Made by a program: the position numbers and the translations under genes. A DNA stretch of 64,000 bases from Haladaptatus caseinilyticus (GTDB lineage: Archaea; Halobacteriota; Halobacteria; Halobacteriales; Haladaptataceae), in contig NZ_CP111036.1 of NCBI RefSeq assembly GCF_026248685.1, positions 124,001 through 188,000 of the forward strand, read 5' to 3'. This document shows positions 1-64,000 of the stretch, in pieces. The notes below the pieces were generated by a model. That model did no database searches. It had not been told where the DNA came from and saw only the letters and a program-made list of their open reading frames with translations. Positions within the stretch are counted from its first letter, which is position 1. The number at the start of each line of letters is the position of its first letter.

Positions 1-1
1 T

Positions 2-634
2 ACGGGGCAGGATTACTTCCGTACTTCGCCATCGTGGGTGAAGGCGTTCGAACGAGTCCCCGGTGCGACGGTGAAGGGGACGGGCCCGGCTAACACTACC
101 ATCACGGCCTCCGTGCAGATGAAAGCGGACACGGGAAGCACGTTCACTTACACGCAGAAAGCCAAGACGGACGGCAATGGTGAGTTCACGATGACCGTGC
201 CGTACTCCACGACGGGCTACGATGAATGGGGAACAGAGAAGGGGTACACGAACGTCAGCGTCCGCGCAACCGGTCCGTACGAGTTCCGAACGCCGACGAA
301 GGCCGGTGGCGATGGGTTCCAGTTCACCAACGGAACGGCACAGGTCTCGGAAGGACAAGTGCTCGGCGAGAACGATAACCCCGTCACGGTCTCGGTTGAC
401 CAGCAGCAGACGATTCCGGTCGAAGGCGCGAACAACTCCACCGGAAACGACTCCGCAGGCCCAACGATGCCCGGCAACGGAACGAACGGCAACTCGTCCG
501 CCGGAAACGGGTCGGTCGGTAACAACTCGACGGGTAACGAGTCGAATTCGCTTCCCAGCCCTGCATCGCCCTTGACCCGAGTCGGCCTCGTCGGTGCATA
601 CGCCGCAACGTTGGTCGTCGCACGCCGCGACTGA
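2..634 (+). CDS. aglB: C-terminal part of AglB-type oligosaccharyltransferase (5' end outside window)
   Basis: The frame is open from base 2, so this is the 3' end of a longer gene; the GTG at 38 is an internal Val codon. I recognise the segment around residues WVKAFERVPGATVKG as the C-terminal soluble domain of haloarchaeal AglB, the membrane enzyme that moves lipid-linked glycan onto Asn of exported proteins. The visible part has a beta-rich domain, then a linker rich in Asn, Gly, Ser and Thr with many N-x-T/S sequons, then a short hydrophobic end (LVGAYAATLVVARR). The catalytic membrane half, with the WWDYG-type motif, lies upstream and cannot be seen. The linker could itself be glycosylated. 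The identification is from memory of the family; another large surface protein with a similar tail is possible. Confidence 0.6.
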   Translation, partial: TGQDYFRTSPSWVKAFERVPGATVKGTGPANTTITASVQMKADTGSTFTYTQKAKTDGNGEFTMTVPYSTTGYDEWGTEKGYTNVSVRATGPYEFRTPTKAGGDGFQFTNGTAQVSEGQVLGENDNPVTVSVDQQQTIPVEGANNSTGNDSAGPTMPGNGTNGNSSAGNGSVGNNSTGNESNSLPSPASPLTRVGLVGAYAATLVVARRD

Positions 635-655
635 ACCGCCTTCGTTTCCGTCCTC

Positions 656-663
656 TTTTAAAC
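656..663 (+). promoter_or_regulatory. TATA-box candidate for the DUF368 gene
   Basis: TTTTAAAC lies in the short gap after aglB. Archaeal transcription starts about 25 bases further on, near 683, which is upstream of both possible starts (GTG 707, ATG 788). Confidence 0.35.
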
Positions 664-787
664 TCCTCCCCTATCCTCATATTCACGCCCCACGTAGCGA
701 GGAACAGTGACGGGAGACGAGCGAGAACGCGCCGGTGTTGAAGACGGATGGGAATCGTTTTTTGGCTGGCCCGGAAACTCGGGAGCG

Positions 788-1720
788 ATGCGTTCCCTGT
801 TGACCATTTACCTAAAGGGCGTCTGTATGGGTGCCGCCGACGCGGTCCCCGGCGTCTCAGGCGGAACGATCGCCCTCATCACGGGGATTTACGAGCGACT
901 CATCTCGGCAGTCGCGTCGTTCGATCCCAGAATCGTGACGAGTGCCCTCCAAGTCCACAAACCGGAAGAACGTGCGAAAGTTCGGGAGATGCTCGCGGAA
1001 ATGGATCTGCCGTTTCTGCTCGCGCTCGGTGCGGGGATCGCAACCGCGATCATGACCGTAACGGGATTAGTGACGGCCGCGAGCGAACGGGTTCCCGTGC
1101 TCCTCTTTGCGTTTTTCTTCGGCCTCATCGCGGCATCGGCTATCGTCCTCTACGACGAGGTTTCGGTCGAGACGCCGGGACAGGTCGGTGCTGCCATCGC
1201 GGGATTCGCTCTCGCGTTCTTCGTGGCCGGTGCAGTCGAGCAAGGTGGCGGGTCGCCACCACTGCCGCTCGTTTTTTTCACCGGCATGATTGCCATCAGC
1301 GCGATGGTGCTTCCGGGTATCTCCGGAGCGCTCATCCTCTATCTCCTCGGACAGTACGAGTACCTTTCGCGCAACCTGCATGGGTTCAAAGATGCCGTCG
1401 TGGCTCTGCTTGAGGGCGGCAGTTTTGACGCCCTCATCGCCTCCGGGACGGTCGTTATTACGTTCGTACTCGGCGCTGGTGTCGGCGTTTTGACGATCTC
1501 GAAAATCGTTTCGTGGGCGCTCGACCACTACCGGGCGGCGACGCTCACGTTCCTCGTTAGTCTGATGGTCGGCGCACTTCGGTTCCCAGTCGAGGAAATA
1601 TTCCGGGCAGATGCGTTCGCGTGGACGCCAACGGTACTCGGCAGTGCAGTCCTCGCGGCAATCGTCGGCGGCGGTGCGGTGCTCCTTCTCGACCGTTACA
1701 CCGACGACCTCGATTACTGA
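788..1720 (+). CDS. DUF368 family polytopic membrane protein
   Basis: This integral membrane protein has about eight to nine hydrophobic segments. It carries the DUF368 signature MGAADAVPGVSGGTIAL near the N-terminus and a second, related half around VLPGISGALILYLLGQYEY, which suggests an internal duplication. In bacteria, DUF368 proteins have been linked to undecaprenyl-phosphate recycling, so a polyprenyl-phosphate flippase is a reasonable inference here, and its place next to the dolichol-dependent aglB fits that. I chose ATG 788 because family members usually begin shortly before the LKGVCMGAADAVPG motif. An in-frame GTG at 707 would add 27 mostly acidic residues and cannot be excluded. 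Confidence 0.88.
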   Translation: MRSLLTIYLKGVCMGAADAVPGVSGGTIALITGIYERLISAVASFDPRIVTSALQVHKPEERAKVREMLAEMDLPFLLALGAGIATAIMTVTGLVTAASERVPVLLFAFFFGLIAASAIVLYDEVSVETPGQVGAAIAGFALAFFVAGAVEQGGGSPPLPLVFFTGMIAISAMVLPGISGALILYLLGQYEYLSRNLHGFKDAVVALLEGGSFDALIASGTVVITFVLGAGVGVLTISKIVSWALDHYRAATLTFLVSLMVGALRFPVEEIFRADAFAWTPTVLGSAVLAAIVGGGAVLLLDRYTDDLDY

Positions 1721-1814
1721 CGCGATTTAGATCGCACCGACCCGACGTTTCAGCGAGGACCACTGTTCAACTGAGAATCAGAGTTAACTGGGTTCCCGGC
1801 GTAACTCCTCTGAG

Positions 1815-1931
1815 ATGACTGCAACCTACGAATGTGAAAGCTGTGGCAACCGGGTGAGTGCACTGCAGCACCCTGGAGAGTGTCCGGAATGTGGTGGCGA
1901 GATGCGGAACGTCAGCGTTTCGCGCGAGTGA
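1815..1931 (+). CDS. 38-residue zinc-ribbon (rubrerythrin-like rubredoxin) protein
   Basis: This small ORF runs ATG to TGA and encodes 38 residues with two CxxC knuckles, CESC and CPEC. That is the layout of the haloarchaeal mini zinc ribbons often labelled rubrerythrin-like domain proteins. Four Cys in two pairs should bind one zinc or iron. The role is unknown; such proteins are thought to act as adaptors or electron carriers. Its last 20 bases overlap the 3' end of the convergent winged-helix gene. Confidence 0.72.
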   Translation: MTATYECESCGNRVSALQHPGECPECGGEMRNVSVSRE

Positions 1932-2259
1932 GTTCGGGGCTGGCTGACCGTTCGCAATCAGTCGACTCCGCGGGGGTGTGGCGGGAGAGTGCTTCGATGC
2001 GCACTGCAATCTCGGAGAGTGAGTCGTCCAATCTCGCGAGAAACGTTCCCGCTCGGTTCGTCGGGACTGCACCGTCCGGGGTCGCTTCGATGAATCCCTC
2101 GTCCTCGAGGAGCCGAAGCGCTGCACGGGTTTCGTGATGTTCGTGACCGGATTCACGTGACAGGCGTCGAATGCCTATCGGGTTGTCCTCGCGGACGAGG
2201 GTGAGAATTCCGAGCGCCCGTTCGAACAGTGCCAGTTCGTGGTGAAGGGTATCGAACAC
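1912..2259 (-). CDS. Small winged-helix DNA-binding protein
   Basis: The product has 115 residues. Residues 1-70 form a predicted winged helix (ALGILTLVREDNPIGIRRLS, then a recognition helix in HHETRAALRLLEDEGFIE, then a wing). A helical tail, NRAGTFLARLDDSLSEIAVRIEAL when read in two parts, looks like a dimerisation helix. It resembles small haloarchaeal HTH proteins of unknown target. It lies about 110 bases downstream of glpC on the same strand and could be a distal member of that transcript, so a link to glycerol control is possible but unproven. Confidence 0.7.
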   Translation of the reverse strand: MFDTLHHELALFERALGILTLVREDNPIGIRRLSRESGHEHHETRAALRLLEDEGFIEATPDGAVPTNRAGTFLARLDDSLSEIAVRIEALSRHTPAESTDCERSASPELTRAKR

Positions 2260-2367
2260 GGGAGCATACAGTAACCGATCCGGCTAAAATCTTCCTGTGT
2301 ATTGATGTGTATGGGTATGGAGGTCTCCCTATTTGATTCGAGAACGGGGGAACGTTCGGGAGGCTTT

Positions 2368-3663
2368 TCAGGCGTCCACGAGCGCCGAGTCCAACACCTC
2401 TAACGGGTGTCGAATCTCGTACCCCGTTCCGTGGTTCATCTGCATCGCGCAGGTCGGACATTCGGTCATCCCTGTTTCGTTTTCGACGTCCTCCATGTGT
2501 TCGAACATCTCTTCGCCGATCTTCATCGAAGTGTCGTACTTCTCGGACTTCCAGCCGTAGGTTCCGCTGATGCCGGAACAGGAATCGCCCACGTCCACCG
2601 GGTCGGTACCGTCGAGTGCGGAGAGCAGTTCGACGGCCTGTCCGTCGAGTCCCTGGTTTCTGGCGTGGCAGGGAGCGTGATAGGCCAACTCCCCGAACTC
2701 CGATTCCGGGACGGAGGAGTCCGCGAGTTCGCCCTCCAAATCCTCGTGAATCCGAAGATATTCCAGCGCTTCGAACGTGTTTGCGGCGACTTTCGCAGTC
2801 CCATCGAACGAGTAGAGTTCGGGGTACTCCTGTCGGAGCGCCATCGAACAGGACGTACATGAACAGATCACGTCGTAGCCCTGTTCGACGAGCGCGGCGA
2901 AGGTTTCGATGTTGAACTTCGCGGCGCGGCGCGCGTCGTCCATCATCCCGTTGGCGAACATCGGCGTGCCGGAACATCGCTGTTCGGGGACGACGATTTC
3001 GTAACCGAACGACTCGAACACACGAACCATGGCTTTTGCTACTTCCGGCGTGTTGTAATTCGAGTAGTCGCCGTGGAAGTAGGCGACGCGTTTTTCCTCG
3101 TTTTGGACGTTCGCTCCACCCCTCTTCGTCCACCAGTCCGTAAACGTCTCCGTCGCAAATTCGGGGAACTCGCGTTCTCCCGTGATTCCCATCACCTTCT
3201 CGTTGACGAACTTCGTCACCGACAGCCCCATCACGAAGTTCGTGAGTCGAGGAAATCGCGCCGCGAGCGGGGCGAGTCTGCCGTAGTTGGACAGGATTCG
3301 GTTTCGGATGTACTCCCGCGATAACTTCGACATTTGCGACTCGACGTACTCACCGCGGGCGGTGTTGTGCATCTGTGACAACGGTACCTCCGAAGGGCAA
3401 ACGTTGTCACAGCGCATACAGTTCGAGCAGGACATCACCGAATCGTCGATGTCGTGGTCGTCCTTGCGCTTCAGTCGCCATTGCTCCGGGCCTTGGAACT
3501 TCGGTCCGGGGAAATCGTCGTCCACCTCGGCGACCGGACACTCCGTATCGCAGGTAGAACATTTGTAACAGTCGTCAGAGCCGGGTCTGAGGTCCATCGA
3601 TTCGCCAGTGAATACGTCTTGCAGTTCGGTTGGGTCTCGTCGTTCTACTTCCTTTTCGCTCAT
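2368..3663 (-). CDS. glpC: Anaerobic-type glycerol-3-phosphate dehydrogenase subunit C
   Basis: This is the membrane-associated electron-transfer subunit of the GlpABC complex, which oxidises sn-glycerol-3-phosphate to dihydroxyacetone phosphate and passes electrons to quinone. Two [4Fe-4S] sets are visible (C32, C35, C38, C42 and C79, C82, C85, C89). They are followed by two Cys-rich CCG domains, including HAPCHARN, a Cys-Ser-Gly-Ile segment and a final CPTCAMQM. At 431 residues it is of normal family length. Its ATG overlaps the glpB stop by four bases (ATGA), which suggests translational coupling. It is the last gene of the glpABC operon. Confidence 0.95.
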   Translation of the reverse strand: MSEKEVERRDPTELQDVFTGESMDLRPGSDDCYKCSTCDTECPVAEVDDDFPGPKFQGPEQWRLKRKDDHDIDDSVMSCSNCMRCDNVCPSEVPLSQMHNTARGEYVESQMSKLSREYIRNRILSNYGRLAPLAARFPRLTNFVMGLSVTKFVNEKVMGITGEREFPEFATETFTDWWTKRGGANVQNEEKRVAYFHGDYSNYNTPEVAKAMVRVFESFGYEIVVPEQRCSGTPMFANGMMDDARRAAKFNIETFAALVEQGYDVICSCTSCSMALRQEYPELYSFDGTAKVAANTFEALEYLRIHEDLEGELADSSVPESEFGELAYHAPCHARNQGLDGQAVELLSALDGTDPVDVGDSCSGISGTYGWKSEKYDTSMKIGEEMFEHMEDVENETGMTECPTCAMQMNHGTGYEIRHPLEVLDSALVDA

Positions 3664-4940
3664 AGATTCACCTCGTCGCTTGCGTTTCGTCCCGCGACGA
3701 CGCCGGTCGCCAGCGAGATACCGCTTCCTGACTTCTCGGCCGCGAAATCATAGCCACCGAGAACGCCGCCAACAGCACGGAGGTTATGGAACTCCGGACT
3801 GCCCGCAGAATCGAGTGGACGCAGTTCGTCGTCTACCCTGACGCCGAATCGAGCAAACCGATGATCGTCGAAGGCCCCGTCCTCGAACCAGTCGTATCGG
3901 TTTTCTGGCGCGGGAACGTGACAGTCGAAGACGGGTTCGCGGACGCCACTACGGTCCGAATCGATACCTTTGCCGACCAAACCGCCCGTTGCCAATACGA
4001 ACTGCTCGCCGTGGAACGGAATCCGCGCACTGTTTCGCTCTACGATGACCGCTGAAATCTCGTCCGTCCCTTCGAAATCAACGACCGGATTTCCGGTCGT
4101 GGTTCGGACGCCTGCCTCTCGAAGGGCAGTTTCGAACTCCGCTTCGAGTCGCATCCCCGGAAGACTCGGTGTCCCCATCGGTATTTCGAACACCTCGACG
4201 CCCAACTTGCGTCCGATGGTCGCTCGAACCTCGTCGGGATGTTCCTCACCCAGTATCGCGGGGAAACCGACACGCTCCGCATCCCCGAGGTGGGGTTTCA
4301 CCCGCTCCGCGAGGGCGATTCGGGCCGGAACGGATTCCGACACGCTCCCCCGCCCGCCCACTTCGATGCGTTCGTTTTCGTCGAGTGCATGTGCGAGACG
4401 CGTAACCCGAGCGTCGGTTCGGAAATCGCCCAGAAATTGGAGTGTGATGCCGCGAACGTCGAACGGGACCGTTTCCGCGAGATGTTCGGCGGCCAGTGGC
4501 GCGTCGAAATCGACGACCGTCTCGAACCCGACGAGCAAAGCGTCTCGCTCGTCACTGGCCAATCCAGGTGCGGTGTGTTTCGGGTAGCGTGCGGTCGGTT
4601 TTACCGTCCCGCCGAAGGTGGGGACGAGGGCGTTGCGGTCGGTGTGACCGCCCGCGTAGTCAGTGACGGAATCGATGAGGGCGAGGCCATCGCGGATGCC
4701 GTCCTCGCCCACTCGCCGATAGGGATGTTCGTCCGGTAACTGCGAGATCGTCTCGAACGGATTCGAGACGATCTCGCTCCCGACGTAGCCCAATACGTCG
4801 ATGAGGCCACTCGCAAACCGGAGTGTGCTCTCCTTGTGCGAGAGCAGTCTGACCCGTGACCCATCCTGTGCCGCCGATAGGGCGGTCGCCATCCCCGCCA
4901 GTCCACCGCCGACGACGACGACGTCGTCCTCAATCGCCAT
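3660..4940 (-). CDS. glpB: Anaerobic-type glycerol-3-phosphate dehydrogenase subunit B
   Basis: This flavoprotein subunit has an N-terminal dinucleotide-binding motif ([17 protein letters not shown]) and a C-terminal FAD-proximal segment ending [14 protein letters not shown], as in GlpB. It helps transfer electrons from GlpA to GlpC. I placed the start at the Met just before [12 protein letters not shown]. The ORF is open upstream to 4991 inside glpA, but that extension is basic and does not look haloarchaeal. With this start it overlaps the end of glpA by 11 bases. GlpB is typically poorly conserved; the gene order A-B-C makes the assignment secure. Confidence 0.92.
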
Positions 4941-6600
4941 GCTGTCCTCCATCGAACGCCGCGAAATCGATAGCATCCTCGTCCGGCGCATCCCGGTTCA
5001 TCGTCGTCGCGTGAAGCGCGTAGTTCAATGCGGCTTGTGAGAGCTGCTCGCCCCAGAGAGCGTGACGCTCGCCTTTCCAGCGTTCTTGAAACAGTTCGTC
5101 CAAAGCGTCCCGAACCGTCGGTTCGTCGTGCTTCGGGTGGAGTTCGTTCGCCATTCGGTGACAGCAGATGCCGCCCTGACAGTTGCCCATCGAGGCGCGG
5201 GTTCGGATACGAACCGCGTTCAGGTCGGTTCCGGACTGGTCGATTGCGTCCCCGATTTCGGCGCGGGTGACGGCCTCGCACTCGCAGAGGACGGGATTCG
5301 GACCATCGGTCATGAGCACCTCGTCGGCCCGACTGCCGAGTCGTTGGACGCTCCGCCGACCGATCGGCGATCGAATACCGAAATCGTCCATGTAATCGCG
5401 GAGGACGGTGAAATCATCGCTTCCGGGGAGCGGTTCGTCGGCGGTCCTGCATCGACCACGGACGCCGAGTTGCTCACAGACGTGATCCGAAATCTGTTCG
5501 GCCATCGCCCGATACGTCGTGAACTTTCCACCGACGATGCTGGTCAACCCGGTCAGGTCGTCGCGTTCCTCGTGGTCCAAGAGGAAAAAGTCACGCGTGA
5601 TATCTGTCGGGTCGGTCGTTCCGGTTCCCGGCGGTTCGTACAATGGACGGACGCCCCAGAACGACCGAATCGTTCGTGAGTCCCGCAGGATGGGGACGAG
5701 TTTCGACAACTCGTCTATCATCATGTCCACTTCCCATTCCTCTTCGGGGTAGTTTTCCGGGTCGTCCACCTCCTCGTCGGTCGTCCCGAGGATCGCCGTC
5801 GTCTCGTGTGGGACGATGATATCCGCATCACCTTTCGGTCGGCAGTGGTTGACGACCGTGTCCACCTGCCTGCAGTTCATCACGACCATGACACCCTTCG
5901 AAGGGCGAACTTCGATATCCACACCCGCCATTTCGCCGAGTTGTCCGGCCCACGCGCCGGATGCGTTGACTACGTACTCCGCCCGGATTTTCTCCGTCGT
6001 CCCGGATTTCGCGTGGTTTCGCTTCCCCGGTCCGCTCTCGTGGCGTACTTCGACGCCGACGACGTCAGTTCCGTCCACGAGCACGTCGGTCACCTCCGCG
6101 TGCGTCTCGATTCGGGCACCGTGGATCTCCGCGTCGGCCGCGTTGGCCACGCATAGTCGAAACGGGTCGATAGCCCCGTCCGGTACCGCGATGGCACGTT
6201 TTACGTCCTCGGTCAGATAGGGCTCCTGTTCGCGGGCTTCCTTTGCAGTGAGGACTTCCGCGGGGATGCCACACTCGCGACAGCCCCGGAGCTTTTCTTC
6301 GAAGTAGTCATCGTCATCCCCCTCCAACTGCACGAACTGGCCACCCGTCATTTCGACGCAGTGACTGGCGATATCCCGTAGGATGCGGTTTTCCTCGATA
6401 CATTCCGTCGCACTGGCTTGGTCGGAAACGGCGTACCGGCCTCCGCTATGGAGAAGCCCATGCATCCGGCCCGTCGTGCCGTGGGTGAGGTTTCCCTTCT
6501 CCACCAGTGTTACGTCGACTCCTCGCATCGCGAGGTCCCGGGCGATTCCCGTGCCCGTCGAGCCACCCCCCACGACGAGCACTTCGGCGTCGATTGCCAT
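4930..6600 (-). CDS. glpA: Anaerobic-type glycerol-3-phosphate dehydrogenase subunit A
   Basis: This is the catalytic FAD subunit. It has the Rossmann motif [18 protein letters not shown] at the N-terminus and the glycerol-3-phosphate dehydrogenase signature [27 protein letters not shown] segment typical of the DAO fold follows. The C-terminus is a BFD-like [2Fe-2S] domain with CEC followed by NCQGGICC, diagnostic of the GlpA form rather than aerobic GlpD. Its 556 residues match the family. It is the first gene of glpABC and is transcribed divergently from the Cdc6-like gene. Glycerol made by Dunaliella is a major carbon source in brines, and this complex with GlpK is the usual route of its catabolism in haloarchaea. 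Confidence 0.95.
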
Positions 6601-6650
6601 GTTTCGATAGTTGGTTGGAGTCCACTTGAGTTTACCGACGGTGGGGGTAG

Positions 6651-6664
6651 TATAGATAAAATAT
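6651..6664 (-). promoter_or_regulatory. TATA-box candidate for glpABC
   Basis: Read on the minus strand, this AT-rich block contains a TATA-like ATTTTATCTATA about 55 bases upstream of the glpA start. It is the only strong AT-rich element in the glpA/Cdc6-like intergenic region. Assignment is by composition and position only. Confidence 0.4.
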
Positions 6665-6786
6665 GGCCCTCATTCGGAATCGCCCGTTCGAACCGACCGA
6701 TGTCGATTTCGAACCCATCCGTACGCGACCGATTTCTACGACGGAGAGACAACTGTTATCTACACGCGACCAATTAGACGGCGATA

Positions 6787-7929
6787 ATGGACATTGGAGC
6801 GCGCATCGAGCGCCGCCGGGTGACGACACCAGTCTCCACCCTCGTCGTCGAGTGGAGCGCACTCAGTCCGGTTATCCACGTTTCGAATCCGGTCGGCCGT
6901 GGGTCGACCCTCGAACAACTACTCGATGCGCTCGACCCCCTATTCGACGACCGACTCCCGCCGAATATTCATCTCCACGGCCCCCCTGGAGCGGGAAAAT
7001 CCGCGCTCGTTTCCGCGTTGTTCAGCCACCTTTCCGACCGACTCTCGCCGATGCACGGGACGATACAGACGACGACGCGGGGCGGCAACGAGGGGAATTT
7101 CCATTTCGTCTACATCGATGCCCGTCGGTCAAGCACCGTGTTCCGCCTGTACCGTTCCATCCTCGATGCGTTGACTGACGAACACGTTCCGGAACGTGGC
7201 GTCGGAACCGGCGTCCTGCGGCAGAAACTCGCAGCCACCGTGACACACTCCGATCCGGACGTGGTCGTCGCCGTCGACCACGTGGACGAGAACGAAACGC
7301 TCGCGAGCGGGGAGGTACTCGAACTGTTCGACGAAATGAGCGAATCACTGTCCGTCCTGACGGTGGGGCGTGAACCCGCTACCGCCGACCGAACGCTCGG
7401 TATTGCCGCCTACAGTACGCACGAACTCGCGGATATCATCACCGAACGTGCGTCACAGGGTCTGCAACAGGGCGTCCTCGAGCACACGCAAGTAAAAACC
7501 CTCGCGGAGTGGGCCGAAGGTGACGCTCACGACGCCCTCGCGGCGTTGTTCGGCGCTGTTACGGTGGCGGTACAATCGGATTCGAACCGGATTCACGACC
7601 AGTACTTGAAGACGGCGATGGAGGCGGTACCGCGGGACGGTGTCCCGCTCGGTATCGTACTTTCGTTGCCGAAAAACCGTCGCTGCGTGCTCGCCAAACT
7701 GCTCGAACTCGACGGCGGTGAACGTAGCTCGGTCGAAACCAGCGCGACGGCGATCGCCGACGATACGAACCTTTCGACGGGAACCGTAACTCGGTACCTC
7801 TACGAACTCGCTGAAGCGGGTATCCTCGAACGTGTCGCGGCCACCAACTCGGAACGGAGCGGTCGGCACCCCAGCAAGCTCGAACCACGATTTCCGACGT
7901 TCGCATTTCGGGCGCTCCACGAGGAATGA
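6787..7929 (+). CDS. Cdc6/Orc1-like AAA+ ATPase with C-terminal winged helix
   Basis: The protein has 380 residues. A Walker A motif GPPGAGKS lies at residues 65-72 and a Walker B-like VVVAVDHVDE at about 159-168. The C-terminal third (from about residue 290) is a winged helix (TAIADDTNLSTGTVTRYLYE). This is the layout of archaeal Orc1/Cdc6, but the sequence is divergent and it is probably one of the extra paralogues that haloarchaea carry. True initiators usually sit beside an origin with repeated ORB elements; I saw none in either flank. A role in replication, or a co-opted transcriptional role at the glycerol locus, are both inferences. It is divergent from glpA and about 300 bases before glpK. 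Confidence 0.72.
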   Translation: MDIGARIERRRVTTPVSTLVVEWSALSPVIHVSNPVGRGSTLEQLLDALDPLFDDRLPPNIHLHGPPGAGKSALVSALFSHLSDRLSPMHGTIQTTTRGGNEGNFHFVYIDARRSSTVFRLYRSILDALTDEHVPERGVGTGVLRQKLAATVTHSDPDVVVAVDHVDENETLASGEVLELFDEMSESLSVLTVGREPATADRTLGIAAYSTHELADIITERASQGLQQGVLEHTQVKTLAEWAEGDAHDALAALFGAVTVAVQSDSNRIHDQYLKTAMEAVPRDGVPLGIVLSLPKNRRCVLAKLLELDGGERSSVETSATAIADDTNLSTGTVTRYLYELAEAGILERVAATNSERSGRHPSKLEPRFPTFAFRALHEE

Positions 7930-8125
7930 GTGGATTCTTGCAGAACCTAGTATCTCCGCGATGAACTACGACGATGGTTGAAAACGACGTGGACACGAGT
8001 AAAGAACATAGGTTCGGGGTTGGAAACTATTCAATATCATAGCGAATGTTGGGTCGGCGAGTAGACCTCCCCGACATCTACTACCGGTAATTGGCAGTGT
8101 GATGCCCCACTCGTCGGAGAGGAAA

Positions 8126-8133
8126 TTTTATAA
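8126..8133 (+). promoter_or_regulatory. TATA-box candidate for glpK
   Basis: TTTTATAA lies in the 307-base gap before glpK. The expected transcription start is about 8157, giving an untranslated leader of about 80 bases that contains an inverted repeat and a ribosome-binding site. Confidence 0.5.
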
Positions 8134-8159
8134 CGAAAGTGTTTGATGTTTACAGGTAG

Positions 8160-8189
8160 TGGCCCAAAACCAGTAAAAATGGTGGGCCA
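8160..8189 (+). promoter_or_regulatory. Inverted repeat at the glpK transcription start, possible operator
   Basis: TGGCCCA (8160-8166) and its exact complement TGGGCCA (8183-8189) are separated by 16 bases. They lie just downstream of the predicted glpK start point. This is where a repressor would block initiation or a leader hairpin would form. The protein that would bind it is not encoded in an obvious way here. Confidence 0.4.
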
Positions 8190-8223
8190 ATCTGGATGGA
8201 CCGGCCATTCAGTATCAGCACCA

Positions 8224-8228
8224 GGAGG
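8224..8228 (+). promoter_or_regulatory. Shine-Dalgarno site of glpK
   Basis: GGAGG ends eight bases before the glpK ATG. Many haloarchaeal genes are leaderless, so this clear site fixes the start and supports a leadered transcript. Confidence 0.75.
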
Positions 8229-8236
8229 CTATCCGA

Positions 8237-9787
8237 ATGAAACAGAACGAAACCTACGTCGGTTCCATCGATCAAGGGACGACTGGCACCCGGTTCATGG
8301 TATTCGACCACGGCGGGACAGTTGTGGCGAACGCGTACGAAAAGCACGAACAGATATATCCTGAGCCGGGATGGGTCGAACACGACCCGACCGAAATCTG
8401 GGAAAACACGAAATCGGTTATCCGATCCGCGCTCGCCGAAGCGGGAATCGAGGCCAGCCAACTCGCCGCTATCGGTGTCACCAACCAGCGTGAGACGACG
8501 CTGTTGTGGGATGCCGACACCGGAAAACCGGTCCACAACGCCATCGTCTGGCAGGACCGGCGGACGACCGACCGAATCGAACGGCTGGAAGACGACGGAC
8601 GAACCGACGACGTCCGTGCGAAAACGGGTCTCGAACCGGACGCGTACTTCTCGGCAACGAAGGCGGAGTGGTTGCTGGACAACGCCGAACCCATCAAGAC
8701 ACAGCGCGCTCGCCCTGCAGACCTGCGGGATCGAGCCGAAACCGGCGAAGTCCTGTTCGGAACCATCGACTCGTGGCTGATTTTCAACCTGACCGGGGAG
8801 CACATCACGGACGTGACGAACGCCTCGCGGACGATGCTGTTCGACATCCACGAGATGGAGTGGGATGACGACCTTTGCACCGAGTTTCGTGTTCCGAGAG
8901 AGATGCTCCCCGAGGTTCGCCCGTCCAGCGACCACGAAACGTACGGTTCGACCGACGCCGAAAGCTTCCTCGGAGCGGAAATCCCCGTCGCAGGCGCGCT
9001 CGGCGACCAGCAAGCTGCCCTGTTCGGACAGACCTGCTTCGACGCGGGCGACGCGAAGAACACGTACGGGACGGGAAGTTTCTTCCTGCTCAACACGGGT
9101 GAGGAAGCGGTCGAGAGCGAGCACGGCCTCCTGACGACGGTCGGTTTCCAGCGGTCCGGAGAGCCGGTTCAGTACGCCCTCGAAGGCTCCATCTTCGTTA
9201 CGGGCGCGGCGATCGAATGGCTCGTGGATATGGACCTCATCGACGATGCCATCGAGACGGAGAACCTCGCCCGAAGCGTCGATTCGACCGATGGGGTTTT
9301 CATGGTGCCAGCGTTCACCGGATTAGGTGCACCCCACTGGAATCAGCGCGCTCGCGGGACGCTCGTGGGAATGACCCGCGGAACCCGAAAGGAGCACGTC
9401 GTGCGAGCCACGCTCGAAAGCATCGCCTTCCAAACGCGTGACGTTGCGGAGGCGATGGAGGCCGACAGCGGCATCGAGGTCGAATCCCTGCGCGTGGACG
9501 GCGGTGCGGTGAAGAACAACTTCCTCTGTCAGCTCCAAGCCGACATCCTCGGCACGGATATCGTTCGCCCGGTCGTGGACGAGACAACCGCGCTCGGGTC
9601 GGCATACGCCGCCGGGCTCGCGGTTGGCTATTGGGAAACCGTGGACGAACTCCGAAACAACTGGCAGGTCGACCGCGAGTTCGAAACGGCGATGGAACTG
9701 AACGACGCCGAGGCCGACGAAAAGTACGGCCGCTGGCAGGACGCAGTCGAACGGTCGCTCGATTGGGCACAGAAAGGGAGCGACTGA
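8237..9787 (+). CDS. glpK: Glycerol kinase
   Basis: Phosphorylates glycerol to sn-glycerol-3-phosphate with ATP, the committed step feeding GlpABC. The product of 516 residues is a full FGGY kinase: N-terminal phosphate loop SIDQGTTGTRFMVFD, the substrate-site WVEHDP, the family signature beginning GTGSFFLLNTG, and the C-terminal adenosine-site segment DGGAVKNNFLCQLQADILG. The start is fixed by a good Shine-Dalgarno site. It is followed one base after its stop by the GlpX-type membrane gene, so the two form an operon. Compared with the compact gpd-glpK operon described in Haloferax, the dehydrogenase genes here are separated and inverted. Confidence 0.97.
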   Translation: MKQNETYVGSIDQGTTGTRFMVFDHGGTVVANAYEKHEQIYPEPGWVEHDPTEIWENTKSVIRSALAEAGIEASQLAAIGVTNQRETTLLWDADTGKPVHNAIVWQDRRTTDRIERLEDDGRTDDVRAKTGLEPDAYFSATKAEWLLDNAEPIKTQRARPADLRDRAETGEVLFGTIDSWLIFNLTGEHITDVTNASRTMLFDIHEMEWDDDLCTEFRVPREMLPEVRPSSDHETYGSTDAESFLGAEIPVAGALGDQQAALFGQTCFDAGDAKNTYGTGSFFLLNTGEEAVESEHGLLTTVGFQRSGEPVQYALEGSIFVTGAAIEWLVDMDLIDDAIETENLARSVDSTDGVFMVPAFTGLGAPHWNQRARGTLVGMTRGTRKEHVVRATLESIAFQTRDVAEAMEADSGIEVESLRVDGGAVKNNFLCQLQADILGTDIVRPVVDETTALGSAYAAGLAVGYWETVDELRNNWQVDREFETAMELNDAEADEKYGRWQDAVERSLDWAQKGSD

Positions 9788-9788
9788 G

Positions 9789-10877
9789 ATGGTGGACGTA
9801 TCGTCACTGTTCTCCACTCTGTTCGCCGTCGAGATGCTCATCGCGGCGTTCGCCGGTGGCGCCTTCGGTGCCGCCATCGGGGCGCTCCCAGCGTTCATCT
9901 TCACCGGCTTCATGGTCATCGCGGGCGAAGCCGCGAACCTCGCAGGTGAGGCGGTCGCCGAGGCCGGTGGCGTTTCCGCGAACCAACTCGATGCCGTCGG
10001 CATCACAGGGTCGATCGCTTTCGGCCCGGTGTTTTCTCCCGCGATCAGTTTCGCTGGCGGTGCGGCCGCCGCCGCGTACGCCGCGAAACGAGGGTACATG
10101 GAAACCGGCTTCGACTTCCACGAGGCGAAAAACATCGCGTTCGCACAGGGGACCAAACCGGACGTGCTCGCGGTCGGCGGCTTGTTCGGTATTCTCGGCT
10201 ACTGGTTGACCGAACTGTCAGTCGCTTTCGCCATGCCGTACGACCCCATCGCGATGGGTGTCGTCCTTTCGGCACTCCTCCACCGATTGGTCTTCGGCTA
10301 CGACCTCATCGGCGGCGCGAATCGTGGACTGCTGAACATGAAACCGTTCGAGTCGGAGGAGCGGCGCGTCATCGGCGACGCAGCCACCGACGGCGGTACC
10401 GCACGTGGCCGATTCATCGTCGAACCGTGGCTTCCACACCAGTACAGATGGGCGAACGTCGCGACCATCGGTCTGGTCGTCGGCGTTCTCGCGGCGTACA
10501 TCGCCTACGAGACCGGAAGCCCGTTCCTCGCCTTCGGTATCAGCGCGGCCAGTCTCGTGTTCTTGAACTGCGGCGTCGAGAAAATCCCGGTTACACACCA
10601 CATGAGTCTTCCTGCCAGCACCGCTGCCCTCGCGTTGGCCCCGGTCGGCGGGGAGATCACCTCCGTGTCGATGGTTACCGTGCTCGCAGTCGGTGCCGTG
10701 TTCGGGATGATTAGTGCCCTGTTCGGGGAAACGTTCCAGCGGGTTTTCTACGCCCACGCCGACACGCACATCGACCCGCCCGCTGCCGCGATCGTCTTCG
10801 GAACCCTCCTCATCGCCGTATTGGCAATCCTCGGCGTGTTCCCGCAGAGTTCGTGGGTCGCAACGCTCGGACTGTAG
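9789..10877 (+). CDS. GlpX-type haloarchaeal membrane protein linked to glycerol kinase
   Basis: This 362-residue polytopic membrane protein has about nine to ten hydrophobic segments, many rich in Gly and Ala (AAFAGGAFGAAIGALPAFIF; ISFAGGAAAAAYAAK). It starts one base after glpK. A membrane protein in this position in Haloferax volcanii has been called GlpX and proposed as a glycerol transporter or channel; it is unrelated to the bacterial fructose bisphosphatase of that name. It shows no aquaporin NPA motif. A transport role is inferred from context. The symbol is withheld to avoid confusion with the enzyme. Confidence 0.82.
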   Translation: MVDVSSLFSTLFAVEMLIAAFAGGAFGAAIGALPAFIFTGFMVIAGEAANLAGEAVAEAGGVSANQLDAVGITGSIAFGPVFSPAISFAGGAAAAAYAAKRGYMETGFDFHEAKNIAFAQGTKPDVLAVGGLFGILGYWLTELSVAFAMPYDPIAMGVVLSALLHRLVFGYDLIGGANRGLLNMKPFESEERRVIGDAATDGGTARGRFIVEPWLPHQYRWANVATIGLVVGVLAAYIAYETGSPFLAFGISAASLVFLNCGVEKIPVTHHMSLPASTAALALAPVGGEITSVSMVTVLAVGAVFGMISALFGETFQRVFYAHADTHIDPPAAAIVFGTLLIAVLAILGVFPQSSWVATLGL

Positions 10878-11018
10878 CGCGACGACCACTGTTTTTCGCA
10901 CACTCCGGCGTGAACACCGAGCCAGCGAAACAATCACATGAGCGGTTTCTAAACCGTCCAACGATGACTCGGACCGACGATAGACCGCAACGACTGCTGG
11001 CAGCGCTGGAGATGGCTG

Positions 11019-11334
11019 GTGCGTGACACCGACCGAATCGCGTTCGTTTGCGTGCAGAACGCGGGTCGAAGCCGACGCACGGTCGTCCGACGTCGAAGTC
11101 CTGACGGGAGGCACTCATCCAGCGGACGACGTCCACGATATCGTCGTCGAGGCGGTGGCAGAAATCGGAATCGACGTGGGGGGTCAAACGCCCCGAGAGA
11201 TCACGACTAACGAACTGGTTTCGTGCGACTACGTCGCCACGATGGGCCGTTCGACGTTGGACCTGAGCGAAGCGGAGAAACCGGTGAACGTCCGCGACCT
11301 GTTCGACGAAGTCGAGTCGGAGCAGCGGGACTAA
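11019..11334 (+). pseudogene. Decayed low-molecular-weight phosphatase / arsenate-reductase-like gene
   Basis: A GTG at 11019 opens a frame reading DRIAFVCVQNAGRS, the C-x5-R phosphate loop of low-molecular-weight tyrosine phosphatases. Just after it the family sequence moves to another frame, which reads VEVLTGGTHPADDVHDIVVE and continues to CDYVATMGRSTLDL. Compared with intact haloarchaeal relatives as I remember them, roughly 15 residues are missing at the frame change. A further 25 or so are missing between VNVRD and LFDEVE near the end. The gene is thus frameshifted and probably internally deleted twice. The 103-residue second-frame ORF (11023-11334) may be called as a gene but lacks the catalytic loop. 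Confidence 0.7.
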
Positions 11335-11358
11335 GTGTTAGACGAGCGAAGTTCCCTC

Positions 11359-12036
11359 ATGGTTCCGCCGCTCGTCCTCGACATCGACGGCACGATGACC
11401 CGGCCAGACGACTCCATCGATCCGCGATTTTTCGACCTGCTTCCCGACTGGGAGGCCCCGATCGTTGTCGCGACCGGGAAGGCGTTTCCCTACCCAGTTG
11501 CGCTCTGTCACTTCCTGCAGATACCACAATACGTCATCGCCGAAAACGGCGGTATCGTCCTCGTGGAGGACGAAATAACGCGAAACGGCGACGGCGAAGC
11601 CGCTTTCCACGTCGCCGAGGAGTACGTCGCGGATGGCTACGAACTCGGGTGGGGCGAGAGCGACCTGACCAATCGCTGGCGTGAGACGGAAATCGCGGTT
11701 CAACGCGACCAACCACTCGGACCGCTTTCCGAACTCGCCAGCGAACACGGGTTGGAAGTCGTCGACACCGGCTTCGCGTACCACGTCAAATCCTCCGGCG
11801 TGAGCAAGGGACAGGGATTGAAAGCCGTCGCCACTCTACTCGACCGCGACCCGGCCGAGTTCGTCGCCATCGGCGATTCGGAAAACGATGTTTCGACCTT
11901 CGGTGTCGTCCGCGAGAGCTACGCGGTTGCGAACGCCGACGAGAAGGCGAAACGAGCCGCCGAGACGGTGGTCGAGGAGTCGTACTCCGAAGGGACGATT
12001 TCGGTACTGGAAGAACTCCGAAGCGGTTTCGATTGA
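11359..12036 (+). CDS. Archaeal phosphoglycolate phosphatase (HAD superfamily)
   Basis: The HAD motif I is PLVLDIDGTMT at the N-terminus, and motif IV is the AIGDSENDVSTF segment near residue 180. A C2-type cap domain lies between. Length (225 residues) and order match the archaeal phosphoglycolate phosphatase family, which hydrolyses 2-phosphoglycolate to glycolate and depends on Mg2+. I chose ATG 11359 because the conserved part begins at once after it; a GTG at 11335 would add eight residues. It starts 24 bases after the decayed phosphatase on the same strand. Confidence 0.88.
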   Translation: MVPPLVLDIDGTMTRPDDSIDPRFFDLLPDWEAPIVVATGKAFPYPVALCHFLQIPQYVIAENGGIVLVEDEITRNGDGEAAFHVAEEYVADGYELGWGESDLTNRWRETEIAVQRDQPLGPLSELASEHGLEVVDTGFAYHVKSSGVSKGQGLKAVATLLDRDPAEFVAIGDSENDVSTFGVVRESYAVANADEKAKRAAETVVEESYSEGTISVLEELRSGFD

Positions 12037-12137
12037 GACCTCGTGGGAAAGTGAGACGTTCGCGGCCGCGACCCTCTCGTTTCCACGATTACATGGACGG
12101 TGGTATTGGACTCGCGACGCAGCAGTAAGACGAAACC

Positions 12138-12278
12138 TTACGGACGTTCGGTTACTTCGTTTCCGTTCCGTCGCCGTTCCCGAACCAGTGCGACCGTTCC
12201 GACTGCCAACACACCGAGCGCTAACACCCACGGACCCGTCTGTCGGGTGCCCCGTCGAACGTCGTTTTCCTCGTTCAT
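12138..12278 (-). CDS. 46-residue single-pass membrane protein downstream of cutA
   Basis: It begins MNEENDVRRG and has one transmembrane helix (PWVLALGVLAVGTVALV) followed by a charged tail with three Arg. Its ATG overlaps the cutA stop by four bases (ATGA), so it is almost certainly co-translated with cutA. The ORF is open further upstream to 12401, but that part is antisense-like and Arg-rich. No function is known. It may anchor or partner CutA, which is only an inference from coupling. Confidence 0.65.
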   Translation of the reverse strand: MNEENDVRRGTRQTGPWVLALGVLAVGTVALVRERRRNGNEVTERP

Positions 12279-12580
12279 CCGTCCACCTCCTCGCGAATCC
12301 ACGTCGCGAACGGATCCGTCATCGCCGATTCGTCGAATCGCTCGATACAGGGGACGTCGTATGGATGTTCGTCTTCGACTCGTGCGACCAGCGCTTCCCA
12401 CGCCGCTTCGGTCGTCTTCGCTAACAGGACGACTTCCTCGTCGTGGACGACCTCCCCTTCCCAGCGGTATACCGAGGTACAGGGAAATCGGTTTACGCAG
12501 GCCGCCAGTCGCTCCTCGACTAACAGCTCGGCGAGCCTTTTCGCGCCGTTATTCGGCGCGGTGATATACGCGGTCGGCAT
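12275..12580 (-). CDS. cutA: Divalent-cation tolerance protein CutA
   Basis: This is a 101-residue ferredoxin-like fold protein with family marks AAPN-type start (MPTAYITAPN), LAACVNRFPCTSVYRWEGE and HPYDVPCI. CutA1 forms very stable trimers; it was named for copper tolerance in Escherichia coli but its true role is unclear. I placed the start at MPTAYIT, the usual family start; the longer ORF to 12649 adds a low-complexity stretch that overlaps the HEWD gene. It is the middle gene of a tight three-gene operon. Confidence 0.9.
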   Translation of the reverse strand: MPTAYITAPNNGAKRLAELLVEERLAACVNRFPCTSVYRWEGEVVHDEEVVLLAKTTEAAWEALVARVEDEHPYDVPCIERFDESAMTDPFATWIREEVDG

Positions 12581-12581
12581 C

Positions 12582-12746
12582 TCACTCCGCGATGGGGTTG
12601 TGGCGTCCGTTGATGTCCCATTCGTGGAGGCAGAACGGTCGCCCTTCACTGCCCGTAATCGTCCAGTTGTGGCTCGACTCGTTCCACTCGTCTTCGCGTC
12701 CGCACCGCGTGCACTGTCGTCTGTCGGGCCGGTTGAGTTCCGCCAT
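12582..12746 (-). CDS. HEWD-family small protein
   Basis: The product of about 54 residues contains CTRCGRED, a later Cys, and the sequence FCLHEWDINGRHNP that gives the HEWD family its name. The CxxC plus downstream Cys/His suggest metal binding. The family is found in haloarchaea and its function is unknown. I start at MAELNRPDRR; a Met seven codons earlier is also possible. It ends one base before the cutA start, so it leads the HEWD-cutA-membrane operon. Confidence 0.8.
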   Translation of the reverse strand: MAELNRPDRRQCTRCGREDEWNESSHNWTITGSEGRPFCLHEWDINGRHNPIAE

Positions 12747-12832
12747 CGAAGTGAACTGATGCATCACACACTGTAAACGGTTGTGGTCAAGCGAATGCTT
12801 ACCGCCGAGGTCGCCCCACCTCCGGATTCAGT

Positions 12833-14569
12833 TCACGGCCGTCGGTCGATAGTCACGTCGGTGTACTTATGCTTCGCGAACCCTGCCGCACCGGTCTTCG
12901 GGATGTTCACCCATTGGTAGTAGAACCCCTCGCCAACGGGGTAGAACGTCGGAATCAGTGCCACGTCTTCCCAGTTCGCTTCCTCCATTTCGATGTACGC
13001 CTCGTGGCGCGCTTTTGCATCCGCTTCGCTCGACGAACGATGGTCGAGAACCCGATTCCACGCTCGTTTCGCCCGATTCGCCGCCGCGGTGTCCTCCCAG
13101 AACAGGAACGAGTCGGTCGTGTTTCTCGGGGCGAGCAGTTTGAGGAACGTCTCCGGTGACGGATAGTCCATCACCCATCCGTAGGAGAACGCTTCGAGCG
13201 TACCGTTTCGTCCGCGTTCGGCCAGCGTGGGGAACGATGCCTGCTCGATTTCGAGGTCGATATACACCGCCCGAAGCTTGTCTTGGAGCAACTTCGCGGT
13301 CTGGGACCACGACGAGGACTGATAGGTCGTGATGGTGAATCGCTCCCGATCGTCCGAACCGTAGCCTGCACGTTCCATTACCGCCCGAGCCTCGTCGAGT
13401 TTCGATTCGTCCCGCCCGTACGGATACGACGTTGCGTGTTCCATGGCCGACTCGACCCCACCGGGGAAGATGCTCGGCGGCGTGAGATGGACGGCCGATT
13501 CGCCCCTGTCTTTTCGGACATCCTCGACTTCCTGTTCCTGATTCATCACGTGCGCGACCGCTTTCCGGACGGGTTTCGGAACGCGCTGCGTGTTGAACCC
13601 GATGTAGTACGTCGTCGCGAGCGGAACTTGGACGTAGCGAACGGTTCGGCCGTTTTCCGGCAACGGTCCATAGGTCCCGATTTTCCGACCCTGTTCGTCG
13701 ATCGTTTCGATGGTCACTTTCGCCGGGTCGAACTTCGAGTTTGGCACCCAGAACGCGTCCGCATTCTCGTTCGTAGCGTAGGTGTACCCTGCCGTGGGGT
13801 TGCTCATCACGTGCCAATGTATTCCGTCGACGTGTGGTCCGTCACCGTGATAATCGTCACGTGCAGTCACCGCGTATTCGGCGTCGGACTGCCAGTAATC
13901 GAACGTAAACGCACCTGCCCCGACTGGCGTTTCAGTTGCGAACTCCTTCCGGGGCATCCGCCCATCGTAGCCCGGAACGTCGCCGACGATTCCCTCGGGA
14001 ACGATAGCCAGCGACGGGAGCGCCAGCACATCGAGCGTCGCGTAAAATGGCGACTCGAGTCGGAGTTCGACCGTCTTTCGGTCCATGGCTTCGACCCCGA
14101 GCGTTCCGGGGACATATTCGTCGCCCTTCCGCTCGTGTTCGACGCCGAGATGGTCGAACAGTAACGACGCGTGTGTCGAGTGTGGCGAGACGGCGACGCG
14201 CTCGAACGAATAGACGACGTCGCTCGCGGACAACGTCGAACCATCGTTGAACGTGACGTCGTCTTTCAGCGTGAAGGTGTACGTTCGCTCGTCGTCGGAA
14301 ACGGTCACGTCATCGGCGAGGAGAAGCTCCGGCTCCGGATTCCCTTTCGGATACTGAAGCAACCCATCGAACAGTTGCGTGATGACGCGATAGGATGCGC
14401 CATCGTTCGCGGCAACGGGGTCGAGCGTCCGAATCGGGCTTCCGATCATTCGAAACGTTCGTTCGGAGTCGTTGCCTTCCACGGATGCACCGAGACAGCC
14501 CGCCATTGCACCGCCAGCGACACCGCAAACCGTCCCGATGAACGCTCGTCGCGTACCTGCTCCCTTCAT
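12833..14569 (-). CDS. Oligopeptide/dipeptide ABC transporter substrate-binding lipoprotein (orphan)
   Basis: An SBP_bac_5 family binding protein of 578 residues. The N-terminus has a Tat motif (TRRAFIGT) and a hydrophobic run ending in lipobox AGC, so it should be exported folded and lipid-anchored. Family marks include FRMIGSPIRTLDPVAAND, the segment YTFTLKDDVTFNDGST and ASDVVYSFERV, and a C-terminal YPSPETFLKLL. It would bind a peptide or similar ligand and hand it to an ABC permease. No permease or ATPase gene lies within the window, so it either serves a transporter encoded elsewhere or acts as a sensor partner. Confidence 0.92.
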   Translation of the reverse strand: MKGAGTRRAFIGTVCGVAGGAMAGCLGASVEGNDSERTFRMIGSPIRTLDPVAANDGASYRVITQLFDGLLQYPKGNPEPELLLADDVTVSDDERTYTFTLKDDVTFNDGSTLSASDVVYSFERVAVSPHSTHASLLFDHLGVEHERKGDEYVPGTLGVEAMDRKTVELRLESPFYATLDVLALPSLAIVPEGIVGDVPGYDGRMPRKEFATETPVGAGAFTFDYWQSDAEYAVTARDDYHGDGPHVDGIHWHVMSNPTAGYTYATNENADAFWVPNSKFDPAKVTIETIDEQGRKIGTYGPLPENGRTVRYVQVPLATTYYIGFNTQRVPKPVRKAVAHVMNQEQEVEDVRKDRGESAVHLTPPSIFPGGVESAMEHATSYPYGRDESKLDEARAVMERAGYGSDDRERFTITTYQSSSWSQTAKLLQDKLRAVYIDLEIEQASFPTLAERGRNGTLEAFSYGWVMDYPSPETFLKLLAPRNTTDSFLFWEDTAAANRAKRAWNRVLDHRSSSEADAKARHEAYIEMEEANWEDVALIPTFYPVGEGFYYQWVNIPKTGAAGFAKHKYTDVTIDRRP

Positions 14570-14775
14570 TGTGGCCTCCGGATGGGGGGGTGGGTCGGGA
14601 CGAATTCACCAGTTGCGGGTTGCAGGGTGGACACGATTTCGTATATGCAGAACGGGGTTAAATGTGTCACTAAGTGATTTTAGTATGTCAATTTCAGCCA
14701 CAGTCGAAATACTCGATGAACGAAGTCCCAGTCGAACAACAGAGCCTATTTCCTCTGGCGTCGAACGTTCACGGG

Positions 14776-15357
14776 ATGCTCGGAAGACGCACGCTTCTCC
14801 GGGCGATGGGTGGGTCCGGCGTCGCCACGTTGGGGAGTCGAAGGAGACGGATGCAAACGGCGGAGCAAACACGAGGGGGGAAAACGATGGCTACGTTCAG
14901 CACACCAGCGTTCGAGGACGGGAACCGGATTCCGAGGGAGTTCACCTGCGAGGGGCAAAACGCGTCGCCACCGCTCGAAATCGAGTCGGTACCGGACGAC
15001 GTGACGTCGCTCGCGATCATCGTAGACGACCCGGATGCGCCAAGCGGGACGTTTACTCACTGGCTCATCTGGGACGTTCCGCCGGATACGACGCGGATAC
15101 CGAAGGACGTTCCACAGATGGAGGTCATCTCCGACCTTGGCGGAGCGAAGCAGGGCGAAAACAGTGCCGAAGAACTCGGCTACATGGGCCCGTGTCCTCC
15201 GATAGGGGATGGACCACACACGTACCGGTTTACGCTCTATCTGCTCGAACAACAACCACGGCTCGGGGCGGGTGCGACCAAAGATGCCCTGCTGGATGCG
15301 ATGGGTGGGATTCGGCTCGATCAACGTCAGTTTACGGGGAAGTTCGGGCGAGGGTAA
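14776..15357 (+). CDS. PEBP / YbhB-YbcL family protein with a disrupted Tat-lipoprotein signal
   Basis: From ATG 14887 the product is a complete phosphatidylethanolamine-binding (Raf-kinase-inhibitor-like) domain of 156 residues, with the marks IIVDDPDAPSGTFTHWLIWD and GPCPPIGDGPHTYRFTLYLL. Upstream in the same frame is MLGRRTLLRAMGGSGVATLG, a clear Tat signal, but then an Arg-rich run instead of a lipobox Cys. In another frame the same DNA reads ESKETDANGGANTRGEN, a normal lipoprotein linker. The simplest reading is two compensating indels. The protein may now start at 14887 and stay in the cytoplasm. The ligand is unknown. Confidence 0.85.
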   Translation: MLGRRTLLRAMGGSGVATLGSRRRRMQTAEQTRGGKTMATFSTPAFEDGNRIPREFTCEGQNASPPLEIESVPDDVTSLAIIVDDPDAPSGTFTHWLIWDVPPDTTRIPKDVPQMEVISDLGGAKQGENSAEELGYMGPCPPIGDGPHTYRFTLYLLEQQPRLGAGATKDALLDAMGGIRLDQRQFTGKFGRG

Positions 15358-15644
15358 GTCGGAAACCCGCCCGTTGATTCGGTGCCGCATGTAGTTTTCT
15401 CACTGATTCGTTCCACCTCTGAGTGACTCGCGTGAACGAAATACATGTCCAGCAGTTCGGTGTCGCCGTTATCCTGGCTGAGGGTTTCGTTCCGGTCGTC
15501 GAGGCAACGGGGGCAGGATGACAGACCGTTATCCCCCGATACTGGAACGTTCTTCTCGGTCGCTGAATCAGCCTCCTCGCCGTTTTCGAAGGGTTCTCGG
15601 AGAGTCCGTTCCCTCGGAGGTGCGTCGAGCGGACGGGGACCCAA
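15327..15644 (-). CDS. Uncertain acidic small ORF, possible gene or gene remnant
   Basis: This strand has haloarchaeal codon use and an acidic product, including the segment SCPRCLDDRNETLSQDNGDT. The opposite strand reads as a Ser/Arg-rich shadow, which argues that the minus strand is or was coding. The only starts are a TTG at 15644 and an internal Met at DMYFVH, and the 3' end overlaps the PEBP gene by 31 bases. It has one CxxC pair and a further Cys. I do not recognise the family. It may be a remnant that lost its start. Confidence 0.38.
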   Translation of the reverse strand: MGPRPLDAPPRERTLREPFENGEEADSATEKNVPVSGDNGLSSCPRCLDDRNETLSQDNGDTELLDMYFVHASHSEVERISEKTTCGTESTGGFPTYPRPNFPVN

Positions 15645-15678
15645 AACCGACTTGGAATTCCAGTGACAAAGCGAAACG

Positions 15679-16194
15679 ATGCCCGAAATCAGCGTGAGCG
15701 TCGAGGATAGCGCGGATACCGACGCAGTCCGCGATGTCGTTACCGCTGCGTTCGGTCGAAATGACGAGGCCGAGCTCGTCGACGCACTCCGCGAATCACC
15801 CGCCTACTGCTCGAATCCATCGCTCGTTGCGCATCTCACCGGCGATATCGTCGGCTACGTCATGTTCGCTGAAGTCACACTGGACGAAGCCCCCGAAAAG
15901 GAGGCGCTCGTCCTCGCTCCACTCGCGGTTGACCCCGACCATCAACGTATGGGCGTCGGAACCCGACTCGTCCACGTCGGTCTGGAAAAAGCACGAGAGG
16001 CAGGCTACGAACTCGTCTTTCTCCACGGCGACCCCGACTACTACGAACGATTCGGATTCACGTCGGCCGTCGATGCTGAATTCGAGAACCCGTTCGATAT
16101 GCCCGACGAAAGCTTTCAGGTATGTGACCTCACGGAAGGGACGCTGGACGATGTTGCCGGAACGCTCACCTATCCGGCCCCGTTTCGAGCGTGA
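15679..16194 (+). CDS. GNAT-family N-acetyltransferase
   Basis: An acetyltransferase of 171 residues in the COG3153 style. The acetyl-CoA loop is in DPDHQRMGVGTRLVHVGLEK, followed by FLHGDPDYYERFGF, typical of this subgroup. The beta strand AALVLAPLAV-like segment precedes it (KEALVLAPLAVDPDHQ). The substrate is unknown. It stands alone, with the EthD-like gene 87 bases downstream on the same strand. Confidence 0.9.
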   Translation: MPEISVSVEDSADTDAVRDVVTAAFGRNDEAELVDALRESPAYCSNPSLVAHLTGDIVGYVMFAEVTLDEAPEKEALVLAPLAVDPDHQRMGVGTRLVHVGLEKAREAGYELVFLHGDPDYYERFGFTSAVDAEFENPFDMPDESFQVCDLTEGTLDDVAGTLTYPAPFRA

Positions 16195-16280
16195 ACGGGT
16201 ATCGAATACCACCTCATAACGGAAACCGTCGCGCCACAGTCGATACAACAAAGTCGGCGGGGGACGCGGGTTCAGGTGCT

Positions 16281-16604
16281 ATGATAAAGATGGTCGATCT
16301 GCTGGTTCGTAAGGACGGAATGACCCATGAGGAGTTCGAAGACTACTGGCTCAACGAACACTCGGACATCGCCAAGGAGCTTCCCGGCCTGCGAAAGTAC
16401 GTCACCTCCGTCTCGAAAGACCCCGAAAAGGCGGGGTACGACGGCGTTCTCGAACTGTATTTCGACTCGACGGCCGACATGAAAGCGGCGTTCGACTCCG
16501 AACAGGGCGAGAAAGTGATGGCGGACGCCGCCGAGTTCCTCGACATGGAGCAGGGACCGACGCTCATTCTCGAAGAGACAGTTCAAGTAGACGACCTCGA
16601 ATAA
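16281..16604 (+). CDS. EthD-family dimeric alpha/beta-barrel protein
   Basis: 107 residues from ATG 16281, with the EthD marks KMVDLLVRKDGMTHEEFEDY and W...H in YWLNEHSDIAKELPGLRKYV. EthD proteins are small ferredoxin-like dimers first noted in ethyl tert-butyl ether degradation; most have no known substrate. The ORF is open upstream to 16191, but the family starts at MIKMVDLL. A tspO gene follows after 37 bases on the same strand. Confidence 0.85.
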   Translation: MIKMVDLLVRKDGMTHEEFEDYWLNEHSDIAKELPGLRKYVTSVSKDPEKAGYDGVLELYFDSTADMKAAFDSEQGEKVMADAAEFLDMEQGPTLILEETVQVDDLE

Positions 16605-16641
16605 CCGAAAGGAAAACGGTTTTGGACGGCGTAATGGGTTC

Positions 16642-17127
16642 ATGGAAACAGTCCGCCGTCCATCGTTTTCGTGGAGTGACGTGCCCGCCCTCCTCGCCAG
16701 TATCGTCGTCTGCCAACTCGCGGGAATCGTCCCGTCGATTCTCACCGCAAACGACGTTGCAACGTGGTACACGACGCTCCAAAAACCGGCATTTACGCCG
16801 CCGAGTTGGGTGTTCGGTCCGGTGTGGACGACCCTCTACTTGCTGACGGGGATCGCGCTCTATCTGGTGTGGCGACGGGGTAATCGAGGTGCACTCGTCA
16901 TCTTCGCCGTGCAACTCGCGCTCAACGCGGCGTGGACGCTGGTCTTTTTCGGCATGCGTTGGCCCGCTGGCGGACTCGTCGTCATCGTCGCACTGCTGGT
17001 TGCCATCGGCGCGACGATCGTCGCGTTCACCCGAGTCGACCGCCGTGCTGGCCTCCTGCTCGTTCCCTATGCCCTCTGGGTAAGCTTCGCAACCGTACTG
17101 AACTACGAACTCTGGCGGTTGAACTGA
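16642..17127 (+). CDS. TspO/MBR family membrane protein
   Basis: The five-helix TspO fold is clear over 161 residues. Marks are WYTTLQKPAFTPPSWVFGPV near residue 45, the helix WTTLYLLTGIALYLVW, and the terminal NYELWRLN. TspO proteins bind porphyrins and other hydrophobic ligands and have been implicated in tetrapyrrole and redox signalling; in haloarchaea a link to carotenoid or retinal metabolism has been suggested by context elsewhere, not here. It probably sits in the inner (only) membrane. Confidence 0.93.
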   Translation: METVRRPSFSWSDVPALLASIVVCQLAGIVPSILTANDVATWYTTLQKPAFTPPSWVFGPVWTTLYLLTGIALYLVWRRGNRGALVIFAVQLALNAAWTLVFFGMRWPAGGLVVIVALLVAIGATIVAFTRVDRRAGLLLVPYALWVSFATVLNYELWRLN

Positions 17128-17189
17128 CCGGCGTTCGTTACCAACGCCGAGCAACCACACTTTTGCACGGCCACGATGTTTCCAGAGGC

Positions 17190-18161
17190 ATGAATCTGGG
17201 GGTGTTAGGTACCGCCCGTATCGCGCATCATTCGTTCGTTCCGGCGGTCGAGTCCACGGACCACGAAGTCACTGCCATCGCGTCGCGGAGCGAAAGACTG
17301 GCCAAAGAATTCGCAGAAACGCACGGGATTTCACGGTCTTTCGGCTCGTACGAGGAACTCCTCGAATCCGACGTGGACGCCGTGTACATTCCGCTGCCAA
17401 ACTCGCTTCACGCCGAGTGGACGAAACGCGCCGCGGACCACGACCTCCACGTACTCTGTGAAAAACCGCTGGCAGTGAACGCCGAGGAGGCACGCGAGAT
17501 GGGCGACTACTGCGACGACCGGGACGTCACGTTGATGGAAGCGATGATGTTTCGTTACTATCCCCGGACCGAGCGAATGGCGGAAGTCGCGGACGAACTC
17601 GGCGACGTTCGGTCGGTCGATGCCGGGTTTCACTCGTCGCTCCGTCGGTGGCCCGCGGGAACACGGTACGACCCCGACCTCGGCGGTGGCTGCCTCCTCG
17701 ATGTGGGCGTCTACGCCATCGAAGTCGCACGTTTGTTTTTCGGTGAGCCGGAACGCGTCGTCGCTCAGGTCGGTGACCCCGATGGGATGGGCGTCGAAAC
17801 ACAGGCGTCAGGCATCCTCGCGTATTCGGGCGGGCGAACCGCGCAAATCGGTTGTTCGTTTCGTCTACAAGACGCCCAGTACTGCCGGGTGGAAGGAACC
17901 GAGGGACTGCTTCACGCCGACCGAGCGTTCTCGGTCGGTCGTGACCCAAGCGAGTTCGAACTGCAGTTTCCGGGAAGACACGTCACTGAATCGTTCGCGT
18001 CCGCGGACCCCTATGCTCTCGAATTGGAGCGGTTCGCGGAGTACGTCGAAGACGGTGAGCGTCCACGAACTGACGCCCGAGAGGCGGAGAGGACACTGGC
18101 CGTAGTGGACGCGCTTCGGGAAAGCGATGAAACCGGAGGGTGGGTCGCTGTCTCGGGCTGA
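17190..18161 (+). CDS. Gfo/Idh/MocA family oxidoreductase
   Basis: A 323-residue NAD(P)-dependent dehydrogenase. The Rossmann motif is LGVLGTARIAHHSFVPAV, followed by the family lysine in LCEKPLAVNAEEA. A C-terminal domain has GGGCLLDVGVYAIEVARLFFG. Members act on sugars, inositols or similar polyols; the substrate here is unknown. ATG 17190 is chosen because the Rossmann motif begins immediately; the frame is open further upstream only through tspO. No sugar-operon neighbours are present. Confidence 0.93.
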   Translation: MNLGVLGTARIAHHSFVPAVESTDHEVTAIASRSERLAKEFAETHGISRSFGSYEELLESDVDAVYIPLPNSLHAEWTKRAADHDLHVLCEKPLAVNAEEAREMGDYCDDRDVTLMEAMMFRYYPRTERMAEVADELGDVRSVDAGFHSSLRRWPAGTRYDPDLGGGCLLDVGVYAIEVARLFFGEPERVVAQVGDPDGMGVETQASGILAYSGGRTAQIGCSFRLQDAQYCRVEGTEGLLHADRAFSVGRDPSEFELQFPGRHVTESFASADPYALELERFAEYVEDGERPRTDAREAERTLAVVDALRESDETGGWVAVSG

Positions 18162-18209
18162 GTGGTCAGAAATGGGAGTTTCGAAGGGCCGTCCGGAGAA
18201 GAGGGAGGG

Positions 18210-18611
18210 TTATTCGTCCTGACAGCAACCGCCTGCCTGCTGACCGAAATCGACCGCGAGCGGGTCGGAAATCGCTCGGTTCAGGTCTTCGAGTCGGGCG
18301 GAAAGCTTGTCCTGTGCATCGAGATACTCCGCCATCACGGGAAGCGAGTGGAGGTCTTCCTGTGCTTCCTGGACCTTCGTTACGTCCTCTTGGGTCGCTT
18401 CACCGGTCTGACGCGCGAGCATGAACTCCTGTCGGAGGCGTTCGAATTTCTTGATTTTCTCCTGGGCATCCTCGTCCGCCTCGACTGCGGATTTGGCCTC
18501 CTCGAACTGCTGGTACTCCGTCGTGTTCACGATCGCTTCGCCGAGTTCGGTCGCCATCTCCTCCACGCTGGTTCCCTCGTCGCTCACGTCGGCTTTCGTG
18601 TCTACGCTCAT
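18210..18611 (-). CDS. YlbF/YmcA family protein
   Basis: A 133-residue, mostly helical, very acidic protein. The YlbF/YmcA domain spans about residues 15-120, with the helices TTEYQQFEEAKSAVEADEDA and KIKKFERLRQEFMLARQTGE when read in turn. In Bacillus, YlbF and YmcA form the Y-complex that tunes RNA decay and development; the archaeal role is unknown. The last residues, GGCCQDE, place two adjacent Cys at the C-terminus, as in the iron-sulfur-binding bacterial complex, though a single pair only. Start chosen at MSVDTKADV. Confidence 0.87.
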   Translation of the reverse strand: MSVDTKADVSDEGTSVEEMATELGEAIVNTTEYQQFEEAKSAVEADEDAQEKIKKFERLRQEFMLARQTGEATQEDVTKVQEAQEDLHSLPVMAEYLDAQDKLSARLEDLNRAISDPLAVDFGQQAGGCCQDE

Positions 18612-18791
18612 GGACGATAGTTCGGACTCGAGGGGTTTAGGCCTGCCGAATGTGGAAGTCGGCGACGCGTTTTTCCGCGGATGATGTTTGGTTTCAGTGG
18701 GCGTATTGAATAGAAAGCGCGTATTCAGCAAACGGTCACCGTTCGCTCCGCTCCGTCAGTGACGAAACAACCGGTCGGTAGCGTCCTTCTC

Positions 18792-19149
18792 TTACTGTAA
18801 TCCCGAACGAAAGAAGGTGAGAACGATACCTGACCATAGAACCAGTCCTGACCCATAGAAAATCAGAACCGCACGAGTACCGAATTCCTTCGGGGATAGA
18901 CTCGATTGTATATCGTCGATCGTTATCCCGCTAACTTCTGCGTCTCCTGTCTCGATAGCGGATGCACCTACCGGTCCGCTCGCTGCGCCCCTGAGTACTA
19001 CGAAAAGCACACCGACACCTGCGGCAACTAACGTGTAGAGTCCCGAATGAGTCAGGAAATATGCAACCGACCGTGATAGCTCCCGCAATTACAGTATAGA
19101 ACACCAATCCTTGAGCGATAGGCCGGATATCCACGAATGTACTTGACAT
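18792..19149 (-). pseudogene. Frameshifted small membrane protein gene
   Basis: Two minus-strand frames together make one plausible protein. The first begins MSSTFVDIRPIAQGLVFYTV and runs through a hydrophobic helix to VGCIF. The second continues FLTHSGLYTLVAAGVGVLFVV and on to LFFYGSGLVLW-like LIFYGSGLVLWSGIVLTFF. Removing one base from the AAA at 19057-19059 (TTT on the coding strand) joins them into about 118 residues with four hydrophobic segments. The layout resembles a small haloarchaeal membrane family of unknown role. It is either a recent frameshift or a sequencing error. A gene called only from 18792 to 19088 would lack the first helix. Confidence 0.65.
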
Positions 19150-19341
19150 TCGATTGCCATTACGTTTGGGTCGATGGTGAGTTGCAAAGCCGGTAGGTTG
19201 CTGTTCAACCTCGAATACGGCGTGCTGAACCCATCCTCGATATACAGCACGGCTCCTATGTTTCTGAACCGCTCAACGAGCCCCGTCCAGCGAAAACCGG
19301 GAACACCGTGCTTAAACGTATTCACCAATAAAGCATCTCCA

Positions 19342-20379
19342 ATGAGCCAAGAGAGCGAGTACAGCGAGGGGGATTTGCGGAAGACGGGAATGGCCCTCAA
19401 ACATGATCGGGAGTGGGATTACGAACTCGACCGTATCATCGAAGCTGTCGAGGAGCGTGACGCGGAGAAGGTCGGCTTGCAGTTCCCCGAGGGACTCAAG
19501 CGAAGGGGACCGAGCGTAGCCGACGACCTCCGGGAGCTACTCCCCGACGATGTGACGATTCTGCTCTCGGGACAGCCGTGTTACGGTGCCTGTGACTTGG
19601 ATACCTATCTGATGAAGCGAACCGACGTGTTCGTCCACTTCGGCCACTCCCCGATGAAGAACACGGACAAAGTCATCTACGTCCCGCTGTTCTCGAACGT
19701 CGATGTCTTCCCCATCATGGAGGAATCGGTGGAAGAACTCGAAGTCGGTGACGTGGGGCTGGTCACGACCGCCCAACACATGAACCGCTTCGAGGAGATG
19801 AAAGAGTGGCTGGAAGACCGCGGATTCACCGTTCACACCCGAAAGGGCGACGATCGACTGACCCACGAGGGACAGGTCCTTGGCTGTAACTACGCCTCCG
19901 CGGATATCGACGCGGACCAAGTGCTCTACGTCGGCGGCGGCAAGTTCCACCCCCTCGGACTGGCGATGGAACATCCCGACAAGACCGTCGTCATCGCCGA
20001 CCCGGTGAACAACGTCGTCACGGTTGCGGATACCGAAAAATTCCTGAAACAACGCTACGGCGCGGTTCACCGCGCGATGGACGCCGAGAAGTGGGGCGTC
20101 ATCTTCTGCACCAAAATCGGACAGGGTCGATGGGACGTGGCACAGGACATCCTCGACGAGAACGACAACGCCTACCTCATCACGATGGACGAGGTGACGC
20201 CCGACCGCCTCCGGAACTTCAACATGGATGCCTTCGTCAACACGGGATGCCCACGCATCACGACCGACGACGGACCGCAGTTCCACAAGCCGATGTTGAC
20301 CCCCGGCGAATACGAAATCGCGGTCGGCAACGAACCACTCGACTCGCTCGAATTCGACACCTTCCACGGTACGTGGTAG
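19342..20379 (+). CDS. dph2: Diphthamide biosynthesis enzyme Dph2
   Basis: This enzyme makes the first step of diphthamide on elongation factor 2: transfer of the 3-amino-3-carboxypropyl group of S-adenosylmethionine to a His, by non-canonical radical chemistry on a [4Fe-4S] cluster. The three cluster Cys are visible at about residues 84 (GQPCYGACD), 182 (LGCNYAS) and 303 (NTGCPRIT). Other marks are GLQFPEGLKRR and FVHFGHSPM. It has 345 residues from the ATG at 19342; the frame is open upstream to 19174, but that part is low-complexity and not acidic. Archaea use a Dph2 homodimer. Confidence 0.96.
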   Translation: MSQESEYSEGDLRKTGMALKHDREWDYELDRIIEAVEERDAEKVGLQFPEGLKRRGPSVADDLRELLPDDVTILLSGQPCYGACDLDTYLMKRTDVFVHFGHSPMKNTDKVIYVPLFSNVDVFPIMEESVEELEVGDVGLVTTAQHMNRFEEMKEWLEDRGFTVHTRKGDDRLTHEGQVLGCNYASADIDADQVLYVGGGKFHPLGLAMEHPDKTVVIADPVNNVVTVADTEKFLKQRYGAVHRAMDAEKWGVIFCTKIGQGRWDVAQDILDENDNAYLITMDEVTPDRLRNFNMDAFVNTGCPRITTDDGPQFHKPMLTPGEYEIAVGNEPLDSLEFDTFHGTW

Positions 20380-20383
20380 TACA

Positions 20384-20390
20384 ATTTTTG
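20384..20390 (+). terminator. T-run after dph2
   Basis: ATTTTTG lies five bases after the dph2 stop, in a pyrimidine-rich 150-base gap. Archaeal RNA polymerase stops at such T-runs. The rest of the gap up to 20532 shows nothing else. Confidence 0.35.
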
Positions 20391-20532
20391 TAGCGGTTAT
20401 TTCTCCCTTCTATCATGTCCTGCCCTCCTGACAGCCAACGCGATAGTCTTCTCTCCCCGCATTCTATGGTAACGTTCCCTACTGTTTCTATCAGCGTATA
20501 ATTGCTGTGAGGGTGATCGGCTGGTTCGAGGA

Positions 20533-20925
20533 CTACTCCTTCCAGATGAGCCCGTCGATGTGTCCCTTCATCACCGTTTCATCCTCCTGGTTGTGACATA
20601 CGACCGAACTCGTGAGCGTGTAGCGGTCATCCCGTTCCTCGACTGTTTCGTTCGTCCATTCACAGCCGATCGTGTTCCCTGTGTGTACCGGTTCGAGGAA
20701 GTCGAATTCCATCGTCCTGGCGATATAGCTCAAATCGCCCCCGATTTTCGTCGGGAGAGTGGCCGTGAGCAGCCCCTGAACGACCAGACGGCCTTCCTCG
20801 TCAGGTTCGGTGTGAATCGCCTGCTGGTCCCCCGAGACCTCGCCGAATTGGCGGACGTCCGCTTCGGTAAACGTCCGTTCGTAGGTGTAGACAGAGCCTT
20901 CCGCTGGCGGTAACGACATCGACAT
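20533..20925 (-). CDS. MaoC-like hotdog protein (stand-alone)
   Basis: 131 residues. A hotdog fold is indicated by TYERTFTEADVRQFGEVSGD and the helix segment VVQGLLTATLPTKIGGD. The hydratase-2 pair is present as SGD-QQAI-H (Asp, then His five residues on), so it could hydrate enoyl-CoA. Start at MSMSLPPAEG; a second Met two codons later is equally good. A close paralogue lies at 26770-27150 (shared LLTATLPTKIGGD). No fatty-acid or polyhydroxyalkanoate genes are nearby. Confidence 0.88.
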   Translation of the reverse strand: MSMSLPPAEGSVYTYERTFTEADVRQFGEVSGDQQAIHTEPDEEGRLVVQGLLTATLPTKIGGDLSYIARTMEFDFLEPVHTGNTIGCEWTNETVEERDDRYTLTSSVVCHNQEDETVMKGHIDGLIWKE

Positions 20926-21001
20926 GGGTACCAAATCACCGATGTCGCTGGTGCAGTTAAAATCTACGGCGCGGTGAATGCAGCAGAGTCGGTGACTCCC
21001 G

Positions 21002-21928
21002 TCAGAACTGCGCGACGACTTCGGACATACAGCCGTCACCGGGTTCGTGATAGGAGAAGTGGTCGGGGACGTAGTCCACGTTATGGTCGGTGTAGTTTAC
21101 GGGCGGAGTGCCCTCACAGCCTTCCTCGCCGACGGCGGAGTCGAACTCGCCGACGGAGTACGCCCAGTTCAGGACGCTGTCGTCGCTTTTCCAGAAGTTG
21201 TCCATCGACCCGACGACGTTTGCGATGCTGTCGCCGTACTCGCCGTCCACTGCGACGGAATTGTTGTCCGCCGCCGCGCCGAGCAGGGTGGCCGACTCGA
21301 TATGATCGCGGTACCCCCACGAATTGAGCGCCTCGATCGTCGCGGGAACGACGCGCCCGCCGAGGGAGTGACCGATGAGGCGAACCCGAGCGCCGGTTCG
21401 AGCGCGATAGTCGGTGATGAAGTCAGCGAGTTTCGCGCCGTTCCGCTCGGCGATGTCGGTGGCGGGCCACCAGTTATCGAGGCTCGTGTCGGAATCGTAG
21501 CTGAATCCGATGACGGGATGGTCGTAGCCGTTGTTTCGGAGCGACGTTTTCACCGTCTCGAAATGGTCGGGTGCGGCATCCTTCTCGACCAGCCACCCGT
21601 GAACGGAAATCATCACCTCTTCGGGATTCACGCTTCCGTAGCCTGGAATGTCGCCGACGGTACTGTAGTCCGTGGCGGTGTGACCGTCCGTCAACTGGTC
21701 ACCGTACCACCAGTGGATGTCGAAATGACCGCGCGTCGTCGCACGGGGGAAATCTGACGGGCCGACGATGTCCCCGTCGTCACCCTCGAACCCGGCAACG
21801 GTTCCGGCCACGCCGGCGAGTCCGACCGCGGCGGTAGCCGTGCCACGAAGGACTGCTCGACGGCTTACTCGGTGAGTCTGACCTGTGTCACTGGTGGTAT
21901 CGTCTACCATGGATTTGTTTTTGGTCAT
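21002..21928 (-). CDS. Tat-exported alpha/beta hydrolase (lipase-like)
   Basis: The N-terminus has a Tat motif SRRAVLRGTATAAVGLAG and no lipobox, so the enzyme is probably released. The nucleophile elbow is GHSLGG in VRLIGHSLGGRVVPATIEAL. An oxyanion-side SVHGWLVEKDAAPDHFE precedes it. A candidate catalytic His is in VPDHFSYHEPG near the C-terminus. There are two Cys in the last 50 residues (EEGCEGT, DGCMSE) that could form a disulfide outside the cell. It is likely a lipase or esterase; the substrate is unknown. Length 308. Confidence 0.87.
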   Translation of the reverse strand: MTKNKSMVDDTTSDTGQTHRVSRRAVLRGTATAAVGLAGVAGTVAGFEGDDGDIVGPSDFPRATTRGHFDIHWWYGDQLTDGHTATDYSTVGDIPGYGSVNPEEVMISVHGWLVEKDAAPDHFETVKTSLRNNGYDHPVIGFSYDSDTSLDNWWPATDIAERNGAKLADFITDYRARTGARVRLIGHSLGGRVVPATIEALNSWGYRDHIESATLLGAAADNNSVAVDGEYGDSIANVVGSMDNFWKSDDSVLNWAYSVGEFDSAVGEEGCEGTPPVNYTDHNVDYVPDHFSYHEPGDGCMSEVVAQF

Positions 21929-21959
21929 GAATATTTAATTCTATTGTAAAATTATTGAA

Positions 21960-22916
21960 TCAGTATTCTGCAGTCTCGATTCGGTAGGTACGTCCCTCGT
22001 ATTCGATGAGCACTGTCGAGTTCCCGAAAGAGGTGTCACGCCCGTCGAGTCGAACCCGGGAAACCCCGTCTTCGAACGACGCGAGGAGGTTTCGAATCCG
22101 CGTGAGACGGATCACCTGTTCCGGGATTTTCCGGATCGTCTCACCGTTCGGATTTTCGACGCGCGTGGCCAGATACGTAGTACTGGCTTGACCGGCCCGA
22201 ACGTGTTTTTCGTCGCCATCCCGACCGACCACCTGAAGGTCATCCGTCGGCGTGAGCGACAGCGAATCGCCGACCAGTTCGAATCGGGTAGCGACCCCGG
22301 TTCCGTTGTCGTATTTTTGCCCCCGGAACCACCCATCGATGCCGAATGCGTAGGTTCCGCCGCCGAGTCCGGGTAGGGTGATTTCCCCTGTACCCTGTGC
22401 CCCACCGATCGCTCCCCCGAGAATCGTATTGTCGACAGTCAGAGTCCACGTGTGTGATCCACCCGATTCGAGCATCATGGCCGGCTCCGGAATCATCTGG
22501 GGGCCAACGTAGAACCACTCGGAATCGACGTACTTCCAGACGCTCCATGCGTAGTAGTTCGTGGTAAACGTCGTCCCAGTTTCGTTGGTCAGTTCGAACG
22601 AGACGGTCGCTTTCGGGAGCCCGATCCGTTGCTTCGATGGCGTCATCAGGAGATTCGTCTCCGAGTCGACGTCCTCGTAGCAGACGACTCGTCTCACGTC
22701 GTCGTCGAACGGTGGACAATGGTTTTCGTTCGGAGTTTCGAGGTTTGGCGGTGCTGGTGTGTCGGCCGCTCTTCCGGCCGTAGTCCGTCTCGCTTGCGTC
22801 GTTCCGGGGGTCGATGTCTTCGCAACACTCGTATCGGAACCGCCCGGTGACGATTCGGTGAGACAGCCTGCGAGGAGGATGGAGGTGACGGAGGTGAGAA
22901 CGGTTCGGCGCTTCAT
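21960..22916 (-). CDS. Secreted lipoprotein of unknown function
   Basis: 318 residues from MKRRTVLTSVTSILLAGC, a Tat-like signal with lipobox AGC. A Ser/Thr/Pro linker of about 50 residues follows, then a beta-rich domain from about residue 70 (GLPKATVSFELTNETGTTF, HTWTLTVDNT). The domain resembles immunoglobulin-like folds by pattern, but I do not recognise a family. It follows the lipase gene on the same strand (31 bases apart, upstream of it), so the two may share a transcript. Confidence 0.78.
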   Translation of the reverse strand: MKRRTVLTSVTSILLAGCLTESSPGGSDTSVAKTSTPGTTQARRTTAGRAADTPAPPNLETPNENHCPPFDDDVRRVVCYEDVDSETNLLMTPSKQRIGLPKATVSFELTNETGTTFTTNYYAWSVWKYVDSEWFYVGPQMIPEPAMMLESGGSHTWTLTVDNTILGGAIGGAQGTGEITLPGLGGGTYAFGIDGWFRGQKYDNGTGVATRFELVGDSLSLTPTDDLQVVGRDGDEKHVRAGQASTTYLATRVENPNGETIRKIPEQVIRLTRIRNLLASFEDGVSRVRLDGRDTSFGNSTVLIEYEGRTYRIETAEY

Positions 22917-23038
22917 ACGTCTGCCATCGTAGTTTTCCGCCAAATGCTTTCAGATGACTGAAAAGCCTGTTTCACCCATTGAGATTACTATGAAGCATAC
23001 ACAAACCTTTTTGTATTCCCAGTAGGTATGGTGTTAGT

Positions 23039-23437
23039 ATGAGCGCAACTCGTCCCTCGACTATCGAATCCGCCATCGAATGCTGCCGACCGACCGACAA
23101 AACGCCCGTGACGCTCGACGCATCCGCGCTTCCGAGCGCACGAACCGACCTCCGCGAACTGCAGAACGAACTCGACGCGAACGACCTCGTTCCCGCGGGT
23201 GTGACGGTTGACGCTTGCTTCGACGCGGATTGCTCCTTTGCCACGCAGGACGAGGCGGACCGGATCCGCGAGTGCGTTCGAACCGCGGCGTTCCTCGGTG
23301 CAGGTACCGTTACCGTCGAATTCGGCAACGTCGCTGACGAATCGAAAGTTCGTCCCTCCCTCGCGGCCCTGAAAGAGCGTGCCGATCGAGAAGGCGTTAC
23401 GCTCGAACTCGACGGCCCGCTCTCGTTCGACGACTGA
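23039..23437 (+). CDS. Conserved haloarchaeal protein, possible partial TIM-barrel fold
   Basis: 132 residues, acidic, with four Cys. The second half, RIRECVRTAAFLGAGTVTVE then a helix and GVTLELDGPL, looks like two beta-alpha units of a sugar-isomerase type TIM barrel. The whole is too short for a full barrel. It may be a small family or the remains of one. A methyltransferase gene follows 66 bases later on the same strand. I cannot name a function. Confidence 0.7.
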   Translation: MSATRPSTIESAIECCRPTDKTPVTLDASALPSARTDLRELQNELDANDLVPAGVTVDACFDADCSFATQDEADRIRECVRTAAFLGAGTVTVEFGNVADESKVRPSLAALKERADREGVTLELDGPLSFDD

Positions 23438-23503
23438 AATCGGAACTCCGATTTCGAACGCCGAAACCCCATTCTTACGTCTCCCCACCTCGTCTCCCCT
23501 CAC

Positions 23504-24181
23504 ATGGGGAAACGTGCGCTGGAACGTCGGCTTTCCGCAGTCGCCGACTTCGCCGATCCGCAGGTCGAACTGGAGCAGTACGCGACACCCGCGGACCTCG
23601 CGGCCCATCTCGTTCATCTCGCCGACGTTCACCACGACGTTGCCGGACGGACGGTTCTCGATCTCGGCACCGGAACCGGGATGCTCGCGATCGGGGCCGC
23701 GACTCGTAGTCCCCGACGTGTCGTGGGACTCGACCGAGATGGAACCGCCATCGAGCAGGCACGCGAAAACGAATCCCACGTCGCACCCGAAACGCCCATC
23801 GAATGGGTGGTCGGGGATGCGACCCGCGCACCGCTGTGTCGGAAGAATCTTCGGGCGAAATCGGTCGATTCGGCCGAATCGACCGAACTGACCGAATCGG
23901 CATCATCCGTGACGGTGCTGATGAACCCGCCGTTCGGCGCTCAGACGGGCAACCAACATGCGGACCGCGCGTTTCTCGAAACGACTTCGGCAATCGCGGA
24001 CGTCTCTTACTCCATTCACAACGAAGGGAGTTTGGACTTCGTCGAGGCGTTCGCCGAAGATGCTGCCGCGGATGTAACACACGCGTTTCGAGCGGAACTG
24101 CCGCTCTCGCGGCAGTTCGAGTTCCAGCGGGAGGAACGAAAAGTAATCGACGTGGAAGTGTTCAGAATCGAGTGGCGTTAG
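23504..24181 (+). CDS. METTL5-like N6-adenine methyltransferase with an inserted loop
   Basis: Class I methyltransferase of 225 residues. The S-adenosylmethionine site is VLDLGTGTGMLAIGA at 51-65 and the catalytic motif is NPPF at 141-144 (LMNPPFGAQTGN). Family marks EQYATPADLAAHL and the final EVFRIEWR match archaeal homologues of METTL5, which methylates an adenine of small-subunit rRNA in eukaryotes. Between GDATRAP and the NPPF strand there is an insert of about 18 residues (KNLRAKSVDSAESTELTE), absent from relatives as I remember them and encoded by a perfect DNA palindrome. It ends four bases inside the convergent rhomboid gene. Confidence 0.85.
   Translation: MGKRALERRLSAVADFADPQVELEQYATPADLAAHLVHLADVHHDVAGRTVLDLGTGTGMLAIGAATRSPRRVVGLDRDGTAIEQARENESHVAPETPIEWVVGDATRAPLCRKNLRAKSVDSAESTELTESASSVTVLMNPPFGAQTGNQHADRAFLETTSAIADVSYSIHNEGSLDFVEAFAEDAAADVTHAFRAELPLSRQFEFQREERKVIDVEVFRIEWR
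23861..23886. repeat. Perfect 26-bp palindrome inside the METTL5-like gene
   Basis: TCGGTCGATTCGG (23861-23873) is followed directly by its exact reverse complement (23874-23886). A partial further copy (ACCGAATCGG) follows at 23891-23900. It falls exactly in the low-complexity insert of the methyltransferase. Confidence 0.9.
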
Positions 24182-25815
24182 CTGCCATACGTTTCCTTCT
24201 TTGCCACCTGAACGCGGGTATCGTCGATGACGGCGACGATGCGGTCGTTGGTTCGCTCGAACGTAACTCCTCGAAGCGTAATCGAGGAGCTCGGGGCCGG
24301 AAGCGGACCGCTTGCGACTGTCGAATTGTTTGCCGACAGTTCGAGGGTGAACCGATCACGATGTACGGCGATCGAAACCTGCTTACCAGCGAGCACGGGG
24401 TCGGCGGTCACAGCGTCGGAGGAAAACACGTGCTTCCACCGGTTCGAATCCGAACGCAACCACACCTGATAGGCGGTTCCACCGCCGCTCGCGCTCCAAC
24501 CCTCTCGTTTTACGTGAACCGCTTTCTGCCATCCGACACCGCCGACCCTGACCGTTCTCCGACCGGCATGTGCGAGTTGCCCCTTCGACACCTCACGGGA
24601 CCAGATTTCTCGGTTTTCGTTGACGACGATGACGCCGCTCGTGTTCACTTGCGTCGTCTCGCCACCGAGCGAAACGTCGATGACGGACACTTTTTGGTTC
24701 GGCACGTTTTCCGCGTACATCACGGTGTAGCCGTCGATTTCGACGGCGGAACCGACATCCGCGGTTCCGTCGCCATCGACAGTGGTGAGATTTATCGGAA
24801 CCGCGATTCCGGCCATCGCAACCAGCGGAATCAACAACAGGACCGTCCCCGCCTGTCTGACGGTCGGCCCGAACGCTTCCCGGTCGGTCGTTCGGACCGC
24901 CACTGTCACGAGTATCGAAAGCGCGAGGACGAACAAGACGCCGAGGCCGCGAAAGAGGACGTATTTTTCCAACCCACGGTACCACCAGAGCGCCCACAGC
25001 GACAGCGACATCAGGAGGACGAAACTCCCCGTCCAGGTCCGGAGGGCACTCGATCGAACGTCCCGTTTCCGAAGGAGGTAAACGCCCGCAACCGCGCCGA
25101 GGAAGAACCCGAGCGTGTGTCCCTGCACGGCGATGCCGAACCACCACGGGCGTGAGAACGACGTGGACGCCTCGCCGAGTATTCGTGGATCGAGAAACGC
25201 TTGGTAGAGCGTGCTGACGACTCCCTGTGCCGAGAGCGCGACGATGGTCCCCAACGGGTACCGAACCAGCGCGAATCCGACGAAAGCGAAGACGACACCG
25301 GAAAATCCGATAACCGGCCCCCACGCCAAAACGCTCGTCCCGAGGCCGATGACGATTGCGCCGAGCGGGAACAGCACGAATGCACGAATCCACGGGTTCG
25401 TGCGCCACGACGACCCGGACTCCTCGCCGCGTTCGGTCGGATAGTGGCTGAAGTAGTACTCCGCCAGCGGCGCGAGGGCGAGCGTGCTCGTCATGTTGCC
25501 GATGAGATGCCCCGGTCCGGCGTGCGAAAACGATCCGAGAAGCATCCCCAACGGGTAGAGATACGACCACGACGCAAACGCGACCGTAACGGGATTGCGC
25601 CAGTGGTCCCACCCTCCCTGCACGAACAGGTAGACGGCGACGACGCCGACGACGGAGACGAGTGTCCCCCACGGAACACCGAACAGGAACCGTTTGCGAA
25701 GTGCCGTTCCCCATTTCCCCTGCGGACGATCCAAAGACCAGACGACGAGAATCGAGAGTACCAAGCCGAGCGGGATTGCGACCCGAATCGGCCACCCGTC
25801 GAGCAACGACACCAT
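24178..25815 (-). CDS. Rhomboid-family intramembrane serine protease with C-terminal extracellular-type domain
   Basis: The rhomboid core has six or more helices. The catalytic Ser is S172 in IGFSGVVFAF and the catalytic His H233 in QGHTLGFFLGAVAG; HLIGNM (103-108) is the oxyanion/helix-2 motif. After a few further helices (to about residue 350) there is a soluble beta-rich C-terminal domain of about 180 residues with many Val and Thr. Rhomboids cut membrane-anchored proteins and may process surface glycoproteins in haloarchaea. I start at MVSLLDGWP (25815); the longer ORF to 25893 has an unlikely N-terminus. Its stop overlaps the methyltransferase stop region by four bases. Confidence 0.92.
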   Translation of the reverse strand: MVSLLDGWPIRVAIPLGLVLSILVVWSLDRPQGKWGTALRKRFLFGVPWGTLVSVVGVVAVYLFVQGGWDHWRNPVTVAFASWSYLYPLGMLLGSFSHAGPGHLIGNMTSTLALAPLAEYYFSHYPTERGEESGSSWRTNPWIRAFVLFPLGAIVIGLGTSVLAWGPVIGFSGVVFAFVGFALVRYPLGTIVALSAQGVVSTLYQAFLDPRILGEASTSFSRPWWFGIAVQGHTLGFFLGAVAGVYLLRKRDVRSSALRTWTGSFVLLMSLSLWALWWYRGLEKYVLFRGLGVLFVLALSILVTVAVRTTDREAFGPTVRQAGTVLLLIPLVAMAGIAVPINLTTVDGDGTADVGSAVEIDGYTVMYAENVPNQKVSVIDVSLGGETTQVNTSGVIVVNENREIWSREVSKGQLAHAGRRTVRVGGVGWQKAVHVKREGWSASGGGTAYQVWLRSDSNRWKHVFSSDAVTADPVLAGKQVSIAVHRDRFTLELSANNSTVASGPLPAPSSSITLRGVTFERTNDRIVAVIDDTRVQVAKKETYGS

Positions 25816-25938
25816 AGTCGGAGTGTGTGACCACGATGGTATAAATGAACCCGTCCTGTTCCGTGAGTGAGATGAGGGGGACTGAAACCACAACTCGTTA
25901 CGAAATCGTTTTGATGAAGTTGATTCTGGTTACGATAG

Positions 25939-26745
25939 ATGGAACGGCGGCGATTTCTTCGGTACGCTGGCGGTTCGCTCGTCCTCGGAAGCGGCGTAGC
26001 CTCCGTCACGTTCGCGGGGAACGATGGTACCTCAGCGCTCGTCGCTGGAAGCCTTCAGCGGCTCGCCTCGAATGTCGGTAGTGCGTCGGTCGAAGCCCAC
26101 GGAAGCGTCGCTGCTCGACGGCTCATCGTCTCGGGTGCGCGCGAACCGGACGCGGTTGCGCTCGCGGACCCAACACTCCTTTCAGGACTTTCCGCGCGTG
26201 CGTCCCTGTTTGCGACGAACGCACTCGTCATCGCGTACGACCCTGAATCGCCGTTTGCCGAGGAGGTCGAACGGAAATGGCGGAGCGCGATGCGCCGGGA
26301 GCAAATCGTCGTCGGGCGGACGGACCCCGACCGTGACCCCCTCGGTTACCGAACCGTGATGGCACTGGAACTCGCCGGAGAGCGCGACCTGCTCGGGAAA
26401 ATACGCGTCGTCCCCGAAACTGGACTCCTCCGAAGTTTGGAAGGTGGTGCGTTCGATGCGGTGTTCGCGTACCGGAATATGGCCGTCGAACACGGCCTTC
26501 CCTTCGTTACACTCCCGGACGAACTCGATTTCTCGAATCCCGAGTTCGGCGACCACTACGCCACCGCAAGCGTCGAACTCCCGAAACGAACCGTTCGCGG
26601 CGCGCCGATTCGGTACGCCGCGACGGCGCTGACGGAGGCAGGAAAACCGTGGGTCGAACAGTTGGTCTCCGGGCGGAGGCGGCTTCGTTCGGCCGGGTTT
26701 TCGGTCCCAGCGTCGTATCCAACCCGAACGAGGGTAAGGGATTAA
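25939..26745 (+). CDS. Tat-exported solute-binding protein of the tungstate/molybdate (WtpA/ModA) type, orphan
   Basis: The Tat signal is ERRRFLRYAGGSLVLGSGVAS. The mature part has the type II periplasmic-binding pattern: SLQRLASNVG, SVEAHGSVAARRLIVSG, FATNALVIAYDPESP, YRTVMALELAGE and AVFAYRNMAVEHGL, as in haloarchaeal extracellular molybdate/tungstate-binding proteins. There is no lipobox Cys. No permease or ATPase gene is adjacent. The ligand is inferred from family resemblance only. Length 268. Confidence 0.8.
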   Translation: MERRRFLRYAGGSLVLGSGVASVTFAGNDGTSALVAGSLQRLASNVGSASVEAHGSVAARRLIVSGAREPDAVALADPTLLSGLSARASLFATNALVIAYDPESPFAEEVERKWRSAMRREQIVVGRTDPDRDPLGYRTVMALELAGERDLLGKIRVVPETGLLRSLEGGAFDAVFAYRNMAVEHGLPFVTLPDELDFSNPEFGDHYATASVELPKRTVRGAPIRYAATALTEAGKPWVEQLVSGRRRLRSAGFSVPASYPTRTRVRD

Positions 26746-26769
26746 TTCGCTCGGGATGAAAACCAAAAC

Positions 26770-27150
26770 ATGTCAGACGTTCCAGCGGAAGGCGACACGG
26801 AGACGTACACGCGGACGTTCACGGATGAAGACGTCGAACAGTTCGCCGACCTTTCAGGAGACCGAGGGAGCCACCACGAAGCGTCGGCGGGGGAAGACCG
26901 GATGGTACACGGATTACTGACCGCGACGCTCCCGACGAAAATCGGCGGTGACATGGATTACGTCGCTCGAACGATGACGTTCGAATTCCAGCGGCCCGTG
27001 TACGTCGGCGAGGAGGTCACGTGTAAATCGACAGTCGAGGCGTTCGAGTCCCACGAAACGCGTCACGAGATGGTCGCATCGTTCACCTGCCGGAACGAAG
27101 ATGGAGAAGTCGTTCTCGATGGGCAGACGGAGGGTGTTATTTTTCGGTAG
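26770..27150 (+). CDS. MaoC-like hotdog protein (stand-alone, paralogue of 20533-20925)
   Basis: 126 residues with the same hotdog pattern as its paralogue: TYTRTFTDEDVEQFADLSGD and HGLLTATLPTKIGGDMDYVA. The Asp-x4-His pair is kept in SGDRGSHHEA. It starts 24 bases after the binding-protein gene on the same strand and ends directly against a convergent gene. It may hydrate enoyl-CoA esters or act as a thioesterase-like binding protein. Confidence 0.88.
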   Translation: MSDVPAEGDTETYTRTFTDEDVEQFADLSGDRGSHHEASAGEDRMVHGLLTATLPTKIGGDMDYVARTMTFEFQRPVYVGEEVTCKSTVEAFESHETRHEMVASFTCRNEDGEVVLDGQTEGVIFR

Positions 27151-27615
27151 CTACTCCCCGAAGTCCGGCAAATCGTCGGGAGCCTCGAACTCGGCCTCCC
27201 AATCGACGTAGTCCGCTTCGAGAACGTCACAGACGACTTGGCCGAGTTCGGTCAGCGAGGCGTTGATGGACGAGACGGCGTTCCACGAGTCGATGTTCGG
27301 GTGAAGCGCTCGTTCTTTCCAATCCTCGGGAATACCGGGTGCGTGATAGCCGACGCGATCGGCGAAGTCGTCCCAGAAGAAATCGAACTCGTCGAAGAGG
27401 TCCAAATCTAATGCGGTTTCGAACTCGCGTTCCTCCAACTCGGTGTGTTCTGCCCACTGATTGAACGACTCTTCCCAAGCCCCCTCGTGGAGAAACGTCT
27501 CCAATTCGTCCCGTCGGTAGTTCGTTTCACCGTGGACTGATACGTCGTCGTACTCCTGTACGTCCGCCTCCGGACGCAGAGTCGGTGCGTCGGGGGCTGG
27601 TACGTTGAGTCCCAT
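27151..27615 (-). CDS. Acidic haloarchaeal protein of unknown function
   Basis: 154 residues from MGLNVPAPDAPTLRPEADVQ, very acidic, with many aromatic residues (FDEFDFFWDDFADRVGYHAP, HPNIDSWNAV). No Cys pair, signal or membrane segment was seen except one Cys. The upstream ORF extension to 27756 is Arg-rich and rejected. It abuts the MaoC gene end to end. I do not recognise the family. Confidence 0.75.
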   Translation of the reverse strand: MGLNVPAPDAPTLRPEADVQEYDDVSVHGETNYRRDELETFLHEGAWEESFNQWAEHTELEEREFETALDLDLFDEFDFFWDDFADRVGYHAPGIPEDWKERALHPNIDSWNAVSSINASLTELGQVVCDVLEADYVDWEAEFEAPDDLPDFGE

Positions 27616-27771
27616 GAATCGGAATAGGGACGGTGCTCTGATAAGAGTTCTCACGGGGGCTGAAAACCGTGTTACGGGCCGATTTCGGTGGATAGGGGAG
27701 GCAAAAAGCCGGACGAAACGAGCGTTACTACGCCCGACGACCCTCACTAGGCCCATGAACCGTCTAATCCA

Positions 27772-27777
27772 TTTATA
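27772..27777 (+). promoter_or_regulatory. TATA-box candidate for the DUF4397 gene
   Basis: TTTATA lies 28 bases before the ATG at 27805, which predicts a nearly leaderless transcript; GAGG just before the ATG is too close to be a working ribosome site. Confidence 0.5.
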
Positions 27778-27804
27778 CTGGTTCTGGCCGACGATACGTG
27801 AGGA

Positions 27805-29292
27805 ATGAGGGAAACAAAACCGACACGGATAGTGACAGTCGGATTGGTAGCACTGATGCTGACAGTTAGCGTCGGCGCCGTAGGTATGGGAGCGATGGCT
27901 GTCCAGGATACGACGACAACGACGACTAACGAGACGACTGCCGGAACGAACGAGACGACCGTCGTGGCGGAGGGGACATCTCCGGGGCTAAACGAGACCA
28001 CGACTGCCGGGGCAAACGAGACGACAACCGCTGGAGCAAACGAGACGACAACCGCCGCAGCAAACGAAACCACAACCGCCGCAGCGAACGAAACGACAAC
28101 TGCTGCGGCAAACGAGACGACAACCGCCGCAGCGAACGAGACGACCGTCGCTGGGGAAGCGGGCAAAGCACAGGTTCGTGTCGCCCATATGTCGCCGGAC
28201 GCACCTCCGGTTGACGTCCTCGTGGACGGCGAAACGGTGGTGTCGAACCTCTCGTACGGCAACGTCACGGACTATGCAGCCCTTTCGGCAGGTGAGCACA
28301 ACGTCACGATCACCGCCGCGGGCGACCCGAGTACGGTCGTCTTCTCGGAGAACGTGACGTTCGAGGCTGATACGAATTACACCGCCGTCGCACAGGGCGA
28401 AATTTCGGAGAACGCGAACCGGCCCTTCGAAGTCAACATCCTCGAGGACGACTTCACCGCACCCGGCGCGGGTAACGCCTCGGTTCGGCTCGTTCACGTC
28501 TCGCCCGACGCGCCACCGGTTGACGTAACCGTCGCTGGAAGCAACACCACGCTCTTCGACAACGTCTCGTACGGCAACGCGACGGCGTACGAAGAGGTTC
28601 CTGCGGGCGACTACACGCTCGAAGTCCGTCCCGCGACCGCGAACGACGACGGTGAAGTCGTCGGGACGTTCAACGTGACGCTCAACGAGAGTACGGCGTA
28701 CTCCGCCTTCGCGGCAGGCTACATCAACCCGGCTGCTGCGCCCGAAAGCGGACAGAACAACCCGTTCGAACTCATCCTCGTCGAGGACTTCGTGTTCGAG
28801 CAAGTGACAAAGACGACCGCGGCGGAGACGGCCGCGAAGGAAACGACCGCGGCCAAAGCGACGGCCACGACGGCAAAGAAAACCACCGCGAAGAAAGCGC
28901 CGAAAGAGACGACTGCGAAGGAAACGACGGCGAAGAAGGCGCCGCCGAAAGAAACGACGGTCAACAGAACGACTGCGAAGGAGACGGAAATCACGGCCAA
29001 CAAGACGACCGCGCAAAAGGAGACCACGGTTAGCGAGACGACCGTTGCGGGGACGGAAACCACGGTCACCGAAACGACCGCGGCGAAGGAGACCACACGA
29101 CAACAAACGACGGTGAAAGCAACGGCGACGGCGAAGCCGACGAAAGCCGTGGAAACGACGGCGAAAGCTACCACGGTGAAGGAGACGACCGCAAAGGAAC
29201 ACACTCCGAGGAAAACACCCGCGAAGAAAACCACAGCAGGGGAAACCACTACGGACGACCACAAAAAGAGCAGTTCCGACGACAGCAGCTAA
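27805..29292 (+). CDS. Thr-rich cell-surface protein with two DUF4397 domains and a basic tail
   Basis: 495 residues. A signal peptide (IVTVGLVALMLTVSVGAVGM) is followed by a Thr-rich stalk with seven octapeptide repeats of the NETTTAAA type (63-118). Two DUF4397 domains follow, at about 122-215 and 225-330; each has a copy of VxHxSPDAPPVDV. The last 160 residues are low complexity: Thr, Lys, Ala and Glu in blocks such as KETTAKKAPKETT, with a net positive look that is unusual for a halophile. Many N-x-T sequons suggest heavy glycosylation. There is no C-terminal membrane anchor or sorting signal that I can see. A surface or adhesive role is inferred. Confidence 0.88.
   Translation: MRETKPTRIVTVGLVALMLTVSVGAVGMGAMAVQDTTTTTTNETTAGTNETTVVAEGTSPGLNETTTAGANETTTAGANETTTAAANETTTAAANETTTAAANETTTAAANETTVAGEAGKAQVRVAHMSPDAPPVDVLVDGETVVSNLSYGNVTDYAALSAGEHNVTITAAGDPSTVVFSENVTFEADTNYTAVAQGEISENANRPFEVNILEDDFTAPGAGNASVRLVHVSPDAPPVDVTVAGSNTTLFDNVSYGNATAYEEVPAGDYTLEVRPATANDDGEVVGTFNVTLNESTAYSAFAAGYINPAAAPESGQNNPFELILVEDFVFEQVTKTTAAETAAKETTAAKATATTAKKTTAKKAPKETTAKETTAKKAPPKETTVNRTTAKETEITANKTTAQKETTVSETTVAGTETTVTETTAAKETTRQQTTVKATATAKPTKAVETTAKATTVKETTAKEHTPRKTPAKKTTAGETTTDDHKKSSSDDSS
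27991..28158 (+). repeat. Seven tandem 24-bp repeats encoding NETT(T/V)A octapeptides
   Basis: Residues 63-118 are seven in-frame copies of an octapeptide, NETTTAGA twice, NETTTAAA four times and NETTVAGE once. Each holds a sequon (N-E-T). Synonymous differences between copies show they are not a very recent expansion. Confidence 0.85.
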
Positions 29293-29300
29293 ACCGAGGT

Positions 29301-29309
29301 TTCTTTTTT
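29301..29309 (+). terminator. T-run after the DUF4397 gene
   Basis: TTCTTTTTT lies about ten bases after the stop codon and 20 bases before the Nudix gene. It is a good archaeal oligo-T terminator. Confidence 0.5.
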
Positions 29310-29329
29310 GCTGAAATCGAACGTCACCC

Positions 29330-29827
29330 GTGAACGGGATATCCGCCATTCGTCACCGGAACGACGTGAGGGAGGGAACGCGGACGTTTTCGCTACCGGC
29401 GGATAACTTCGCGACCGTCAAATCGACCATCGAATCCGGGCGCGACCAGTGGGCCGGTGTGGTCGTAACGAACGAAGATGGGCGTATTTTGTTGGTCGAA
29501 AACGGGTGGAGCGATGGGTGGGTCGTTCCGGGTGGCACGGTCGAAGTAGACGAAACGCTCGCAGGGGCCGCGGTCAGGGAAGTTGCGGAGGAAACCGGCG
29601 TGTCAATCGAACTCGATGGACCCCTTCTCGTCGAGCGTCAGACGTTCACGCACGATGGAAAGGCGGTTTCGGGTCATTTCGTCCTGTTCGGCGGGACTGC
29701 AGACGAGGCCGAAATCGGTTCCGACCTCGGCGTCGAGGGTGAGACGATTTGCGATGCACGGTGGTTCACAACCCTTCCGGAACTGACAATCGACTACCGG
29801 GCGGAAATCGAGGCGTTTCGAGGGTAG
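29330..29827 (+). CDS. Nudix hydrolase
   Basis: 165 residues with a full Nudix box, GGTVEVDETLAGAAVREVAE then ETG, at about residues 65-88, holding the Glu residues that bind Mg2+. The preceding strand is RILLVENGWSDGWVVPGG. Nudix enzymes cleave nucleoside diphosphates linked to another group; the substrate is unknown. The start is a GTG at 29330, the longest possible, and a later start near residue 40 is possible. It ends five bases before a convergent thioesterase gene. Confidence 0.9.
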   Translation: MNGISAIRHRNDVREGTRTFSLPADNFATVKSTIESGRDQWAGVVVTNEDGRILLVENGWSDGWVVPGGTVEVDETLAGAAVREVAEETGVSIELDGPLLVERQTFTHDGKAVSGHFVLFGGTADEAEIGSDLGVEGETICDARWFTTLPELTIDYRAEIEAFRG

Positions 29828-29831
29828 CCCC

Positions 29832-30311
29832 TCAATCGATTCGCTCGGCCACGGCACGCAACTGATCGATCCGTTCGGTTCGTGCCGAATCACGGAGGGC
29901 TTGCTGATTCTCGTCCGGACAATCCAATTTCGGAACGGGCGTCGGTTTGCCCGCCTCGTCCAGCGCGACGAAGGTAAAAAATGAGGTGGTCGTTTCGCGC
30001 GCTTCACCCTGTTTCGGGTCCTCTGCGCGAACGTTCACCTTCACGTCGATACTGGTTCGTCCGGTGTCGAAAACGAACGCTTCCACGACGGCGACCTCGC
30101 CGAGGTCGATGGGGGAGATGAAATCGACGTGATCCATCGACGCGGTAACGCACTGATTGCCACAGAATCGCATCGCCGCGATTGCACCGCAGATGTCCAT
30201 CCAATGAAGCACTGCGCCACCGAGTGCCCGCCCGAGATTGTTCGTGTCGTTGGGCAGGAGCAGTTCGGTCATTTCGGTGTACGAATCCATCAAAGTCGCA
30301 GTGTCTGCCAT
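29832..30311 (-). CDS. Acyl-CoA thioesterase (hotdog, YciA/BFIT type)
   Basis: 159 residues. Marks are LLLPNDTNNLGRALGGAVLHWMD, in two blocks, and CVTASMDHVDFISPI, with the catalytic Asn/Asp region of the acyl-CoA thioesterase II-like hotdogs. It would hydrolyse acyl-CoA to free acid and CoA in the cytoplasm. A short helical tail rich in charged residues follows (QALRDSARTERIDQL). It is divergent from the PAS-GAF regulator. Confidence 0.92.
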   Translation of the reverse strand: MADTATLMDSYTEMTELLLPNDTNNLGRALGGAVLHWMDICGAIAAMRFCGNQCVTASMDHVDFISPIDLGEVAVVEAFVFDTGRTSIDVKVNVRAEDPKQGEARETTTSFFTFVALDEAGKPTPVPKLDCPDENQQALRDSARTERIDQLRAVAERID

Positions 30312-30396
30312 ATCCGGTGATTGTCGGCAAGGCTACTTAGTTCGTCACAGTTCGGACCGCGTCAGAGTTATCCTCGTCGCCAACCGTATACTACTA

Positions 30397-32001
30397 ATGA
30401 GTCGAGAGCTGGAGGATGGACCGCTGACCGACGCAACCATCGCCTCGACCGTCGGGGATGCGGTGTATCAACTCGATTCGAACGGGTATTTTCTGAAAGT
30501 CAACGACGCGGTCGTCGCTGCGACGGGATACGACCGCGACGAACTGCTCGGCTCACACGTTTCACTGCTGGTCAACGAGACGGATGCGGCTCGATTCGAA
30601 GACGAGATCAAGGCGCTGTTGGCAAACGGCCGGGATGAGGTGGGACTGACGGAGTTACCGATTCGGACCGCGACTGGTCGAACGATTCCATGTGAGATCC
30701 GATTTTCAGCGGTGCAATCCGAGGGTGAGTTCGCCGGGACGGTCGGCGTCGTCCGCGACATTTCGCGCAGAAAGCGACACGACGCGGAACTGAGGGCACA
30801 GCGTGACGAACTGGACCGACTACGTCGCATCAACGCCGTCATCAGAAGCATCGACCGCGCCGTCGTCCGGGCCGAAACTGTCAGCGAAGTCGAACAATCT
30901 GTGTGTGACCGACTCGCCGAAGCCGACACCTTCCGGTTCGCTCTCGTCGTCCGCTTCGACCCGCAGTTCGAGAAACTCATCCCCCAGACGTGGGCCGGTA
31001 ATTACGATGAGTACGTCGAGTACCTTCGGGAATCCGATATCGACGTTTCCGAGGGACCAGGTGTGAAGGCGATCAAAACACGGTCCGTACAAGCGATACA
31101 GGACATCGACCGCGACGAGCACGACTGGAGCGAGGCCGCGTTGGAATGCGGTTTCGAGTCGCTTGCGGCGGTCCCGTTGGCACACGAAGAGGTCGTATAC
31201 GGCGTGTTGGCGGTTTACTCCGAACGCCCGTATGCGTTCGATGATGCCGAGCGAGAACTACTGGCCGAACTCGCAGAACTGGTTGGCTACGCGCTTTTCG
31301 CGATCAAAACCCGACAGGCGCTCGTCGCTGAGCGGGTCGTCGAACTGGAGTTTCGACTCGCTGACGAGGACTACGTTTTCACTGCCCTCTCGGCACGAGA
31401 AGACTGTACGGTCACGCTGGAAGACGCTGTGTTACACCCGGATGGTTCTTTACTGTTGTACGTCTCGGTTTTCGGCGGAGACCCGGAACGGGTGGTCGAA
31501 TTCTGCCACCGTTTTGAGGGTGTCACTCATCTTCGGGTCATCAGCAAGCGGGAGGACGAATGCTCGCTGGAGATTCGCTATGGCGAACCGATGGTGCTGA
31601 GAACGCTTTCACACCGCGGTGGCGTTATCAGGTCGGCGGTTGCCGAAGATGGGGTTGCACGCTTGCAAATCGATCTGCCGGAACGAGAAACCGTCCGCGA
31701 GGTGGTCGATACACTCGATGGCATCTTCGATACCGTGGAACTCGTCTCACGAAAGACGGTGGAACGGCCGATCGAAACACGTTCGAAGTTCCGTGACACG
31801 CTCGATCAGGCGTTGACCGACCGTCAGCGAACCGTTCTCGTCGCCGCGTATCGAGGTGGGTATTTCGATTGGCCACGGGAGAGTACCGGCGAAGAACTCG
31901 CAAAATCACTCGACATCGCTGCCCCGACTCTTCACAAACATCTTCGACTCGCGGAGGGGAAACTACTCGCCGCGATTTTCGATGATGCGGACAGTGGCTA
32001 A
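30397..32001 (+). CDS. PAS-GAF regulator with bacterio-opsin-activator (HTH_10) output
   Basis: 534 residues from ATG 30397. A PAS domain (about 15-130) includes AVYQLDSNGYFLKVNDAVVAATGYD read in two parts and ends with the PAC-like GVVRDISRRKRHDAELRAQ. A coiled linker leads to a GAF domain (about 145-290; EHDWSEAALECGFESLAAVP). A bacterio-opsin-activator type beta region follows, then an HTH_10 at about 475-530 (LTDRQRTVLVAAYRGGYFDW, then STGEELAKSLDIAAPTLHKH). This is a one-component Bat-like transcription factor, sensing redox, light or a small ligand. It leads three co-oriented signal-output genes. Confidence 0.93.
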   Translation: MSRELEDGPLTDATIASTVGDAVYQLDSNGYFLKVNDAVVAATGYDRDELLGSHVSLLVNETDAARFEDEIKALLANGRDEVGLTELPIRTATGRTIPCEIRFSAVQSEGEFAGTVGVVRDISRRKRHDAELRAQRDELDRLRRINAVIRSIDRAVVRAETVSEVEQSVCDRLAEADTFRFALVVRFDPQFEKLIPQTWAGNYDEYVEYLRESDIDVSEGPGVKAIKTRSVQAIQDIDRDEHDWSEAALECGFESLAAVPLAHEEVVYGVLAVYSERPYAFDDAERELLAELAELVGYALFAIKTRQALVAERVVELEFRLADEDYVFTALSAREDCTVTLEDAVLHPDGSLLLYVSVFGGDPERVVEFCHRFEGVTHLRVISKREDECSLEIRYGEPMVLRTLSHRGGVIRSAVAEDGVARLQIDLPERETVREVVDTLDGIFDTVELVSRKTVERPIETRSKFRDTLDQALTDRQRTVLVAAYRGGYFDWPRESTGEELAKSLDIAAPTLHKHLRLAEGKLLAAIFDDADSG

Positions 32002-32047
32002 TCGTTTAGCCCCACTGCTCAATGTGATCCGGTGGATGGTTTCGAGT

Positions 32048-32392
32048 ATGCCATCCGAAACTCGCCCTGGAACCGACGCTGCTGTGAACCGATGGAACGC
32101 GACATCGGAATCCTCCCTGAACGAAATTTTCAGGGTTTGCGCCGCGCGGGTTCGTCGCGAGACACTGGTCGTTTTGCGAACAGAAGACGACCCGATTTCA
32201 CTGACCGAACTCGCTACCGAACTGAGCGACGACACCGAGCAGGTTCGACTCTCGCTCGTCCACATCCACCTCCCGATGTTGGATGCGGCCGGACTGGTTC
32301 GGTGGAACCCAAAACGCGATTCAGTCGCGCTCGACGCCATTCCGAGTCGATACCGCCGACTGATCGATGTCATCGACCGTGAGATGAGATGA
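32048..32392 (+). CDS. DUF7344-type winged-helix protein
   Basis: 114 residues from MPSETRPGTD. The core SSLNEIFRVCAARVRRETLV then DPISLTELATELS and a segment LVHIHLPMLDAAGLVRWN matches the small haloarchaeal winged-helix domain now called DUF7344, which often follows sensory genes. A Met four codons earlier is also possible. It starts 46 bases after the PAS-GAF regulator, on the same strand. Target genes are unknown. Confidence 0.85.
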   Translation: MPSETRPGTDAAVNRWNATSESSLNEIFRVCAARVRRETLVVLRTEDDPISLTELATELSDDTEQVRLSLVHIHLPMLDAAGLVRWNPKRDSVALDAIPSRYRRLIDVIDREMR

Positions 32393-32461
32393 TATTTTTC
32401 GGATTTATCGGTACCTACTTAAAAACGCAACTATTGAACGCATAGTTCGATAGACGTCGGA

Positions 32462-32779
32462 ATGAAATATCCGATGAGCGTGAACGAAACCGTGCTACGA
32501 GAAGAACCCGAACCACTCGCGTCCGCCCAGTATTCGTGGGGTGGAGAAATGACACTCATCCACACCATCGTCGAGACGTTGTCCTCCGCAACCGGACGGT
32601 CGGCCGAGGAGCTCCCTCCGTTGCACAACGCCGTGGACGTCGATGCCCTCGAATCGATCTTCGGCCCCCGCGGAAACGGTCAACTGCGAACCGTTACCGG
32701 CGAGATATCGTTCCACGTGGACAATCACGAAGTCGTCGTCAAAAGCCACGGTCGCGTCGTCGTTCGCCTTGCTGAGTAG
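32462..32779 (+). CDS. HalOD1 output-domain protein
   Basis: 105 residues. The C-terminal part (about 35-105) is a HalOD1 domain: LIHTIVETLSSATGRSAEEL, LPPLHNAVDVDALESIFG and a closing strand with HVDNHEVVVKSHGRVVV. HalOD1 is a haloarchaeal output domain found at the end of response regulators or alone; its partner is unknown. It follows the DUF7344 gene by 69 bases on the same strand, so the three genes here may form one signalling cluster. A similar protein lies at 58406-58708. Confidence 0.85.
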   Translation: MKYPMSVNETVLREEPEPLASAQYSWGGEMTLIHTIVETLSSATGRSAEELPPLHNAVDVDALESIFGPRGNGQLRTVTGEISFHVDNHEVVVKSHGRVVVRLAE

Positions 32780-33184
32780 ATTCACCCCAGTGTAGCGTCG
32801 GCCGTCGTCCGTCCTTCCCTGCTGACTCCGAGTAGTATCCAAATAGTGACACCGCAATCGCATTTACAACGGATTGTGAACCACCCTTTACTGACGGAAA
32901 GGCCGTTCTGTCGAACCGATAGCGATCAAAGCAAGCATATCGCGAGGGGGCGGGAACGGACGGTCGACGGGAGGGTTGTGAAGTACTCGAAGCACATTCG
33001 AGCGGAGCAGACTTCATTTCAGTCCGTTCAGTTTTATCACGTGAGATCGGAATCCGTATCGAGCAGCACCAACCACCGCGTACCAACGAATCCACACTTT
33101 CTGCTGAAATATCATGTCCCATTTCTCGCGTGAAAAAATTGCCGCGCCACCGATAACGGTAAAAACGGAGGGTGAGTAACGACA
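32780..33184. other. 405-bp intergenic region before the TraB gene
   Basis: No ORF in this gap reads like a haloarchaeal protein. It holds a TATA-like GTTTTATC at 33031-33038, which would give a leader of about 125 bases. A strong Shine-Dalgarno site GGAGGGTG lies at 33167-33174, ending about ten bases before the TraB start codons. Nothing else was recognised. Confidence 0.5.
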
Positions 33185-33187
33185 ATG

Positions 33188-34921
33188 ATGACCGAACAGG
33201 ACCCACCGCCGTCCGTAGACGGCGAGGGGAGCGTACGAGTCGTCGGGACAGCCCACGTCTCCGAGAAAAGTGTCGAGCGAGTCGAGGAGGCCGTCGAAGC
33301 GGAGCGACCGGATACAGTCGCCGTCGAACTCGACGAGGGTCGATATCGGCAGATGCAGGGCGAGATGGCGGACGATCTCGAACCATCCGATTTGCTCCAC
33401 GGAAACACCGTCTTTCAGTTTCTAGCGTACTGGATGCTCTCGTACGTACAAGCGCGAATGGGCGAGGAATTCGATATCCAACCCGGAGCGGATATGAAGG
33501 CCGCCATCGAAGTGGCGGAGCGAACAGGGAGCGATGTCGCATTGGTCGACCGCGATATCCAGATGACGATTCAACGATTCTGGGCACGGATGACGCTCCG
33601 CGAAAAGATGCGAATGGTCGGAAGCCTCGCCCTCGGTGTGACCGACCCGCTTACCCTCGGACTGCTCGGCGGTGCGATGGCTGGTGTCTTTTTCGCCATG
33701 ATATTCGGTCTGTTCGTCGCCCCACTCTTCGGACTGAACGAAGCGTTGACACTCGGTGCGGGTACAGGCGCGTTCCAACTCATTGGCTCCCTCGCGGGTG
33801 GTACGATTGCGGGCCTCGTCCTCGGTTCCCTCGTGCTCTCGTTCGGCCTGACGAGGCGGTACGATATCGCTCTCGGTGGCGGACTCCTCCTCGGTGTCGT
33901 CACCGGAATTGCACTGGGAACCGGCGTCGTCGCCGCGAGCGCGGTTCCCATGCTCGATACGGGAACGCTCGAAACCATCGGTTCGGTTTCGATTCGACTC
34001 CTTTCGGCCCTCGCAATCGGCGTCGGAAGCGGACTAGTCCTTGGGCTCGCTGGTGGGGTCATCCTCGGGAGCGGCGCTCCGGCGGAGGACGAGCTAGACG
34101 AGGAGTTCGACATCGAAGACCTCACCGACGGCGACGTCATTACTGCGATGATGGAGGAGTTCCGACGATTCTCGCCGGGCGGGGCAGAAGCACTCATCGA
34201 CGAACGTGACGCCTTTATCGCGCACCGGCTCGTCGCGCTCCGGGAGGCGGGCCACCACGTCGTCGCCGTCGTCGGCGCTGGTCACCAAGCCGGAATCGAA
34301 GGGTATCTCCGCAACCCGAACACCCTCCCACCGATGGATTCGCTGGTGGGGACCGAGTCGGGAAGCCGATTTTCCTTCTTCAAGCTGTTCGGCTACCTCG
34401 TCACCGTCGTCTTCCTCGCCTTCTTCATCCTTCTGGCGATGGCGGGCGTTCGGAACGAGTTCCTCATCAAGGTGTTCGCAGCATGGTTCCTGTTTAACGG
34501 AATCTTCTCATTCACGCTAGCGAAACTCGCCGGTGCACATTGGATCAGTGCGCTCGTCGGCGGTGCGATCGCATGGCTGACGAGCATCAATCCGCTCCTC
34601 GCACCGGGATGGTTTGCGGGCTACGTCGAGCTGAAGTACACACAGGTAAACATCGGCGACATCGCAAAGCTAAACGAAATAATGAGCGACGAGGAGAGTC
34701 CGCTCTCGGACCTCATGTCGCGAATGCTCGACGTACCTCTCTTCCGTCTCATCGCCGTCGTCGCCATGACGAACATCGGAAGCATGATTGCGACCTTCCT
34801 CTTCCCGTTCGTCGTCCTCCCGATTCTCGGGCCGGAAATCGGCGGTGTCGAGGAAATCACTCGGCTCATGGTGAAAGGTGCACAGAACAGCGCGGATATC
34901 ATATGGGAGACGTTGACATGA
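33188..34921 (+). CDS. TraB/PrgY (TraB/GumN superfamily) membrane protein
   Basis: 577 residues. The N-terminal TraB domain (about 10-130) has VRVVGTAHVSEKSVERVEEA, the GxAH motif, and later HHVVAVVGAGHQAGIEGYL with the second conserved His-bearing block (about 355-375). In between and after it are about eight to ten membrane helices. Bacterial TraB/PrgY blocks self-response to sex pheromone peptides, and eukaryotic Tiki relatives are metalloproteases, so a peptide- or protein-inactivating role is plausible. The second of two adjacent Met codons is used here; 33185 is as likely. Its stop overlaps the next start (ATGA). Confidence 0.92.
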   Translation: MTEQDPPPSVDGEGSVRVVGTAHVSEKSVERVEEAVEAERPDTVAVELDEGRYRQMQGEMADDLEPSDLLHGNTVFQFLAYWMLSYVQARMGEEFDIQPGADMKAAIEVAERTGSDVALVDRDIQMTIQRFWARMTLREKMRMVGSLALGVTDPLTLGLLGGAMAGVFFAMIFGLFVAPLFGLNEALTLGAGTGAFQLIGSLAGGTIAGLVLGSLVLSFGLTRRYDIALGGGLLLGVVTGIALGTGVVAASAVPMLDTGTLETIGSVSIRLLSALAIGVGSGLVLGLAGGVILGSGAPAEDELDEEFDIEDLTDGDVITAMMEEFRRFSPGGAEALIDERDAFIAHRLVALREAGHHVVAVVGAGHQAGIEGYLRNPNTLPPMDSLVGTESGSRFSFFKLFGYLVTVVFLAFFILLAMAGVRNEFLIKVFAAWFLFNGIFSFTLAKLAGAHWISALVGGAIAWLTSINPLLAPGWFAGYVELKYTQVNIGDIAKLNEIMSDEESPLSDLMSRMLDVPLFRLIAVVAMTNIGSMIATFLFPFVVLPILGPEIGGVEEITRLMVKGAQNSADIIWETLT

Positions 34922-35556
34922 ACGTTCGATTCAGCACACACGAGATACGTGACCTCATCGTCGCGTGGGTCGCCCTCGGGGTAGCGTTCACGCTGTTCCT
35001 TCAACCGGAACTCGTGCAGTCGTTGATACAACCCGGTGGAAACACCTCCCCCGGTCGCTTTGCCAGGGCGCTCGGAATTTCGCTCCTCACGGCAGGCGTT
35101 GGATTCCTGCTACACGAACTCGCACACAAAGTGACGGCGATTCGGTTCGGCCAAATCGCGGAGTTCCGTGCGGATTACGGCATGCTGTTTCTCGCCATCG
35201 TCAGCGCGCTCGCCGGATTCCTGTTCGCTGCACCCGGTGCGGTGTATCACCGCGGGATGACGACGGAGCGGGAAAACGGACTCATCGCGCTGGCTGGCCC
35301 GGTCACGAACGTCGCGCTCGGCGCCGCTTTCTTCCCGATTTGGCTGATAGCGCCCGAAACCTCGTTCGTCGGCCTCGTCGGTCACCTCGGCGTGCAAATC
35401 AACTTCCTCCTCGCGGGATTCAACATGCTCCCGTGGGGTCCGCTCGACGGGAAGAAGGTGCAAGGATGGAGCACCGTCGTTTTCGTCTGTTCGTTCGTTC
35501 CGCTCCTCCTGCTCGCAGTGTACGCGCTGTTGTTCATGCCGTTCCCGCGATTCTGA
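34918..35556 (+). CDS. M50 site-2-protease-like membrane metalloprotease
   Basis: 212 residues, about five hydrophobic segments. The zinc motif HELAH is at 66-70 in GFLLHELAHKVTAIRFG, and the third ligand is Asp177 in NMLPWGPLDGKK. These fit the site-2 protease family that cuts substrates within the membrane. The start ATG overlaps the TraB stop by four bases, so the two proteins are made together. The combination suggests a membrane proteolysis unit; substrates are unknown. Confidence 0.92.
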   Translation: MNVRFSTHEIRDLIVAWVALGVAFTLFLQPELVQSLIQPGGNTSPGRFARALGISLLTAGVGFLLHELAHKVTAIRFGQIAEFRADYGMLFLAIVSALAGFLFAAPGAVYHRGMTTERENGLIALAGPVTNVALGAAFFPIWLIAPETSFVGLVGHLGVQINFLLAGFNMLPWGPLDGKKVQGWSTVVFVCSFVPLLLLAVYALLFMPFPRF

Positions 35557-35630
35557 TCGTCGAACGGCAAGCGGTTCACGTCCTGTTTTAGAACGGCAAA
35601 CCTTTACTCACCCAGTACGCGGGTTCGACC

Positions 35631-36605
35631 ATGAGCGAGGAGGAGGAACTGACCTACGCGGATGCCGGAGTAGACATCGACGCGAGCGAGGCGGCGACGG
35701 CGGCGCTCGTCGGCGCGGTTTCGGACATCGACAACACGACCGATTACGCGGGGTTACTCGATATCGGCGATCAGTACCTCGCGCTGGCAACTGACGGCGT
35801 CGGAACGAAACTACTCGTCGCGGAGGCGATGGGCGATTACTCGACGGTCGGTATCGACTGTATCGCGATGAACGCGAACGACCTCGTGGCCAGCGGCGTC
35901 AAACCGGTCGCGTTCGTGGATTATCTCGCCGTCGAAGAACCGAGCGAGGAGTTCTCCGAGCAGGTCGGGGAGGGACTTGCGGCGGGTGCCGACGAAGCGA
36001 ACATGGCCCTCGTCGGCGGCGAAACCGCGGTCATGCCCGACGTGATTTCCGGCCTGGACCTCGCAGGGGCGTGCGCCGGTCTCGCACCGAAAGACGCGAT
36101 CTTCCCCGGCGAGGCCGAAGTCGGCGACCTGCTCGTCGGGTTCGAATCCTCCGGAATCCACTCGAACGGTCTGACGCTCGCCCGAAAAGCGGCGACGAAA
36201 AACCACGATTACACGGACGATTTCCCGCTCGGCGAGGGAACGGTCGGCGAGCAGTTGCTGGAACCGACGAGGCTCTACACCTCTCTCCTTCCCGAACTAC
36301 GCGAGCGCGACGTTCACGCTGCGGCCCACGTAACCGGCGGCGGGTGGACGAACCTCCTTCGAATGGGCGAGCACCGCTACGAGATTACCGACCCCTTCCC
36401 CGTTCAGCAGATCTTCGAGTTCATCCGGACGGAGGGTAACGTCTCGGACGAGGAGATGCACCGGACGTTCAATATGGGAACCGGGTTCGTCGTCGCCCTC
36501 CCCGAGGAGGACGCAGAATCGCTGGTCGAAGCGACCGACGGAAAGATCATCGGTTCCGTTTCGGAGGGCGATCACGTGGAAATCCGTGGACTGAGTTTGG
36601 ATTGA
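35631..36605 (+). CDS. purM: Phosphoribosylformylglycinamidine cyclo-ligase (AIR synthetase)
   Basis: Catalyses the fifth step of purine synthesis, ATP-driven ring closure of formylglycinamidine ribotide to aminoimidazole ribotide. Marks are LTYADAGVDIDA at the start, ALATDGVGTKLLVAEAMGDY, GIDCIAMNANDLVASGVKP and the glycine-rich HVTGGGWTNLLRM. 324 residues is normal. It is a single gene, not in a pur operon here. Confidence 0.97.
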   Translation: MSEEEELTYADAGVDIDASEAATAALVGAVSDIDNTTDYAGLLDIGDQYLALATDGVGTKLLVAEAMGDYSTVGIDCIAMNANDLVASGVKPVAFVDYLAVEEPSEEFSEQVGEGLAAGADEANMALVGGETAVMPDVISGLDLAGACAGLAPKDAIFPGEAEVGDLLVGFESSGIHSNGLTLARKAATKNHDYTDDFPLGEGTVGEQLLEPTRLYTSLLPELRERDVHAAAHVTGGGWTNLLRMGEHRYEITDPFPVQQIFEFIRTEGNVSDEEMHRTFNMGTGFVVALPEEDAESLVEATDGKIIGSVSEGDHVEIRGLSLD

Positions 36606-36723
36606 GGGGGACGCAGTTTCGGAATCCGAACGGCGTCGATTCGGCTGGCACACTCGTATCAAAATAATATTATGATTCAGTGACTACAATATAATTATAC
36701 TGCTGCACCCTGTTCCGTCGAAT

Positions 36724-36924
36724 ATGGCCCTCCAAGAAGTGCACATTTCGCGAGGCAGGTGCCCCAAAGAAGGCGGTACAGAGGAATCTCACGCGCTGCG
36801 AACGGGGTCGATGGTGCGAGTCGAAGGGGAACAGGCACGGCAGATAATCTGGGCGAAATGTGAGTGTGGGTGGTGCGATATCCGTCGGGTGCAGGCGGAA
36901 TCGGTCGAATATATGAGCGGCTAA
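36724..36924 (+). CDS. 66-residue Cys-containing small protein
   Basis: The ORF starts ATG 36724 after a strongly AT-rich block (36660-36700) that would serve as a promoter. The product has Cys in RCPKEGG and in KCECGWC, a pattern that could bind zinc, and acceptable haloarchaeal codon use. I do not recognise a family. Longer ORFs on the opposite strand are basic and look like shadows. Confidence 0.5.
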   Translation: MALQEVHISRGRCPKEGGTEESHALRTGSMVRVEGEQARQIIWAKCECGWCDIRRVQAESVEYMSG

Positions 36925-37027
36925 CGGACGGAAAATCGGTTCGTGCGAATCCTTTTTCATGGTCACTCGAGGAGCGTCGAACTGGCAACGAGAACTCCGT
37001 GAAAATAGGGACGCCCCGACTGTCGAT

Positions 37028-37567
37028 TTAGGACAATCGTGCGGCGATGTCGGCCTCCGTCACGATGCCGACGGTTTCGCCCTCTTCGGTCACCATTACG
37101 GCTTTGTAGTGGTCGAGAAGGTTGCTGATCTCGTTCAGCGTCGCCGACTTCGAAACGGTCGGGAAGCTCTCGCTCATGAGTTCGCGGACCGCTTCGCCAC
37201 GTGCGTCCTCTCCAGCGTGAACGAGGTCACTCTCGCTGATAGACCCGACTGGAACGCCCTCCTTGATGACTGCCAATTGGGAGTAGCCCGCCTCCTGCAT
37301 CTTTTTCACCGCCGCACTGACGGGGTCGGTCGGTGCGACGCTGACCACGTCCTCGTGCATCAAGTCGCCCGCGCGAACGATATCCCCCTCCGATTCTTCG
37401 AGTGCGTTCACGATTCGTCGAAGCGTCGAGAGACGTGGATCGACGTCACCACCTTCTATTCGGGCGATGAGCGGCTGTGAAACGTCGGCTCGGTTTGCCA
37501 GTTCGCTCTGTGTCAACCCGAGGTCCGTTCTGCGTTCCCTCAGGTCTTGCGGCGTCGGGAGTTCCAT
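37028..37567 (-). CDS. XRE-type HTH regulator with paired CBS domains
   Basis: 179 residues. HTH at 1-55 (LRERRTDLGLTQSELANRAD, then VSQPLIARIEGGDVDP). Two CBS domains follow at about 68-118 (LMHEDVVSVAPTDPVSAAVK) and 127-178. CBS pairs bind adenosyl ligands such as AMP, ATP or S-adenosylmethionine, so this is an energy- or SAM-responsive regulator. The archaeal HTH-CBS layout is well known. It lies 42 bases downstream of UPF0212 on the same strand. Confidence 0.94.
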   Translation of the reverse strand: MELPTPQDLRERRTDLGLTQSELANRADVSQPLIARIEGGDVDPRLSTLRRIVNALEESEGDIVRAGDLMHEDVVSVAPTDPVSAAVKKMQEAGYSQLAVIKEGVPVGSISESDLVHAGEDARGEAVRELMSESFPTVSKSATLNEISNLLDHYKAVMVTEEGETVGIVTEADIAARLS

Positions 37568-37609
37568 ACTGGAAATTACCGTGGGTTATGACATAAATCG
37601 TTCGACTTT

Positions 37610-37987
37610 TCAGGCAGTTTCGTCGAAGTCGATGTCGTCCTCGTCTTCGAACTCTATCGTCTCGACCACCGAAAGCGGAACGTCACGGAGCGCACCACCG
37701 ATTTCACTCTTCGCGATTCGCTGGGCGTGTTCTTCGCTATCCGCGTTGAACACCTTCATTTCGAGGACGAGACCGACGAGTGCGGTGTGTGCCGCGATGA
37801 ACGCCGAGTCGAACGGTTCGCCACAGGCCGGACACCCCGTCGCGCCGACTTCCACCTCGACGTAATCCATGTTCTTCTGATTCAATCGCTTTCCCGCTTC
37901 GCTGACCGCAACGCCGATAGCATCGTCGATATCGCCGACATCGCGTACCAACCATGCCGCCTCCATCGCAACGAGGTAATTGCTCAT
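37610..37987 (-). CDS. UPF0212 (DUF555) family protein
   Basis: 125 residues with the family start NYLVAMEAAWLVRDVGDIDD and a zinc-like GCPACGEPF at about 51-59. The C-terminus is very acidic (EFEDEDDIDFDETA). UPF0212 is a conserved euryarchaeal family of unknown function. It is upstream of the XRE-CBS regulator and probably co-transcribed. Confidence 0.93.
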   Translation of the reverse strand: MSNYLVAMEAAWLVRDVGDIDDAIGVAVSEAGKRLNQKNMDYVEVEVGATGCPACGEPFDSAFIAAHTALVGLVLEMKVFNADSEEHAQRIAKSEIGGALRDVPLSVVETIEFEDEDDIDFDETA

Positions 37988-38065
37988 ATCCCAACCGAGA
38001 CGCTGGAGGGTTTCGTGTCTTTTGGTTTCCCGGTCAGCATCGGCGTAGTTACTGATTTTTCGCAG

Positions 38066-38542
38066 TCACAACCGTTTCGTCATCTCGAGGCAGGTGAGTT
38101 CGACGCCCCCAGTGGTCTCGTGTGCGACCGTCTCGGATCGTTCGTATCCCGCCTGTTCGTAAAACGGGACGGCGTTCAACGAGGCACGGAGCGAAAGCGA
38201 GTCGATGTCCCGCTCGATGGCCTTCGCTTCGAGATTGGTGAGCAGTGCCGATCCGACACCCTCGCGTGCGTAATCGGGGTGAGCGTATACCGCAGTAACG
38301 ACCTCGTTTTCATGGTCGAGACGACCGAACCCCACGATGTCACCATCGACCTCGGCGACGACGATCTCCTCCGAGCGGCTTCGAACCGATTCGCGGTATA
38401 GTGCGCTCCCGAGCGGCTTCGTCGCCCACGCCTCGACCTGCTCGTCGTGATATCGCTCGGGACCGAACGCTCGAATGGACGAGACGTGAAGCTCGAGAAT
38501 GGCCTCGGCGTCGGCTTCGGTTGCGGAACGAATCGACGGCAT
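38066..38542 (-). CDS. GNAT-family N-acetyltransferase
   Basis: 158 residues. The acetyl-CoA loop is in YAHPDYAREGVGSALLTNLE and a typical late motif LRASLNAVPFYEQAGYERS follows. The N-terminal SIRSATEADAEAILELHV is the usual GNAT start. Substrate unknown; it may be a protein or small-molecule acetylase. Confidence 0.92.
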   Translation of the reverse strand: MPSIRSATEADAEAILELHVSSIRAFGPERYHDEQVEAWATKPLGSALYRESVRSRSEEIVVAEVDGDIVGFGRLDHENEVVTAVYAHPDYAREGVGSALLTNLEAKAIERDIDSLSLRASLNAVPFYEQAGYERSETVAHETTGGVELTCLEMTKRL

Positions 38543-38617
38543 AGCAACCGAGACGACGGTCGTCGTTGTAATCCCATCGGCGGCACGCGTCGGTTTTCGA
38601 TGGCGAACTGCAACCGA

Positions 38618-38878
38618 CTACGGGACGATGGAGTACATGAAGAGAAAGCCGAAATACAACAGTACGAGCAATGCGAGCGCCTTGAGACGGAACAGTCGCA
38701 GCTCTTCGGATTCTTCCTCGTAGGCTTCGTGAAACGCATTCACCTCTTCATCGCTGAGTTCATCGCCGTGCTTCAAGCCCCGGTGGAGAACGAGATACTC
38801 CCGGTGGCTAAACGGTTGCCCGCAGTACGCACACTCGTAGGACGGTTCACCGGACGGAACGGACGTTTCGAGGGTCAT
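38618..38878 (-). CDS. C2H2 zinc-finger protein with C-terminal membrane helix
   Basis: 86 residues. A classic C2H2 finger sits near the N-terminus (YECAYCGQPFSHREYLVLHR then GLKH, i.e. C-x2-C-x12-H-x4-H). Residues 40-60 are an acidic helix, and a single membrane segment ends the protein (LALLVLLYFGFLFMYSIVP). A finger tethered to the membrane may act as a protein-contact module. It lies 18 bases downstream of the polytopic membrane gene on the same strand, so they are probably one operon. Confidence 0.85.
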   Translation of the reverse strand: MTLETSVPSGEPSYECAYCGQPFSHREYLVLHRGLKHGDELSDEEVNAFHEAYEEESEELRLFRLKALALLVLLYFGFLFMYSIVP

Positions 38879-38896
38879 GGATGGTATGGGGTCGTG

Positions 38897-40288
38897 CTAC
38901 AGGTACGGTGGAGTAATGGTCGGTTGCGAAACGATCCACATGCTCGTCATCGTGTACAGTATCATCACGGCCACGAGGGGGTACTGACTCCGAATGGCTT
39001 GCAGTCGGCTCGGGAACAGGTCGTAGGCTATCGCGTGGGCGACCCACACCGCGAGCAGGTGACCAAGCAGGACGAACGACATGTTCAGTCCGCCGAACCA
39101 CGACGGGAGGATGATCATCATCGGCGTCGGCGGAGAGAGGGGATTCGATAGCGCGCCGAACAGGGCAGGGGAGAGCGAGAGGAAGTAACTCAGATAATGC
39201 GCGAGGTGGTAGCCTGCCGCGATCGGAAGCAACGACGGCGCGAAGCGGCGGGCGATTTCGCCCGCGGTCAGATAGGTTTCGGCGGTGGTTCGGGTCAGCT
39301 CGGAAGCCAGTCGATAGACGCCAAAAAAGAGGCCGTACCCACCGAGAAGAGCGAGAATATAGACGAGTAACGGCGGAACACCGCCTCGAACCACGACGCC
39401 CGCGATGTCGGCCCAGAGCGACGTAGCGACGAATCCATCGTAGGTCGTCACCCACAGAATAGCGACGACGAACGCGACTTCGTCACGGCCGGTGACCAGT
39501 TTCGTCTCGATCAATCGCGCGCCGGGGAGTTGGAACTCGAATCCGGCGCTCGTTCGTCGAATCGGAGCGACACGTCCGTAATAGCGGAAAACGCGCGCGA
39601 CCGGGTCAACCGTCGAGAACCATCGGTCGGAACCGAACAGCAACGCTCCGACGAGCGTAATCACCGAATACACGAGGACGACGCCGACCAGCAGTTCCGC
39701 GTCGTCGGCCAGTGGGCTGACCACTTCCAGCCAAACCAACGCCAACAGACCGACGACGCTGGGGCACGCTCCCAATCGTTTCGGATACGTAGCAGTTCCA
39801 ACCGGAAGTACGGCTGAACCCACGTCCGCGATAGTTCGCCACGGGTTCAACGCGGGCCACGTGTTGCCGACGAGATACACCGTCGCGGTGTACCCGGCCC
39901 ACCACCCAACCCAGACGACGAGGATGGCGACGTTTTCTCGAGGATCTACCGGGGCGAGCACTCCCCCGGCGACGATGACGACGAGCGCGAGAACGCCGAA
40001 CGCGCGCGTGGCCGTCACGAGCGGGTCGGGGGACAGCGACGAGAACCGTCGTCGCCAGTCGTGAATCTCCCGAATGAACGTTCGGTCGGTGACGAAACTG
40101 GCGAGCAGAAACGACGCGCTCACGACGCCGCCGCCGGTGAGCAAGAACAGCCAGAGCGGAACCGAGAGCGATTCCGACGACCCCCGCAGGCTTCCGCCGT
40201 GTGCGACCGCATGACCGGTGAACGTGCCGAGGAGCCACAGCACGGAAACCGGGCGAAGCGAGCGTCGAATCGCGGTTCGGCGGTTCAT
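38897..40288 (-). CDS. Polytopic membrane protein of unknown function
   Basis: 463 residues with about eleven or twelve hydrophobic helices (for example WLFLLTGGGVVSASFLLASF, VTATRAFGVLALVVIVAGGV, ILALLGGYGLFFGVY). There is a signal-like N-terminus (VLWLLGTFTGHAVAHGG) and several His in or near helices (AAGYHLAHYLSYFL, VLLGHLLAVWVAHA), which could bind heme or a metal. I do not recognise the family beyond a conserved haloarchaeal membrane protein. Paired with the C2H2-finger gene downstream. Confidence 0.82.
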   Translation of the reverse strand: MNRRTAIRRSLRPVSVLWLLGTFTGHAVAHGGSLRGSSESLSVPLWLFLLTGGGVVSASFLLASFVTDRTFIREIHDWRRRFSSLSPDPLVTATRAFGVLALVVIVAGGVLAPVDPRENVAILVVWVGWWAGYTATVYLVGNTWPALNPWRTIADVGSAVLPVGTATYPKRLGACPSVVGLLALVWLEVVSPLADDAELLVGVVLVYSVITLVGALLFGSDRWFSTVDPVARVFRYYGRVAPIRRTSAGFEFQLPGARLIETKLVTGRDEVAFVVAILWVTTYDGFVATSLWADIAGVVVRGGVPPLLVYILALLGGYGLFFGVYRLASELTRTTAETYLTAGEIARRFAPSLLPIAAGYHLAHYLSYFLSLSPALFGALSNPLSPPTPMMIILPSWFGGLNMSFVLLGHLLAVWVAHAIAYDLFPSRLQAIRSQYPLVAVMILYTMTSMWIVSQPTITPPYL

Positions 40289-40385
40289 CAGTGAAGCTAG
40301 GGCTGTCCGTGGATAATACCTTTTGAAATCGGGCGGCGAGCGTAGAAAACTGTTGAAATTCGAGACTGAAACGACTCAGCCGGAG

Positions 40386-40919
40386 TTAGTGGTTCGGCTC
40401 TTCGGTGGGTGCTTCCATTCCGGAAATCTTCAGGATGAGGATGTTCCGGGTGTCGTCCTTCCCATCGACGATGCCCTCTACGACGAGTTTCGACAGTGGT
40501 GTCGGGCCGACTTTCACTTCGTCACCCTCGTGGAAATCCCGAACCGACCCACGGAGGTGGATCTCCGCACGGCAGAGTTCGGGGTGGTGAACGCTCGTGA
40601 AAGCGATGCCCTCGACGTTACCCTCCTCGACATCCTCACCGTTATGCTGGAGTGGCACCTCGGCGGCGCTGTCCAACTCCTGGATATCGAGCGCTTCGAA
40701 GGCCGTTGCCGTCGGTTTGTACCCGCCTTTCGGCCCGGGTACACCTTCGACGAGCTGAAGGGCCTTGAGACTCTGCATCTGATTTCGAATCGTGCCGGGG
40801 TTGCGATCGACTTCTTCGGCGATATCCTCGCCTTTGACCGCATCTTCGGCTTCTCTGTGGAGGTTTACGAGTGCCGTCAGTATCGTTTCCTGACTTGGCG
40901 TCAACTCAATACTCGACAT
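40386..40919 (-). CDS. Winged-helix transcriptional regulator with C-terminal ligand-type domain
   Basis: 177 residues. Winged helix at 1-65 (LTPSQETILTALVNLHREAE, then VKGEDIAEEVDRNPGTIRNQ). The wing has PGPKGGYKPTATAFE, as in Rrf2-like and similar archaeal regulators. The C-terminal half is a beta-rich domain (TSVHHPELCRAEIHLRG, GDEVKVGPTPLSKLVVEG). Divergent from arginase with a 150-base shared upstream region, it may regulate that gene; this is inference from position. Confidence 0.85.
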   Translation of the reverse strand: MSSIELTPSQETILTALVNLHREAEDAVKGEDIAEEVDRNPGTIRNQMQSLKALQLVEGVPGPKGGYKPTATAFEALDIQELDSAAEVPLQHNGEDVEEGNVEGIAFTSVHHPELCRAEIHLRGSVRDFHEGDEVKVGPTPLSKLVVEGIVDGKDDTRNILILKISGMEAPTEEPNH

Positions 40920-41069
40920 TAGATGAATCTTGGTAATAGATTTCCTTAAACCCGACGAATATGCTGGGAGAATCGTGGTAGTTCATGCCTCAAACTGGAC
41001 AGGTTTAAACACACCGTTTGTCGGTCGAAATGGCAGGATTTGAAATCCCCTCGTGTCCTCCCTCCCCGT

Positions 41070-41990
41070 ATGACAAAGCCCGTCCAAATAATCGGCGCAC
41101 CAGTTGACTACGGCGCGAACCGACGTGGCGTGGACATGGGCCCGTCCGCGATTCGCTACGCCGGACTCGCAGAGCAGCTCGCGGAGGCCGAAGTGACCGC
41201 TATCGACACCGGCGATCTCCCCGTTCCGCGCGCGGAAGAGCGAGACCCGGAAACAGAAGAACCGGCGGAGGGAAAAGCGAAGTTCCTCCGGGAAACCGCG
41301 GACGTTTGTTCCCGCCTCGCCGACGAAGTCGCAGGTGCGATAGACGAAGACGCCTTCCCACTCGTCCTCGGCGGCGATCACTCCATCGCGATGGGTACTC
41401 TCCGTGGATCCGCCCGTGACGCAAATATCGGTGCGATCTGGTTCGACGCACACAGCGACTTCAACACACCGAAAACCTCGCCGAGCGGGAACGTTCACGG
41501 CATGCCGCTCGCGGGCGCGCTCGGTGTCGAGGATTTCGCCGAGACGGACTGGGCGAACGCGCCCGGTTTGTCCGAGGAAAACGTCGTTCTCGTCGGCCTT
41601 CGGAGCGTGGACGAGACCGAGACCGAGGCCATCCGTGAGAGCGACGTAACCACATACACGATGTCCGACATCGACGAGCATGGTATCACCGAGGTCGTCG
41701 AGGAAGCCCTCGACATCGCCACCGATGGCGTCGATGGCATCCACGTCAGCTTCGACTTGGACTGGCTCGACCCCAAGGAGGCTCCCGGCGTCGGAACGCC
41801 GGTTCGCGGCGGGGCGAGCTATCGTGAGGCTCACTCGGCGCTCGAAATCGTCGCCGAACGTGACGAACGGGAAGGCGTTCTGCGCTCGCTCGAACTCGTA
41901 GAGGTCAACCCGATTCTGGACGAACACAACGAAACCGCCGAACTGGCGACCGAACTCGCGGCGAGCGCGCTGGGCAAGCGCATCCTCTAG
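41070..41990 (+). CDS. rocF: Arginase / ureohydrolase family enzyme
   Basis: 306 residues from MTKPVQIIGAPVDYGANRRG, the arginase rather than agmatinase type of N-terminus (GANRRGVDMGPSAIRYAGL). The two-manganese site ligands are H104 in GGDHSIAMG, D126/H128/D130 in WFDAHSDFN, and the Asp pair in SFDLDWLDP. It would hydrolyse arginine to ornithine and urea. A GTG-type extension to 41040 was rejected because the family start is MTKP. A TTTAAA at about 41002 could be its promoter. Agmatine or another guanidino substrate remains possible. Confidence 0.92.
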   Translation: MTKPVQIIGAPVDYGANRRGVDMGPSAIRYAGLAEQLAEAEVTAIDTGDLPVPRAEERDPETEEPAEGKAKFLRETADVCSRLADEVAGAIDEDAFPLVLGGDHSIAMGTLRGSARDANIGAIWFDAHSDFNTPKTSPSGNVHGMPLAGALGVEDFAETDWANAPGLSEENVVLVGLRSVDETETEAIRESDVTTYTMSDIDEHGITEVVEEALDIATDGVDGIHVSFDLDWLDPKEAPGVGTPVRGGASYREAHSALEIVAERDEREGVLRSLELVEVNPILDEHNETAELATELAASALGKRIL

Positions 41991-42005
41991 CACTTTTGTT
42001 GCGTT

Positions 42006-42024
42006 CGCGCGGCGACGCCGCGCG
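42006..42024. terminator. GC-rich hairpin between arginase and gyrA
   Basis: CGCGCGGC (42006-42013) pairs with GCCGCGCG (42017-42024) across a three-base loop. It lies 15 bases after the arginase stop and also downstream of gyrA, so it may separate the two converging transcripts. There is no long T-run after it on either strand; termination is an inference. Confidence 0.4.
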
Positions 42025-42288
42025 CACTGGCGAAACTGCACCGAAAGTCCACCCTTCCCGTTTTTCGACACTCGGACGGCTCACTCGTCATCGTGCTCCT
42101 CGCTCACGGAGATGAGCGAGACCGTGGCGGGTGTGGACATTGCCGACCGATGGCTGTGGACCCGGCGAATCGTTTGCCGACACGGCAGTCCACGAAGCCG
42201 CGAGGAAACCGGACTCGCGGTTGAACCGGAGAATCGAATGCAACCGCTCGACTCTCCGTACTGCAAATAAAGAAGCGAAAACCGCGTC

Positions 42289-46760
<4,472 letters not shown>

Positions 46761-46784
46761 TCACGCACGCGCGCGTAGGACAAC

Positions 46785-46794
46785 TTAAATATAA
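46785..46794 (-). promoter_or_regulatory. TATA-box candidate for gyrBA
   Basis: On the minus strand this reads TTATATTTAA, a strong haloarchaeal TATA-like block. Transcription would start near 46763, about 40 bases before the gyrB ATG. In several organisms gyr promoters respond to supercoiling; nothing here shows this directly. Confidence 0.5.
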
Positions 46795-46940
46795 TGTCAG
46801 AACCACGGATGCAAAATCGGTAGCGATGGTGACCAACTCCGTTTCACCGCCAGCCGATGGAAACTGAACCGGCGTATCTTTTCCCGCTTCGAGGCCTCGC
46901 TCGATGCCGGTCGCTCGCGTATGCTTGATGGTAATCTCAT

Positions 46941-46971
46941 GGAGGATATCGCCTGCAAAAGCCCATCCTCC
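46941..46971. repeat. Hairpin-forming inverted repeat in the gyrB/top6B gap
   Basis: GGAGGAT (46941-46947) and ATCCTCC (46965-46971) form a 7-bp stem with a 17-base loop. It might belong to a small RNA or an operator; no supporting context. Confidence 0.3.
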
Positions 46972-47220
46972 GGCGGCGGAGCGAATGTTGTACGATCATG
47001 GACGCCATTACAGGCAGACACGATCGTCATTTCACACAGGAACGAGCGGAGGAGTTGGAGGGCATGTTCGTACAGATGGGAAATACCGATAGCTATTCCC
47101 CCGACCGAGGAGACACACCGCGTTCGAATTCGGTTCCCATCATACCGGGAAACGGTCGATTCGTCCGGCTCCAGTCACAGGGACGACCACTTTCACTTTC
47201 ACTCCGCCCCATCGGGGCAG

Positions 47221-47226
47221 TTTTAA
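47221..47226 (+). promoter_or_regulatory. TATA-box candidate for top6BA
   Basis: TTTTAA lies 34 bases before the ATG at 47255, which predicts a leaderless or almost leaderless top6B transcript, the common form in haloarchaea. Confidence 0.45.
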
Positions 47227-47254
47227 CGTCCCCGCCGATAAATACTGGCGAAGA

Positions 47255-49672
47255 ATGCCTTCGATGCAGTCTACGCTCGGCGACGAGGGGATCGCCGAAG
47301 AGTTGGCCGAAAGCCAGCGACAGATCTCCATTGCCGAGTTCTTCGAGAAAAACAAGCATATGCTCGGGTTCGACAGCGGTGCCCGGGGGTTGGTCACCGC
47401 GGTCAAGGAGGCCGTCGATAACGCCCTCGACGCATCCGAAGAAGCCCGATTGAAGCCGTTCGTCCGCGTCAAAATCGAGGAGGTCGGTGAGTACTACCGC
47501 CTCATCGTGGAGGACGAGGGGCCGGGAATTACCCGCGAGCAGATTCCGAAAGTGTTCGGGAAACTGCTCTACGGGTCACGCTTCCACAAGCGCGAACAGT
47601 CGCGCGGACAGCAGGGGATCGGGATTTCGGCCGCCGTCCTCTACTCCCAGTTGACCAGCGGAAAACCGGCGAAAATCACGAGCAGGCCGAAAGGGAGCGA
47701 CCGACAACGATACTTCGAACTCATCATCAACACCGACGAGAACGAACCGGAAATCCAGACCGAATCCGACACCCCGCCCATCGGTCGGGAACTCGTCGGC
47801 ACGCACGGAACGCGCATCGAACTCGAGATGGAGGCCAACATGCGCGCCCGCCAGCAACTCATCCGCTACATCAAACACACCGCGGTCGTCAACCCGCACG
47901 CGAAAATCGTCTTCGAGGAGCCAGGGATGGAAGACGGGGAAGAGATGGTCTTCGAGCGAGCGGAGGGGGCCGACCTCCCCGCGGAAACCGAGGAAATTCG
48001 CCCGCACCCACACGGCGTCGAACTCGGTACCCTGCTGAAGATGCTCGATCAAACCGACTCGCACAGCGTTTCAGGGTTTCTCCAAACCGAATTCACCCGA
48101 GTCGGGAAGAAGACAGCGGAAAACGTCCTCGAGAACTTCCGCGACAGGCACTACGGACGGGAGGCAGCGTGGCGGGGACCACAGCCTCACGACGAAGCTG
48201 ACGTGAAATCGGCAGTCGAGGAAGCAGTCGCGAACAAAGGGGCTGACGCGACCGCCTCGTTCGCCGAGCAAATCGCCACGAAAATCGACGAGAGCGACCG
48301 AATCTCCCACCATCAGGTGCGTGCAGTCGTCAGACTCGCCGCCGAAGAGACGGAAGACGAGTTCGGCACGTCTTTCGGCGATACGGTGCAGCAAAACGCC
48401 GTCGATGCAGCGTGGAGCGCGGTGACCGACGACCGAGTCACCGACCTGTACGAACTCGTAGACGAGGCGACGAGCACTCGGAAGGACGACGAAACCGTCC
48501 GTGCACTCGCCGAGCGAATCGCCGCGAAGTTCGAGAGCGAGGACGGCAACGACCGCGCAACCGAAAAACGCCTCCGAGAGTACGTCAGTCGCGCCGCGGA
48601 CATGACCGAAGAGCGCGAGGACGCAACCATCGGCGACACGGCCCGCGAAAACGTCTTCGAGGGCGTTTGGAACTCGATGGTGACCGTCCCGGACGAGGTA
48701 CCGAAGGTAAAAGCCGTCGCCGATAGCCGCGACACCGCGAGCGAGCTCCTCGATGCGATGAAGGAGACGGACATCATCTCGCCGCCGACGAACTGTTTGT
48801 CGCCGATCACCGCAAACCTCGTGGAAGCCGGGCTCAGAAAGGAGTACGATGCCGACTTCTACGCCGCGGCGACCCGCGATGCCGACGTTCACGGCGGCGA
48901 TCCGTTTATCGTCGAGGCTGGCATCGCCTACGGCGGCGAACTCAAAGCCGAGGGACCTGCGGAACTCCTCAGGTTCGCCAACCGCGTCCCGCTCGTCTAT
49001 CAGCGTGGCGCGTGTGCGACGACCGACGTGGTGAAGTCCATCGGCTGGCGGAACTACAACTTGGACCAACCCGGCGGGCGCGGCATTCCGAACGGACCGG
49101 TCGTCATCATGATTCACGTCGCCTCGACGAACGTTCCGTTCACGAGCGAGTCGAAAGACGCGATCGCGAACGTTCCGTCCATCGAAGACGAAATCGAACT
49201 GGCGATTCGAGAGGCGGCCCGCGAACTCAAATCCTACCTCAACAAGCGCCAGTCGCTCAAGAAACGCCAGAAGAAACAAAGCGTCATCGCGACCATTCTC
49301 CCCGAGATGGCCGAAAAGCTCTCGGACGTCACTGGCCGAGACGACCTCGACATCGGCGACTCGCTGGCACGTATCATGAACAACGTGCTCGTCGAACGTG
49401 AAATCGAGGATGATACCGTCTCGCTCGTCGTCGAGAACCACTCCGGCACGAATGAGTCGCCAAAACTGACCGAGATCGTTGCGACGAGGCCCGAAAACCT
49501 CTCCAACGGTGCGACTGCTGTCGAGATGGACGGCGAATGGTTCGTGACATGGGAGCCAACCGTGGAGAGCGGTGACGAAGCCGTTCTCACGTACGAGATA
49601 GCCGATGACGTATCGTTCGACCGTGTGACGGTCGAGGGAATCGAAGACGAACGACTGACCAACAACACATGA
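47255..49672 (+). CDS. top6B: DNA topoisomerase VI subunit B
   Basis: The ATPase subunit of the type IIB topoisomerase. Its GHKL site has [27 protein letters not shown] and [12 protein letters not shown] long middle part (about 300-520) includes the helix-two-turn-helix region and an acidic haloarchaeal insertion with repeated charged helices ([31 protein letters not shown]). The transducer follows, with the ATP-contacting Lys region in [14 protein letters not shown]. 805 residues, long compared with non-halophile TopoVI-B but usual for haloarchaea. An internal Met four codons in (47264) is an alternative start. It overlaps top6A by four bases. Confidence 0.97.
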
Positions 49673-50757
49673 GCGCAGATAACGACGACGCACGAGCGAA
49701 ACTCATCGACCTCGCCGCGGAGTTTTACGACCAGTTCGCGGGTGGGCGAATCCCGGAGATGTCCATCCCGACCCGAACGAAAAGCAACATCGAATACGAC
49801 GAAGAAGACCGAGTCTGGGTGTACGGCGACCGGAAGAGTACCCGAAGTGCGAACAGTGTTCGCGGAGCGAGAAAGCTGCTAAAAGCAGTGTACACCATCG
49901 ACTTCCTCTCGAACCAGTTGGAAGAGGACCGTTCTTCGACCCTTCGTGAGTTGTACTACCTCTCCGAGTCGTGGGACACGAAGGAAGCACAGTTCTCCGA
50001 CCAGGACGAATCGAACCAACTCATCGAGGATTTGGAGATCGTTTCGGACGTCACTCGTGAAGATTTCCACATGCGCCCGGAGGAGTCGGGTGCGACCATC
50101 ATGGGGCCGCTTTACCTCCGCGAACAAACTCGGCGGGGCGAGCGCGACATCCACTGTCAGGAGGACGTCGGCGAAGGTGGCTACCAGATTCCGAACAATC
50201 CGGACACCATCGAGTTTCTCGACCACGATGCTGATTTCATCCTCTGCGTCGAGACCGGTGGTATGCGCGACCGACTCGTCGAGAACGGCTTCGACGACGA
50301 ACACAACGCACTCATCGTCCATCTGAAGGGACAACCGGCACGCGCAACGCGGCGCATCACGCGACGGTTGCATCAAGAACTCGACCTCCCGGTCACCGTC
50401 TTTACCGACGGCGACCCGTGGAGCTACCGAATTTACGGATCCGTCGCCTATGGGTCAATCAAGAGCGCGCATTTGAGCGATTATCTCGCCACCCCTGATG
50501 CGAAGTTCATCGGCATCCAACCGGCCGACATCGTGGAGTACGACCTACCGACGGACCCCCTGAGCGACTCAGACAGGAACGCGCTCGAGAGCGAACTCGA
50601 AGATCCGCGCTATCAGACCGACTACTGGAAAGAGCAGATCGAACTCCAACTCGAAATCGAGAAGAAATCCGAACAGCAGGCACTCGCATCGCACGGACTC
50701 GATTTCGTGACCGATACGTATCTGCCCGATCGCCTCGGCGACATGGGAATCATCTGA
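49669..50757 (+). CDS. top6A: DNA topoisomerase VI subunit A (Spo11-like)
   Basis: The DNA-cutting subunit, related to eukaryotic Spo11. The catalytic Tyr is the second of the pair in [10 protein letters not shown] (Y97), in the winged-helix CAP domain. TOPRIM metal ligands are the Glu in [11 protein letters not shown] and the DxD in [12 protein letters not shown]. 362 residues, normal. With TopoVI-B it relaxes and decatenates DNA, and here it sits back to back with gyrase. Its start is fixed by the ATGA overlap with top6B. Confidence 0.97.
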
Positions 50758-50843
50758 GTCGGAGTCGGGTACTCCCGGATCGGTGTATTTTCCAAAACAT
50801 CGTATGAGAAAACATCATGCCGGTAGCGTGCATACTAGCGACG

Positions 50844-51029
50844 ATGAGCAACTGGTTGAACCTCAAGTTGACCGGCATCGGCGCGATGATTTTCGCGGTG
50901 ATTTGGGCGCTAACCAACTATTCGATGGCGGTTTCGAATCCGTTGTTGACCAAACTAGCGGGGATCACTGCGATCTGTCTCGCGGTGATTGCGGTTGCCG
51001 ATGCACTGAACGGTGGTATTGCGGATTGA
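50844..51029 (+). CDS. 61-residue two-helix membrane protein
   Basis: From MSNWLNLKLTGIGAMIFAVI, two hydrophobic helices (IGAMIFAVIWALTN; LAGITAICLAVIAVADAL). No motif. An upstream in-frame Met nine codons earlier is possible. It ends three bases before a convergent gene. Function unknown. Confidence 0.6.
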   Translation: MSNWLNLKLTGIGAMIFAVIWALTNYSMAVSNPLLTKLAGITAICLAVIAVADALNGGIAD

Positions 51030-51032
51030 CCG

Positions 51033-51893
51033 CTATGCGACCTCGGACTCGAAGTCGAACTGGTCATCAGATCCGTATTCGACGCCCCTAACATCCCCGC
51101 GAGCACACGACCGACAGTAGTGGTTCACACCGGCGTTTGCCGTCTCAACCGGGATGCCAGCGACGTACCGCTTCTTGCTGAACGTCCGTTTGACCCCCGT
51201 CCCGACCGGTGCGGAACAGACTGTACAGGGAACCGTCGGTTCGAAGATGGTTCTTTCGTCCGTGGAGCGAACCGTTCCGAACGTCGTCGGGGATTCGAAC
51301 CCGGGAACGTGCTGTGGCGCGAGCAGGAGCGAAAACAAGCCCAGCAGGAAAAACGTGACCCCGAACGCCGTTCCAGCGAGATCCGTCGTCGTCAGGAGAG
51401 CGAGGAGGCCAAACACGGTAGTGAAGACGCCCAGTGCCGAAGCGATGAAAAAACTCGCCACACTCCGTAGCGACCACTCCGTCGAAAAGCCGTCCTTCGC
51501 CATGTATTCTTCCGAGCCATCCTCCCGGAGTTCGACGCGGTCGGCACCCGGGGAGTAGTTGTACCACGCGTAGAGGAGGTTGCCGACCCCGCTCGTGAAC
51601 AGAAGCAGGAGGACGTGGAGTGGAATCGAACCGAACCCTCGGTTTATCATGACGACACGGTCGCCGTAATCGTGTTTTACGTCCCAGCCCTCGACGGAGA
51701 GGTCTTCGATGCGTCGGCGGAACGCGGTGCTGCTGCGACCCGTCCCCGACATACGATCAGATCCGACATCGGAACCAAATCCGCGTTCGGAACCGGGTTC
51801 GACTGCCGTCCCACACTGCGAACAGAACGACGCACCGGAACCGAGTGTTGCACCGCACTGCGAGCAGAAGTTGGAGGTACTTCGGGGACTCAT
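51033..51893 (-). CDS. Zinc-ribbon membrane protein
   Basis: 286 residues. The N-terminus is a double zinc ribbon (NFCSQCGATLGSGASFCSQC). A Ser/Gly linker follows, then a globular part, then three to four membrane helices (PLHVLLLLFTSGVGNLLYAW; FIASALGVFTTVFGLLALL; LLGLFSLLLAP). A second zinc-binding knuckle near the C-terminus is CTVCSAPVG with HYCRSCARG. Haloarchaea have many such zinc-ribbon membrane proteins of unknown role. Start at MSPRSTSNFC; the longer ORF to 52157 runs into the next gene. Confidence 0.8.
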   Translation of the reverse strand: MSPRSTSNFCSQCGATLGSGASFCSQCGTAVEPGSERGFGSDVGSDRMSGTGRSSTAFRRRIEDLSVEGWDVKHDYGDRVVMINRGFGSIPLHVLLLLFTSGVGNLLYAWYNYSPGADRVELREDGSEEYMAKDGFSTEWSLRSVASFFIASALGVFTTVFGLLALLTTTDLAGTAFGVTFFLLGLFSLLLAPQHVPGFESPTTFGTVRSTDERTIFEPTVPCTVCSAPVGTGVKRTFSKKRYVAGIPVETANAGVNHYCRSCARGDVRGVEYGSDDQFDFESEVA

Positions 51894-51984
51894 ATCTGAA
51901 ACGTGTCCACCAGCCACCAAGAATATTGTGTTGGGGTGGCCGATTCGGCACGGTGAACGAATCTCGGACCGTTCCGCCGTCCCG

Positions 51985-52734
51985 TTATTCTTCGTCCAAC
52001 GCCACGGCGACGTCTCGACTCTCCATATCGTCAGCGAACGCATCGGAGTCCGTTTCGAGCGCCGAAAACGTGTTGTAATGAATCGGAACCACGAGATCGG
52101 GATCGAGATCCTCCGCGATATCCGCCGACTCGTGTCTGTCCATGGTGAAACTCCCACCGATCGGTGGGAGGAAAACCGAGACTTCTAGCTCTCGATGACC
52201 CGGCAATACGTCGGAATCGCCGGGCCAGAAAACGGTCGTTCCACCCAGTGAGAGCAGGTATCCGACGCCGAACCCCTTCGGATGGAACGGTTCGCCGTTC
52301 GTCCGTGTGTGCGGACCATCCGGTTCGTTGTAGGCTGGAAGCGACCAGACGTCGCAGTCGCCGACCGGTAGGTGGTCTTCCTCCCCGATACGTCGAACGT
52401 CGAAGGGAAGATCATCGACCGATTTCACTTCGCGGTCGATGTCATCCGCGTTCACGCCCTCGTACACGACGATGGTCGCGTCGTCGGCCGCAACTCGCTC
52501 GATAGCGTCCGAATCGTAATGGTGGTTGTGTGTGACGAAGACGACGTCCCCGTCCCGCGCCCGGTAATCGACCGGTTCCGGATGGCCCACACCCGGACTG
52601 TCGGGTTCCCAGTCGCCCGTCAGTACGCCGTATCGTCCGGGGTCGATGTAGGCAACCAAGCCGTCGTCGGTTTCGAATCGGACCGTCGCGTAGCCGAACC
52701 AATCTACCGTCAACTCGTCGTGGGAAACGGTCAT
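51985..52734 (-). CDS. MBL-fold metal-dependent hydrolase (UlaG/YcbL-like)
   Basis: 249 residues from MTVSHDELTVDWFGYATVRF. The metal motif THNHHYDSD (about 75-83) is the HxHxxD form. Later ligand-bearing segments are FWPGDSDVLPGH and PIHYNTFSAL. This is the compact beta-lactamase subgroup with L-ascorbate-lactonase-like members. Substrate unknown. It shares its strand with the zinc-ribbon gene downstream. Confidence 0.88.
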   Translation of the reverse strand: MTVSHDELTVDWFGYATVRFETDDGLVAYIDPGRYGVLTGDWEPDSPGVGHPEPVDYRARDGDVVFVTHNHHYDSDAIERVAADDATIVVYEGVNADDIDREVKSVDDLPFDVRRIGEEDHLPVGDCDVWSLPAYNEPDGPHTRTNGEPFHPKGFGVGYLLSLGGTTVFWPGDSDVLPGHRELEVSVFLPPIGGSFTMDRHESADIAEDLDPDLVVPIHYNTFSALETDSDAFADDMESRDVAVALDEE

Positions 52735-52888
52735 GTACGTCGATAGGGTCGGTTTCGAACAAAAGGGTTCGGGCAAGGGAGTGATTCGAGCGTCACTCGT
52801 CTCGATCGGATGCCAGAACGGGGTCAAGCGTTTCGAAACTCGACAGCAAAAACAGTCGAAAATACGTGTTGTTCCTCCCGGGGTTTCG

Positions 52889-54535
52889 CTACTGCGATTT
52901 TGCGAGTCGAATTACGCGTTCCAACGAATCCGCGTCATCGGGGGATTTGTCGTCGCGAACGCCGAGAAATCGCGGGAATCGAAGGGCGTATCCCGCCGAA
53001 TAGGTCGGCGACTGCTGAATCTCCTCGTAGCCGACCTCGAAGACGACGTTCGGCGAAATATCGACGACTTGTCCGCTCTGCGTCGAGATGTATGGTTCGA
53101 GCAGTTCGGTCAGTTCGGCCAACGCTTCGTCGGTGATGCCGGTCGCGACTTTGCCCAGGGTTTCGAACTCGCCGTTCTCGTCTCGGGCCGACAGCAGAAA
53201 GGTCCCGAGGAAACTCGCCCGTCTCCCCTCTCCCCACTCCGCACCGGTGACGACGAGGTCCAACGTCTCTACGTCGGGTTTGCGTTTCAACCAGTTCTTC
53301 CCACGCCGACCCGGCGAATACGTCGAATCCGGGTTTTTCAGCATGATGCCTTCGTGACCGGCATCGAGTGCGTTGGCTTCGATGTCTGCGATATCGTCCG
53401 TATCGTCGGTGACTGTGAGCGCGGAAACGCCGCCGGACAGTATCGACTGCAACCGGTCGTGGCGTTCGGTGAGTGGTGCAGTGAGCAAATCATCGCCATC
53501 TGCGTGCAGACAGTCGAACGCCCGAAGTTCGACCGCCACCTCCTCGCGGGCACGGGCCACGTCGTGTTTTCTCCTGAAGCGGCGGAGGACTTCCTGAAAT
53601 GGAAGGGGTTCGCCGTCGTTCATCGCCACGACTTCGCCGTCGATGATCGCGGAAACGTCGAGGTTCTCTTCCGTATATTCCACGATTTCCGGGAGTGCGT
53701 CCGTCACTTCCTCCATATTCCGCGAGAAAATGCTGACATCGTCCTCATCGTAATGTATCTGTACCCGTGCGCCGTCGAATTTCCACTCGATACCTGCCCT
53801 GTTCCAATCCTCCAGTGCGTCCGTGACGGTTCCCGCCTGTGCGAGCATGGCCTGTACCGGCCTGCCGACTTCGAGTTGTAGTTCATCCAGTCCGGACTCG
53901 CCCTCGTCGCGAGCGACTCGGGCGACCCTGCCGTAGTCGTTCGACACTTGGAGGGCGCGTTCGACGGTCTCGACGGGAACGTCGAAGGCACCCGTGATGG
54001 CGTCTCGAACCGTCCCCTCGCCGACGCCGATTCTCATTTCCGAGAGGACGAGGCGCGCGAGATAGAGTGCCTCTTGCGAACTGGTGCGGTTGAACAGTCC
54101 GAACAGGATGTCGATTTTCGTGTCCTGGCTGCCCGGCCCCTCGGTGTGAGCCAGCGCTTCGAGCTCGTCCGCGACTTCCGCGACGGTCAACTCGGCTCGT
54201 CCTGCCCCGAAGGCGGCTAACCCCTGTTGGCCGCCGAACTCGTAACTCGACGCAACCGCGCCGATATCGCCCATTTCGGCGAGTCGGTCCTCCACGTCGT
54301 TTGCCGAGACGTTCTGCCCGGCGGCGCGGGCGATGGCGGCGTAGCAGAGGTTCGGACCGATGTCGAGGGTCGTCGAGTCCCACGCCGGAAACATCCGTCC
54401 CTGTACAAATCGGGCGAGCACTTCGAGGTCGTCGTTCGCCGACGCGAGGAGGTCGGTGACGGCCTCGATGATGTCGGTGTCGGCACTCAGTTCCTCGATG
54501 GTTCCGGCACGCTCGGCGAACTCCGCGAACTCCAT
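52889..54535 (-). CDS. lig: ATP-dependent DNA ligase
   Basis: Seals nicks in replication and repair by an adenylated-lysine intermediate. The adenylation motif KFDGAR has the Lys at about residue 252 (EWKFDGARVQIHY). An N-terminal helical DNA-binding domain precedes it and an OB-fold with motif V/VI-type LKRKPDVETLDLV and the C-terminal RFPRFLGVRDDKSPDDADS completes it. 548 residues, matching archaeal DNA ligase I types. Transcribed alone, divergent from the GCS2-like gene. Confidence 0.97.
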   Translation of the reverse strand: MEFAEFAERAGTIEELSADTDIIEAVTDLLASANDDLEVLARFVQGRMFPAWDSTTLDIGPNLCYAAIARAAGQNVSANDVEDRLAEMGDIGAVASSYEFGGQQGLAAFGAGRAELTVAEVADELEALAHTEGPGSQDTKIDILFGLFNRTSSQEALYLARLVLSEMRIGVGEGTVRDAITGAFDVPVETVERALQVSNDYGRVARVARDEGESGLDELQLEVGRPVQAMLAQAGTVTDALEDWNRAGIEWKFDGARVQIHYDEDDVSIFSRNMEEVTDALPEIVEYTEENLDVSAIIDGEVVAMNDGEPLPFQEVLRRFRRKHDVARAREEVAVELRAFDCLHADGDDLLTAPLTERHDRLQSILSGGVSALTVTDDTDDIADIEANALDAGHEGIMLKNPDSTYSPGRRGKNWLKRKPDVETLDLVVTGAEWGEGRRASFLGTFLLSARDENGEFETLGKVATGITDEALAELTELLEPYISTQSGQVVDISPNVVFEVGYEEIQQSPTYSAGYALRFPRFLGVRDDKSPDDADSLERVIRLAKSQ

Positions 54536-54756
54536 TACCGGCGGTTGCCTATGCCTGGAGTTAAAGCCACGGCTTTCGATTTCCGGGAAGTCGTGGCTCG
54601 AGTAGTCGTTTGTATCGTGCAGACACTACGAGCACAAGATCGACTTTCGATGTTTGCTCTCGAAAACGGTCGTGGCTGGCGGACGCGATGAAAACCAGAA
54701 CGAACGACCACGACGAAGCCCGTGGATTGAAGCCCTTGGCACGCCCATTCCTGCGC
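54536..54756. other. Intergenic region with small hairpins, possible decayed mobile-element ends
   Basis: The 220-base gap holds AAAGCCACGGCTTT (54563-54576, an imperfectly centred palindrome), a nearby GTCGTGGCTCG, and later GAAGCCCGTGGATTGAAGCC (54715-54734). The motif GAAGCCC(G/T)... recalls the ends of IS200/IS605-type elements in haloarchaea, but no tnpA or tnpB remnant was recognised. The upstream ORF extension of the next gene crosses this region and is Arg/Lys-rich. Confidence 0.25.
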
Positions 54757-56280
54757 ATGACAGACGACCTTGCGTCGCAGGTAAAAGACGTGCTCACAGT
54801 TGACCGCGAGGAGTTCCAAACTCGCGTCGAAGAGGACGCAGAGGTCATCAAGGAGGAACTCGCGAACGGAACATTCGACAACCCGCAAGCTATCGTCGGG
54901 TTCGAGTACGAGTTCTACGCCGTGGATAGGGAGACGAACGCCCTCGCCCGCGTTCCGCGCAGACTGCTGGAACTCATCGGGTTCGAAAAGGAACTCGGCC
55001 TCCACAACGCCGAGATGTCCACCAGTCCCCAACCGTTGAACGAGCATGGCCTGGCCGCACAGGAAGCCGAGGTGAAAGCCCGCCTCTCAGCGGCCGAAGA
55101 GCGGACGACGGCCGAGAAGATGCTCCTCGTCAGCGACGGTCTCTGGACGATTCCGCCGGAGGGTGAGACGACCCGAGGGTATCTCACCGACAGCATCGAG
55201 GACGACGGGACCCGAATCGCCTCGAACATGAGCGATTCGGTTCGATATCATGCGATGGCGAACTCCGAGGCCGACGTCGGGATGGAACTCGATGCGCCAC
55301 ACGTCTCGCTCTCGGCGGACACGGTGATGCCCGAGAGCCTCATCACCTCTATCCAGCCGCATTATCAGGTGCCACACGCCCGTGATCTTCCAGCGTATTT
55401 CCGTTATGCCTCGCGAATCGCGGCCCCGTTGCTTGCGCTTGGCGTCAACTCGCCGTTTTTCCCGCCGGACCTCTACGACGATGCCCCGGCGACCGAAATC
55501 GTTGACGAGGCGTGGATGGAGAACCGAATCGGCGTCTTCGAGTCGGTATTGAACGCGGAAGACCCCGGGAAAGTTCGTTTTCCCGAGGACTTCGAATCGA
55601 CGGAGGATGCCGTCGATAACATCGCGGACGACCGAACCATCGTCCCGATGCCGGTGTCTCGCTCCGACCGGTTCGACGACGGGTTCGCCCACTTCCGGTT
55701 GAAACACGGCACCTACTGGCGGTGGGTTCGACCGGTGTTCGGCGGAGCGACTCGCTCCGACGCGAACGCACGAATCGAGTTCCGACCGATCGCCGCTCAG
55801 CCGACCGTGAGGGATTCCATCGCGTTTCAGGCCGCCTTTGCGGGACTGCTCGAAAGCACGTTCCGAAGGGAGCATCCAGTCACACACCTCGACTGGGTCG
55901 TCGCTCGGGACAACTTCTACGCAGCCATGCGTGACGGACTCGACGCCGACCTTTACTGGATTACGAACGACGGCAAGGAGACTACCGACACTGAAGAGCT
56001 ATACACCGACCTGTTTGCTCACGCGAAGGACGGCCTCCAATCGCGCGGCCTGTCGGACGAACAGGCCGCAAAATATCTCTGGCCCCTTCGACAGCGGGCC
56101 CGTCACGGCATCACCCCGGCCGGATGGAAAAAGCGCGAAGTACGCGAGCGAATCGAGGACGGAGCGAACCTTGAGGATGCGATAACGGGAATGCAGAGCA
56201 CGTACATCGAAAAGCAGGTGCACACACTTATCGACGGAAGCTTCGCCAACTGGGTTGGGCGAGGGAAAAAGGAAGTGTAA
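54757..56280 (+). CDS. Glutamate-cysteine ligase (GCS2)-like enzyme
   Basis: 507 residues from MTDDLASQVKDVLTVDREEF. Active-site style blocks of carboxylate-amine ligases are seen: AIVGFEYEFYAVDRE near residue 45, AEMSTSPQPLNEHG, and ARIEFRPIAAQPTVRD near 355. GCS2 enzymes join glutamate to cysteine or similar amines with ATP; haloarchaea use gamma-glutamylcysteine as their thiol. The protein is longer than the usual haloarchaeal GshA (about 360 residues), so it is probably a separate paralogue and its substrates are uncertain. ATG 54757 is preferred over the Arg-rich extension. Confidence 0.75.
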   Translation: MTDDLASQVKDVLTVDREEFQTRVEEDAEVIKEELANGTFDNPQAIVGFEYEFYAVDRETNALARVPRRLLELIGFEKELGLHNAEMSTSPQPLNEHGLAAQEAEVKARLSAAEERTTAEKMLLVSDGLWTIPPEGETTRGYLTDSIEDDGTRIASNMSDSVRYHAMANSEADVGMELDAPHVSLSADTVMPESLITSIQPHYQVPHARDLPAYFRYASRIAAPLLALGVNSPFFPPDLYDDAPATEIVDEAWMENRIGVFESVLNAEDPGKVRFPEDFESTEDAVDNIADDRTIVPMPVSRSDRFDDGFAHFRLKHGTYWRWVRPVFGGATRSDANARIEFRPIAAQPTVRDSIAFQAAFAGLLESTFRREHPVTHLDWVVARDNFYAAMRDGLDADLYWITNDGKETTDTEELYTDLFAHAKDGLQSRGLSDEQAAKYLWPLRQRARHGITPAGWKKREVRERIEDGANLEDAITGMQSTYIEKQVHTLIDGSFANWVGRGKKEV

Positions 56281-56359
56281 GAATCGACGAACCGTTCGCA
56301 AAAATTCGATGCGTGCACCGCTGTCGGAGAAACGAACGAAGAGAAAGAATCGGGGCGGA

Positions 56360-57094
56360 TTAGAGAACGTCGTCGAAGTCTTTGTGACCGTTGATAGTAA
56401 CGCCCTCGTCGGTGATTTCGGCGAGGAAGACACCGTTTCCGCTGCCCGTGTCTCGCTCGACTGCGCTCTTGATACCGCGCGCAGCGATGGTTTTCGCCTC
56501 CTCGTTCGAGAGGCCCTCCTCGTACTCCTGTTCGAGGACACCGTAGGCGAGCTGCATACCGCTTCCCGTAACGGTGTAATCGTCGGACATGACACCACCG
56601 GCCGGGTCGAGGCTGTAGATATGTGCGCCTTCCTCGTCGATACCGCCGAGGATGGGAGAGACCATGAAGAACGGGCCTCCACGGAGCATGTTGCCCGCGA
56701 GCGTGGAGAGGGCTTGCATGCTCATCTGCTCGCCGCGGCGGGATTCATAGAGGTTCGACTCGATACGCATCGTTCGGATGAACGATTGGGCACCACCGAC
56801 CGAACCAGCCATGGTGAGTGCGGCGGTCGGGTGAATCTGCTCGACCTTCTGGACGTTCTTGTTGGAGACGAAGCGACCGCCAAGGCTAGCGCGCATATCC
56901 GTCGCCATGACGACGCCGTCCGCGGTCGTTAGACCGATCGTCGTGGTTCCGGTTTTGTTGACGTTCTTCATGTCGTCCTGCGAGAAATTGTTCTCGGGAA
57001 GCGACCCGATTTCCGGCTCGTACGGATTGCTCTGGCCGCCGCCGAATCGCTCCATATTGCGTGAAAATTCGGAGTCGTGCATTGGGCTACGCAT
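56360..57094 (-). CDS. psmB: 20S proteasome beta subunit
   Basis: The proteolytic subunit. The propeptide is about 49 residues and ends in KTG; the mature enzyme begins with the active-site threonine at T50 (TTTIGLTTADGVVMATD). The catalytic Asp and Lys regions follow (VMATDMRASLGGRFVSNKN). SGSGMQ-type TGSGMQLAYGVLEQEYEEGL is the usual later motif. A TATA box 27-30 bases upstream puts the transcript start at this ATG and so fixes it; the longer ORF to 57130 is discounted. Confidence 0.97.
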   Translation of the reverse strand: MRSPMHDSEFSRNMERFGGGQSNPYEPEIGSLPENNFSQDDMKNVNKTGTTTIGLTTADGVVMATDMRASLGGRFVSNKNVQKVEQIHPTAALTMAGSVGGAQSFIRTMRIESNLYESRRGEQMSMQALSTLAGNMLRGGPFFMVSPILGGIDEEGAHIYSLDPAGGVMSDDYTVTGSGMQLAYGVLEQEYEEGLSNEEAKTIAARGIKSAVERDTGSGNGVFLAEITDEGVTINGHKDFDDVL

Positions 57095-57120
57095 TACCCG
57101 ACCGTAGTCCGCCAGCACTG

Positions 57121-57126
57121 ATAAAA
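57121..57126 (-). promoter_or_regulatory. TATA-box candidate for psmB
   Basis: On the minus strand, TTTTAT ends 27 bases before the ATG at 57094. The spacing predicts a leaderless psmB message. Confidence 0.55.
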
Positions 57127-57185
57127 CCAACCCTTTCGGGTGTGCGACTGGGTGACAAAACGGCTGGTGAAAAGGCAGGGCGGTA

Positions 57186-57344
57186 TTACGGCCGTGGTTC
57201 TATAGATTCGTCATATGCATTCGAGATGAACTCCATTATGCGGTGCATCGGGAACGGCACTCCCACTCGTCGGGCCATGACAGCCACTGGGAGCAGGAGG
57301 ATTCCGGTCAAGACGCTCATCTGGTACAGGGCAAACAGCGTCAT
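57186..57344 (-). CDS. 52-residue conserved membrane protein
   Basis: From MTLFALYQMSVLTGILLLPV, one membrane helix and then an amphipathic part (ARRVGVPFPMHRIMEFISNA). I believe similar small proteins recur in haloarchaeal genomes, but the role is unknown. It lies upstream of psmB on the same strand with a 91-base gap that contains the psmB TATA, so it is probably separately transcribed. Confidence 0.62.
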   Translation of the reverse strand: MTLFALYQMSVLTGILLLPVAVMARRVGVPFPMHRIMEFISNAYDESIEPRP

Positions 57345-57398
57345 GCGTCGTAGCGGTGCGAACATCTGGTACCTCACGCGTGGCTGAGCTACACCAAT

Positions 57399-57412
57399 AT
57401 AAAAGCTTTTAT
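57399..57412. promoter_or_regulatory. 14-bp perfect palindrome in a divergent promoter region
   Basis: ATAAAAGCTTTTAT is its own reverse complement and lies in an AT-rich block between the small membrane gene and the HTH_10 regulator. It could be a shared TATA region or an operator for the adjacent regulator. Confidence 0.45.
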
Positions 57413-57638
57413 GCCATATTTAATTCATAATTATTTAACCCAGTCCAAATAACCCCGCGCCGTCTTCCGATTCAACTACGATTGTTCGCTGAACAACTGG
57501 GGATGGATTCGACGGCGTATCGTCGTCAGAACTGGATTTCCAACGCCGCCAATACGCGTAAGTTATAGACATTATCAGCGTGTCTTGCGCACCATATCGG
57601 CCCGAAGGGTTGATACATCCCAACACCGACCACGAACT

Positions 57639-58274
57639 GTGAACATCGTGGTTGAAATCCAACTTCCGACCGATGGATTCGCACTCGGTGAGTTGGTCTC
57701 CACGCGTCTCGACATTCGTATCGAACTGGAGCGCATCGTTCCCACGGGTGAAGGAACGATGCCGTTTTTCTGGGTGCTCGGAGACGACCCGTCGTTCGTT
57801 ACAGATGTCCCTTCCAGGGTCACGACTATCGATTCCGTCGAAATGATCAGTGAAACTGAAACTGGTGCCCTTTGTCGAGCGGAGTGGTCCGATGAAGATG
57901 ATATCCACGCGATACTCGTCAGGCAGGGTGCGACCCTTCTTCACGCCGAAGGAAACTGCGACGGGTGGCTTTTCCGCATCAGGTTTCCCGACCACGAATG
58001 CGCGAGCCGATTCAGAGAGGCATGTGACGAGGCATCGATTTCGTATGAAGTCCGGCGAATCGATTCCCTTCCGGAACTTCGAGTGAAACAGTACGACCTC
58101 ACCGACGAACAGCGAGAGGCACTCGTGACCGCGTTCGAATCCGGCTACTTTCGTGTCCCGCGTGAAACGTCACTGTCGGAACTCGCGGAGTCACTCGATA
58201 TTTCCCCGCAAGCCGCATCGGGTCGGCTTCGACGAGGACTGGACCGAGTGCTCGATTCGACGCTTTTCCCCTAA
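57639..58274 (+). CDS. Bacterio-opsin-activator family (HTH_10) regulator without sensor domain
   Basis: 211 residues from a GTG start (VNIVVEIQLPTDGFALGEL). The N-terminal part is the beta-rich bacterio-opsin-activator domain (LERIVPTGEGTMPFFWVLGD); the HTH_10 is at about 155-211 (YDLTDEQREALVTAFESGYF, then LSELAESLDISPQAASGRLR). It has no PAS or GAF sensor. Such small factors are abundant in haloarchaea. A HalOD1 gene follows on the same strand. The ORF is open upstream to 57585 with an alternative ATG. Confidence 0.9.
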   Translation: MNIVVEIQLPTDGFALGELVSTRLDIRIELERIVPTGEGTMPFFWVLGDDPSFVTDVPSRVTTIDSVEMISETETGALCRAEWSDEDDIHAILVRQGATLLHAEGNCDGWLFRIRFPDHECASRFREACDEASISYEVRRIDSLPELRVKQYDLTDEQREALVTAFESGYFRVPRETSLSELAESLDISPQAASGRLRRGLDRVLDSTLFP

Positions 58275-58310
58275 GCGAAACGACAAACCCATTCGGGGGG
58301 TAATAAAGAC

Positions 58311-58349
58311 GTGAACCAGTAAACCCCAAGGAATCAACCCGTGGTTCAC
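58311..58349. promoter_or_regulatory. Inverted repeat upstream of the HalOD1 gene
   Basis: GTGAACCA (58311-58318) and TGGTTCAC (58342-58349) are exact complements 23 bases apart, 60 bases before the HalOD1 start. Operator or leader hairpin; unproven. Confidence 0.35.
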
Positions 58350-58405
58350 AACTTCCTACACTGTGCAGTTACGAACTTCCACCCCACAAATTCATCGTTT
58401 CAAAG

Positions 58406-58708
58406 GTGTTCGGAATGTGTAGAGAACCGCGTGATGAGCACCAAACGAGTGAAAGAGAGATCTTGCACGAAACGGAACACGACGACGGTCCCATTGCGAA
58501 GAAGGTCATCACCGCGATTGCGACGGTGTCAGACGATTCACCGACCGAGTTAGAACCCCTCTACGAGAGTGTCAGTCCGGATGCATTGGAGGATCTCTTC
58601 GACCGACCGTCCCACGCCCGTGTCCCGACGCGAGTCGAATTTCGACACGAGGGGTTCGAAATCGTCGTTCACCGTGACGGGCGAATCATCATCTATGATC
58701 CCCCTTGA
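58406..58708 (+). CDS. HalOD1 output-domain protein
   Basis: About 100 residues. The HalOD1 domain spans about 30-100: KKVITAIATVSDDSPTELEP, YESVSPDALEDLFDRP and a closing strand FEIVVHRDGRIIIYDP. The start is a GTG at 58406 or an ATG three codons later; both give nearly the same protein. It follows the HTH_10 regulator on the same strand and parallels the HTH_10-DUF7344-HalOD1 set at 30-33 kb. Confidence 0.82.
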   Translation: MFGMCREPRDEHQTSEREILHETEHDDGPIAKKVITAIATVSDDSPTELEPLYESVSPDALEDLFDRPSHARVPTRVEFRHEGFEIVVHRDGRIIIYDPP

Positions 58709-58748
58709 GCCGGCACGCTTTTGCTCACGTTTGGCGTAGACCATTGCT

Positions 58749-58946
58749 ATGCCCGACAAACAGTACGACGTGTACCTCGTTCCGTCCGGCAAGCGTGGGG
58801 GAGAACAGAACATCGTTTCACCTGTCGAGGGAAACGATTTGGAGTTCTACGACACTGGGGTCTGGTTACGGCGAAAAGGGGGGCGGAACTTCTTCCCGTA
58901 CGAACAGATACGAACGATTCGGGAACACGACGGCGAGAGACCGTAG
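58749..58946 (+). CDS. 65-residue small protein of unknown function
   Basis: MPDKQYDVYLVPSGKRGGEQ, then a beta-rich part (LEFYDTGVWLRRKGGRNFFP) with mixed charge. It abuts the convergent adenine deaminase gene exactly. Codon use is good. The fold may be a small beta-barrel (SH3- or PH-like) but I do not recognise it. Confidence 0.65.
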   Translation: MPDKQYDVYLVPSGKRGGEQNIVSPVEGNDLEFYDTGVWLRRKGGRNFFPYEQIRTIREHDGERP

Positions 58947-60656
58947 TTATACGGTTTCGAGACCGACTACTTCGCGAGCGAAAATGTCGGCATAGCCCGA
59001 CGGCGTCATTTTGAGGGACGGAACACCGGGGAACGTGAGCGTCTGCACCGCGAGCATCGGCCGTTCGACGTTTGCTCCGAGGCTTCGCAGGGCGCTTTCT
59101 ACGGCATCGTACAGTTTTGCCGTTTCCTCGACTTCGAGGTCCGAACAGACACCCGCGACTCGCGTGGGGAGCTCAGCAACGACCTCACCGTTTCTAACGA
59201 CTGCCCATCCGCCGCCCATCTCGTTGACGTGCGTGACGGCACGACGAAGGTCGTCACCGCTGCCGACCGCTAGCACCCCCGGCGTTTCCCAGACGACGCT
59301 GGTCGCGACTGCCCCTTCGAACGCGCCATACCCCGTCAGGAATCCAGTGAACCCGGCACCGTCGCCCTCCGGATGCCGGTCGAGCATGGTGACTTTCAAC
59401 AGTTCCTCATCCGGAACGGCCACGAGTTCGCCGTCTTGGACCGGCGGGGAGACCGTGGTCTGTCCCGAGAGCAACCCTTCCCGATATTCGATTGCGCGAA
59501 CCGGTTCGTCGATAGCGGACACTCGGAACTGGTCAGAGTCGGTGCTGACGTTGACGCTGTCGTAGAAGTGTTCCGGATATTCGTAGGAACGTGGTGCGAC
59601 ATTCATCTCGTGGTTGTTGTAGACGACTTCACCGCCATTGATAACGGTCGTGACGTTGACGGTCTCCAAATCGTCGATGAGAACGATATCAGCGATGTTG
59701 CCTGGTGCGAGCGAGCCGAGGTTCCGCAGGCCGAAATGACGGGCCGGGTTGAGGGTTGCCATCCGAATCGCGTCGGCGGGTGGAATCCCCTCCTCGATAG
59801 CCCGGCGGACGACCACATCCATGTACCCTTCACGAATGAGTTCGCGGGGCCACATGCCGTCGGTCGAGAGCGATATTTCTTCGGCACCGATTTCCTCGTA
59901 TGCCTCGCCGACCGCGGCCATATCGTCTCGAATCGAACCGCATCGACCGATCGCGTGAATCCCGTTTTCCACCCGCTCGATGATTTCCTCCCCGCTGATT
60001 GCCTCGTGGTCGTCGTCGATGATGGACGCAAACGCCTGCAATTTCTCCCCCGAACAGCCTGCGGCGTGTCCCGAGACGGTTTTTCCGACCTGTTCCGCCC
60101 GGTCGTATAGGGATTCTGCGGGCGTGTCGCGACCCACTGCGTGAATCCAATCCGTTTCCCCGACCCCGACGATTCGGGCGTCATCTAGCAGATTTGCGAG
60201 TGACTCGGAATCGCCATGCGCCGGTCGGAACGTATCGATGAGCGGCTGGGGTGGGACGGTGGCGAACACCCGAATCGGGAGATACGATGTCGCGGCGAGC
60301 ATCTGCTCTACCCCTTCCGGGCCGAACATCGGACCGAAGCCGGTCACCTCCGTTACGACGGTCGTCGTCCCGCCTTCGAGCGCGTAGTGGTAGGCGTTCT
60401 CGAACGTCTGGTGGAGGTCGATATGTGTGTGCGCGTCGATGAATCCCGGGGAGACGACCCGGTCGCTGGCGTTGATGACTTTCGTGTCGTCGCCGATCGC
60501 ATCCGTCCCATCCTCCGGAAGTGCGGCGACACGGTTGTTGGTGATGAGCACGTCACGAGCTTGGAACTCGCCGGGTTCGGGAAGCAGTACGCGCCCGTTT
60601 CGAATCACGAGGTCTGCGGGTTCGTCGCCGAGCGCGACCGGTTGCAGGTCGTTCAT
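58947..60656 (-). CDS. ade: Adenine deaminase
   Basis: Amidohydrolase-superfamily enzyme that turns adenine into hypoxanthine and ammonia. Metal ligands H76/H78 are in FIDAHTHIDLHQT. Later blocks are VSGHAAGCSGEKLQAF, STDGMWPRELIREGYMDVVV with the catalytic Asp, and the family C-terminal domain (GFLTGYGAFEGAVATSVVWE). 569 residues, normal for archaeal/bacterial Ade. Its start overlaps the stop of the MBL gene (ATGA), so both come from one message. Guanine or another aminopurine as substrate cannot be excluded. Confidence 0.93.
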   Translation of the reverse strand: MNDLQPVALGDEPADLVIRNGRVLLPEPGEFQARDVLITNNRVAALPEDGTDAIGDDTKVINASDRVVSPGFIDAHTHIDLHQTFENAYHYALEGGTTTVVTEVTGFGPMFGPEGVEQMLAATSYLPIRVFATVPPQPLIDTFRPAHGDSESLANLLDDARIVGVGETDWIHAVGRDTPAESLYDRAEQVGKTVSGHAAGCSGEKLQAFASIIDDDHEAISGEEIIERVENGIHAIGRCGSIRDDMAAVGEAYEEIGAEEISLSTDGMWPRELIREGYMDVVVRRAIEEGIPPADAIRMATLNPARHFGLRNLGSLAPGNIADIVLIDDLETVNVTTVINGGEVVYNNHEMNVAPRSYEYPEHFYDSVNVSTDSDQFRVSAIDEPVRAIEYREGLLSGQTTVSPPVQDGELVAVPDEELLKVTMLDRHPEGDGAGFTGFLTGYGAFEGAVATSVVWETPGVLAVGSGDDLRRAVTHVNEMGGGWAVVRNGEVVAELPTRVAGVCSDLEVEETAKLYDAVESALRSLGANVERPMLAVQTLTFPGVPSLKMTPSGYADIFAREVVGLETV

Positions 60657-61606
60657 GCTGATACCTCTTCGTACATCACGACGCCCCCTTGTTCCTGTCG
60701 TTCTACCTCGCCGCGCTCTTCGAGCACGTCGAGGTGCCCGATCGCTTCGCTCATAGCCGGAAAATACTCCGTCGCAGGCAGGTCGTCGAACAGGGAGGAC
60801 ATTACGTCGAACGCCGTCGTCGGCCCATCGACGAGACCGAGAACGTTCTCGGTTCGGTCCTCGTGTGCGTCCAGTATTTCCCCGATTCGCCGCTCGGGGT
60901 CCGTGATTTCCTCGCGGTGCCCCGGGAAGATGTGATCGAGTCCGTGTTCACGGAGGTTTGAGAGGGAGCGGTTGAACGCCGGAAGAACGCGGGGACGACT
61001 GCCGCCCGTTTCCATCGGCGGTTGGAGAAGCGGGTTTGGCGTAATATCGGCGAGGACGTGGTCGCCGACGATCGCTTTCGACTCAGTCCCCGTTTCGAAC
61101 GTAAAGATGGTCTCGCCAGGGGCGTGTCCCTGTACCGACTCCGCGGTCAGTTCGGTCCCGTCGACGGTTACCGAATCGCCGTCACCGAGTTCGTAGTCGG
61201 TTTCGACGCCGGGAGAAACGGAGAGATATGCTTCAGGAAGGTTCGTCACCGTTTCCGCGGTCGTCCTCGCCATCCCGTTTTTGTCGAAAAAATCGGCGAA
61301 GTAGGACTGTTCGTACTCCAGTCGGGATGCGAAATCACGAATTATCGTCGCTGTGTCGTGGCTCGCGATGACGCGCGCACCTGCTTCTCGGAGGCGTGCG
61401 GCCAACCCGAAATGGTCCGGGTGTGGATGCGTGATGAGCACTTGGTCTATCTCCGTCGGTCCAACCCCATGTCGTTCTAACCCCTCTAGCAGTGCGGTCC
61501 ATGCCTCCTCACTCCCCGGCCCCGGATCGACCAGCGTTCGCCCGGCGAGATAGGCGTTCACCGGACCGATTTGGAACGGCGTCGGAATCGAAAGCCGCGT
61601 GAACAT
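60653..61606 (-). CDS. MBL-fold metallo-hydrolase with C-terminal winged-helix-like domain
   Basis: 317 residues. The zinc motif is THPHPDHFG at 59-66; further ligands are in VQGHAPGETIF and FPGHREEITD. The last 90 residues are a helical/winged domain typical of LACTB2-like or glyoxalase-II-like hydrolases (TTAFDVMSSLFDDLP, LDVLEERGEVERQEQG). Upstream and translationally coupled to ade. Substrate unknown; the pairing hints at nucleobase or nucleotide salvage but could be coincidental. Confidence 0.9.
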   Translation of the reverse strand: MFTRLSIPTPFQIGPVNAYLAGRTLVDPGPGSEEAWTALLEGLERHGVGPTEIDQVLITHPHPDHFGLAARLREAGARVIASHDTATIIRDFASRLEYEQSYFADFFDKNGMARTTAETVTNLPEAYLSVSPGVETDYELGDGDSVTVDGTELTAESVQGHAPGETIFTFETGTESKAIVGDHVLADITPNPLLQPPMETGGSRPRVLPAFNRSLSNLREHGLDHIFPGHREEITDPERRIGEILDAHEDRTENVLGLVDGPTTAFDVMSSLFDDLPATEYFPAMSEAIGHLDVLEERGEVERQEQGGVVMYEEVSA

Positions 61607-61718
61607 ACACCCGTGATTTGTTTGCCCGGGATAATACCGTTTTTGAACGACCGTTCGTCCGTAATCTGACGCAACGATTTTATTTGTTGCTCACGTAAGG
61701 ACACGATTGGGGAGTGCG

Positions 61719-61970
61719 ATGAACAAGCATTTCAAAGACGCGTGGTACTATCTCAGACGGTCGGGGAATCATCTCAAACGTGGTGTTCGAGCGGAATTTC
61801 AAACCGGGAAGCGAAAGATTCGAGCGAGGACGGGTGAGGAGCGACCTTCAGAATCGGAAGCGACACGTCGAGAGAAAATGCGCACGAATGTCCGAGAAGT
61901 GGAACGGAAAGTCAAACGACGGTCGCGTGATGCCGTGAAAGACGCCCGAAAGCGCATCCGAATGAGCTAG
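61719..61970 (+). CDS. DUF7553-type small basic protein
   Basis: 83 residues from MNKHFKDAWYYLRRSGNHLK, matching the small haloarchaeal family whose members begin MNKHFxDAxYYL. Here the rest is strikingly basic (TRREKMRTNVREVERKVKRR; DARKRIRMS), which is unusual in a proteome this acidic. It may bind nucleic acid or a membrane. The ATG at 61707 adds four residues. Isolated between the MBL gene and a convergent beta-helix gene. Confidence 0.75.
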   Translation: MNKHFKDAWYYLRRSGNHLKRGVRAEFQTGKRKIRARTGEERPSESEATRREKMRTNVREVERKVKRRSRDAVKDARKRIRMS

Positions 61971-61998
61971 GTACGATTCGACCACTCCCCTGATTCCG

Positions 61999-63303
61999 TC
62001 AGGGGTCGAAGCCAACACAGTCACAATCGATGAAGTCGTTGCCCTCGATCCGGGGCGACGCCGCATTTTTTCGGTCGACGTCTACGCGCCCGCGAAACGT
62101 CGAATTTCGGAGTTCGACGCCGTCTCCTTTGACGAGCACCGTCGTTCTGTCGGCCGCGTCGTGAATTGCGGTGACACCGTCGAAGACGATTCCGGGGGCG
62201 ACGAGATTGATTCCGTTTCTGTTTTCCTCACCGGAGTGAAACGCGAGGCGGCAGTTCCGAAGCGTCGTCCCCTCACGCCAGATTTCGGCACCGTAGGCGT
62301 GTTTCGACCCATCTCCCCAGTCGTCCAACTCGACCCCGTCCAACAGCACCGAACCATCCCCATCGTTGACTTTGAGCGCCCGCGACGATGACTTGCAGTC
62401 GATTTTCAGATCGTGTACACGGGCCGACTCGCTCGACACACGCAAGCCGTCGTTGTCACAGTTCGGCAACCATATCTCGCCGTCGGACACTTGGACATTG
62501 CCGTCCTGCAACCACAGACCACACCCGGTGTATTCGGTCTCGTCCATCTCGATTCGAACGTCGCGGGCGACGTCACCGTCACCCAGCCGTAAGTTCGCGT
62601 TTCCGTTGTCCTTCCAGAGACCACCGTCCACGATACACGGACCGTCCCCACCGGCCAAATAGCCGCCGTTGTTGACCCACCCCTCCACGTGGCAGTCCCG
62701 GAAGGTCAGCTCCCCGCGATGGTCGTCGGTCACGCTGACGCCGATGGGATGGCTCGTCTGCGAATCGACTGCGGACTGGTCGGGATACGTGTCGGGGCGA
62801 AAATCACACCCATCCGGAAGCGAGACGGACACGGTTCCCGACCCGTCGGGGTGCGTCACCGCCGCGTAAATCGCGCCGAGCGCTCCCTTACCCGCGGATG
62901 CACACTCCCCCTCGATAGCAACGTTCTCGAGTCGAAGGTCGTGACTCGCCCGTGCCGAAACCGCCTGCGAACCGACCCCCTCCGCGGTCATATCGAAAGT
63001 CAGGTTCCTGACTTCGACCGACTCGGCGGACGTTTCGGGATTCGCGCCCCATCCCCCACCCACGTCCAGACCGTACTGTTGGCCGGGGTCGGTCACGACC
63101 AGCGTGGCGTGTGGATCCCCCATGATAGCGATCGCCTTGCAGTCGTTGTGCTCGAACCGACCGTCGAGGTGGTAGCGTCCCTCGGGGAGGACGAACTTCG
63201 TCCGTGCTCCCGCGTGTTCGCTGAGGACGCGATTCAGCGGCTTTTCGGCGTTCTGAACGCCGGGTGCTACCTCGGCGACGTTCACCACGTTCCAGTCGGT
63301 CAT
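61999..63303 (-). CDS. Right-handed parallel beta-helix protein
   Basis: 434 residues from MTDWNVVNVAEVAPGVQNAE. Repeats of about 22-25 residues with the pattern V-x-I/L-x-N/D (VEVRNLTFDM, LRLENVAIEG, LTFRDCHVEG, SVLLDGVELDD) point to a pectate-lyase or NosD-like beta-helix. Cys are spread through the turns. There is no signal peptide from this start, so it may be cytoplasmic or secreted by another path. The longer start at 63390 is not credible. Substrate unknown. Confidence 0.78.
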   Translation of the reverse strand: MTDWNVVNVAEVAPGVQNAEKPLNRVLSEHAGARTKFVLPEGRYHLDGRFEHNDCKAIAIMGDPHATLVVTDPGQQYGLDVGGGWGANPETSAESVEVRNLTFDMTAEGVGSQAVSARASHDLRLENVAIEGECASAGKGALGAIYAAVTHPDGSGTVSVSLPDGCDFRPDTYPDQSAVDSQTSHPIGVSVTDDHRGELTFRDCHVEGWVNNGGYLAGGDGPCIVDGGLWKDNGNANLRLGDGDVARDVRIEMDETEYTGCGLWLQDGNVQVSDGEIWLPNCDNDGLRVSSESARVHDLKIDCKSSSRALKVNDGDGSVLLDGVELDDWGDGSKHAYGAEIWREGTTLRNCRLAFHSGEENRNGINLVAPGIVFDGVTAIHDAADRTTVLVKGDGVELRNSTFRGRVDVDRKNAASPRIEGNDFIDCDCVGFDP

Positions 63304-63397
63304 GGTCGGGACTCGGCATTCGCCGGTCTTGGTCGTGGTGGCCGCCCGCTGTCGAAAGCAAGCCTTAAGTCTTGGGCAGGGAAACGACAAGATGCAC

Positions 63398-63472
63398 GGG
63401 TCGGTAGTCTAGTCCGGTTATGACAGCTCCTTCACACGGAGCAGATCGGCAGTTCGAATCTGCCCCGACCCA
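63398..63472 (+). tRNA. tRNA-Val (anticodon CAC)
   Basis: A 75-base cloverleaf. Acceptor GGGTCGG pairs with CCGACCC; the anticodon arm is GCTCC-TTCACAC-GGAGC with anticodon CAC at 63433-63435, which reads GUG; the T-arm is GGCAG-TTCGAAT-CTGCC. The discriminator is A and CCA is not encoded. No intron. It lies between two beta-helix protein genes. Confidence 0.96.
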
Positions 63473-63625
63473 CTGTTTCTGTCGTGACGTCTCCGTAAAT
63501 GGTGTGTGCACCCTGCTTGCGCTCCAGTGAGCCACGAGGTCGGATGGAGGGCTGTTCGAACGAAGGACGGGACACGGTCCTGTCTTGGCAACAACTCACA
63601 AACGCCAGCTCCGCGTGTGTCCCTC

Positions 63626-64000
63626 ATGGAGATTTTCCGATGGGGCGTTCCCGTGGTCGTTCTCGGACTCGTCGTCGTTTCCGCCGTCGCTCCGGGAGTC
63701 TCGGGGGCGGTTTACTCGCCTCCCGCGGAAGAATCCACGCCGATCGACACCTGCACGACGATTGCGGGGTCCGGCCACTACGTTCTCACCCACGATATCG
63801 AATCCCGCACGAACACATGTGTTCGAGTGACTGCCGACGATGTCGTCGTCTCGGGGAGGGGCCACAGCATCGACGGTGGCGTATTCCGGGAGAACACGAC
63901 CGGTATCGTGGTGACGGGCTCCAACGTCACCGTCCGGAACCTCTCGGTCCGCCAGTGGACGTTCGGAATTCGGTACGAGTCCGCGCCGAACGGGTCCGTC
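63626..64000 (+). CDS. Secreted beta-helix (NosD-like) protein, N-terminal part, cut by window end
   Basis: From ATG 63626 the frame stays open to the window end (125 codons seen). A signal peptide (FRWGVPVVVLGLVVVSAVAP) is followed by a mature part starting TPIDTCTTIAGSGHYVLTHD. Then come the first beta-helix rungs (DDVVVSGRGHSIDGG, GIVVTGSNVTVRNLSV). This is the start of a NosD/pectate-lyase-like extracellular protein. Several N-x-T/S sites (ENTTG, SNVTV) suggest glycosylation. The rest lies outside the window. Confidence 0.82.
   Translation, partial: MEIFRWGVPVVVLGLVVVSAVAPGVSGAVYSPPAEESTPIDTCTTIAGSGHYVLTHDIESRTNTCVRVTADDVVVSGRGHSIDGGVFRENTTGIVVTGSNVTVRNLSVRQWTFGIRYESAPNGSV

Follow-up and report, generated by a model that had tools for sequence, protein, structure and literature searches.

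In the 64,000-nucleotide stretch of Haladaptatus caseinilyticus DNA analysed here (the window), a perfect spacerless palindrome of 26 bp lies in frame inside the gene of a METTL5-like protein of 225 residues. It probably arose when a short template switch during replication (a quasipalindrome mutation) occurred in a disordered loop that tolerates changes in length. We infer this origin, rather than chance codon choice, as likely but short of proof, since none of the relatives is near enough to show the parent state. The features of the gene are as follows.

23504..24181, plus strand: METTL5-like (archaeal PH1948-type) RNA N6-adenine methyltransferase gene, 225 aa, with the NPPF catalytic motif (PDB and Pfam matches)
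23819..23923, plus strand: length-variable linker from GD (motif III) to NPPF, 35 residues (orthologue comparison and AlphaFold2)
23861..23886, no strand assigned: perfect spacerless 26-bp palindrome, TCGGTCGATTCGG/CCGAATCGACCGA, coding for SVDSAESTE
23861..23899, plus strand: imperfect 9-nt direct repeat coding for Ser-x-Asp/Glu, TCGGTCGAT TCGGCCGAA TCGACCGAA CTGACCGAA TCG (sequence reading and recoding simulations)
24095..24118, no strand assigned: second, shorter inverted repeat of the same gene, 10-nt arms and 4-nt spacer, in the conserved codons of ELPLSRQF

The palindrome and its host gene

The palindrome (TCGGTCGATTCGGCCGAATCGACCGA, window positions 23861-23886) is exact, with arms of 13 nt, as had been noticed in an earlier sequence-only reading of this DNA, and as single-stranded DNA it is predicted to form an 11-bp hairpin with a 4-nt loop (-11.3 kcal/mol). 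Perfect arms with a spacer of 0 give it the form of a reverse-complement copy beside its source, which is looked for in template switching. The partial third copy mentioned in the same reading was found at 23883-23895 on the minus strand (11 of 13 positions), and is present because the unit of the 9-nt repeat is self-complementary: the loop DNA follows the pattern TCG NNC GAW, and the unit TCGRYCGA is nearly its own complement.

The assignment of the gene to the METTL5-like group was borne out by homology over the whole chain. The best solved relatives of the protein are PH1948 (PDB 1wy7, E 4.5e-25) and human METTL5 (6h2u, E 1.8e-19); the matches to 1wy7 and 6h2u/9ohl cover NPPF, and there is a Pfam MTS match. 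The gene was matched in 58 of the 59 haloarchaeal genomes searched, and its product is predicted to remain an ordinary METTL5-type methyltransferase. At the place of the ELPLSRQF inverted repeat, two sister species have 11-nt arms. The minus strand at 24181-25893 carries an ORF of 571 aa, counted from the earliest start in its frame; its match to Rhomboid is weak (E 6.7e-6) and lies above the Pfam cut-off. A METTL5-like gene is also present on CP031304.1 (Natrinema thermotolerans "plasmid unnamed6", 987 kb) together with adenylate kinase, cysteine-tRNA ligase and tpiA; because of these housekeeping genes, the record labelled as a plasmid is probably a piece of chromosome.

A variable loop between GD and NPPF

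The palindrome falls between GDATRAP and NPPF, in a loop of variable length and low model confidence. Among 104 distinct haloarchaeal orthologues, the linker has 35 residues in the genome of the window (G000) and 14-54 in the others, mostly 15-18; within the genus it has 16 residues in G004 and G005, 22 in G003 and G006, and 38 in G007. An extra loop of 18 residues had been proposed; the loop is indeed extra, while its size is 19 residues when compared with the shortest same-genus orthologues (35 vs 16). In the AlphaFold2 model (mean pLDDT 89), block means are 89-98 across the preceding 110 residues and drop in residues 111-130, whose two blocks average 71 and 57, and on this model the loop would be disordered and tolerant of changes in length and of in-frame change.

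It had been argued that the palindrome would be a coincidence of codon choice if most close relatives shared the loop with diverged DNA. On alignment, one of the eight genus relatives (G007) has a similar loop with diverged DNA, and most have shorter loops, which bears that argument out only in part. The G007 repeat resembles that of G000 with imperfect pairing (13 of 16 pairs). In this only relative with a comparable loop, the palindrome segment can be aligned in two repeat registers, 19/26 or 18/26 identical (counted by eye). Since the 9-nt repeat permits both registers, the ancestral state of the segment cannot be fixed, and for the same reason we gave up the idea that the centre of the palindrome is directly homologous to G007 sequence.

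Relatives with inverted duplications in this loop

When the 104 orthologues were scanned for inverted repeats (arms of at least 11 nt and spacers of at most 12), near-perfect ones were found in the loop of six, including G000 with its palindrome. The others have 16-nt arms (G006), 14-nt arms (G003), 15-nt arms and 11-nt arms (one each), and a 46-bp palindrome (G017). Two more lie upstream of the loop at residue 97 (L018) and residue 112 (L022), where there looks to be a second insertion-prone stretch. The orthologue of G017, a Halorussus-family genome, is at L009 1501-2175 (G017:C1:347224-347898, minus strand); its 46-bp palindrome is perfect and spacerless, and the same gene has another inverted repeat, with 16-nt arms, around codon 66.

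In three relatives the source of the copy can be read. The reverse complement of the codons of TVLMN, a conserved segment adjoining the loop downstream, is found in the loop at 15 of 15 positions in G006, 14 of 15 in G003 and 12 of 15 in G007, and the best match in the other 101 orthologues is 10 of 15, with a mode of 8. The locus tree, (G000,(G007,(G006,G003))) with full support, dates this inverted duplication to the ancestor of G007, G006 and G003, after the split from G000. The inverted copy is fading in G007, and the palindrome of the window is a separate event. The pattern of a reverse complement beside its source is clearer in these relatives than at the palindrome itself, and inverted repeats arose several times in the METTL5-like loop.

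Excess of coding inverted repeats in the family

Coding inverted repeats with arms of at least 12 nt and spacers of at most 6 were counted in genomes sampled at 400 kb, giving about 320 kb of coding DNA each from G000 (327 kb), G007 and G003, and expectations were obtained by shuffling synonymous codons within genes, with proteins kept. Against these protein- and codon-preserving expectations, 7 were observed vs 0.4 in G000, 16 vs 0.7 in G007 and 23 vs 0.4 in G003, and 56 vs 3.25 in G017, which represents the second genus of the family (G017:C1:150001-550000, L189-L208). The excess is thus 17-58 fold in three Haladaptatus genomes and one further family member, G000 having the lowest count of the four, and none is seen in one control genome of another family (G031, 1 vs 1.6). 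When all DNA was counted, 20 further family genomes gave 22 inverted repeats in 400 kb, and non-family genomes gave 7 in 1.40 Mb around the METTL5-like gene (73 loci; binomial p about 1e-9); Natrinema gave 1 in 200 kb. The family contrast is strong, but in part it sets different regions of the genomes side by side, and it has a single full control from outside the family; when the comparison is confined to the same genomic neighbourhood, 144 kb of family DNA contain 3 (p 0.06).

Of 42 coding inverted repeats compared with orthologues, 15 coincide with indels, vs 6.6 expected (p about 1e-4). At gap-free repeats, pairing is not conserved in orthologues (0.70 vs 0.74 expected under random change), so that no selection for a hairpin is visible, and a conserved hairpin function was rejected; unconserved pairing is as expected for recent, unselected mutations. 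Raised divergence, a signal of homogenisation, was not found inside the gap-free repeats (0.214 vs 0.196), and these repeats therefore do not show multi-base switch events.

Several individual repeats were recorded. Those of G017 reach 29-nt arms with a 2-nt spacer. An inverted repeat at window 4742-4777 (16-nt arms, 4-nt spacer), called intergenic, is possibly a conserved regulatory or RNA structure, since G007 and G003 have closely similar versions, intergenic in the former and within a called ORF in the latter. At window 45501-45525, GAGCGCGCTCGATTCGAGCGCGCTC has 12-nt arms in an ORF of 648 aa, and at this place two sister genomes encode an identical protein. L229 and L232 (G001:C28 and G005:C1, 100001-120000) have common arms, GACGAACGACTCGC/GCGAGTCGTTCGTC, with different centres.

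Origin of the palindrome

During DNA synthesis, the nascent strand may fold back on the opposite strand, or copy it, for some tens of bases; such a switch would leave a reverse-complement copy adjoining the original. In the loop of G000, the nearly self-complementary 9-nt unit of the Ser-x-Asp/Glu repeat would have given an imperfect inverted repeat, which one or more switches could have turned into a perfect palindrome; the in-frame change would be tolerated by the loop, and the palindrome could thus have persisted. Copies beside their source, spacers of 0 to five bases, placement at indels in tolerant loops and lack of conservation fit short-range template switching. In the Haladaptatus/Halorussus family as a whole, an unusually high rate or poor removal of short template switches might repeatedly have lengthened disordered acidic loops via in-frame inverted duplication, a tendency that other haloarchaea would lack; we offer this wider proposal tentatively, with doubt still outweighing belief. 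Loss of Mre11 as the cause of the family excess was rejected, since all 59 genomes have Mre11_Halo, and wherever a best hit is listed for a family genome it exceeds the curated cut-off. In the search for Rad50, matches were swamped by the coiled coil (15 of about 200 candidates were scored), and the model of the zinc hook lacked power.

The main rival is a coincidence of codon choice, in which the Ser-x-Asp/Glu repeat, written in TCG, NNC and GAW codons, was perfected by substitutions and slippage with no template switch. The earlier statement that the palindrome is unlikely by chance holds with regard to base composition: in Markov models of the window, palindromes of at least 20 bp occur at most about 0.1-0.2 times per 64-kb window, and one of 26 bp was seen in none of 45 simulated 64-kb windows. 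It does not hold for the lineage, as 400 kb of G000 contain three spacerless palindromes of at least 26 bp (26, 28 and 32 bp). When the loop residues were recoded synonymously with the codon usage of the window, palindromes of at least 26 bp arose in 0.8% of trials and of at least 20 bp in 3.1%, vs at least 26 bp in 2 of 100,000 random peptides of the same codon usage (about 0.002%). The residue sequence of the loop makes the palindrome far likelier, yet is not enough on its own to explain it. Because of this repeat, and because a similar, imperfectly paired one is found with diverged DNA in G007, codon choice is still a live rival. We nevertheless regard it as unlikely, since the 0.4 coding inverted repeats expected in 327 kb of G000 by synonymous shuffling are far fewer than the 7 observed, and independent inverted duplications occur in the same loop of several relatives.

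A selected DNA or RNA element, such as a binding site, a recombination site, or an mRNA hairpin or attenuator inside the gene, is very improbable. The predicted 11-bp hairpin would suit it, but this perfect palindrome is found at the METTL5-like loop of no family orthologue and of no relative checked. The genome has a single copy, and across eight other genomes of the genus the only site close to it is one in G003, unrelated and with 3 mismatches. Its location in a disordered loop and the lack of conserved pairing in similar repeats point to neutrality. We see no sign of a function of its own, and infer that it has none.

Least probable of all, and barely credible, is a mobile palindromic insertion. 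Palindromic elements of Rickettsia are about 100-150 bp long and multi-copy, and place palindromic DNA in frame within genes; the Haladaptatus palindrome is like them in being in frame, in an extra loop of a gene, but differs in its single copy and its 26 bp. Dispersed similar copies were not found: a search of the G000 genome, which the sequence-only reading had proposed, found no further full-length site even when 3 mismatches were allowed, and the other inverted repeats of the same genomes differ in sequence. The half-site has only three other exact copies in the 4.8-Mb genome. A mobile palindromic element, a repeat family and a self-target are thus ruled out, and the suggestion of a recombination mark found no support. 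What survives of the idea of a tiny palindromic insertion is an extra low-complexity loop with the frame kept, for which a small inverted duplication is the best fit.

Comparison with known systems

Template switching is already known, and the palindrome is in our view a genuine but unremarkable scar of mutation in a loop that is neutral, and looks like one of many in this family; nothing may be new here except the excess of coding inverted repeats across the family. Taken alone, the palindrome has curiosity value, and together with the relatives it becomes a readable case of loop growth by backward copying of adjoining conserved codons. An excess of 17-58 times expectation makes the family a natural lineage for asking which archaeal repair and replication proteins suppress such mutations.

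Quasipalindrome or short-range template-switch mutations are known in E. coli (PMC7202029), in coding genes of yeast (PMC8604942) and in RNA genes and hairpins (PMC8794818). As in the present case, these are perfect or near-perfect inverted repeats with spacers of zero to a few bases and with matched or newly copied arms, some of them coding. There, the mutation itself was observed, in a reporter or between close strains, whereas the Haladaptatus case is deduced between species, and many of the Haladaptatus-family cases are at indels in acidic protein loops. According to the survey of Ladoukakis and Eyre-Walker (2008), as described in PMC8794818, palindromes and close inverted repeats are above expectation in prokaryotic genomes, the excess being weaker in archaea and the levels in coding regions generally normal; in contrast, the haloarchaeal family studied here has an excess in coding DNA, and one control genome has none. 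Perfect inverted repeats are also found inside protein-coding genes of Nematomorpha mitochondria (PMC6649704), but these reach 284 bp and both of their arms code for conserved protein, whereas those of the Haladaptatus family are short, many of them in variable loops.
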